From the NCBI GenBank assembly GCA_025355965.1, contig JANXYR010000084.1:1-37620 (forward strand): DNA of 37,620 bases. Reading direction: 5' to 3'. Under the pieces are notes generated by a model. The model was given only the letters and a program-made list of their open reading frames with translations, ran no database searches and had not been told where the DNA came from. This DNA comes from Geobacteraceae bacterium. Its GTDB lineage: Bacteria; Desulfobacterota; Desulfuromonadia; Geobacterales; Pseudopelobacteraceae. Positions 1-37,620 of the stretch are shown here, one piece after another. Every line of letters begins with the position of its first letter. The stretch's first letter is position 1. The position numbers were made by a program, and so were the translations under genes.

Positions 1-79
1 TGTAAATTCCATGCCCACGTTCCGTTACTTGTTTGACAGCTTCAATCTTAAATTCTTCGGTGTAACGCTTGCTACTCAT
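1..79 (-). CDS. IS3-family transposase OrfA, N-terminal fragment
   Basis: The minus-strand reading frame starts at ATG 79-77 and gives MSSKRYTEEFKIEAVKQVTE, the typical opening of IS3-family OrfA proteins. This part is the beginning of the helix-turn-helix that binds the terminal repeats. A strong AGGAGG (90-85) lies 5 bases upstream of the start. OrfA normally works with OrfB, the DDE integrase-like half, through a programmed frameshift. OrfB would lie further left and is not visible. The family call is firm from these residues; the subgroup is not determined. Confidence 0.75.
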   Translation of the reverse strand, partial: MSSKRYTEEFKIEAVKQVTERGHGIY

Positions 80-134
80 TCATGCCTCCTGAGGTTATTT
101 CTGTATAACTCAGGAGTGTCTAGAAAACTAGAGG
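1..134 (-). mobile_element. IS3-family insertion sequence, 5' end only (runs off the left edge)
   Basis: The minus strand carries the start of an IS3-type orfA (79 down to 1). Upstream of it is a short non-coding tip ending in a palindrome, TCTAG-AAAA-CTAGA (119-132), which I take as close to the left terminal repeat. The exact IS boundary and any target duplication cannot be fixed, because the other end lies outside the window. Whether the copy is intact is unknown. Confidence 0.65.
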
Positions 135-204
135 CGATTCAAATTCCGCTTGTGCTCTGTTTGGGATGAATAAATTTTACATGGTACTATGTATATAATC
201 TCTA

Positions 205-233
205 TTGACTGATCCAGTGAAAGAGTCTTATAT
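205..233 (+). promoter_or_regulatory. Probable sigma-70 promoter of the small lipoprotein gene
   Basis: TTGACT (205-210) and TTATAT (228-233) are separated by 17 bases, with transcription expected to start near 240. This fits the lipoprotein start at 272. It lies just outside the IS end, so the IS did not obviously disrupt it. Confidence 0.45.
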
Positions 234-271
234 AGACCAACTTGGACTAATAAACGAATGGAGGAATGACG

Positions 272-670
272 ATGAAAAGGATTTATTTGCTCGCTTGTTG
301 TGCAATTTTGAGCGGTTGCCTCCACTCCACGCCCGCTCCGGATCAGACACCGACTACGGCTGTAAAACAGGAAAAACCGGAACTTACCGTGGCTCTTGTC
401 GAGCAGTCGGTCATAAAGGGGAAATCCAGTCGGGAGGAACTGCTTACCAAGCTCGGCCCCCCCAATGCGGTGGTTAACCACCCTTACCACGTTCCGAAAA
501 TCACTGCTCCCGGCTTCAAGATGGAAATCCCCCCCGAAATGATGGCGGTGGAGACATGGAACTACTGGAATATAAGCCCTGATGGGTTAAAAGGCCTGCT
601 GATAAAGTTTCACATCGATGAAACCGGCGTTGTTCTGGATTATGAAGTTAAGGATAAATTGCTGAAATAA
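272..670 (+). CDS. Small outer-membrane lipoprotein, BamE/SmpA-like fold (inferred)
   Basis: The 132-residue protein begins MKRIYLLACCAILSGC, a lipoprotein signal with lipobox LSGC, so Cys16 should be lipidated after cleavage. The mature part has a Thr/Pro-rich linker, then a segment 'GKSSREELLTKLGPP' followed by 'VETWNYWN'. That pattern resembles the BamE/SmpA (OmlA) fold, in which a G-K-T/S-x-x-E-L/V-x-x-x-L-G-x-P motif precedes an aromatic strand. I chose ATG 272 rather than 266 because GGAGG at 260-264 is 7 bases from 272 but only 1 base from 266. It stands alone, flanked by an IS element and a convergent operon. Function is unproven: it could be a barrel-assembly accessory or just a structural relative. 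Confidence 0.6.
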   Translation: MKRIYLLACCAILSGCLHSTPAPDQTPTTAVKQEKPELTVALVEQSVIKGKSSREELLTKLGPPNAVVNHPYHVPKITAPGFKMEIPPEMMAVETWNYWNISPDGLKGLLIKFHIDETGVVLDYEVKDKLLK

Positions 671-1013
671 ATAAGGAATGGATGCTATGCCGCTTTCCAG
701 TGATCCAATTATCCACCATTGGCCATAAACGAAGTCATTTATCATCTTCTTCTGAGCCTCAAGACCCAAACCTGGTTTTCTCTGTTTCTAGGTTGAAATT
801 CAGTGGCAAGCGATGTTTTTCATGAGTTTTGTCGCTATTCTCCGCCAGTCCGTTTTTTCATTAGAGCTCCCATTAAACGCAAAAAGCCCCTCTTGGTTAA
901 GGCAATAACTGCCTCGACCAAGAGGGGTTTCAATCTGAATAGTTTGTGTTATGCCAAGCTACTTTGCATAGTTTCCGAGGCCTCGTCACTCACCATGCCC
1001 AAGCTTATGCAGT
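671..1013. other. Non-coding gap of 343 bases
   Basis: No convincing gene is present. Short frames on both strands lack ribosome sites and recognisable domains, and one of them spans the terminator at 881-927. On the minus strand, the 3' flank of the protease gene (about 1013-930) holds several imperfect repeats (GCATA/TATGC, palindrome CGAGGCCTCG) that could fold. The part from 671 to 880 may be decayed coding DNA, since minus-strand frames give short protein-like stretches broken by stops. I recognise no family there. Confidence 0.5.
881..927 (-). terminator. Rho-independent terminator of the ntrY-ntrX-protease operon
   Basis: An 11-bp perfect stem pairs CCCCTCTTGGT (887-897) with ACCAAGAGGGG (917-927). 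A second small stem AGGCA/TGCCT (900-904/910-914) sits inside the loop. On the minus strand the stem is followed by CTTTTTG, giving the U-tract at 885-881. This places the end of the minus-strand transcript about 90-130 bases after the protease stop codon. Confidence 0.8.
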
Positions 1014-2357
1014 TCAATTGAATCCTTTTTCTTTTAACATACCAATGGATTGAAGTAATTCAAGAGCCCGTCTAAGTTGATAATCATTCTGAATATCTGT
1101 ACCTTTGCCAACTACACCACGAGGTAATTCTTTAATAATAGGTTGCCTTGCTTCCTGCTTTCCGTCTGATGCAAGACTTTTTTCAAGATCTTTTTCCTTG
1201 ATCTCAAACCCCTTCTCTTTTGCCAACAAAGGTGTAATGCTTGGCACCTCTACATCCGGAACAATTCCTTTTGCCTGGATTGAACGTCCGCTCGGAGTGT
1301 AATACCTCGCAGTAGTTAGTTTAAGAGCGGCATTACCTTTCATAGGGATAATTGATTGGACTGAGCCTTTCCCGAAACTCTGTGTTCCCATTATGATGGC
1401 ACGCTTATGATCTTGCAGAGCACCGGCAACTATTTCAGAGGCACTGGCGCTGCCGCCGTTGATAAGTACAACGATCGGATATCGTGGTTCCTTAGTCCCT
1501 ACTGTCGCGTTATAAACACGATTGGATTCAGGGGCTCGCCCCTTAATACTGACAACTGCAAAATTGTTGATGTCATCCCCTACAAAACAGTTTACAACTT
1601 CGACGCACGAATTTATCAAGCCACCCGGATTATAACGCAAATCCAGAATCAGCCCCTTCAGCGGTCCACTCGACTTAGCATGAAGATCTCTCAAGGCCTC
1701 CTTGAACTCACTTCCTGTACGCTCCTGAAACTGTGAAATCCGGATGAATCCATACCCGGAGTCAAGCATCTTTGATTTCAGGCTTTTTAACTTTATGATG
1801 TCGCGTACCAATTTAAAAACAAGTGGCTTGGCGTTTTCGGCACGTACAATTGTCAAAGTTACCGGTGTTCCCTTCTCACCGCGCAGTTTTTTAACCGCTG
1901 CCGTGATATTCACTCCATTAGTATACGACCCATCGATCTTCCAGATGTGATCATTGGTCAAAATCCCAGCCCGGGAAGATGGAGTATCGTCGATCGGAGC
2001 AATAACAGTCAGCTTGCCATCTTTTGTCCCGAGTTCAAGGCCGACACCGCCAAATGATCCCGACATAACCATTTCCATTTCTTTATACGGTTCTGGTGGC
2101 AGATATGCGCTGTGCGGATCCAGCGCGGCAAGCATACCGTCTACCATTTTAATAACCAGTTTTTTTGAATCAGGTTTTTCTACATGGTTAGCCAAAACAG
2201 TCAAGTACGCTTCACGCAGAAGATTAAGATATTTTTCATCTGATGAGATATGACGTACACGCCACGGACCGTACAAAATGGCCACTAGACAGACAACTGT
2301 CACCAATAAAATTAACTTCATCGATTTTGTAGAGCGTATTTTAAGGAGAGGCAGCAT
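1014..2357 (-). CDS. S41-family C-terminal processing protease (CtpA/Prc type)
   Basis: This 447-residue periplasmic serine protease should cut proteins near their C termini. An N-terminal membrane anchor (about residues 13-30, starting MKLILLVTVVCLVAIL) is followed by a PDZ domain (about 97-182, with GGVGLEL and 'DDTPSSRAGI'). The S41 catalytic core carries the Ser-Lys dyad: Ser305 in GGSASASEI and Lys330 in FGKGSVQ, the usual 25-residue spacing. The start at ATG 2357 is preferred because GGAG lies 9 bases upstream; the in-frame ATG at 2321 has no ribosome site. Only 5 bases separate it from the preceding response-regulator gene, so the two are probably translated in tandem. Substrate is unknown. 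Coupling to an NtrY/NtrX pair suggests an envelope-linked signalling or stress role (inference). Confidence 0.93.
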   Translation of the reverse strand: MLPLLKIRSTKSMKLILLVTVVCLVAILYGPWRVRHISSDEKYLNLLREAYLTVLANHVEKPDSKKLVIKMVDGMLAALDPHSAYLPPEPYKEMEMVMSGSFGGVGLELGTKDGKLTVIAPIDDTPSSRAGILTNDHIWKIDGSYTNGVNITAAVKKLRGEKGTPVTLTIVRAENAKPLVFKLVRDIIKLKSLKSKMLDSGYGFIRISQFQERTGSEFKEALRDLHAKSSGPLKGLILDLRYNPGGLINSCVEVVNCFVGDDINNFAVVSIKGRAPESNRVYNATVGTKEPRYPIVVLINGGSASASEIVAGALQDHKRAIIMGTQSFGKGSVQSIIPMKGNAALKLTTARYYTPSGRSIQAKGIVPDVEVPSITPLLAKEKGFEIKEKDLEKSLASDGKQEARQPIIKELPRGVVGKGTDIQNDYQLRRALELLQSIGMLKEKGFN

Positions 2358-2362
2358 TCCAA

Positions 2363-3724
2363 TTATCTCCGCACGTCAATTCCGTAACTTTTTATTTTAC
2401 GATGTAGATTACTCCGTTCCAGTTCAATCAGTTCAGCAGTACGGGAAATATTCCAGTCGTTTTCCTCTAGCTTCTGAATAATGAACTCACGTTCAAAATC
2501 CTCACGCGCTTCTCGCAGTACCGAATGGGTGTGAGATCCTTCCGGTGAGGGCCTGGTCAACGTTTCCACTGATAAATGCGGAATATCCTCTGCAGAGATA
2601 ACGTGTCCTGATGACACAATAAGTATTCGTTCAACTACATTTTTTAATTCACGAAGATTGCCAGGCCACGAGTATTGACACAACCTGTCGAGCGCATCCG
2701 GCAGAAAAGTCTTTACTTCACCACCTTCCCTGCGGAAGAACTGAAAAACAAAATGCTGAACAAGTAACCCTATATCATCTAAACGTTCGCGTAATGCCGG
2801 AGCTCTAAATGGTATTGTGCTCAGATTATAATAAAGATCGGAGCTGAATTTCCCTGAAGCCATATCCTGCTCAAGTGATTTAGTAGTAGCAGCAACAATT
2901 CTGATATCGGCAGTAAGACGGCGGATACCACCAACTCTTTCAAAACTTCCTTCCTGTATAAATCTAAGAATTTTTGCCTGTGTATTGAGTGGCAATTCAC
3001 CTATCTCGTCCAAAAACAGAGTGCCACCATCAGCCTGATCAAAGCGCCCTTTCCTATGTGATAATGCTCCAACAAAAGCACCTTTCTCATGGCCAAACAG
3101 CTCACTATCGATTAACTCTTCCGGAATTGCAGAGCAGTTCACAGCTATAAAAGGCCGCTCCCGCCGCTGACTGTTGCAGTGAATTGAGCATGCAATTAAT
3201 TCCTTGCCAGAGCCGTTTTCACCGTTAATCAGTACGGAGGCCGATGTTAACGCTACAAGCTTTATCTGCTCCCTTAATTTGACAATCTCTTCAGACTCTC
3301 CTATTAATTCAGACCCTGAAGATACCGAACGTTTGAGTTCGGCATTTTCCACTTTTAATTCCTGCAACTGTAACGCATTGGCAACGCTGATCAGTATTTT
3401 TTCCAGCGAAAGTGGCTTTTCAATAAAATCGAAAGCCCCCAGTTTAGTGGCACGAACCGCCGTCTCAATCGTACCATGTCCGGAAATCATTATCACTGTA
3501 ACTTGAGGAAACTGTGCTTTAAGTTTTTCAAGAGTTTCCAGGCCGTCCATGCCTGGCATCCAAATATCAAGCAGAATCAGATCCGGGATCTCCTGCCGGG
3601 CACACTCAATACCTTCAGCACCACTTTCTGCGTTCAGAACCAGATACCCCTCATCTTCAAGGATCCCGGTCAGTGCTGTTCTAATATCCTTTTCATCGTC
3701 AACGATTAAAATAGTGTGTTGCAT
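2363..3724 (-). CDS. NtrX-like sigma-54-dependent response regulator with variant GAFVGA loop
   Basis: The 453-residue regulator has three domains: receiver, AAA+ ATPase and Fis-type helix-turn-helix. The receiver (about 1-118) shows acidic residues D9/D10/E11, phospho-acceptor D53 in 'LLDIWMPG' and K103. The AAA+ domain has Walker A GENGSGKE (168-175), Walker B GGTLFLDE (233-240) and, in place of the sigma-54 contact loop GAFTGA, GAFVGA (215-220). The C-terminal helix-turn-helix includes 'NWNISRTAELIELERSNLH'. Phosphorylation by the upstream kinase should allow hexamer formation and open-complex formation with RNA polymerase-sigma-54. AAGGAGAAGTT precedes the ATG. The Thr-to-Val change is read directly from codon GTT. 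In well-studied activators this Thr is critical, so activity may be altered or the protein may act partly as a repressor. Confidence 0.9.
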   Translation of the reverse strand: MQHTILIVDDEKDIRTALTGILEDEGYLVLNAESGAEGIECARQEIPDLILLDIWMPGMDGLETLEKLKAQFPQVTVIMISGHGTIETAVRATKLGAFDFIEKPLSLEKILISVANALQLQELKVENAELKRSVSSGSELIGESEEIVKLREQIKLVALTSASVLINGENGSGKELIACSIHCNSQRRERPFIAVNCSAIPEELIDSELFGHEKGAFVGALSHRKGRFDQADGGTLFLDEIGELPLNTQAKILRFIQEGSFERVGGIRRLTADIRIVAATTKSLEQDMASGKFSSDLYYNLSTIPFRAPALRERLDDIGLLVQHFVFQFFRREGGEVKTFLPDALDRLCQYSWPGNLRELKNVVERILIVSSGHVISAEDIPHLSVETLTRPSPEGSHTHSVLREAREDFEREFIIQKLEENDWNISRTAELIELERSNLHRKIKSYGIDVRR

Positions 3725-3748
3725 AACTTCTCCTTAACGTCCTATCTG

Positions 3749-5965
3749 TCAACCGGCGGGTAACTCTACAACAAAGATAGCACCATGAGGCTTATTGTCT
3801 CTAACTCTCACAAAACCACCATGATCAGTTACGATACTGCTTACTATGGCCAACCCGAGTCCAGTGCCGCTCTTTTTGGTTGAAAAATATGGTTCAAACA
3901 AGCGCGGTTTATCTTCCGGCGAAATCCCGGGGCCATCATCAGCAATGCTGATGGTCGCCATTTTCAACACACCATCAAAGACAGTTGACAGGGTAACAGT
4001 TCCGTATTCCGCCATGGCGGCGACAGCATTTTCAAGAATATTGATCAGCACACGTTTGATTTGATCGCGATCAATCATTAGAAGTGGCATACTGGTATCC
4101 ATATTGACATCAAATTTCACACCTCGATGCGCTTCCTGATACAGTGTCAAAGACTCTCGAATCAACTCGTTGAGATTGTTAGGTTCAGGTTGAATAGCGG
4201 GCATACGGGCAAAATTAGAAAATTCGTTAACAAGATTTTTTAGATCATCTACCGATTTAATAATCATCTCGGTACATTCATCAAAGACCTTCTCATCGTC
4301 ACTAAAACGGGAAAGATAGCGCTTTCTAAGGCGTTGGGCAGAAAGTTGAATCGGAGTTAACGGATTTTTAATTTCATGGGCTATTCTGCGTGCGACCTCA
4401 CGCCAGGCGGCCATACGTTGAGCTCGCATCATCTGCGTCAAGTCATCCAATACGGCAACCATCCCCAGTATTTCTCCATTCCCAGTGCGCAGCAGCGTTA
4501 AATGCAGCTGCAAAGCGAGACGAGAACCACGCAGGTCCAGAAAAACCTGTTTACTGATGGCTCCCTGTTTTGAATTCAAAAGTTCACTGATGGATTCCGA
4601 GGTCATCTCCAGGTGTTTTTCATTAATAACTTCGCGGTAGTTTTTACCAATGACCTTCGAAGCACTTAATCCCAGCAAGCGCTCGGCAGATGTGTTAAGC
4701 GTGCGCAGAACTCCCTCGCTATCAATTGAGATAACACCGGCAGCAATATTGCGTAAAACAATCTCCATATACTGTTGACGACGTTCAATTTCCTGATTAC
4801 TTCTGAGTAATTCGAGATTGGAAATATTAAGTGCGTACTGTTTTGCACGTAAATCATCCGTCATGAGATTGAATGATTGGACCAGCATACCGATTTCGTC
4901 CGCTGAATAAGAATCTATCCGAACATCAAGGTTGCCACCTGCAACGGCATGAGTTGCATCTACCAGTTCCTGAAGAGGTCTAGTCATGCTGTTTGCCAGA
5001 TATACCCCCATCCAGTATGCAAAAAAGACAATCACCATAGCTATTAAAAACAGTGTGACTATATAAGCAGTTCGGATCGGATTTTTCAGAATCTTAAGCT
5101 GACGAAATTCATGGTACGAGGCAGTAATCTCCTTCATTTTATTCACTAGTGAATATGGCACGTAATAGTTAACAACAACAACGCCGACAATATCCGACTC
5201 GTTCCATGTAGAACGAATCGGCACAATACCGCGTATTAAATCAGCCTTTCCGGCCTGGTTCACCCTGGTAAGTTCTTCCCCCACCAAAGCGCGCTTGATA
5301 TCTTCTGAAGATGGATTAGTAAACTCACCTTTAGGTACTGCAGGATTTGAAGCCCGCACCAACTCCTCTCGCTGAGCAGAATATACCTCAACAACTCCGA
5401 GGTTGTATTCACTCTGTTTCTGGTGGATAAGCCGTTTGAGCTGTGGCAGATTATCCTCGTTAAGCAACTTTTGATCTTTAATGAAATTGCTTATTTGTTT
5501 GCCGTAATACAAGGAATTTGCTGCTGAATTTTTGTAGTATGTTTGTGCTACTTCAAGTGACTCGCTTAATGATGTTTCAACCTGAGTGTTAAACCAGTTA
5601 TGAACTGTATTGTTAATAAAACCGGCAGCGGCTAAGAAGAGAAGCAGAGTTGGAACCAGCGAAAGAGCGACAAATGAAAGGACAAGCTTTGTTCGGAGTT
5701 TTTTTGCAAAAGGGTTTGAGCGACTTTCTACAAACAGCTTCACAACATTACGACTGACCAGGTACACAAGCAGAATAACAAGTAAAATTACGATATTAAT
5801 GACTGCGAAAATAGCAATATTACTACCCAGCTTGGCACCAGCGCTTAACTGAGTGAGACTGATTTCAGTTCTGGTCAAAAAAATAATTAATATGACAGCC
5901 AAAGCTATGATGATAGCTTCGCGAAATCTTTTTTTCCGCTCTTCCTGTGAAACCCTGGTATTCAT
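3749..5965 (-). CDS. NtrY-like membrane sensor histidine kinase
   Basis: This is the partner kinase of the adjacent NtrX-like regulator. From ATG 5965 it has 738 residues. Three hydrophobic segments lie near the N terminus ([47 protein letters not shown]). A roughly 200-residue extracytoplasmic sensor region and a fourth membrane helix follow, then HAMP, a PAS domain and the kinase core. The phospho-acceptor His is in [13 protein letters not shown] (residue 530 from this start). The ATP-binding boxes are 'ILENAVAAM', 'DDGPGI' and 'GTGLGLAI'. An upstream ATG (6034) would add 23 residues but has no ribosome site. For ATG 5965 AAGGA lies 11 bases upstream, which is loose, so the start is uncertain. 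The gap to the regulator is 24 bases. The signal is unknown; NtrY relatives respond to nitrogen or redox cues. Confidence 0.88.
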
Positions 5966-6033
5966 ACGGCTGGAATTCCTTTCCACTATTATTGATGCCG
6001 ATATTAACATATACATAATTTGTTTAAAACTCA

Positions 6034-6053
6034 TTGTTGCATTTTTGCATCAA
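6034..6053. repeat. Near-perfect palindrome between divergent operons
   Basis: TTGTTGCA and TGCATCAA flank a TTTT spacer, giving 8-bp arms with one mismatch. It lies in the intergenic space between the NtrY-like gene (minus) and the YaaR-like gene (plus). Dyad symmetry at such a place suits a dimeric regulator binding site, but the site is not identified with a known operator. Confidence 0.35.
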
Positions 6054-6115
6054 TTGCCGATTGAGTCCAAACGTGATACTGTTCAAGACAATTTGAATTG
6101 AATTGGAGCAAGGTT

Positions 6116-6562
6116 ATGCGCATTCAGGACTCATCATCACTACGGGAAATCGATAAAAACACAAAAAGTTCCTCTCCAATGAAGAAAATCATTAATTCGT
6201 TCTTTGCGGATGAGTTGAGCCACCGTGAAGAAGGGGGGGATTCATACCAAGATGATATTGAAAATCTCAGAACTGAAATTGAGAACGCAGGAAACCTTTT
6301 GACTACAGAACCAATACTGACTAACTTCAAACAGTTTCGTGACCTATTAAGTAAACTTGCAAAGAAGGTGAATGCTGAGGCGTACCGCCTTGATAAATCC
6401 GGTGGAACACCGCAGAATCCACGCTATTACGAAATAATTACGGTAATTGATCGAGAAGCCGATAGCCTCTATAATCTCATTGTCAAAGAGAATAGAAACC
6501 CTATGGCAATCACCGCAAAGGTCATCGGCATCAAGGGTTTGGTAGTTGATTTAATTACCTGA
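6116..6562 (+). CDS. YaaR-like (DUF327) protein
   Basis: The 148-residue soluble protein looks all-alpha. Its C-terminal part has 'YYEIITVIDREADSLYNLIVK' spread over residues about 102-122 and ends 'IKGLVVDLI', the end pattern of the YaaR/DUF327 family. Members are of unclear function. Some are encoded near flagellar or DNA-replication genes, and no specific role is claimed here. I start at ATG 6116, with GGAG at 6104-6107 placed 8 bases upstream, rather than at the TTG at 6098. It is the first gene of a plus-strand group with the TPR and TatD/radical-SAM genes; the 54-base gap to the next gene is compatible with an operon. Confidence 0.7.
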   Translation: MRIQDSSSLREIDKNTKSSSPMKKIINSFFADELSHREEGGDSYQDDIENLRTEIENAGNLLTTEPILTNFKQFRDLLSKLAKKVNAEAYRLDKSGGTPQNPRYYEIITVIDREADSLYNLIVKENRNPMAITAKVIGIKGLVVDLIT

Positions 6563-6616
6563 AAAACCATAGAATTTGTCTACAAATTGCTAAAATTGAG
6601 ACTAAAGGAGCAGATC

Positions 6617-7414
6617 ATGAGCGATAAAGAATTAAACGTAACAGTACAAAAGGGACTTGATCTACTCGATCAGGGAGATACCAAACAAGCAATTTCTATT
6701 TTTGAGGGGTATTTGGATAGCAATAAAAACAAACCAGACGGTTGGTTCTATCTTGGAGATGCATTGGCTGAAGACGGGAGACTGGATGATGCCATAGCCC
6801 GCTACCGTGAAGGACTAAAACTATCACCTGATGATGCCGACGCCCTGACAACACTGGGGGATATGCTGTTGGAAGCTGGCGACCACAAAGAGTCCCTCGC
6901 CTGTTATAAAAAAGTCCTGAAGATAGACCCGAAGGATGCTGATGCACTCGTCAGCATCGGTCTTGTTTACAACAGCCAGGATCTCAGTGACGATGCAATA
7001 GATGCCTTTCGCCAGGCGCTTGAGCTCGAACCTGACAATGTTTTTGCACTCAATGCCATGGGAGACGCTCTTTACGGAAAGGGAGATGTAGATGGAGCTA
7101 TCGCCGCCTTCACTAAAGGGGTTGAAATCGACCCTGAAGACCCGGCAGCCCACTTTAATCTGGGCGAGCTGTACTATGACCTGGAAGAGTTGGAAGAAGC
7201 TGAGGATGCCTGCCTTGAAGCGGTTCGCTGCGATCCGACATACAGCATGGCGTACCTGACAATGGGTGGTATCTGCATGGACCAGGACCGCACGGCTGAT
7301 GCGATAGCATATTTTGAGAGCTATCTGAAATATGAAAAATCAGCCCAGGCAACAGACATGATCGGTGAGGTCAAGGCGGTTATCGAAGGTCTTAAAGAAG
7401 AATTAAAGGGGTAA
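6617..7414 (+). CDS. Tetratricopeptide-repeat (TPR) protein
   Basis: The 265-residue soluble protein is almost entirely TPR repeats: about six full 34-residue units, each ending in the typical 'A-L/G-x-L-x-P-D/E-D/N' turn (LSPDDAD, IDPKDAD, LEPDNVF, IDPEDPA). There is no signal peptide or membrane helix, so a cytoplasmic scaffold for protein-protein contacts is likely. ATG 6617 has AGGAG six bases upstream; an upstream TTG at 6587 has no ribosome site. The stop codon is 2 bases before the next start, and the last codons form the ribosome site for that gene, so the TPR protein and the TatD/radical-SAM protein are translationally coupled. That suggests, without proving, that the two act together. 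Confidence 0.9.
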   Translation: MSDKELNVTVQKGLDLLDQGDTKQAISIFEGYLDSNKNKPDGWFYLGDALAEDGRLDDAIARYREGLKLSPDDADALTTLGDMLLEAGDHKESLACYKKVLKIDPKDADALVSIGLVYNSQDLSDDAIDAFRQALELEPDNVFALNAMGDALYGKGDVDGAIAAFTKGVEIDPEDPAAHFNLGELYYDLEELEEAEDACLEAVRCDPTYSMAYLTMGGICMDQDRTADAIAYFESYLKYEKSAQATDMIGEVKAVIEGLKEELKG

Positions 7415-7416
7415 CA

Positions 7417-8802
7417 ATGTCGCACCATAAGCCTGTCTTGATCGACTCTCATGCCCATATATACTACCGCGACTACGCCGGTGACTTTGACGACATGCTG
7501 AAACGTGCCGAAGATGCCGGTGTGTCAGCTATTCTGGTGGTTGGCACCGATATCGAATCAAGCCGCGAATCGGTTGAACTTGCTGAAAAATACTCGCAAT
7601 TGTACGCTGCCGTCGGTATTCACCCCCATGATGCCGGACGAGTCACCGATGCCTGTTACGATGTCATTTTAACACTTGCACTCTCCAGTCAGAAGGTTGT
7701 TGCTATCGGCGAAATCGGACTTGATTTTTTCCGCGACCGATCGCCGCGCGACCAGCAAGAACTTGTCTTTCGTCATTTTCTCCGGATAGCAGCTGAACTG
7801 GACAAACCGGTCATCATTCATGATCGCGATGCTCATGACCGTGTCATGATGATTCTCCGTGAAGAAACCGTAAGAAGAGGCGTGTTGCACTGTTTTTCCG
7901 GCGATGCCACTATGGCTTCAGAAGCATCTGCCCTTGGATTCTACATTTCAATACCCGGAACCATCACCTATCCTGGTAACCAAAATCTGCGGGATGTTGT
8001 GCAGACAGTCAGTATCGATCGTATGCTAGTCGAGACCGACTGTCCCTACCTGACTCCCGTTCCACATCGCGGTAAGCGCAACGAACCCGCTTATGTTCGA
8101 CTTGCTGCCGAGAAACTGGCCGAAGTAAAAGGACTAATGTTGGAGGACGTCGCCCGTATCACGACCAAAAATGCCGGCGACTTATTCGGAATCCGGCTCT
8201 GGGACCAATCAACGAAGATCGCTTATCAGATTCGCAACTCGCTCTACCTGAATATCACCAACCGTTGTTCCAATCGTTGCACGTTCTGCGCTAAATTCGA
8301 CGACTTCACGGTCAAGGGACATAATCTGCTGTTGGATAGGGAACCATCCTTCGATGAGATTATGGAGGCGGTAGGTCAACCTGTGGGAACTGATGAAATC
8401 GTCTTTTGTGGCTACGGTGAACCGCTTATCCGTCTGGATCTGGTTAAACAGGTGGCTGCTGCCCTTAGGGCCCGTGGCTACCAGATTCGTATCAACACCG
8501 ACGGTCAGGCCAATCTGACCCATGGACGCGATATCCTGCCGGAGTTGGCAGGACTTGTGGACAGTATTTCAGTCAGTCTGAATGCTCCCGATACCGCAAC
8601 ATACAGCCGCCTCTGCAACACACCATTTGGCGATAAAGGTTTCAGCGGTGTCTGCGACTTCATCCGGGCGGCATCGGTGTATATCCCGAAAGTTGTGGCT
8701 AGTATCGTTACTGTGCCTGGTATAGATGTTGAAGCTTGTCGAATGCTTGCAGAATCACTGGGAGCAGAGTTCCGTGTGCGGGAATACTCGGAAGTTGGCT
8801 AG
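7417..8802 (+). CDS. TatD-type metal-dependent hydrolase fused to a radical-SAM domain
   Basis: The 461-residue fusion has two enzymes in one chain. Residues 1-265 form a TatD amidohydrolase-type TIM barrel with metal ligands at H12/H14 (DSHAH), Glu in GEIGLDFF, His in VIIHDRDAH, His in 'LHCFSGD' and Asp in ETDCPYL. TatD proteins are 3'-5' nucleases or deoxyribonucleases. Residues about 275-461 form a compact radical-SAM domain with the cluster motif C284-x3-C288-x2-C291 (CSNRCTFC) and GEPLIR, a version of the SAM-binding GGEP motif. Radical-SAM proteins linked to or fused with TatD are a recognised family of unknown substrate. The junction follows the normal TatD C terminus. ATG 7417 has AAGGGG upstream, overlapping the previous gene's end. 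Only 9 bases separate its stop from the convergent ABC operon, with no terminator hairpin between. Confidence 0.9.
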   Translation: MSHHKPVLIDSHAHIYYRDYAGDFDDMLKRAEDAGVSAILVVGTDIESSRESVELAEKYSQLYAAVGIHPHDAGRVTDACYDVILTLALSSQKVVAIGEIGLDFFRDRSPRDQQELVFRHFLRIAAELDKPVIIHDRDAHDRVMMILREETVRRGVLHCFSGDATMASEASALGFYISIPGTITYPGNQNLRDVVQTVSIDRMLVETDCPYLTPVPHRGKRNEPAYVRLAAEKLAEVKGLMLEDVARITTKNAGDLFGIRLWDQSTKIAYQIRNSLYLNITNRCSNRCTFCAKFDDFTVKGHNLLLDREPSFDEIMEAVGQPVGTDEIVFCGYGEPLIRLDLVKQVAAALRARGYQIRINTDGQANLTHGRDILPELAGLVDSISVSLNAPDTATYSRLCNTPFGDKGFSGVCDFIRAASVYIPKVVASIVTVPGIDVEACRMLAESLGAEFRVREYSEVG

Positions 8803-8811
8803 ATTTATAGT

Positions 8812-9543
8812 TTAGTACCGCATTACCCTACCTAAAAACTGCTGCAGCTCGCAGCTCTGCGGCTCAGCGAACAAACGTTCAACAGGGCCGTTTTCCAATA
8901 TTTTCCCCTCAGCAACAAACAGACAATGGTCGCCTACAGTGCGGGCAAATCCCATATGATGTGTTACCAGCAGCAAGTCGCGGCCTTCATCCCGCAACTC
9001 TCCAATAATATCCAGCACCTCAGAAGTCATTTCCGGATCAAGAGCCGAGGTAGGTTCATCGAAGAGCAGAAAACGTGGTTTGATGGCAATAGCTCTCGCA
9101 ATGGCAACTCTTTGTTGCTGGCCACCAGATAATTGAGCCGGTTTTTTATCGGCATGCCCAGTCAATTGAAAGCGTTTCAAGATAGCTTGAGCGGTTTCAA
9201 TTGCGTGCAAATGCCCATAGCCGTGAGCCTGCTCAAGCGGCAAGAGAATGTTATCAAGCGCAGTCAGATGTGGAAAGAGGTTAAAAGCCTGAAAGACTGT
9301 ACCGATGCTCCGACGATGCTTCAAAAGTGATTCGTTATCAAAATGGAGCAATTCTCCGTCAATGCGCAGCTGCCCGGAATCCGGTCGTTCCAGTCCGGCA
9401 ACCGTCCGTAGCAGGGTCGTCTTGCCGCCCCCGGACGGACCGATCACGACTAGGGCATGGACATCCGACAGGTCAAGAGAAATATCGTCCAGAACCAGAT
9501 TCTGCCCGTAGGATTTAGTGAGGTTTGTAAGACTAAGTTGCAT
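8812..9543 (-). CDS. Polar amino acid ABC transporter ATPase (GlnQ/HisP type)
   Basis: The 243-residue ATP-binding subunit has Walker A GPSGGGKTT (residues about 38-46), Q-loop 'VFQAFNLFPHLT', signature LSGGQQQR and Walker B 'FLLFDEPTSALD', followed by the switch His in VTHHMG. It pairs with the permease, whose gene it overlaps by 11 bases (the ATG lies inside the last codons of the permease), so translation is coupled. The family powers high-affinity uptake of a polar amino acid such as glutamine, histidine, arginine or cystine. The substrate cannot be read from this subunit. It is the last gene of the three-gene operon. Confidence 0.95.
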   Translation of the reverse strand: MQLSLTNLTKSYGQNLVLDDISLDLSDVHALVVIGPSGGGKTTLLRTVAGLERPDSGQLRIDGELLHFDNESLLKHRRSIGTVFQAFNLFPHLTALDNILLPLEQAHGYGHLHAIETAQAILKRFQLTGHADKKPAQLSGGQQQRVAIARAIAIKPRFLLFDEPTSALDPEMTSEVLDIIGELRDEGRDLLLVTHHMGFARTVGDHCLFVAEGKILENGPVERLFAEPQSCELQQFLGRVMRY

Positions 9544-10327
9544 AACGGTATTTTTGTTCCAGGTAGCGACTTAAAAGGGAAATTGGGAGGGTTAGAAGCA
9601 GATATCCCACTGCCAGCGGCAGATAACTTTCCAGTGTGCTGAAAGTAAAAGAGTTAACCTCCTGAGCATTAAGGGTAAATTCGCTGACAGCAATGATTGA
9701 CAGAAGCGAGGAGTCCTTGATCAGTGAGGCAAACTGGCCGGCCAGCGGCGGCATAATCCGCCTCACTACCTGCGGAAGTATGACAAAGCGATAGGTCTGG
9801 TAGCGTGTCAGGCCGATGGCATATGCCGATTCCAATTGTGACTCTCCAACGCTCTCAATGCCGGCCCGGATGATCTCGCTCAGGTAGGCACCTGAGAATA
9901 TGGCCAACGTCAGAATCCCGACAGCATAGCGATTGCCTATGCCAAATGCATCCGCCACCACATAGAAAAAGACCAGGATTTGAACCAGCAGAGGTGTCCC
10001 ACGCACGACTTCGACATACAACATCGCCAGATAACGGAGCGGCAGCAGGCGGGAACGGCGCGCGAGGGCAAAGAAAACGCTGATAAGAAGACTGAGACAA
10101 AGTGCTGCAGCCGACATTAGAACCGTGATCAGCCACCCCTGCAAAAACTTCTGCCGGTACTGCCAGACCGCTTGCCAGTTCCAACCATATTGCAATTGGC
10201 TGAAGGCAAACAAAAAGACTGCGGATACCAGCAGAAACACAACGGCAAATGCGATAATCCGCGAGATCAGCGGCACATTGCTGCCGTCATCAGGCTGGCA
10301 CCATACTACCGGTATCAATCTACCCAT
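9533..10327 (-). CDS. Polar amino acid ABC transporter permease (HisM/GlnP family)
   Basis: The 264-residue inner-membrane permease has about five to six hydrophobic helices. It carries the typical early motif 'VRGTPLLVQILVFFYV', and the EAA loop that contacts the ATPase is in 'ESAYAIGLTRYQTYRFVILP'. The family usually forms a homo- or heterodimer. Since only one permease gene is present, a homodimer is likely. An N-terminal tail of about 25 polar residues (MGRLIPVVWCQPDDG...) precedes the first helix. GGAGCAGTC lies directly upstream of the ATG. It sits between the binding protein (17-base gap) and the ATPase (11-base overlap). Confidence 0.93.
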   Translation of the reverse strand: MGRLIPVVWCQPDDGSNVPLISRIIAFAVVFLLVSAVFLFAFSQLQYGWNWQAVWQYRQKFLQGWLITVLMSAAALCLSLLISVFFALARRSRLLPLRYLAMLYVEVVRGTPLLVQILVFFYVVADAFGIGNRYAVGILTLAIFSGAYLSEIIRAGIESVGESQLESAYAIGLTRYQTYRFVILPQVVRRIMPPLAGQFASLIKDSSLLSIIAVSEFTLNAQEVNSFTFSTLESYLPLAVGYLLLTLPISLLSRYLEQKYRYAT

Positions 10328-10344
10328 GACTGCTCCTACTAGAA

Positions 10345-11145
10345 CTACAGGAAGAACGGATAGCCCAGCAATTTAAACTGCTGTTTCTGCTCCTTTAACC
10401 AAGTATCTCCGAGCTTTGCAAAGCCACCAGCCGCTCGATACTCTTTCAGAAAGGTATTGATGCGAATTTTGAGGGGGTCATTCCCTTTGCGGATGCCGAC
10501 CGCCCACGATTCCTGCTGAAACGGTTTCAATATTGCGCGTGTTGTCTGCTGGTTGCGTTGCCAGTTGCTGTAGGTAGACATCTGATCATAGATAAAGGCG
10601 TCAGCCTTTCCCTGTACAACCTCCAGCACAGCCGCAGCTTCCTTGTCCAGAACCAATATTCTGGCCTGTTTCAGTTGTTTGCTGGCATAACTGTGACCGG
10701 TTGTACCTTTTTTTACCGCTACAGTTATGCCAACCTTGTCCAGGTCAGAAATACCCTGGACAAGAGAATTTTTCCGTACCAGCAGACAGAGGCCGGTCTG
10801 TAGATATGGATCGGAAAAGTCGATTGACTGGGCCCGTTCTGCTGTGGCGGTCATCGACGAAATAATCAGGTCGATCTTACCGGTTTTAAGAGACGGAATC
10901 AGGCCGTCATATGACATGTTCTGAATCTGTACTTGCATTCCCAGTGCCGCTCCAAGAGCCTTTGCAAGATCAACGCTCACTCCGGTCGGTTGCCCCTTTG
11001 TGTCTGTCATTTCAAAAGGAGGATAGGCTAACTCCATTCCTACTATCAGTGTATCCTTCTTATCAGCACCAAATCCTGTAGCGCAGACGCCCAGATTTAC
11101 TACCAGCATACACAGACAGACGCATACATAGTTTGCAAATTTCAT
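10345..11145 (-). CDS. Periplasmic amino-acid-binding protein of the ABC importer (SBP family 3)
   Basis: The 266-residue protein has a Sec signal peptide (about residues 1-26, cleaved near 'CATGFGA'). The family-3 binding fold follows, with 'GMELAYPPFEMTD' near the N terminus and 'IDFSDPYLQTGLCLLVRK' in the middle. These match glutamine/histidine/lysine-arginine-ornithine binding proteins. AAAAGGAGG lies 8 bases before ATG 11145. It is the first gene of the operon, so the binding protein can be expressed at the highest level. The ligand is not predicted, because the pocket residues do not decide between polar amino acids by eye. Confidence 0.93.
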   Translation of the reverse strand: MKFANYVCVCLCMLVVNLGVCATGFGADKKDTLIVGMELAYPPFEMTDTKGQPTGVSVDLAKALGAALGMQVQIQNMSYDGLIPSLKTGKIDLIISSMTATAERAQSIDFSDPYLQTGLCLLVRKNSLVQGISDLDKVGITVAVKKGTTGHSYASKQLKQARILVLDKEAAAVLEVVQGKADAFIYDQMSTYSNWQRNQQTTRAILKPFQQESWAVGIRKGNDPLKIRINTFLKEYRAAGGFAKLGDTWLKEQKQQFKLLGYPFFL

Positions 11146-11239
11146 TGAAGTTTCCTCCTTTTATGTTTTTATAAACGTAACGCAAAAACTGATTTGGTTC
11201 AACTCATAGTAGTGAGTAGAATGAAAAAGAGGGCAGGAT

Positions 11240-11270
11240 AAAAAAAAGCCACGTCGATTGACGTGGCTTT
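11240..11270 (-). terminator. Rho-independent terminator after tRNA-His
   Basis: GCCACGTC (11248-11255) pairs with GACGTGGC (11260-11267) around a GATT loop; on the minus strand the stem is followed by at least seven U. A shorter T-run follows on the plus strand, but no plus-strand gene needs it. Confidence 0.85.
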
Positions 11271-11280
11271 TAAGAATGTT

Positions 11281-11357
11281 TGGGGTGGCTGGAGGGTATC
11301 GAACCCTCGAATATGCGAGTCACAGTCGCACGTGTTAACCGCTTCACCACAGCCACC
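11281..11357 (-). tRNA. tRNA-His, anticodon GTG
   Basis: On the minus strand the cloverleaf reads cleanly. The acceptor stem GTGGCTG/CAGCCAC has an encoded extra G at position -1 (11357) pairing with C73, the tRNA-His identity feature. The anticodon stem TGCGA/TCGCA encloses loop CTGTGAC with anticodon GTG. The TΨC arm contains GGGTTCGATACCC, and CCA is encoded at 11283-11281. The gene stands alone, with its own promoter and terminator. It supplies the only histidine tRNA normally needed for both His codons. Confidence 0.97.
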
Positions 11358-11371
11358 ATATAAGAAGAGAT

Positions 11372-11401
11372 TTAATAGCCTAAACGGTGTCTGTAAGTCA
11401 A
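11372..11401 (-). promoter_or_regulatory. Promoter of the tRNA-His gene
   Basis: TTGACT (11401-11396) and TATTAA (11377-11372) are 18 bases apart on the minus strand. Transcription would start near 11364, a few bases before the tRNA 5' end. The -35 box overlaps the stop codon of the transglutaminase gene, so the tRNA promoter begins inside the tail of the upstream operon. Confidence 0.55.
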
Positions 11402-13326
11402 GATATTTTTGATTCAACACCCTTCAAGCTCCGGAGTATCTGCTTTAATCGGAGATACTCGTCATCCGTTAGCCCCCGATCGTGATAGACAGCTCCAGCA
11501 TAGATTTTTACAAAGTTTGAAACATGAATATTATCTGCTAACAAAGCTATTTCAAACAACCCCACCCCACCATCCCCTGTTGAAATAGAAAATTCACGCT
11601 CAATAATTCGCAGAAAGCGACTCAGGACGCGCTGCTCACGATTGTGAAAATATGACGCCCGCCTGATAGCAAATAATAGTAGGGCTAGCAGTACAATTCC
11701 GGCAAAATACGGCAAAGAAGCGCGCAGAATTTTTGATGGATTGATCCCCTGCAAACGCGAGCCAACATGGCGGACAATATTCACCTGTTGCTCGAAGTCG
11801 TAGCTTATAACAGACCGATTCCACACGTAATTAATTGAATCGAGTACCAGAGAAATACGAAGCAAGAGATTTTGTGAACTGGATGCCGCCCAGACCTCAC
11901 CGGCGTTGGCAGCAAAACTGCTGGGATCAATTCTTACCCATCCACTTCCATCTATATATGCTTCTACCCAGACATGAGCTTTGGCGTCTGTAATAAGATA
12001 ATAACCGCCCAAATCGTTATATTCACCCCCAAGATACCCACCGACCAATCGGCATGGCACATCTGCAGCACGCAACAGCAGGGCAAATGAAGAAGCAAAA
12101 AACTCGCAATGTCCCTGTTTTTTTTCAAAGAGGAACTGCTCTAGCGCCCTGTCACCGGTCGCCAGATCTACTGTTGAATAGCGATAGCCTCCGTTACGGA
12201 AATAATTCTCCAAAAATTCGACTCTGGCACTATCATCTCTTCCAGCACGAGCAATTTCTAAGACAAGGGCCTTTATCCGAGCCGGAAGAAGGTCCGGCAA
12301 TTGCGTATAAAATCGCCTGTTGATTGCATTACGTTGTGCAATTAAACCATTTGATTGAGAATCTGCACTATAGCTAAGGCGTCCTCCCAACAATCGCGAA
12401 AGTTCAAAAACCCCGTCCGGTGAACGTATTACACGTTGCATAACGAGAGCGGCGGGACGATCAAGCGCTATTAGAGTACGGCCAGCTGAAGGTTCCGGAT
12501 AGATAACTTGCCTGACCGTCTGCCCGGTGAATTCAGGCTGTTCAGTCGGAATTTGACTTATCCGTGTCCATTTATTTCCGTCAGTCCGGTTGAATACGGT
12601 TCCGCGCCAGTAGAGCTGTTTCTGCGCCTGACGCGGCATTTCAGCACGAAAAGCAAGCGAGCGAGTTTCAGTTATACTGCTCTGGCTACCTGGCTCTACC
12701 GTGTCCGAGTAACCGGTTGTTCTCAATGACGGTGGGCTCAAAAAATACCAGAGAGGCAATTGAGTACGCGGCATAATCGGAAAAAAGAATAGTATCAGTG
12801 GAACGGCAAAAACAGGCATTAACAGGGCAGAAAGCAGAATTTTTTTCAGATCCGATGTCGACACCATCATGGCGTGATCCTGATTCTGAAAGGTCAATAG
12901 TACAAGGGCGAAAGCGACCATAAACAGCAACAAACCGAGATATATCAAGAAGACCGGGCTTAAATCAAACAGCGATGAGGAGGCAAGACAGAACATCGAA
13001 AGAGTGTATATCTGCAGACTATGACGAACCGACTTCTCGCCGCTGAGCCGGACTGCCAGCATAATTGCCAGCACACTGATTACCGGCTGAGCCGGGTTGG
13101 CATGACTGAATTGGAGTGCGTAAAAGAAAAAAACAGGGACAATAACGACATTCTGCATCCAGGGCTTCAGCTGCCAGCTTCCTTTGCGATCCTGCCAGAG
13201 TCCGCTCAGCAACCCGACCAAAAGAATCACACGAGGAAACGTAGTCAACCATGGAAAGAGCGGGATCATCCCACATAATCCTATGACATAGGTCAATATG
13301 GCTGTCAGTGATCTAATCGCTACCAT
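11398..13326 (-). CDS. Membrane transglutaminase-like protein (TgpA type, DUF3488 plus transglutaminase core)
   Basis: The 642-residue inner-membrane protein has a run of about six to seven helices in the first 190 residues (DUF3488 region). A periplasmic domain of about 340 residues follows, then a single helix near residue 540-560 and a cytoplasmic tail. The transglutaminase core has the Cys-His-Asp triad C407 (GHCEFFASS), H451 (KAHVWVEAY) and D467 (RIDPS). This makes it a papain-like protease or transglutaminase, whose substrate is unknown in most bacteria; TgpA of Pseudomonas is essential. It overlaps the DUF58 gene by 14 bases. Together with MoxR and DUF58 it forms a well-known gene trio, probably a chaperone-assisted envelope system (inference). 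Confidence 0.9.
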   Translation of the reverse strand: MVAIRSLTAILTYVIGLCGMIPLFPWLTTFPRVILLVGLLSGLWQDRKGSWQLKPWMQNVVIVPVFFFYALQFSHANPAQPVISVLAIMLAVRLSGEKSVRHSLQIYTLSMFCLASSSLFDLSPVFLIYLGLLLFMVAFALVLLTFQNQDHAMMVSTSDLKKILLSALLMPVFAVPLILFFFPIMPRTQLPLWYFLSPPSLRTTGYSDTVEPGSQSSITETRSLAFRAEMPRQAQKQLYWRGTVFNRTDGNKWTRISQIPTEQPEFTGQTVRQVIYPEPSAGRTLIALDRPAALVMQRVIRSPDGVFELSRLLGGRLSYSADSQSNGLIAQRNAINRRFYTQLPDLLPARIKALVLEIARAGRDDSARVEFLENYFRNGGYRYSTVDLATGDRALEQFLFEKKQGHCEFFASSFALLLRAADVPCRLVGGYLGGEYNDLGGYYLITDAKAHVWVEAYIDGSGWVRIDPSSFAANAGEVWAASSSQNLLLRISLVLDSINYVWNRSVISYDFEQQVNIVRHVGSRLQGINPSKILRASLPYFAGIVLLALLLFAIRRASYFHNREQRVLSRFLRIIEREFSISTGDGGVGLFEIALLADNIHVSNFVKIYAGAVYHDRGLTDDEYLRLKQILRSLKGVESKIS

Positions 13327-14179
13327 ACAACGCCAATTCCTTCAGCAACATCAGACCGTGTCGCTTTCCAATACCAGCCAAAAGGACACGTCCTCCGAGC
13401 AGCATCCCGACCGGACGTTCACCTACCCAGCGTTGTACCAGCCAGGCAGCCCGGGACAAGCGTTCTTCTACCTCTTGGCCAGGCAAAGCATCCAGATCAA
13501 TCATAAGCGGAGCAACCACACACCGCCCAAAACCCTTAACCAGAAGATCGTGACTGCGGGCCGAATGTTTCCAATGAATCATTCGAAGCGGTTCTGAACC
13601 GGAATATGGATAAATCCGCTCTAATTCACCACTCAAGCCCCGTTCACGGCGTAAAGCGGCTCCGGTTGCCTGAGACTCTTCACCACCACCACTTGAATAA
13701 GTGGCAATTAGATGAGGAAATACCGTCACTGCGCCATCAATTTCAAAACTCCAGTAGCGGGTAAAAAAACTGACCGGATACGGAGATTTGACTGTTATCC
13801 TGCCAAGCGGAACACGTCCACGCTGGTTGAAAGTAAAAAAAACCGTGCCGTTATTTGTGGAGTTTTGGAGAACAACAGGGAAAACGATGAATTGACCGGT
13901 TTGACACTCAAGGCGAATCAAAAATGAGGGTAGATAACAACCGTTGTTTTTTACAGATAGGCGAAAAGTGGCCGGAATCCCAGCATAGATTTCTTCAGGT
14001 GGATGCAGGTCAGGGATCAGTTTTTTAATATTATACATTCCGGCCAGACCGGTAACAGACATAAATGCCAGTAAACCGGCAACGACCAGAAACAGCAGGT
14101 TATTGCCCGTATTGACCGCTGCAAAACCGAGAAGGAGCGTGATCAGGATATAAAGTGCCCCGGACGCGCTGATTTTCAG
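13313..14179 (-). CDS. DUF58 protein of the MoxR/transglutaminase operon, probable CTG start
   Basis: DUF58 proteins are membrane-anchored, with a von Willebrand A-like domain, and act with MoxR ATPases. The conserved DUF58 box is visible as 'YPYSGSEPLRMIHWKHSARS'. An ATG-based model starts at 14062 and loses the N terminus. Upstream codons in the same frame still encode a classic DUF58 beginning, two hydrophobic helices around 'AAVNTGNNLLFLVVAGLLAF'. This frame has no ATG, GTG or TTG between the helices and the upstream in-frame stop at about 14246. The only near-cognate start is CTG 14179-14177, which overlaps the MoxR stop as CTGA, giving 288 residues. The start is therefore inferred. A sequencing error or an unusual initiation signal is the alternative. 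It overlaps the next gene by 14 bases. Confidence 0.8.
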   Translation of the reverse strand: MKISASGALYILITLLLGFAAVNTGNNLLFLVVAGLLAFMSVTGLAGMYNIKKLIPDLHPPEEIYAGIPATFRLSVKNNGCYLPSFLIRLECQTGQFIVFPVVLQNSTNNGTVFFTFNQRGRVPLGRITVKSPYPVSFFTRYWSFEIDGAVTVFPHLIATYSSGGGEESQATGAALRRERGLSGELERIYPYSGSEPLRMIHWKHSARSHDLLVKGFGRCVVAPLMIDLDALPGQEVEERLSRAAWLVQRWVGERPVGMLLGGRVLLAGIGKRHGLMLLKELALYGSD

Positions 14180-15117
14180 GCCAAAGGCAACGCTATGCTG
14201 GCGATGATCGTCCGTATCACCCCTCCCCTGTCGGTTGTATTCATATCACTTCGCATGGTCAGTCGATGGGCGCAGACCGCTACGGCGATATTTTTAACGT
14301 CATCAGGAGCAACATAGTCCCGCCCCGCCAAAAAAGCAGCCGCTTTAGACGCCTGAGCCAGATTGATGGCTGCCCGCGTTGAAAGTCCGGTTAGAATCAG
14401 ATCGTGCCTGCGGGTTGATAACACTATGTTATGGATATAAGAAAGTACCTTGTCCGATAGATAGACCGCTTGAACGTCATTCTTGGCAGCCATAATTTCA
14501 GAGGATGTTACCAGAGGCATCAAGTTGCTGACCAGTTCGCGAATGCCACCGCCGGCAATAATTTGTCGTTCGAGCTGTTCCTCAGGATAACCGATGCCTG
14601 TGCAGATTAAGAAGCGATCAAGTTGTGATTCCGGCAATAAAAAGGTACCACTCTGGTCAGAAGGATTCTGGGTGGCAAATACCATGAATGGATCCGGTAA
14701 AGGGTATGTCACACCCTCAATTGTAACACGCCTCTCTTCCATCGCCTCCAGCATGGCACTCTGTGTGCGCGGCATGGAACGGTTGATCTCGTCCAGTAAA
14801 ACAATATTATTAAAGATCGGCCCAGGTTGAAAACTGAAATGTCCCTCTTCACGGTTAAAAATCGAAAGACCGGTAATATCAGAAGGAAGTAAATCACTGG
14901 TACACTGTACCCTGCCGAAGGAGAGACCGGTAACTCCGGCAAGTGCGAGTGCAACGGTCGTCTTGCCAAGACCTGGCAGATCCTCTACAAGAATGTGGCC
15001 ACCCACCAGGAGAGCAATTACAGAAAGACGAAGAACCTCCTCTTTGCCCTGGAGATAATCACGTGAGAGTACATCAAACACATTCGTAAATGCATGAGTT
15101 TTTAAAAATAACTTCAC
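14176..15117 (-). CDS. MoxR-family AAA+ ATPase
   Basis: From GTG 15117 the protein has 313 residues. It shows Walker A DLPGLGKTT, Walker B 'NIVLLDEINR', sensor 1 ATQNP and the MoxR tail. These AAA+ ATPases act as chaperones that help fold or insert metal centres or assemble vWA-domain partners, here probably the DUF58 protein. I prefer GTG 15117, since GAGG lies six bases upstream, over ATG 15174, which has no ribosome site and adds 19 residues with no family resemblance. It is the first gene of the three-gene operon. Its stop overlaps the DUF58 start by one base (CTGA). Confidence 0.92.
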   Translation of the reverse strand: MKLFLKTHAFTNVFDVLSRDYLQGKEEVLRLSVIALLVGGHILVEDLPGLGKTTVALALAGVTGLSFGRVQCTSDLLPSDITGLSIFNREEGHFSFQPGPIFNNIVLLDEINRSMPRTQSAMLEAMEERRVTIEGVTYPLPDPFMVFATQNPSDQSGTFLLPESQLDRFLICTGIGYPEEQLERQIIAGGGIRELVSNLMPLVTSSEIMAAKNDVQAVYLSDKVLSYIHNIVLSTRRHDLILTGLSTRAAINLAQASKAAAFLAGRDYVAPDDVKNIAVAVCAHRLTMRSDMNTTDRGGVIRTIIASIALPLA

Positions 15118-15204
15118 TATACACCTCGGATTCAAAACTTGTGTTTGACATAATATCAAAGTTATACTATGCAAGCCAGGAGATTGTCTGAGAGGGGTTT
15201 TAGC

Positions 15205-15486
15205 GTGATCTTCAAAAAAATAATTTTGAGTAAAATCCTCTCAAACGGCTTGAAAGCTACTTTTTCCGTGGTTAAGAAGGAGGGTGCTTTTCAGGCAGCA
15301 CTTTATGTGGATGGTAGATATATTCCCGGGCCGCCTCTTCCGGTGCCGCTTGACCCTGCCAAAGAGGATGTAACCCACTGGATGGGTAACCGGCCAAGTG
15401 TCGGCTTGACAACTGAAGAGGCGGAAAAGATTTTCAAGGAAGTAAAGTTGGAAAACAGTGTGCTCGCACATCGCAATCTACTATAA
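15205..15486 (+). CDS. Small conserved-looking protein of unknown function
   Basis: The 93-residue product, from GTG 15205 with AGGGG seven bases upstream, starts MIFKKIILSK. A second in-frame start at ATG 15169 would add 12 residues but has no ribosome site. It includes 'AALYVDGRYIPGPPLPVPLD' and 'THWMGNRPSVGLTTEEAEKI', with no signal peptide or membrane helix. I recognise no domain. It reads divergently from the MoxR operon and convergently with the DUF1858/greA group, and a strong hairpin follows it. Confidence 0.6.
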   Translation: MIFKKIILSKILSNGLKATFSVVKKEGAFQAALYVDGRYIPGPPLPVPLDPAKEDVTHWMGNRPSVGLTTEEAEKIFKEVKLENSVLAHRNLL

Positions 15487-15495
15487 ATGCTACTC

Positions 15496-15543
15496 AAACA
15501 GTTCGACCCCCGTTAAATAAGCTTCACAGGGGTCGAACTGTTT
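15496..15543. terminator. 15-bp hairpin between convergent genes
   Basis: AAACAGTTCGACCCC (15496-15510) is perfectly complementary to GGGGTCGAACTGTTT (15529-15543). The loop is 18 bases. The A/T-rich ends can act as weak U-tracts on either strand, so it may terminate both the plus-strand small gene and the minus-strand DUF1858 gene. Confidence 0.6.
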
Positions 15544-15561
15544 GTATCGTATGAAAAATAT

Positions 15562-15762
15562 TTAGCTTATTGCTGCGTTTAAATCATTCAAAAGTGCATC
15601 GACATCCAGGCCATGTGCCCTGGCACCCTGTTCAAGACTTTCGTTCTGAGCTCCCATGCAACCTACGCATCCAAGGTTATGCTTCTGAAGAACCTTGACC
15701 GACTCTGGATATGTGCGCATCAGTTCGAAAAATGTCATGTCTTTTGAAATTTTGTCTGCCAT
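15562..15762 (-). CDS. DUF1858-domain redox protein (CxxC)
   Basis: The 66-residue protein begins MADKISKDMTFFELM and has the motif 'HNLGCVGCMGAQNESLEQGA'. The CVGC pair is the characteristic redox disulfide of DUF1858, which often occurs beside or inside hybrid-cluster-protein-like redox enzymes. I start at ATG 15762, with AAAGGAG 5 bases upstream, rather than the ATG at 15798. It is the last gene of the carB-greA run (40 bases after greA). Function is unknown beyond likely thiol or metal redox chemistry. Confidence 0.85.
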   Translation of the reverse strand: MADKISKDMTFFELMRTYPESVKVLQKHNLGCVGCMGAQNESLEQGARAHGLDVDALLNDLNAAIS

Positions 15763-15802
15763 GGTGGCTCCTTTTATTGCAGGTAGGGCGCTCTTCAAGT
15801 GC

Positions 15803-16279
15803 CTACTCGTATTTTATATCGATAATTTCGTATTCTTTTGTTCCAGAAGGGACTATCACCCTGACTGAATCATCAAGCTTATGGCCGATCAGAGCTTTTC
15901 CTACAGGCGATGTGCAGGATATCTTGCTCAGTTTTATATCAGCCTCATCTTCTCCTACAATCTTGTAGGTTACCTCTTCTTCCGATAACGTATCGTAGAC
16001 GGTCACCGTGCAGCCAAACACAACTTTATCCGGTTTCATGCCTGATAGATCAACAACGTGCGCACGGGCAAGCTTGCCGTTAATTTCCTGAATACGCCCT
16101 TCAATAAAGCCCTGACGGTTTTTAGCAGCATCGTATTCCGCATTTTCAGACAGATCGCCGTGATCGCGAGCTTCAGAAATATCCTGGATTACCTTGGGAC
16201 GTTCTTCACGGACAAGTCGCTTTAATTCCTCTTGTAGCGATTCAAAGCTCTCTTTTGTTAGTGGTATTGAATGGGACAT
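15803..16279 (-). CDS. greA: Transcription elongation factor GreA
   Basis: GreA enters the secondary channel of RNA polymerase and stimulates cleavage of backtracked RNA. The 158-residue protein has the usual two parts: an N-terminal coiled coil (about residues 1-75) with acidic tip 'EARDHGDLSENAEYDAAK', and a C-terminal FKBP-like domain ending 'TKEYEIIDIKYE'. The tip residues D and E contact the catalytic Mg. It lies downstream of carB, separated by a roughly 100-base gap that holds the two-hairpin element. greA next to carB is a familiar arrangement in Geobacter relatives (from memory). Confidence 0.96.
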   Translation of the reverse strand: MSHSIPLTKESFESLQEELKRLVREERPKVIQDISEARDHGDLSENAEYDAAKNRQGFIEGRIQEINGKLARAHVVDLSGMKPDKVVFGCTVTVYDTLSEEEVTYKIVGEDEADIKLSKISCTSPVGKALIGHKLDDSVRVIVPSGTKEYEIIDIKYE

Positions 16280-16315
16280 CGAGTAGTCTGCTCCTATGAA
16301 AAATAATTCAAATGC

Positions 16316-16391
16316 CCTGTTAAACAGGATAAGTGCGTTAACGAAGCTATTTTCTACAATAAACCGCAGAAAATAGCTTCTAACTTACTAA
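16316..16391. repeat. Two-hairpin structured element, copy 1 (overlaps carB stop)
   Basis: Hairpin 1 is CCTGT-TAA-ACAGG (16316-16328). ATA follows, then a compound hairpin. In that hairpin AGT/ACT and GTTA/TAAC form the outer stem, with a GC/TT internal loop and an AC bulge. GAAGCTATTTTCT (16343-16355) pairs with AGAAAATAGCTTC (16368-16380). The unpaired bases match copy 2 (36905-36968), while the stem bases differ in a compensatory way. The right end covers the last carB codons and its stop (TAG 16382-16380). The element is not a simple terminator, since it lacks a U-tract. Confidence 0.7.
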
Positions 16392-19300
16392 AAGATAATC
16401 CTGAATCGGCTTGACGCTTACATCCTGAGTCTGCAAAGAAATAATACTATCAGCCGCAGCTTTTGCACCGGCAACAGTCGTATAATACGCAAGGCCATGC
16501 ATCAAGGCCTCTCGCCGGATTGAAAAAGAATCAGCTACCGCCTGAGCACCATGGGTGGTATTAAACACTAACTGAACCTCTCCGTTCTTGATGGCATCAA
16601 CTATATGCGGACGCCCTTCCAGCACCTTATTAATGCGCCGGACGGAAATCCCCTTTTCTTCAAGAAATTGGGCTGTGCCGCCGGTTGCCAGAATACCGAA
16701 TCCGGATTTATACAGTTTTTCAGCAGCGCTGACAACATGTTTCTTGTCAGCATCCCGCACACTGATAAAGACATTTCCGGATAGCGGCAGCTTTACATTT
16801 GCCCCAAGTTGCGATTTGGCAAATGCTTCGGCAAACGTTTCACCGATCCCCATGACTTCTCCGGTTGATTTCATTTCAGGCCCCAGCAGGGTATCGACAC
16901 CAGGGAATTTTACAAACGGAAAGACCGCTTCTTTTACAGAAATATGCTTTGGAATGATATCGTTGATTATACCCAACTCTTTAAGGGTTTTGCCGGCCAT
17001 GATGCGAGCAGCAATTTTAGCAAGCGGACGTCCGGTCGCCTTGGAGACAAATGGTGATGTGCGGGAGGCGCGGGGATTTACCTCCAGAATATAGACGACA
17101 GTGCCTTTGACCGCGTACTGTACGTTCATTAACCCTATAACATTCAACTCAAGTGCCATCAAAACCGTCTGGCGACGAATCTCTGCAACTATTTCCTGGC
17201 TGATAGAATATGGTGGCAGGCTGCAGGCTGAATCTCCGGAATGGATACCCGCCTCCTCAATATGCTCCATAATTCCGCCAATCACCACATCAGTCCCGTC
17301 ACAAAGCGCGTCAACGTCGATTTCAATCGCCTCATCCAGAAAACTGTCTATCAAAATAGGATGTTCCGGAGAAACCAGCACTGCTGTTTTCATATAGCGT
17401 TGCAGGTTTTCCGCATCATAGACGATTTCCATCGCGCGGCCACCCAGTACGTAAGAGGGACGGACTACAACCGGGTAGCCAATACGTTCCACAACTTTTT
17501 CCGCTTCCTCAAAAGAACGGGCCGTACCGTTTTCCGGTTGAAGTAGACCTAATTTATGAAGCATTTCCTGGAACCGCTCACGATCCTCGGCTCGATCAAT
17601 CGCATCCGGTGACGTTCCGATAATCGGTACGCCGGCTTTCTCCAAGGCAACCGCCAGCTTAAGCGGTGTCTGTCCACCAAACTGGACAATCACGCCGACA
17701 GGCTTCTCGATAGCAACAATTTCAAGCACATCTTCGAGAGTTAACGGCTCAAAATATAGCCGATCCGATGTATCATAATCGGTAGAAACCGTTTCAGGGT
17801 TGCAGTTGACCATGATGGTCTCATAGCCATCTTCAGCCAACGCGAAGGCACCATGCACGCAGCAGTAATCAAACTCAATCCCCTGCCCAATCCGGTTTGG
17901 CCCTCCACCCAGAATCATGATTTTTTTCCGGTCTGTCGGTGCGGCTTCACACTCTTCCTCATAGGTAGAATACATGTATGGGGTATAGGCAACGAACTCG
18001 GCGGCACACGTATCAACGCGCTTGTAAACCGGCCGTACAGCCAGCCTCCAGCGTAGCGCACGCACCTCATCTTCACTGCATCTCCAGAGTTGCGACAAAA
18101 ACTTGTCTGAAAAACCATACTGCTTGGCTTCACGTAGTACAGCCGTGCTAACATCCGCAAGAGAAAGCAACTTTAGCTCATCCTCTTTTTCTATAATCTG
18201 ACGAATATTGTGCAAGAACCATGGATCAATGGCAGTATGTTTCTGAATTTCCTCCACGCTCATTCCGCTACGCAGGGCATCGCCGACATACCAGAGCCTG
18301 TCTGCGTTCGGTACGCGAAGTTTTTCCAGCAGCAACTGTTGTTCCTTACCGGTCAGAGCCCGTCTCGTTTCACTGCCGAGTTCAAACATTCTGGAGTCAA
18401 AACCGCTAACTCCGATCTCAAGCGACCTGATCGCTTTCTGGAATGATTCCTTAAAGGTCCGTCCAATAGACATGACTTCACCAACCGACTTCATCTGCGT
18501 GGTCAGGGTTGCATCGGCAGCCGGAAACTTCTCAAAAGTAAAACGCGGAATTTTAGTAACAACATAGTCAATGCTCGGTTCGAAACAGGCTGGTGTTTCG
18601 CGGGTTATATCGTTGGTGACTTCATCCAGAGTATAACCGACCGCCAGTTTGGCAGCGATTTTAGCAATCGGGAAGCCTGTCGCCTTAGAGGCAAGCGCCG
18701 ATGAGCGCGACACCCTTGGGTTCATCTCTATTACAACAAGACGCCCGTCTCGGGGATTAATGCCAAACTGGATATTGGAGCCGCCGGTATCAACACCGAT
18801 TTCACGAATAATCTTCAGCGAAGCATCGCGCAGAATCTGGTATTCCTTATCGGTCAGGGTTTGGGCTGGAGCAATAGTAATTGAATCACCGGTATGCACT
18901 CCCATCGGATCAAAATTCTCGATCGAGCAGATAATTACGACATTGTCAGCGGTATCGCGCATAACTTCCAGCTCGTACTCTTTCCAGCCGATGACCGATT
19001 CCTCAATAAGTATTTCATCAGTCGGTGAAGCATCGATCCCCCCCACCGCCATTTTTTCATACTCTTCAAGGTTATAGGCAATACCGCCGCCACTTCCCCC
19101 AAGGGTGAATGAAGGCCGAATGATGGCCGGAAAACCTATGGTTTTGATAACCTCCATCGCCTCTATATAGTTGTGAGCCAAGCCAGAGTTAGGGACTGCC
19201 AGTCCAATTTTCTCCATTGCCGCCTTGAAAAGTGTGCGGTCCTCAGCTTTCTTGATTGCCGGAAGTTTGGCGCCTATTAGCTCCACGCCGAATTTTTCCA

Positions 19301-19622
19301 GAATACCCATTTCGGCAACAGCTACGGCGGTATTTAACGCCGTCTGGCCGCCCAGCGTCGGCAACACAGCATCAGGGCGTTCCTTCTCGATTATTTTGGC
19401 AAGAATTTCCGGTGTCACCGGCTCAATATAAGTTCGGTCGGCAAAATCTGGGTCAGTCATAATGGTTGCAGGGTTACTGTTAAGCAGTATAACCTCGTAC
19501 CCCTCTTCCTTTAATGACTTGCAAGCCTGAGTACCGGAATAGTCAAATTCGCAGGCCTGCCCTATGACAATCGGGCCGGCACCAATGATGAGGATCTTCT
19601 TGATATCAGTTCTTTTAGGCAT
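16380..19622 (-). CDS. carB: Carbamoyl-phosphate synthase large subunit
   Basis: CarB makes carbamoyl phosphate from bicarbonate, ammonia (passed from CarA) and two ATP. The 1080 residues match the family length. Two homologous ATP-grasp halves are visible: the first starts '[20 protein letters not shown]', and the second repeats the pattern from about residue 570 as '[20 protein letters not shown]'. The C-terminal allosteric MGS-like domain holds '[17 protein letters not shown]'. AAGGAG lies about 10 bases upstream of ATG 19622. It is separated from carA by three unrelated genes on the same strand. The last residues 'DYLLVS' are encoded inside the two-hairpin element, so the original C terminus may have been replaced. 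Confidence 0.97.
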
Positions 19623-19645
19623 TTATACATTACTCCTTCGTATGA

Positions 19646-19975
19646 TTATCTAAATATGAAAAAAACGGCTCCAGCCATACAGCAACCGGCCCAGAGGTAA
19701 TTCCAGGTAATACTTGCTCCCATATAAAAAACTGCAAAGGGAACAAAAACGCAAAGCGTGATCACCTCTTGGGTTATCTTAAGTTGAGAAAGTGAAAAGT
19801 TTCCTAAATAGCCAATTCGATTTGCCGGGACCTGCACAAGATACTCAAAAAACGCGATCCCCCAGGAGACGAGAACAGCAATCATCCAATGCCTGTTATT
19901 TAAATTTTTTAGATGTGCGTACCAGGCAAAGGTCATGAATATGTTGGATATAACCAGCAGGACAATTGTTCTCAT
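19646..19975 (-). CDS. DUF486 small membrane protein (DMT family)
   Basis: The 109-residue integral membrane protein has four hydrophobic helices. The DUF486 pattern runs through 'FMTFAWYAHL', 'SWGIAFFEYLVQVPANRIGY', 'KITQEVITLCVFVPFAVFYM' and 'WNYLWAGCCMAGAVFFIF'. Members are related to drug/metabolite transporters, and no substrate is assigned. It lies 23 bases upstream of carB and 19 bases after the ferritin-like gene on the same strand, so it is probably co-transcribed with the pyrimidine genes although nothing links it to that pathway. Confidence 0.8.
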   Translation of the reverse strand: MRTIVLLVISNIFMTFAWYAHLKNLNNRHWMIAVLVSWGIAFFEYLVQVPANRIGYLGNFSLSQLKITQEVITLCVFVPFAVFYMGASITWNYLWAGCCMAGAVFFIFR

Positions 19976-19994
19976 CGCACGTATTCTTTCAGTC

Positions 19995-20495
19995 TCAACT
20001 TGTAAAAGTCCTGTCCTTAGCGATTGTCAATTTATCATAAGCTGCCTGGAGTGATTCTACATGCTCTTTATCGCTCGACATCATGGCATTAAACATCTTC
20101 CTGTAGGAGTCATCCTCAAACATGGCAACACACCCGAGATGAAATTCGGCCAGATATTTTTCAAGCTTAATTGAAGAGCCCAGGGCATCAACAAGCTTTG
20201 GCGGAGCTGACTTTATCTTTGCTATCAAGCCTTTAAACTGGAGAATAACTGACTCAACCCGTGTTGCGTCAACTAAGATAATACATGGCAAATCATTTAT
20301 AAGCCTGAGAGCCATTGTAAACTGTGCCGCATGATTCGCCTCCTCGGAAGCCGTCTTGGACCAAAGACGGACTGCATCCTCATTATCTGAATAGAGCCCC
20401 GCGAAATAATCGTATAGTTCCTTGCAGAGCAGTTCAATCTCCCTGCATTTTTCAAGCAGAATTTGCTCGGATATTGTCATTGTTATACCGGACAT
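19995..20495 (-). CDS. Rubrerythrin/ferritin-like domain protein
   Basis: The 166-residue soluble protein is all-alpha. Candidate di-iron ligands are placed as in the rubrerythrin-like ferritin superfamily: Glu in 'CREIELLCKELYDYF', the pair in KTASEEANHA, Glu in 'IKLEKYLAEFHLG', and 'DKEHVE' in the last helix. No rubredoxin domain is present. The role may be oxidative-stress protection or iron handling. ATG 20495 has GGGG about 8 bases upstream; ATG 20480 is an alternative. It lies between the radical-SAM and DUF486 genes inside the pyr/car run. Confidence 0.7.
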   Translation of the reverse strand: MSGITMTISEQILLEKCREIELLCKELYDYFAGLYSDNEDAVRLWSKTASEEANHAAQFTMALRLINDLPCIILVDATRVESVILQFKGLIAKIKSAPPKLVDALGSSIKLEKYLAEFHLGCVAMFEDDSYRKMFNAMMSSDKEHVESLQAAYDKLTIAKDRTFTS

Positions 20496-20513
20496 GTAAA
20501 CACCCCACTCTGG

Positions 20514-21428
20514 TCAGGCATCATCGTGATCCTGCACCCAACCATTTTCAAGCCCCAGTTTTTCAAGCAGATCAACTACCCGACTATACTCTTCAGCAGT
20601 AATCCTGTTATTAATTCCTGGAATATTCACGGCCAGATGGGCTGGGAAATACTGACTCATCAGAGCAATGTGAGTTTCCCGGCCCAAATTTTCGGCAATC
20701 CAGTGAAGTGTCTCGGATGAACCCGCCTTACCCTCTGGCAGGACAAGATGACGAATAATCAGCCCTTGGCTGGCAACGCCATTCTCATCCACCTGAAGAT
20801 GACCTGACTGTCGCAGCATCTCTTTCACTGCAACACGATTGATTCGGCAGTAATCTGGAGCGTAAGAGATATCTTCTGCGTGAACATCGTCACTATACTT
20901 CATATCGGGCAGATAGATTGAGACAACTCCGTCCAGAAGCTGCAGCGCATCAAACTTTTCATAGCCGCCGCTGTTCCAGACAATCGGCAACGTAAAGCCT
21001 TGAGGTATTGCCAACCATAGAGCTGCCAGGATCTGAGGCAAATAATGGGTCGGAGTAACGAAGTTAATATTGTGAACCCGTTGCCGCTGAAGCTTCAGCA
21101 TGCGGTCCGTCAGTTCTCTGGTGGTAATTACTTCACCATTTCCAAACTGACTTATTGGGAAATTCTGGCAGAAAACACATTTAAGAGAACATCCTGACAA
21201 AAAGATAGTGCCAGATCCTCTAGTCCCTGATATCGGTGGTTCTTCGCCACGGTGAACATTGGCCGAGGCAATTTTAGGTTTCAAACCAGCCCCACAGATG
21301 CCCAGTTCCCCTTTGATGCGATTGACACCACAATCATGGGGACAGAGGTCACAGGCTAGCAATCGCTGGTAAGCCTTGCGAACGCGCTGGAGCAGTTCAC
21401 CTGATTGATAAAGAGCTACATACTCCAC
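20514..21428 (-). CDS. Radical-SAM protein, PflX/COG1313 type
   Basis: The 304-residue protein has the radical-SAM cluster motif C80-x3-C84-x2-C87 (SGCSLKCVFCQNF). An extra N-terminal Cys group, C26, C29, C33 and C45 ('CDLCPHDC' and 'GICG'), probably binds a second metal or iron-sulfur centre. This matches the pyruvate-formate-lyase-activating-enzyme-like family COG1313, whose substrates are mostly unknown. No glycyl-radical enzyme gene is nearby, so an activase role has no support from context. It follows carA by 3 bases, so it is translated with the pyrimidine operon. Confidence 0.85.
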   Translation of the reverse strand: MEYVALYQSGELLQRVRKAYQRLLACDLCPHDCGVNRIKGELGICGAGLKPKIASANVHRGEEPPISGTRGSGTIFLSGCSLKCVFCQNFPISQFGNGEVITTRELTDRMLKLQRQRVHNINFVTPTHYLPQILAALWLAIPQGFTLPIVWNSGGYEKFDALQLLDGVVSIYLPDMKYSDDVHAEDISYAPDYCRINRVAVKEMLRQSGHLQVDENGVASQGLIIRHLVLPEGKAGSSETLHWIAENLGRETHIALMSQYFPAHLAVNIPGINNRITAEEYSRVVDLLEKLGLENGWVQDHDDA

Positions 21429-21431
21429 TAC

Positions 21432-22559
21432 CTATACCGCCTTATGTTTCTCCATCATCTCCACAAAACGCTCAAACAGATACTGTGAGTCGTGCGGACC
21501 AGGTGACGCTTCCGGATGATGTTGCACCGAGAAAATCGGAAGATTGCAGTGGCGAATCCCCTCAACGGTCTGATCGTTCAGGTTCTCATGCCCCAGACAT
21601 GCAGCATCCCCCAGTGAATCAAGATCAACTGCAAAACCGTGATTCTGGGAAGTGATCTCCACCTTGCGCGTTTGCATATCCATAACCGGCAGATTTGAGC
21701 CGTGGTTGCCAAATGGAAGCTTTGAAGTTTTACCACCCAAGGCAAGTCCAAGTAACTGATGCCCGAGGCAAATACCAAAGATCGGCTTTTTACCAACAAA
21801 TTTTCTGATTTCCGCCTGTACTTCAACCAGAGGTTCAGGATCGCCAGGACCATTGGAGAGGAAGATGCCATCTGGATTCATAGCCAGCGCATCATCTGCA
21901 GGGAAGCCTGCCGGTACTACCGTCACATCGCAACCCGCATCAACAAGGCAACGCAGAATATTGTATTTGATGCCGAAATCGTAAGCTACGACCTTGTACT
22001 TCAGTGTGGATTTGTCCACATGAGAGTAACCATCTGCCAGATCCCACACCCCTTCTGTCCAGTGGTATGGCTTGTCGCAGCTAACACCGGAAGCCAGATC
22101 GAGTCCGGCCATGCTTGGCACAGCCCTGGCCTTCGCAATCAGACTGGCGTGATCTAAATCAACAGTGGAAATAATGCCGTTCTGAGCACCTTTGTCACGC
22201 AGATGGCGAGTTAGGGCACGGGTGTCGATACCCTGGATGCCGACTACACCATTCTCCATAAGATAGGAGGCAAGACTCATAGTGGCACGCCAGTTTGAAT
22301 AGCACTCAAGATACTCCTTAACGATAAAGCCGGACAAAAACAGGCCGCGACTTTCTATATCTTCAGGATTGATGCCGGTATTGCCGATCTGCGGATAAGT
22401 CATAGTAACCATCTGTCCCTTGTAGGACGGGTCGGTCAGCACTTCCTGATAGCCTGACATCGCGGTGTTGAATACTACCTCACCGGTGGATTCGCCACTT
22501 GCACCAAATGATTTTCCTTCAAAAATGCGCCCGTCGGCGAGCGCAAGGATTGCTTTCAT
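21432..22559 (-). CDS. carA: Carbamoyl-phosphate synthase small subunit
   Basis: CarA hydrolyses glutamine and channels ammonia to CarB. The 375-residue protein has the N-terminal small-subunit domain and a class-I glutamine amidotransferase domain. The triad is complete: C264 (GICLGHQLLG), H348 and E350 (HHPEASPGP). 'FLSNGPGDP' is the conserved oxyanion region. It is the fourth gene of the pyr operon, 26 bases after pyrC. The catalytic residues argue for a working glutaminase. Confidence 0.97.
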   Translation of the reverse strand: MKAILALADGRIFEGKSFGASGESTGEVVFNTAMSGYQEVLTDPSYKGQMVTMTYPQIGNTGINPEDIESRGLFLSGFIVKEYLECYSNWRATMSLASYLMENGVVGIQGIDTRALTRHLRDKGAQNGIISTVDLDHASLIAKARAVPSMAGLDLASGVSCDKPYHWTEGVWDLADGYSHVDKSTLKYKVVAYDFGIKYNILRCLVDAGCDVTVVPAGFPADDALAMNPDGIFLSNGPGDPEPLVEVQAEIRKFVGKKPIFGICLGHQLLGLALGGKTSKLPFGNHGSNLPVMDMQTRKVEITSQNHGFAVDLDSLGDAACLGHENLNDQTVEGIRHCNLPIFSVQHHPEASPGPHDSQYLFERFVEMMEKHKAV

Positions 22560-22585
22560 AGACTATAACTCCTGGAATTCTGTTT

Positions 22586-23860
22586 TTATCGTTTGTATAC
22601 CAATTTACCGCCAACAATGGTCACCGCAGCACCACCTTTAAGCTTTTGACCAAGCCATGGCGAGTTTTTAGACTTACTAGCCAACTTGTCAGCCTCTACT
22701 ACCCACTCAATTTCCGGATCGATCAGGGTGATGTCAGCAACTGAACCCGCTTTAAGTGTGCCACGGTTTAAACCCAGTATATTTGATGGGTTAAGTGACA
22801 TGGTTTCAATCAACTGATCAAGTGTAATGACTCCATATTGCACAAGCTTCAATGACAGCGGTAGAGATGTTTCCAGCCCGATAATGCCATTCATTGCAAC
22901 ATTGAATTCGACATCTTTTTCGTCCTGGTGATGAGGCGCATGATCGGTAGCGATGGCATCTATTGTGCCGTCCTTCAACCCTTCCTTGATGGCAGCAACG
23001 TCCGCAGCTTCCCTGAGTGGCGGGTTCATCTTGGCGTTGGTATTGTAGCCGCGCACCACATCATCGGTCAAAGTGAAGTAATGCGGGGCCGTCTCACAGG
23101 TCACTTTTACGCCACGCGCTTTGGCCTCACGAATGATCCGCACCGATCCTTTTGTGGAAACATGAGCGATATGGATCGGCGTCCCTGTATACTCAGCCAG
23201 TAAAGTTTCACGGACCGTAGCAATATCTTCCGCAACCCGTGGAATCCCTTTTAGCCCCAGTTCAGTAGAGGTGAAACCTTCGTTCATAACCCCCTCACCC
23301 ACCAGTTCAATCTCCTCGGCGTGTGAAATCACCATAATCCCTATCCCGGCAGCATATTGCAGAGCGCGCATCATCAATTCACTGTTACCCACCGGCTTGC
23401 CATCATCAGAGACGGCAACGCATCCCGATTCCTTTAACTCCCCCATCTCCGACATCCGATCTCCGGAAAGACCGTAAGTAATCGAACCTACCGGAAAAAC
23501 ATTACAGAAGCCTTCAGCTTTGGCCTTGTTGATAATGTAGCTGGCAACCGTTTTGTTGTCGATGACCGGTTTAGTGTTCGGCATACAGCAGACCGATGTA
23601 AAGCCACCCGCAACCGCAGCTTTGGTACCGGACACGATGTCTTCCTTGTATTCCAGTCCGGGATCGCGCAGATGAACGTGCATGTCGATCAACCCCGGAA
23701 CCACGTATTTACCACTTGCGTCAATAGTTTCAACACCAGCCGATGCAACTAACCCCTTGCCGATCTCCCTGATCAGACCATTCTCCACCAGGACATCCAG
23801 CGTATCATCAATTTTCTGCGAGGGGTCAATCACCCGGCCATTTTTTATCAACAGATTCAT
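22586..23860 (-). CDS. pyrC: Dihydroorotase
   Basis: The enzyme closes carbamoyl-aspartate to dihydroorotate, step 3 of pyrimidine synthesis. From ATG 23860 the protein is 424 residues, typical for the class I (multifunctional-type) dihydroorotases. Metal ligands are seen in '[16 protein letters not shown]' (H61, H63), in 'SHAEE' and 'AHVST', and Asp in ATDHAPH. I chose ATG 23860 because GAGGTG lies six bases upstream; the longer frame to 23953 adds residues without homology. It lies 28 bases after pyrB. Confidence 0.95.
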
Positions 23861-23888
23861 ATAGTCACCTCGTAATTGAAGTTTATAA

Positions 23889-24821
23889 TTATTCCAACTC
23901 TCCACCGCAGACATGATAGAGCATAGACATTCTGACCGCGACACCATTCTCAACCTGTTTCAATATCCATGATTGGTCGCCATCAACCATACTGGAGGAC
24001 ATTTCCACTCCGCGGTTGATCGGGCCAGGATGCATGATCATCGCATTCGGCTTGGCAAGCTTGATATTGGTCGGATTCAGCCCGAAGTAGCGGGAGTATT
24101 CACGGGCATTCGGCATCAGCGTCTTACCCTGACGCTCCTGCTGAATACGCAGCATCATGACTACATCAGCATCCTGCAGCGCCTCGTTCATTGTGGCACA
24201 AACCGTTACATCACCCAGTTTTTCTACCCCTGGAGGAAGCATGGTAGGCGGACCGGCCAGAAATACCGATGAACCCATCTTGGTAAGCCCTTGAATATTA
24301 GAGCGGGCGACACGGCTATGAGTTATATCTCCTACAATGGCAACTTTCAGGCCGTCCAATCGCCCAAAACGATCCTTCATCGTCAACATGTCCAGCAAAC
24401 CCTGGGAAGGATGTTCGTGAGCACCGTCTCCGGCGTTAATTATCGAGCAGTTTATCTTGTTCGCCAAAAAATAGTGTGCACCTGAAACAGCATGGCGCAT
24501 AACAATGATGTCAGGCTTCATCGCCAGCAGGTTCAGGGCCGTATCAGCCAAAGTTTCACCCTTAGTCGCCGAACTGTTTGAGGGGGCAATATTGACAGTA
24601 TCGGCTGAAAGCCGCTTACCGGCAATTTCAAAGGACGTCCGGGTGCGTGTTGATGCTTCGTAAAACAGGTTGATAATAGTTTTACCGCGCAACGTCGGAA
24701 CCTTCTTGATGTCGCGACAGTTGATCTCCCTCATGTTCTCGGCTGTTGAGATCAAGAGTTCGATATCCTCTTTTGACAGGTCCCTCAGGGCAATAATGTG
24801 TTTGTGCTTAAACTCGGCCAT
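23889..24821 (-). CDS. pyrB: Aspartate carbamoyltransferase catalytic subunit
   Basis: The enzyme joins carbamoyl phosphate and aspartate, the committed step of pyrimidine synthesis. From ATG 24821 it has 310 residues, the usual length. The carbamoyl-phosphate site '[11 protein letters not shown]' (about 55-65) and HPSQ (137-140) are present, as is the aspartate-side loop '[10 protein letters not shown]'. GGAGGG is about 9 bases upstream. No pyrI regulatory subunit is nearby; control is more likely through the PyrR leader. It starts 16 bases after pyrR. Confidence 0.96.
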
Positions 24822-24837
24822 ATCAGTTAACCCTCCC

Positions 24838-25440
<603 letters not shown>

Positions 25441-25468
25441 TTAAGTTTGTTCATTGTGTCGCCTTTGC

Positions 25469-25483
25469 TAGTCTCTCGGACTA
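25469..25483 (-). promoter_or_regulatory. PyrR-binding loop (anti-antiterminator) in the pyr leader
   Basis: The minus strand reads TAGTC-CGAGA-GACTA, a stem-loop carrying the AGUC-(C/A)GAGAG-ACU core of known PyrR-binding RNA loops. AGCAAAGG follows, like the GG-AAGG flank of the Bacillus sites. It is 40 bases upstream of the leader terminator, the expected order. The match to the consensus was made by eye. Confidence 0.65.
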
Positions 25484-25512
25484 ATTTAAAAGGGAGTGTA
25501 TGTAGTGGTCGC

Positions 25513-25542
25513 ACTCTAACATTCAAAACGGAAACAGGTCAA
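25513..25542 (-). promoter_or_regulatory. Promoter of the pyr operon
   Basis: TTGACC (25542-25537) and TAGAGT (25518-25513) are 18 bases apart on the minus strand. The start would be near 25505, about 20 bases before the PyrR-binding loop, giving a leader of roughly 130 nt. Confidence 0.5.
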
Positions 25543-25667
25543 GCACGATTTCAACAGAAAATACGTTTTCCAAAATAACTATTGAAAATATTCCCTAAAA
25601 CAAGAACGTCTCGGCAGATATCGTGAACATTGAAAACCATCCTACTTGAGACGCCTTTCAAAAAAAA

Positions 25668-27311
25668 TCAGCTGATTCTAAAACGTGATACCGATTGTTG
25701 GAGTTCAATAGCCAGGCCAGACAAGCGATGAGCTGCTGTGGACGATTCCTGTGCACCACTTGACGTCTGCTGGACGACTTCTGTTATCTGGTGCATGTTA
25801 CTGGATATTTCACTTGTAGTAGCTGTCTGCTCTTCAGCTGCGGTCGCAATCTGGTTGACTTGCATGGCAACGTTATTGACCTGTTCCAGAATATCACGAA
25901 GAGCAGCACCAGATTTTGCCGCTTCATCGGTACCGGTCTCCACCTGCATAACACCCTGTTCCATAGCGGTCACGGCGTTTTTGGTCTCTTTCTGTATGGA
26001 CTTGATCATCTCGCCAATTTCACGCGTTGCTCTGGTGGTGCGCTCGGCCAAGGCACGGACTTCATCGGCAACAACGGCAAAACCACGCCCCTGTTCACCT
26101 GCACGGGCGGCCTCAATGGCGGCGTTAAGCGCCAGTAGGTTTGTCTGGTCAGCGATATCCTCGATAGTACCAATTATGTTGCCGATTTGATCTGAGCGGG
26201 CCCCCAGGCTTTCAACTGTTTTTGCTGTTTCCTGGACCTTCTCTGCAATCTGCCCCATGACCACTACTGTTTTTTCGACTACTTCAGCTCCATTCTGTGC
26301 AGACTGTGATGCGCGCTGAGCACCTTCAGCGGCCATCTGGCAGTTCTGTGCGATGTCGCTGGACGTAGCTGACATTTCCTCCCCTGCAGTAGCAACCGTA
26401 GCAGACTGGGCAGCCACTTCTTCGGCCCCGGTAGCAATACGGTCAGAAGTATTATTTAATTGCTCAGAAGCCGAGGCAAGTTCCAGAGCATTATTGGCAA
26501 ATGAACGGATAGTATTATGAAGCGAATCTATAAAATCATTTAAATGATTAGCCATATCGCCGATTTCATCAGATGAACAAACATCCACACGCTTGGTGAG
26601 ATCTCCACCGGCCATTGATTCAATAACACGGACAGTGCTGTGAATCGGGGCCATGATGACCCGATTGACCAGATAACTGATTGCAATTGCCGCTAAAATT
26701 GAAAAGACGATCCCTCCGGCAAGGATCATTAGCACCTGCTGGCTTGCGCTGATTGATTTTTTATGGCTTGCATCGCTCAGCGAAGCTTCAAGCTTCATGA
26801 ATTCGCCGATTTTTTTGTTAAAAATTGCATATTTGTCATCTGCCTGCTGCATATACATTGTAGCGGCATTAACATCCGACTCCAACATGTCCAGCATGTC
26901 TGCGGCGTCTTTGGAATATGCCGTAAATGTCGCGAGAATTTCCTGTGCAAATTTTTTCTCATCGACCGTGAGAGTAGCATCTCCAGCCATGCCTTTGATT
27001 GCGGTTGTTATCTTGCCCACCCCCCCCTGTACCGCCTTTGCATCAGCCTCAAGCTTCGCTTTGTCAAAGCCGGCTGTGGATCGCGTTATCAGGCGATACA
27101 GATTGGTATGAACACTATCGGTGTCGCTCATGATGTCGCCAACCTTGGCATAGTTTGCAAAACGGACGGAATGCATCTCCTCTATAGTAGCCTGCTGCAT
27201 GCGCATGCCCCAGAAAGAAACAGCTCCTAAAAGGATCATAAAAAGCAGGCACACAAGTGGGGACACAAATAGCTTAGTGGCCATATTCATACGAGCGAAA
27301 AGGGAAGTCAT
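25668..27311 (-). CDS. Methyl-accepting chemotaxis protein
   Basis: The 547-residue receptor has a short cytoplasmic lead, TM1 (about 11-33), an all-helical periplasmic sensor (about 35-188, four-helix-bundle type), TM2 (about 190-212), a HAMP domain and the signalling hairpin. The hairpin tip '[20 protein letters not shown]' binds CheA/CheW. There is no CheR pentapeptide at the C terminus, which ends VSRFRIS. GGAGG lies 5 bases upstream of the ATG. The ligand is unknown. The gene just upstream on the same strand encodes a secreted Cache-domain protein, which could be a ligand-binding partner. Confidence 0.95.
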
Positions 27312-27357
27312 GACGGGCCTCCAAAAAGAGAATTATTGTGATTCAGGGGTGGTATTG

Positions 27358-27430
27358 ATAAATATCAGAAGATTGCAATTGCAGGCCGGGATTACAATCC
27401 ACGGCCTGCATAAATTAACAATGATATTTA
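27358..27430. repeat. Nested inverted repeat between the Cache and chemoreceptor genes
   Basis: The inner stem GCAGGCCG (27381-27388) pairs with CGGCCTGC (27402-27409), with GGAT/ATCC inside its loop. ATAAATATC (27358-27366) and GATATTTAT (27422-27430) form an outer inverted pair. No clear U-tract follows on the minus strand, so it could be a weak terminator, a processing signal or an RNA stabiliser after the Cache gene. Confidence 0.5.
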
Positions 27431-27889
27431 TTCCTTGTAAACGCCACCACAGATAATGTTCTTGTCATCGGCTTTTTCACAATAGGCCTGCTTGGCAAGA
27501 ACCTTTTTGGTCAGTGGGTCAGTGAATTTGTAATCCTGCCAGAATGTTCCCTTTGACTTGGCCAGATCAACCCTCTCCTTGATAAAAGACTTACCATCCG
27601 GATCTTTCATGTTTATAAGATCCTTGCCGGCCTGTTTGGCATTTTGTCCATGAGCAATACATTTTCCGTGAACATCATAAACCACAAGATAGAGATCCTT
27701 GCTGACATATTTTTTACTGGGTGCAGCAATATCGGCAAACACTTTTTCTCCGCCAGCCTTGTACGCTGCGACCGCTTTCTTAACCATAGCCTCAGCCTCT
27801 TTCTTGGTAGCCCGATCTTCTGCTCCCGCCATGGCTGCTGAACAAAGCAAACCTGTCGCTACTGCCATCACCACAATTTTTTTGAACAT
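27428..27889 (-). CDS. Secreted single Cache-domain protein
   Basis: The 153-residue protein has a signal peptide (MFKKIVVMAVATGLLCSAAMA, cleavage near AMAGAED). A single Cache-type sensor domain follows, containing 'LYLVVYDVHGKCIAHGQNAK' and 'GTFWQDYKFTDPLTKKVLAK', the pattern of chemoreceptor and kinase Cache domains. There is no transmembrane or signalling part, so it should be a free periplasmic protein. ATG 27889 is 8 bases after AGGAGG; GTG 27895 is too close. The two Cys near the C terminus (residues about 136 and 147) may form a disulfide. Its neighbour is a chemoreceptor on the same strand, so a binding-protein role in chemotaxis is plausible. Confidence 0.85.
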   Translation of the reverse strand: MFKKIVVMAVATGLLCSAAMAGAEDRATKKEAEAMVKKAVAAYKAGGEKVFADIAAPSKKYVSKDLYLVVYDVHGKCIAHGQNAKQAGKDLINMKDPDGKSFIKERVDLAKSKGTFWQDYKFTDPLTKKVLAKQAYCEKADDKNIICGGVYKE

Positions 27890-27929
27890 GATCACATCCT
27901 CCTTTTGTTGGGTGTGCTGCTTTCTTTGT

Positions 27930-27957
27930 AATTTACCGTATTAGTTACTGATGTCAA
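27930..27957 (-). promoter_or_regulatory. Promoter of the Cache-domain gene
   Basis: TTGACA (27957-27952) and TAAATT (27935-27930) are 16 bases apart on the minus strand. The start would be near 27923, giving a short leader before the ribosome site at 27903-27898. Confidence 0.45.
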
Positions 27958-28136
27958 TACAATGTTTTTTTTCCGTAAATTCGTAAGTCACCAAGGAGCA
28001 TTGGATTAGTCAGCACTTATACGAACCAATAGTTGGCAATAAAGCCCAAAAATTCTCTTGTAGTTGTCGTAAAACAAAGCTTTAATATTGATGCAAGCAT
28101 GCAGAAGAATCGAATAAATGAGGTAGGTCATAAAAT

Positions 28137-28643
28137 ATGAAACGAATTTGTGCATGGTGCAAAATTGAATTGGGAACAATGTACTTAGAGGACAATTCTG
28201 ACGATATTACACATGGTATCTGCGCCAAGTGCAAAGAGAAGATTCTTGGGCCACAGAGAGTCGAACTGATGACATTTCTTGATAGCCTTAATGTGCCGAT
28301 TGTTGTAGTTGACGCAGTGGTTAATGCTGAAACAGCCAACAAAGCAGCCAGAAAAATTCTACAAAAAGAGCTGCCGGAAATAGCAGGATTTCCGGGTGGA
28401 GCTGTTTTTGAGTGCGCATACTCTAAATTGCCGGAGGGTTGTGGCAAAACCATTCACTGTTCCGGCTGCGCGATACGAAACACTGTAATGGATACATTTC
28501 AGACAGGCAATAGTCATCTGGAGATCCAGGCGCCCCTGACTCAAGGAACTCCAGATAAGAATCAAGAAGTTAATTTATTGATCTCAACAGAGAAAGTCAG
28601 CGATGTAGTCCTTCTGAGAATTGACAAAGTAGGCAACACCTAG
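28137..28643 (+). CDS. Cys-rich PAS-like protein of unknown function
   Basis: The 168-residue protein has an N-terminal zinc-finger-like pair (C5-x2-C8 and C29-x2-C32). A PAS-like domain (about 40-165) follows, opening 'FLDSLNVPIVVVD'. Inside it is a second Cys group: C93 (FEC), C102, H107, C108 and C111 (GCGKTIHCSGC). This resembles a GCGKT-HC-xx-C box I recall in sensor kinases of Geobacter and Desulfovibrio relatives. It has no kinase, DNA-binding or output domain, so it should be a stand-alone redox or metal sensor that works with another protein. No ribosome site is strong; GAGG lies about 13 bases before ATG 28137. The pepN gene converges from the right. Confidence 0.65.
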   Translation: MKRICAWCKIELGTMYLEDNSDDITHGICAKCKEKILGPQRVELMTFLDSLNVPIVVVDAVVNAETANKAARKILQKELPEIAGFPGGAVFECAYSKLPEGCGKTIHCSGCAIRNTVMDTFQTGNSHLEIQAPLTQGTPDKNQEVNLLISTEKVSDVVLLRIDKVGNT

Positions 28644-28699
28644 TCTGGCTTATAGCTTTACCAACGCTTTCTCAAACCATAATTCCTTACGAAACGACT

Positions 28700-31357
28700 T
28701 CATGGCTGATTACCCTCCAGACTCTTGGTGACAACTTCATAGACATCGCTAGGCAGATCCGGAACAGCCTGAATCCGCTGCAGCTGTTGCTGCATCTGAA
28801 CCCGCCGGACCTCGTCAAAGCGCCTCCAGGTAGTCAGCGGGGCCAGCAACCTGGCGGACACCTGCGGGTTTACCGGAATCAGCCGCAGCAGTTGATCGGC
28901 AAGAAAGCGGTATCCCGCACCGCTCGGATCGTGGAAGCATACCTGGTTGCCCTGGCTGAAAGTTCCGACAAGGGAACGGAACCGGTTAGGGTTTGTCAGT
29001 TCAAAGGCGGGGTGATTCAGCAGCGCCTGAATTTCATCCAACGTTCCGGGCAGAATAGAGGTTGCCTGGAGCGAGAACCATTTATCAACCACCAGACGAT
29101 CACCTTGCCAGCGCAGATAAAAATCGCCCAGAATTTCCCTCCGCTCCGGACAATCGCATGAGGCAAGCGGAATCAAAGCACCGATCGTATCTGTCATATT
29201 GTCAGACCTCCGGTACTGTTGCAGACAGAGATCGATCTCACTCTGTCCAGCGCAGTTCATCAGGTAGGACAGACATAGGTTAGCCAGACGCCGGTCGCCG
29301 GAGCGGCCATCATCGGAAGCATATGGCTTATCACTTAGACATTTCGAGCGTAGTGCCAGGAATTCATCCCTGAATAGCGTAGCCAAAGTGCAGACAACAA
29401 ACTGCCGCGCCGTATGGATGGCCGCTGGATCAATTACCTGCACAAGTTCGGCAAGGTATTTTTCAGAAGGCAACGTCAGCGTTTCAGCCAGAAAAGCACG
29501 ATCCGATTGCCCGTTAGTGAGTGTCACCCGGAATGCCTCTGAAAATGCTGGATCGAGTGTCAGCTCAGCACCCCGCTGCCAATCGGCAGACAGACCAAGA
29601 ATAACCTGAACCGCCATCCGCTGCCCCGCTTCCCAGCGACAGAAGGGGTCCGTCTCATGCGCCATCAACAGCGCAAGTTGTTCGTAGCCGTATGGATAAT
29701 CCAGCTTGACCGGTGCAGAAAAACCGCGCAGAAGTGCTGGAACAGGTTCCTCGTCCAGACCGGTGAAGCAGAAAGATTCCTCGGCTGAGTGCAGGTGCAG
29801 AAGTCGCGTGGTATCCGGTCTGGCAGATTCACCAACCAGTGTCAAAGTTAACTCCTCACCGTTTTTCCCTAGCAGACCGAGACTCAGAGGGATATGCAGC
29901 GCACTTTTGTCAGGCTGTCCCGGAGTCGCCGAGCAGCTCTGCCTTAGCGTCAGAGTGAAGGTCTTGTCGGCTGCGTCATAAGAACCACTGGCACTGAGCT
30001 GTGGTGTCCCGGCCTGGCTGTACCAGAGAGAGAACTGCTCAAGATCAATATTCCCGGCTTCAGCCATGGTCCGCACAAAGTCGTCAACCGTCACAGCCTG
30101 ACCGTCAAAGCGGTTAAAATAGAGATCCATGCCGCGCCGGAAACTCTCTGCCCCAAGCATCGTATGCTGCATCCGGACGAGTTCTGCCCCCTTGTTATAA
30201 ACGGTAGCAGTGTAGAAATTATTGATCTCTATATACGAATCGGGGCGTACCGGATGCGCCATCGGGCCGCCATCCTCGGCAAACTGGGACGTCCTGAGTC
30301 CACGTACATCCTCGATCCGCTTTACCCCGCGCGATTGCATGTCGGCTGAAAACTCCTGGTCGCGAAATACTGTCAGCCCCTCCTTCAGGGAGAGCTGGAA
30401 CCAGTCGCGGCAGGTCACCCGATTGCCGCTCCAGTTGTGGAAATATTCATGGGCGATCACCTCTTCAATTGCGTGATAATCGTTGTCTGTTGCTGTAGAC
30501 GGACTGGCGAGGACGTAGCAGGAGTTGAAGATATTGAGTCCCTTGTTTTCCATGGCACCCATATTAAAATCATCAACCGCAACTATCATATAGCAATCGA
30601 GGTCATATTCCCTGCCGTAGACCTCTTCGTCCCAGCGCATCGCCTTTTTGAGGGAGTGCATGGCATGATCGCACTTGTCGCTGTTTTGCTGGTGAACATA
30701 AATTTGCAACACAATTTCACGCCCGGAGCAGGTCGTAAATGTGTCGGCAATAGAGACCAGATCACCTGCTACCAAGGCGAACAGGTAGCTCGGCTTTTTG
30801 AACGGATCATGCCAGGTAGCAAAGTGGCGACCGTCAGGCAGTTCCCCCTCCGACTGGAGATTTCCATTGGAGAGCAGTACCGGATAGCGCTTGCAATCGG
30901 CAATGATCGTAGTAGTGAAGAGCGTCAGGACATCGGGACGGTCCGGATAATAGGTGATGGCGCGGAACCCCTCCGCCTCGCACTGGGTGCAGAACATGCC
31001 GGACGAACGGTACAACCCCTCCAGGGAGGTATTATCCTGAGGGCGGAGTTCAGTTGTGACTTCGAGGGTAAATGTGGCTGGTACATCCTGAATCGTCAAC
31101 AAATCCGCAGTTGCGCTGTAGCAACCTTGATCAAGAGGCATGCCATCAAGCGTTAACGCACGCAGAGTAATGTTCTTACCGTTCAGGACAAGCGGACGCT
31201 TGCCAGACGATAAATCATCTGCTGCCCGAACAACCATTCGTGAAGTGACAATAGTTGTATCTTCACCAAGCTCGAAATTAAGGTCTATACTATCAACAGA
31301 GAAGTCAGGGGCAGTATAATCTTTCCGATGTACGGTACAGTGGGCGGTTTCAGTCAT
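28700..31357 (-). CDS. pepN: Aminopeptidase N (M1 family)
   Basis: The cytoplasmic zinc aminopeptidase removes N-terminal residues from peptides. The 885 residues match bacterial PepN. The exopeptidase motif GAMEN (267-271) and zinc site H303-E304-x2-H307 with E326 (HEYFHNW...KEG) are intact. The catalytic Tyr region follows around 'YNKGAELVRMQHTMLG'. The gene has no signal peptide. It stands between a plus-strand PAS gene and a plus-strand zinc-ribbon gene, with no operon partner. Confidence 0.96.
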   Translation of the reverse strand: MTETAHCTVHRKDYTAPDFSVDSIDLNFELGEDTTIVTSRMVVRAADDLSSGKRPLVLNGKNITLRALTLDGMPLDQGCYSATADLLTIQDVPATFTLEVTTELRPQDNTSLEGLYRSSGMFCTQCEAEGFRAITYYPDRPDVLTLFTTTIIADCKRYPVLLSNGNLQSEGELPDGRHFATWHDPFKKPSYLFALVAGDLVSIADTFTTCSGREIVLQIYVHQQNSDKCDHAMHSLKKAMRWDEEVYGREYDLDCYMIVAVDDFNMGAMENKGLNIFNSCYVLASPSTATDNDYHAIEEVIAHEYFHNWSGNRVTCRDWFQLSLKEGLTVFRDQEFSADMQSRGVKRIEDVRGLRTSQFAEDGGPMAHPVRPDSYIEINNFYTATVYNKGAELVRMQHTMLGAESFRRGMDLYFNRFDGQAVTVDDFVRTMAEAGNIDLEQFSLWYSQAGTPQLSASGSYDAADKTFTLTLRQSCSATPGQPDKSALHIPLSLGLLGKNGEELTLTLVGESARPDTTRLLHLHSAEESFCFTGLDEEPVPALLRGFSAPVKLDYPYGYEQLALLMAHETDPFCRWEAGQRMAVQVILGLSADWQRGAELTLDPAFSEAFRVTLTNGQSDRAFLAETLTLPSEKYLAELVQVIDPAAIHTARQFVVCTLATLFRDEFLALRSKCLSDKPYASDDGRSGDRRLANLCLSYLMNCAGQSEIDLCLQQYRRSDNMTDTIGALIPLASCDCPERREILGDFYLRWQGDRLVVDKWFSLQATSILPGTLDEIQALLNHPAFELTNPNRFRSLVGTFSQGNQVCFHDPSGAGYRFLADQLLRLIPVNPQVSARLLAPLTTWRRFDEVRRVQMQQQLQRIQAVPDLPSDVYEVVTKSLEGNQP

Positions 31358-31515
31358 TAAGTCATCCTGTGTATTTTAATATTGTGCTGCAGGTTGCGGC
31401 AACATATTTAAAAATAGCACAATCATCCGAGGCATATTCATTATTTTTATTGGTAAGCCTCTCCGGATTCTGGTAACAGTTATCCATTGATCATATAAAG
31501 AAGGGAGAACGGCAG

Positions 31516-32097
31516 ATGGAAGAGGCAATCACTTTCTGGCTAGACAATAAAATATCATCAGGGCTCAAGGTGTCGGAGATAGGCAAAGAGTCTCTGGTCC
31601 TGTATCGCGACAAATATTATGTAGTCGTTTCCGGAGCGGCACTTATGAAGGGTGTAAGGCCGCTGTATTACTCAAAAACATCGATGCCGACTGTCTGGAA
31701 AAAGGCGCTGAAAGGGATCATGCCGCCAACGGCAGCCGTTATCGATTACCCTGAAGATGAAAACCTGCCGGTGACTACTTCGACTAAAAAGGAGCGAACT
31801 GCCATGCAAAAAAGTGCCGTTTCACTATCAGACCTGTCCGAAGATCAACAACCAGTGATAAAACCTGCACACGCTTCTGCAAAGAGGTCTGTAGCCGCAG
31901 ATGTAAAACCGGTAAAAATTATTCAGGCTGTTGTTGCAGCCACGTGTCCCTACTGCAATCACAAACAGGATCTGCCGTTTGAAAAGGGTAAAAACGGCAA
32001 ACCGTTTTTTGTAACGTGTGTCAGATGTTCTACAGAGTTTGCCGTGCGTTTTGTGCCGGTGACGATGTACCAGGCACAGGTTGCAGCGTTTAAATAA
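31516..32097 (+). CDS. Protein with C-terminal zinc ribbon, function unknown
   Basis: The 193-residue protein has an N-terminal domain of about 80 residues ('EEAITFWLDNKISSGLKVSE'), a Ser/Thr/Lys-rich linker (about 85-130) and a C-terminal zinc ribbon. The ribbon ligands are C144-x2-C147 (CPYC) and C168-x2-C171 (CVRC). Zinc ribbons of this sort bind nucleic acid or protein. AAGGGAGAAC precedes ATG 31516. A DUF1456 gene follows by 32 bases on the same strand, so the two are likely one transcript. I do not recognise the N-terminal domain. Confidence 0.65.
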   Translation: MEEAITFWLDNKISSGLKVSEIGKESLVLYRDKYYVVVSGAALMKGVRPLYYSKTSMPTVWKKALKGIMPPTAAVIDYPEDENLPVTTSTKKERTAMQKSAVSLSDLSEDQQPVIKPAHASAKRSVAADVKPVKIIQAVVAATCPYCNHKQDLPFEKGKNGKPFFVTCVRCSTEFAVRFVPVTMYQAQVAAFK

Positions 32098-32129
32098 ACT
32101 ACTGCAATAATTTTGGGGGATCAATACAG

Positions 32130-32624
32130 ATGAACAACAACGATATATTACGCAGACTGCGCTACGCACTGGATATCAGTAATCCTACCATGATTGAAAT
32201 TTTCCAGTTGTCCGGCTGTTCCATAGAGCAACCCACACTGATCAAACTGCTGAAGAAAGAAGAGGAGGAAGATTTTATCGCCTGCAGCAATCCTCTGCTG
32301 TCGCTTTTTCTCGATGGCTTGATCGTGCATAAACGGGGAAGACGGGAATCTGCCGATGAGCAGCCTCCTAAGCCTGATGCATCGCTAAACAACAATGCTA
32401 TCCTGAAAAAGCTGCGCATTGCTCTAGATTTAAAAGAGGAAGACATGCTTGCGGTGATGGGATTGGCAGGTGTGAAAATTTCAAAAGCAGAACTTAGCGC
32501 ACTCTTTAGAAATAAAGGGCACAAACATTTCAAAGAGTGCGGCGACCAATTTCTCAGAAACTTCTTACAGGGACTGACGGTGCGGAACAGAGGCGTTGTT
32601 TTAAAGCAGGGAACCGGAGAATAA
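32130..32624 (+). CDS. Tandem DUF1456 (YehS-like) protein
   Basis: The 164-residue protein is a duplication. Residues about 1-70 (NNNDILRRLRYALDISNP) and 86-155 (NNNAILKKLRIALDLKEE) repeat the same roughly 70-residue unit, each ending with a 'L-x-x-F/L-L-x-G-L-x-V-x-x-R-G' segment (FLDGLIVHKRG; FLQGLTVRNRG). This is the DUF1456/YehS pattern, a helical domain of unknown function that normally occurs as a two-unit protein. GGGGGA lies about 9 bases upstream of the ATG. It is linked to the zinc-ribbon gene by a 32-base gap. Confidence 0.8.
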   Translation: MNNNDILRRLRYALDISNPTMIEIFQLSGCSIEQPTLIKLLKKEEEEDFIACSNPLLSLFLDGLIVHKRGRRESADEQPPKPDASLNNNAILKKLRIALDLKEEDMLAVMGLAGVKISKAELSALFRNKGHKHFKECGDQFLRNFLQGLTVRNRGVVLKQGTGE

Positions 32625-32645
32625 CGACCAATATAGCCATTACGG

Positions 32646-32674
32646 TTGACACATTCCTTTATCTATATTATTCT
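32646..32674 (+). promoter_or_regulatory. Probable promoter of the ilv operon
   Basis: TTGACA (32646-32651) and TATTCT (32669-32674) are 17 bases apart, giving a start near 32681 and a leader of about 65 nt before ilvD. No clear leader peptide or T-box motif is visible in that space. Confidence 0.5.
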
Positions 32675-32745
32675 TCCCAACCCGTAAATTCTTATCAATC
32701 AAGGGTTTAGCGGTATCAAACTAATCTTGCACCGAGGACAATCAT

Positions 32746-34407
32746 ATGCGTAGCGACATGATAAAAAAAGGGCTGGAGCGGACACCGCACCGCGCACTTC
32801 TGAAAGGGACCGGTGTCCCGCAAAATCAGATGGACAAGCCATTTATCGGCGTAGCAACCAGCTTTACCGACCTGATCCCGGGACATGTCGGTATGCGCGA
32901 CTTGGAACGCTTCATTGAAAAGGGAGTTCATTCCGGTGGTGGCTATGCCTTCTTCTTCGGCATTCCAGGCGTTTGTGACGGCATGGCTATGGGGCACAAG
33001 GGGATGCATTATTCCCTCCCGACCCGCGAACTGATTGCCGATATGGTCGAATCCGTGGCAGAAGCACATCGCCTGGATGGCTTGGTACTTTTGACCAATT
33101 GTGACAAGATTACCCCCGGCATGCTGATGGCGGCTGCCCGATTAAATATACCCTGCATCGTTGTCACCGCCGGTCCGATGATGAGCGGTCGCGGTCAATC
33201 CGGACGTAAATATTCATTCGTATCCGATACCTTTGAGGCGATGGCCCGTTACAAGGCCGGCGTCATCAACGACAAGGAACTTCAGGTCTGTGAAGACAAC
33301 GCCTGTCCCGGCATGGGTTCCTGCCAGGGACTATTTACCGCCAATACCATGGCTATTCTCACCGAGACGATGGGAATGAGCTTGCCTCGCTGTGGCACCG
33401 CCCTGGCTGTTTCGGCACTTAAACGCCGTATCGCCTTTGCCTCCGGCGAAAAGATCGTAGAACTGGTGCACAATGACGTCAAGCCGCGCGACATCATGAC
33501 CCGCGCAGCCTTTGAAAACGCTATCCGCGTCGATCTGGCGCTGGGCGGTTCATCCAACACCGTGCTTCATCTGCTGGCAATCGCCCATGAAGCTGGTGTG
33601 GAACTGCCGCTGGAGCTGTTCGACGAACTGGCGAAAGATACACCGCAGCTGGCTTCTATGAATCCGGCAGGCGAGCACTTTATGGAAGACCTGGACATCG
33701 CCGGCGGCGTTGCCGGTGTGTTGAAGCAGCTTGGCAGCAAAATCAATGATACGCCCACACTGTTCGGCCTGACGACACATCAGCTGGCCAAGAGTATCCA
33801 GAATGTGGACGAGGAGGTTATCCGCCCGCTTGGGAATGCGATAAAGAAGGAAGGTGGCATTGCCATCCTGTCCGGGAACATCGCTCCCAAAGGGGCCGTC
33901 GTCAAGCAGTCGGGCGTTTCCGCTGCCATGATGAACTTTGAAGGGACTGCCCGTTGCTTTGATGCCGAAGAGCAGGCAATGGCCGCCATCATGGAAGGGA
34001 AAATCAAGTCCGGCGATTGCGTTGTAATCCGCTATGAAGGGCCGAAAGGTGGCCCCGGCATGCGCGAAATGCTCGCTCCTACAGCTGCCATTATGGGGAT
34101 GGGTCTGGGTGACAGCGTCGCACTGATCACCGATGGCCGTTTTTCGGGAGGTACCCGTGGCCCCTGTATCGGGCATATATCACCGGAAGCTGCTGAAGGC
34201 GGCCCGATTGCTCTGGTCGAAGATGGCGACAGAATCCTGCTCGATATCCCTAACAGGCGACTGGAACTGCTGGTAGACGAAGCTACTCTGGCAACCCGAC
34301 GGGCCGGATGGGTTGCACCGGAACCGAAGATTAAAGGGGGCTGGCTGGCACGCTACGCCAAGGCGGTTACTTCGGCTCATACCGGAGCGGTTTTAACAGC
34401 AAATTAA
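32746..34407 (+). CDS. ilvD: Dihydroxy-acid dehydratase
   Basis: IlvD dehydrates dihydroxy-isovalerate and dihydroxy-methylvalerate in valine/isoleucine synthesis, using an iron-sulfur cluster. The 553-residue protein has cluster and active-site motifs C119 ('[10 protein letters not shown]'), '[16 protein letters not shown]' and '[14 protein letters not shown]'. The first cluster region is of the PGH type ('DLIPGHVGM') as in E. coli, not the PCN type of [2Fe-2S] enzymes, so an oxygen-sensitive [4Fe-4S] form is likely. GAGG lies 8 bases upstream of ATG 32746. ilvB starts 58 bases after its stop. Confidence 0.96.
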
Positions 34408-34418
34408 TTTTATCTTTC

Positions 34419-34439
34419 CACCTCAACTATAATGAGGTG
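34419..34439 (+). other. Small hairpin between ilvD and ilvB
   Basis: CACCTCA (34419-34425) pairs with TGAGGTG (34433-34439). It has no U-tract, so it is not a standard terminator; it could modulate translation of ilvB or stability of the message. Confidence 0.35.
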
Positions 34440-34465
34440 CAAATTTCTGTGCACAGAGGTTAAGT

Positions 34466-36166
34466 ATGAAAATGAACGGCGCAAAAATAATGTTGGAGTG
34501 TTTGAAAAAAGAGGGTGTTGATACCGTTTTCGGCTATCCCGGCGGTACCGTCATCAATCTGTATGATGCCCTCTTCGATTTCAAGGAAATACGTCATATA
34601 CTGCCGCGCCACGAACAGGCCGGCACCCATGCAGCCGACGGCTACGCACGTGCCACCGGCAGAGTCGGAGTTGCAATAGCTACATCAGGCCCCGGAGCGA
34701 CAAACACCGTTACCGGCATAGCAACAGCATATATGGATTCAATTCCTATGGTCATTATAACCGGTCAGGTACCAACGGCGCTGATCGGAAACGATGCATT
34801 CCAGGAGGTCGATATTATCGGCATTACCCGTCCTTGCACGAAACATAGCTTTCTGATTCGTGATGTAAAGGATATTGCCTTGACCATGAAAAAAGCTTTT
34901 TATATCGCACGTAGCGGTCGGCCAGGACCGGTTCTGGTCGATTTCCCCAAGGATGTCCAGATGGCACAGGGTGAATTCCATTACCCTGAAACAGTTGACA
35001 TCCGTGGCTACAAACCGAATCTTTCCGGCCATCCACGTCAAGTAGAAAAAGCGATGGCCATGATACTAGACTCTCGTCGTCCGGTCATGTATGTCGGCGG
35101 CGGCGCGGTTCTTGGTGATGCAGCCGAACCTGTAACCCTTCTGGCACGCAAACTGTCACTGCCGGTGACAACAACATTGATGGGCCTTGGATCATTCCCG
35201 GAGAGTGATGATCTTTCTCTCGGTATGCTCGGCATGCACGGCGCCTATTGCGCCAATATGGCGATGACTCACAGTGACCTCATCATTGCTATCGGTGCGC
35301 GCTTTGACGATCGAGTCACCGGTAAACTATCGACTTTTGCTCCACACGCAAAAATTATTCATATTGATGTTGATCCGACATCGATCAAGAAAAATGTTCG
35401 CGTTGACCTGCCGATTGTTGGTGACGTCAAGGATGTTTTGACAAAAATGATCCAACAGGCTGACAAGAGCAATGGGAAGATCTCCGAGTTTGTGGCGGCT
35501 CTATCTCCATGGCATGATGATATTTCCGGCTGGAAGGAGAAACATCCTCTTTCATACAAACAGAGCAGCACAATTATCAAGCCACAGTTTGTCATCCAGA
35601 AACTGCGTGAGCTGTCCGACGAAGACGCCATCATCTCAACAGATGTTGGCCAGCACCAGATGTGGACAGCCCAGTTCTTCAAATTCAACAAGCCTCGTAC
35701 GCTACTTACATCTGGCGGTCTTGGCACGATGGGCTTCGGCCTACCATCAGCGATGGGCGCTCAGGCCGCTTTCCCCAACCGCCAGGTCATCACAATCTGC
35801 GGTGACGGTGGTATCCAGATGAATATTCAGGAGATGGCAACACTTGTACAGAACCGGCTGCCGGTTAAAATTGTCATCCTCAATAATAATTTTCTCGGAA
35901 TGGTTCGGCAGTGGCAGGAGCTGTTTTTTGACAAGCGCTACTCATCAACCTGTATGGAGCTGCCTATTGACTACATCAAACTGGCTGACGCCTATGGTGC
36001 CAAAGGATTTCTGGCATCAAAACCGGGTGATGTAGAATCGGTAATAAAGCAGGGTTTCGAGGAAAAAGGGCCAGTAATCATGGAGTTCAAGATTGCCCGT
36101 GAGGAAAAAGTGCTACCGATGGTTCCGGCCGGAGCGTCGCTGAACGAAATGGTACTGAACGCGTAG
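34466..36166 (+). CDS. ilvB: Acetolactate synthase large (catalytic) subunit
   Basis: The enzyme condenses pyruvate with pyruvate or 2-oxobutyrate using thiamine diphosphate. The 566-residue protein has catalytic Glu50 (PRHEQAGTHAADGYAR) and the thiamine/Mg motif GDGG (446-449) ending in NNNF (473-476). AGAGG lies six bases upstream of ATG 34466. The stop (TAG 36164-36166) is contained in the first bases of a MITE-like double hairpin. The small subunit gene follows 90 bases later. Confidence 0.97.
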   Translation: MKMNGAKIMLECLKKEGVDTVFGYPGGTVINLYDALFDFKEIRHILPRHEQAGTHAADGYARATGRVGVAIATSGPGATNTVTGIATAYMDSIPMVIITGQVPTALIGNDAFQEVDIIGITRPCTKHSFLIRDVKDIALTMKKAFYIARSGRPGPVLVDFPKDVQMAQGEFHYPETVDIRGYKPNLSGHPRQVEKAMAMILDSRRPVMYVGGGAVLGDAAEPVTLLARKLSLPVTTTLMGLGSFPESDDLSLGMLGMHGAYCANMAMTHSDLIIAIGARFDDRVTGKLSTFAPHAKIIHIDVDPTSIKKNVRVDLPIVGDVKDVLTKMIQQADKSNGKISEFVAALSPWHDDISGWKEKHPLSYKQSSTIIKPQFVIQKLRELSDEDAIISTDVGQHQMWTAQFFKFNKPRTLLTSGGLGTMGFGLPSAMGAQAAFPNRQVITICGDGGIQMNIQEMATLVQNRLPVKIVILNNNFLGMVRQWQELFFDKRYSSTCMELPIDYIKLADAYGAKGFLASKPGDVESVIKQGFEEKGPVIMEFKIAREEKVLPMVPAGASLNEMVLNA

Positions 36167-36232
36167 GGGCGGCCCCGTGTGGCCGCCCTATGTAGCACCA
36201 AAAACAGGGCAACCACATGGGGTTGCCCCTAC
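36163..36232. repeat. MITE-like double-hairpin element between ilvB and ilvN
   Basis: The 70-base unit has 8-bp terminal inverted repeats GTAGGGGC (36163-36170) and GCCCCTAC (36225-36232). Inside are two hairpins: GGGCGGCC/GGCCGCCC (36167-36174/36181-36188) and GGGCAACC/GGTTGCCC (36207-36214/36221-36228). The left end supplies the ilvB stop TAG. Such GTAGGGGC palindromes are recalled as widespread dispersed repeats in many bacteria. No target duplication was identified by eye. Confidence 0.75.
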
Positions 36233-36256
36233 AAATAATCATGGAGGGTTATTCCC

Positions 36257-36748
36257 ATGCAACATACAATATCAGTTATAGTTGAAAACGATTTCGGCGT
36301 GCTATCACGTGTAGCCACTCTTTTTTCCGGTCGCGGGTTCAACATCGAGTCGTTGTCAGTGGCCCCAACCAACGAAGATGGGCTGTCGCGAATGACTATC
36401 GTTACTCGTGGCGATGCTCAGATTCTAGAGCAGATAAACAAGCAGCTTAACAAGCTGATAGATGTACTCAAAGTGCTCGACTTCAGTGACGGCAGTGCCA
36501 TAGAGCGTGAACTTGCCCTTATAAAAGTTTCCGCAGAAGATGATGCCCGCGCCGAGGTATTGAGGGTAGTTGATATCTTCCGCGCCAAGATTATCGATGT
36601 CACTCCTAAGTCCTACACTATTGAAGCGACCGGGAATCCGTTAAAGATTGATGCAATCCTTGATCTGCTACGGCCACTCGGGCTGAAAGAGGTCGTACGC
36701 ACCGGTTCAGTTGCCATAGGGCGAGGGGCCAAGGGGTGGAATGGGTAG
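36257..36748 (+). CDS. ilvN: Acetolactate synthase small (regulatory) subunit
   Basis: The 163-residue subunit has an N-terminal ACT domain ('ISVIVENDFGVLSRVATLFS', then 'FNIESLSVAPT'), which binds valine for feedback inhibition and activates the large subunit. A C-terminal ACT-like domain follows (about 84-160). Length and pattern match IlvH/IlvN of the longer type. GGAGGGTT lies upstream of ATG 36257. The strong terminator right after the stop ends the ilvD-ilvB-ilvN unit. Confidence 0.95.
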   Translation: MQHTISVIVENDFGVLSRVATLFSGRGFNIESLSVAPTNEDGLSRMTIVTRGDAQILEQINKQLNKLIDVLKVLDFSDGSAIERELALIKVSAEDDARAEVLRVVDIFRAKIIDVTPKSYTIEATGNPLKIDAILDLLRPLGLKEVVRTGSVAIGRGAKGWNG

Positions 36749-36779
36749 GAGAACAGCAGTTATTGCGTTATTGTTCCAG

Positions 36780-36804
36780 CCGCCCGGAAACGGGCGGTTT
36801 TTTT
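36780..36804 (+). terminator. Rho-independent terminator after ilvN
   Basis: CCGCCCG (36780-36786), loop GAAA, CGGGCGG (36791-36797), followed by seven T. This is a textbook strong terminator and separates ilvN from ilvC. Confidence 0.9.
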
Positions 36805-36857
36805 CGTTCAAATAGAAAGGATGTATCCTGCAACCGGGGTCAAAACGGCTATTTACG

Positions 36858-36886
36858 TTGACAGCCGCGGTTGAATATAGTATCTG
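36858..36886 (+). promoter_or_regulatory. Possible ilvC promoter
   Basis: TTGACA (36858-36863) and TATCTG (36881-36886) are 17 bases apart; the -10 match is weak. Being after a strong terminator, some promoter or antitermination is needed for ilvC. The leader from this site would include the two-hairpin element. Confidence 0.35.
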
Positions 36887-36904
36887 TCTCATTCGTTTTG
36901 CGTA

Positions 36905-36968
36905 TCCAGATTAACTGGATAAGTGCGTCAACGAAATTATTTTTGAAAAATAATTTCTGACTTACTAA
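36905..36968. repeat. Two-hairpin structured element, copy 2 (ilvC leader)
   Basis: Hairpin 1 is ATCCAG-ATTAA-CTGGAT (36904-36920). ATA follows, then the outer stem AGT/ACT and GTCA/TGAC with the same GC/TT internal loop and AC bulge as copy 1. The core GAAATTATTTTT (36933-36944) pairs with AAAAATAATTTC (36946-36957). GATAAGTGCGT and CTTACTAA are shared with copy 1, while stem bases co-vary. It lies 51 bases before the ilvC start. Confidence 0.7.
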
Positions 36969-36994
36969 TAAGGTTTGACCGGTTTGCCGGATAA

Positions 36995-37620
<626 letters not shown>

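Follow-up and report, generated by a model that had tools for sequence, protein, structure and literature searches.

A dispersed two-hairpin repeat in Desulfobacterota genomes, probably a REP/PATE-like element mobilised in trans as a folded single DNA strand

The REP sequences of Escherichia coli contain a conserved AA/GC mismatch in their stem, which is needed by the transposase TnpA-REP (PMC8266576). The CGTC-tagged REP super-family comprises REP groups for which, as described in PMC3733652, no dedicated transposase is known, and PATEs are presented as derivatives of IS200/IS605 that consist of the ends only (PMC7290912). In Geobacter and Pelobacter genomes, which belong to the same order as the host studied here, intergenic palindrome-based multicopy families have been reported and treated mainly as possible regulatory elements in the papers concerned (PMC2700814, PMC2996986, PMC3543383).

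Here, we describe a two-hairpin element found at two places in a window of 37,620 nucleotides (the whole stretch of DNA analysed, contig JANXYR010000084.1 of a Geobacteraceae bacterium). Its copies are dispersed, covary in their stems and have been inserted nearly silently without target-site duplication, and their presence or absence differs between relatives. The explanation that we favour, with somewhat more confidence than doubt, is a REP/PATE-like family of non-autonomous mobile DNA of about 60-80 bases, moved as a folded single strand.

Layout, folds and stem covariation

Throughout, F denotes the strand on which the element was first described and R its complement. The features of the window are as follows.

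36905..36968, plus strand: copy A, 64 bases, in the 5′ leader of ilvC; covariance-model match of 78.8 bits
36906..36918, plus strand: hairpin 1 of copy A (CCAG-ATTAA-CTGG), from sequence and fold
36919..36921, plus strand: ATA linker from hairpin 1 to hairpin 2 of copy A; ATA in 36 of 45 own-genome copies
36922..36966, plus strand: hairpin 2 of copy A, with AGT, a GCxTT internal loop, GTCA, an AC bulge and the GAAATTATTTTT stem, from sequence and folds of both strands
36965..36968, plus strand: CTAA of copy A, the right end on F (TTAG, the left end on R), a sharp family border in the border profile
16315..16391, plus strand: copy B, between greA and carB; covariance-model match of 99.8 bits
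16316..16328, plus strand: hairpin 1 of copy B, from sequence and fold
16332..16389, plus strand: hairpin 2 of copy B, from sequence and folds of both strands
15803-16279, minus strand: greA (Pfam GreA match, ORF list)
16380-19622, minus strand: carB (Pfam CPSase match, ORF list), whose stop codon (16380-16382) falls within copy B
36257-36748: acetolactate synthase small-subunit gene (ALS_ss_C match)
36778..36799, plus strand: terminator-like hairpin 3′ of the acetolactate synthase small-subunit gene and upstream of the ilvC leader
37019..37618, plus strand: ilvC, the gene downstream of copy A, running past the end of the window (KARI_N, 245 bits)

On F, the element consists of hairpin 1 (CCTG-loop-CAGG), the ATA linker, hairpin 2 and a trailing AA; hairpin 2 comprises, in order, AGT, an internal loop of GC opposite TT, GTTA with an AC bulge next to it on the 5′ side, and a long stem rich in A+T that is closed by a variable loop. 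The preliminary description had proposed this layout for both places, and sequence, covariance model and single-stranded DNA folds bear it out at 36905-36968 and 16315-16391. Folded as single-stranded DNA, the two hairpins reach z = -7.45 (copy A) and -4.89 (copy B) against shuffles, and the opposite strands fold equally well (-7.57 and -5.44), giving the full drawing including the 2x2 internal loop; on the minus strand, hairpin 2 of copy A begins AGT-AA-GTCA and finishes TGAC-GC-ACT.

The unpaired bases initially seen to be shared by the two copies recur across the 45 aligned own-genome copies: beside the ATA linker, the AC bulge is present in 41 and the GC/TT loop in 26, the next commonest version of this loop being a pairable AC/GT (6/45). 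A further set, of 104 copies in other genomes, was drawn from 89 of at least 117 loci containing an exact 19-base core word; the 28 loci left out include some orthologous, nested or edge copies. Because this set was fetched by an exact word, part of its 5′ arm is fixed by construction, and since orthologous copies are still present in it, its counts are not fully independent. The GC/TT loop (AA opposite GC on R) occurs in 90 of these 104 copies, its 5′ side on F being fixed by the search word.

In an Rfam scan of the window, tRNA was the only family at gathering score, and the best match at the element was weak (18.9 bits, where the gathering score is 54), in agreement with the first reading, which had recognised no known riboswitch. 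A scan of four further loci returned only a cobalamin riboswitch (L043:1673-1860, minus strand), about 100 bases away from the nearby copy.

Compensatory stem changes, first noticed between copies A and B, hold across the family. Among the 45 own-genome copies, both sides have changed in 18 of 22 pairs, a value that none of 500 shuffles attained; doubly changed cells number 100 against 27 in shuffles, 88.0% of cells pair against 77.6%, and no shuffle (0/500) reached any of the five covariation measures. As the copies are related by descent, these shuffle figures are not probabilities; yet when partners were slid by 1-3 columns, compensation was lost, and such slid controls, which retain the relatedness, score far lower. 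The 104-copy set, with one arm partly fixed by the search word, concurs. The family has many copies with compensation far above chance, so that neither outcome that would have spoken against the preliminary description (two copies only, or many whose stem differences do not compensate) was obtained, and the proposed selection on a folded RNA or single-stranded DNA is supported by the covariation.

Mismatches within the stems carry information on the strand. On F, A-C mismatches (G-T on R) outnumber G-T mismatches by 42 to 22 in the own-genome copies (P=0.017) and by 102 to 62 in all 148 copies (P=0.002), whereas the 104-copy set, in which the search word skews the counts of wobbles and unpaired bases, gives P=0.057 on its own. 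The excess is present in all four gene orientations but reaches significance by itself in just two of them, R-codirectional (P=0.042) and convergent (P=0.039). Since the covariance model favours G-U on F, the A-C excess runs against any alignment bias, and the wobble asymmetry suggests that R is the strand that folds. No clear replication-strand bias emerged from GC skew among 34 own-genome copies (21 by the skew at third positions, 19 by plain skew).

Distribution of the family and occupancy of the ilvC leader

Most of the sequences compared are MAG contigs, and all copy counts are lower bounds. In the host genome, blastn found 25 places, and a covariance model built from nine copies found at least 44 at E<1e-3 and at least 62 at E<=1 (best 150 of 717 candidates scored), so that the two places of the preliminary description have become at least 44. 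Matches at E<=0.01 occur in 31 of 58 genomes, the host included, with at least 78 copies in the richest among the candidates listed. Counted in the same way, among the candidates listed, 28 of 37 genomes within the genus have matches, from 1 to at least 78 copies each, and the remaining nine congeners have no copy, while outside the genus 3 of 21 genomes have matches. An evenly drawn sample of 297 genomes from the phylum yielded at least 11 with a match at E<=1e-4, from six families. The exact 19-base core was located in at least 117 stretches of named records, with hosts that include Geobacteraceae, Desulfuromonadaceae, Pelobacter sp., Pelotalea chapellei (DSM 13688, copy L100), Smithella, Syntrophaceae and Desulfobacterales MAGs; the exact core word was not found in viral contigs, and a consensus-like copy had no match in plasmids or phages. 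A second dispersed repeat (CCCTCTCCCTGAGGGAGAGGG...) was seen at L263:14025-14128 (G000:C74), for which G015 gave many matches and G003 some.

Counted with their orientation and neighbours, as the preliminary description had proposed, the copies proved to be dispersed beside unrelated genes in both orientations: the 142 with both neighbours called comprise 68 R-codirectional, 31 F-codirectional, 31 divergent and 12 convergent cases.

The placement of copy A before ilvC had invited the interpretation of a leader regulator, that is, a cis-acting RNA such as a riboswitch, an attenuator or a protein-binding RNA. The copy does lie between a promoter-like region and ilvC, it folds well, and three relatives (G021, G010 and G024) retain a copy in the same orientation in their ilvC leader. 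Searching 24 same-genus relatives with the ilvN-ilvC junction, however, we read an element-free leader in 12 congeners, with G017 also empty by match coordinates; the leader of G006 contains a decayed remnant in which hairpin 2 is destroyed, and one contig of G002 has an opposite-orientation copy about 6 bases from the insertion point of the others. This count leaves aside G004 and G013, whose sequences are too short, and G007, G008, G011 and G022. Together with the dozens of copies next to unrelated genes in both orientations and the lack of any Rfam family at threshold at the element, these leaders make a regulatory role very improbable. Of the original interpretation, a folded nucleic acid under selection stands and a dedicated ilvC regulator does not; as part of the explanation favoured here, and with the same modest confidence, the ilvC copy is best regarded as an insertion in a leader that does not need it.

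The closest relative, G015, has no ilvC copy, whereas a very similar one is carried by G021, G010 and G024, which are more distant; the favoured explanation must therefore also call on exchange, a second hit or precise loss. One MAG, G002, has two ilvN-ilvC junctions (G002:C9 and G002:C278), one occupied and one empty by coordinates, which may reflect bin contamination.

Insertion sites and the stop-codon pattern

Three own-genome sites and one nested insertion show that the element inserts exactly, with no target bases duplicated or lost. Copy A of the host (G000) has GCGTA on its left and TAAGGTTTGACC on its right, against ACGTA^TAAAGTTCGACC in G019, whose empty leader reads ACGTATAAAGTTCGACC and has the same length minus the insert. 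At C74:62514, read on F, the element stands between GTTGCCTGA and GAGGGAGG, against the empty GTTGCCTGAAAAGGAG in G012, and lies directly 3′ of a TGA stop and 5′ of the following gene's Shine-Dalgarno sequence. At C44:2325, it separates two convergent genes that have overlapping stops in G015 (CCTTAAGCGATG), and both genes retain a stop. The nested copy, in MAG G2_21 (L177), was compared with an orthologous insert-free copy in BP5.bin86 (L115): 75 bases replace 1, between flanks that are 97.4 and 98.4% identical, and the insert is a variant sub-family copy lying in the hairpin-2 loop of another copy. Two of five own-genome sites are less clean, C6:46051 having about 12 bases beyond the family borders and C74:55558 having diverged flanks. 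The variant sub-family, which has a pairable AC/GT foot, was observed in hairpin-2 loops at L036, L124, L173 and L177, and in degenerate form beside L025.

Border profiles of 148 copies place the left end on R at TTAG, with columns of 1.5-1.8 bits against at most 0.45 bits in the flank, and the right end at GGG, next to which a YTAG/YTAA-like tetranucleotide is partly conserved. The other flank positions are near random, T-rich before TTAG and weakly A-rich past the other end. In F terms, a partly conserved CTAR target in the left flank is followed by an element terminating in a strongly conserved CTAA. The R-end tetranucleotide is TTAG in 38 of 45 own-genome and 86 of 104 other copies, and GTAG in 1/45 and 4/104, respectively. 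Tandem copies have one border tetranucleotide in common, and neighbouring copies within 200 bp are direct repeats in all eight pairs (8/8).

Two further explanations were weighed. Short, non-coding, palindromic and multicopy, with hairpin 2 arms that could serve as terminal inverted repeats, the element might be an ordinary MITE of a DDE transposase; four clean sites without target-site duplication disfavour such enzymes, hairpin 1 is situated beyond the inverted repeats and at just one end, and the paired arms covary base by base, so we judge this origin improbable. Integron attC sites are folded single strands with extrahelical bases and GTTA/TAAC-like core boxes. With its folded single strand, extrahelical bases and GTTA/TAAC boxes, the element might be read as a recombination site of this kind, an idea to which we give next to no credence: the box order is reversed relative to the attC consensus, and the copies are single dispersed units between ordinary genes, with no cassette arrays in the loci read. 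Both the DDE-MITE and the attC readings were rejected on these grounds.

With gene borders taken from a simple purpose-made gene caller, gene starts lie within 25 nt of a copy in 69 of 157 cases, against 52.4 expected under uniform placement (sd 4.0), and stops lie inside a copy or at its border in 45 of 121, against 25.2 expected (sd 3.9). Copies cluster at Shine-Dalgarno sequences and stop codons. When an upstream gene ends inside the element (n=38), it does so at TTAG in 31 cases, at the next-frame TAG in seven and in the third frame in none (P=1.3e-9 against equal thirds), and the far border has a stop triplet in 20 of 30 cases with genes ending inside, compared with 37 of 112 elsewhere (P=0.0014). 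It follows from these gene-end frames and far-side stops that an element entering at a stop codon tends to have an in-phase stop on either side. Copy B belongs to the minority type, carB terminating at a TAG 12 bases inside the element.

The same clustering could be expected of a mobile arrival that has been exapted as an intercistronic RNA hairpin and kept at stop/Shine-Dalgarno junctions for mRNA stability or translation uncoupling. The excess of nearby starts and of stops inside or at the border, the predominance of R-codirectional copies and the retention of old orthologous copies (e.g. L014, L044, L115 and L177) are all compatible with this. However, copies also sit between convergent genes, nine congeners lack any copy among the candidates listed, and target choice alone accounts for the in-frame stop pattern; exaptation is accordingly considered unlikely, if less so than a DDE MITE.

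For the favoured single-strand element, the mechanism that we infer by analogy with IS200/IS605 or REP is one in which a putative HUH/Y1-type enzyme, acting in trans, would cut and join the folded strand. On F, insertion would take place 3′ of a CTAR-like tetranucleotide, and the far end would be formed by a CTAA that the element supplies; on R, it would land before YTAG/YTAA while itself beginning with TTAG. With a stop codon as the target, the upstream gene would end at a new in-frame TAG, and since the downstream Shine-Dalgarno sequence stays intact as well, the insertion would be nearly silent.

If this is true, compact operons hold a mobile repeat that enters at stop codons almost harmlessly, because it carries a replacement stop. 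It would also provide a simple rule for the build-up of hairpin repeats between tightly packed genes and account for the resemblance of such repeats to conserved regulatory leaders when a single genome is viewed. Through its stem covariation, a mobile DNA hairpin can mimic the signature commonly regarded as proving that an RNA is functional.

The mobilising enzyme and comparison with known systems

Y1 transposase genes are common in the genomes examined. At 32 Y1 loci, no copy was found within 1.5 kb or as far as the contig reaches. Conversely, 1.07 Mb of sequence around copies contained three Y1 genes, 2.6-4.4 kb off, none adjacent and near the chance rate, and in six further genomes the nearest Y1 was about 4.5 kb from a copy among the matches listed. 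The number of Y1 genes is uncorrelated with the number of copies (Spearman -0.07, P=0.69 across 37 genomes); no Y1 match was obtained in two genomes holding at least 14 copies. An autonomous version, with arms more than 130 bases apart, was sought in the fetched loci, where only truncated or contig-edge copies turned up. An apparent Y1 neighbour at L036 proved to be an AAA/DUF4143 ATPase. If the mechanism is right, a defined search for the mobilising enzyme follows.

Two other kinds of repeat were also noted. A Y1 gene (L009:1130-1920, G000:C1) and a Y1 fragment (L010:1640-1790, G000:C19) adjoin repeats TATTCCGGGGACAG, which resemble the GGGGWSAS motifs of TIR-flanked tyrosine transposases as given in PMC3733652. 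At L182:1-760 (JAUYEO010000012.1), a larger MITE-like unit, present twice and about 260 bases long, has the inverted ends GTAAAAAGTC / GACTTTTTAC and holds a copy of the element.

A bolder proposal, possible but at present doubtful, is that TTAG-tagged two-hairpin elements transposing as single strands form a separate class, patchily distributed in Desulfobacterota, with their own putative enzyme, a stop-rebuilding target choice (stop codon plus Shine-Dalgarno sequence) that extends to overlapping operon genes, and a loop-inserting sub-family.

Among described systems, the element resembles E. coli REP (RAYT/TnpA-REP) in being a short intergenic hairpin repeat with many copies, and on R its internal loop of AA opposite GC is as in E. 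coli REP, following the account in PMC8266576. The foot tetranucleotides, TTAG here and GTAG in E. coli REP, are similar tags. Unlike in REP, however, the TTAG overlaps the foot of the stem, a GT bulge and a second hairpin are added, close copies form direct tandems instead of inverted BIME pairs (8/8 pairs within 200 bp), and no RAYT gene flanked by copies (a REPtron) was present in the loci examined. The CGTC-tagged REP, as far as described in PMC3733652, resemble the element in being REP-like repeats with no known transposase of their own; they differ from it in tag, structure and host range alike, and the main text of that paper mentions neither Deltaproteobacteria nor Pelobacter under the terms searched. 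The four core words of the element were found in no paper, the supplements of the Geobacter papers lying outside that search; the element might coincide with one of the multicopy families aligned there.

With PATEs, as characterised in PMC7290912, the element shares two hairpins at or near its ends, insertion at a tetranucleotide, the lack of a target-site duplication and a presumed mobilisation in trans. It may depart from them in two points: no autonomous IS with its ends was present in the loci read, and hairpin 1 abuts the cut site, so that a left guide tetranucleotide could not be accommodated 5′ of the palindrome. In the literature searched, the Geobacter supplements aside, the family, its tag, its two-hairpin form and its stop-codon rule were not found, while its REP/PATE-like kind is known; the element is probably a new Desulfobacterota family of this kind, moved in trans as folded single-stranded DNA.
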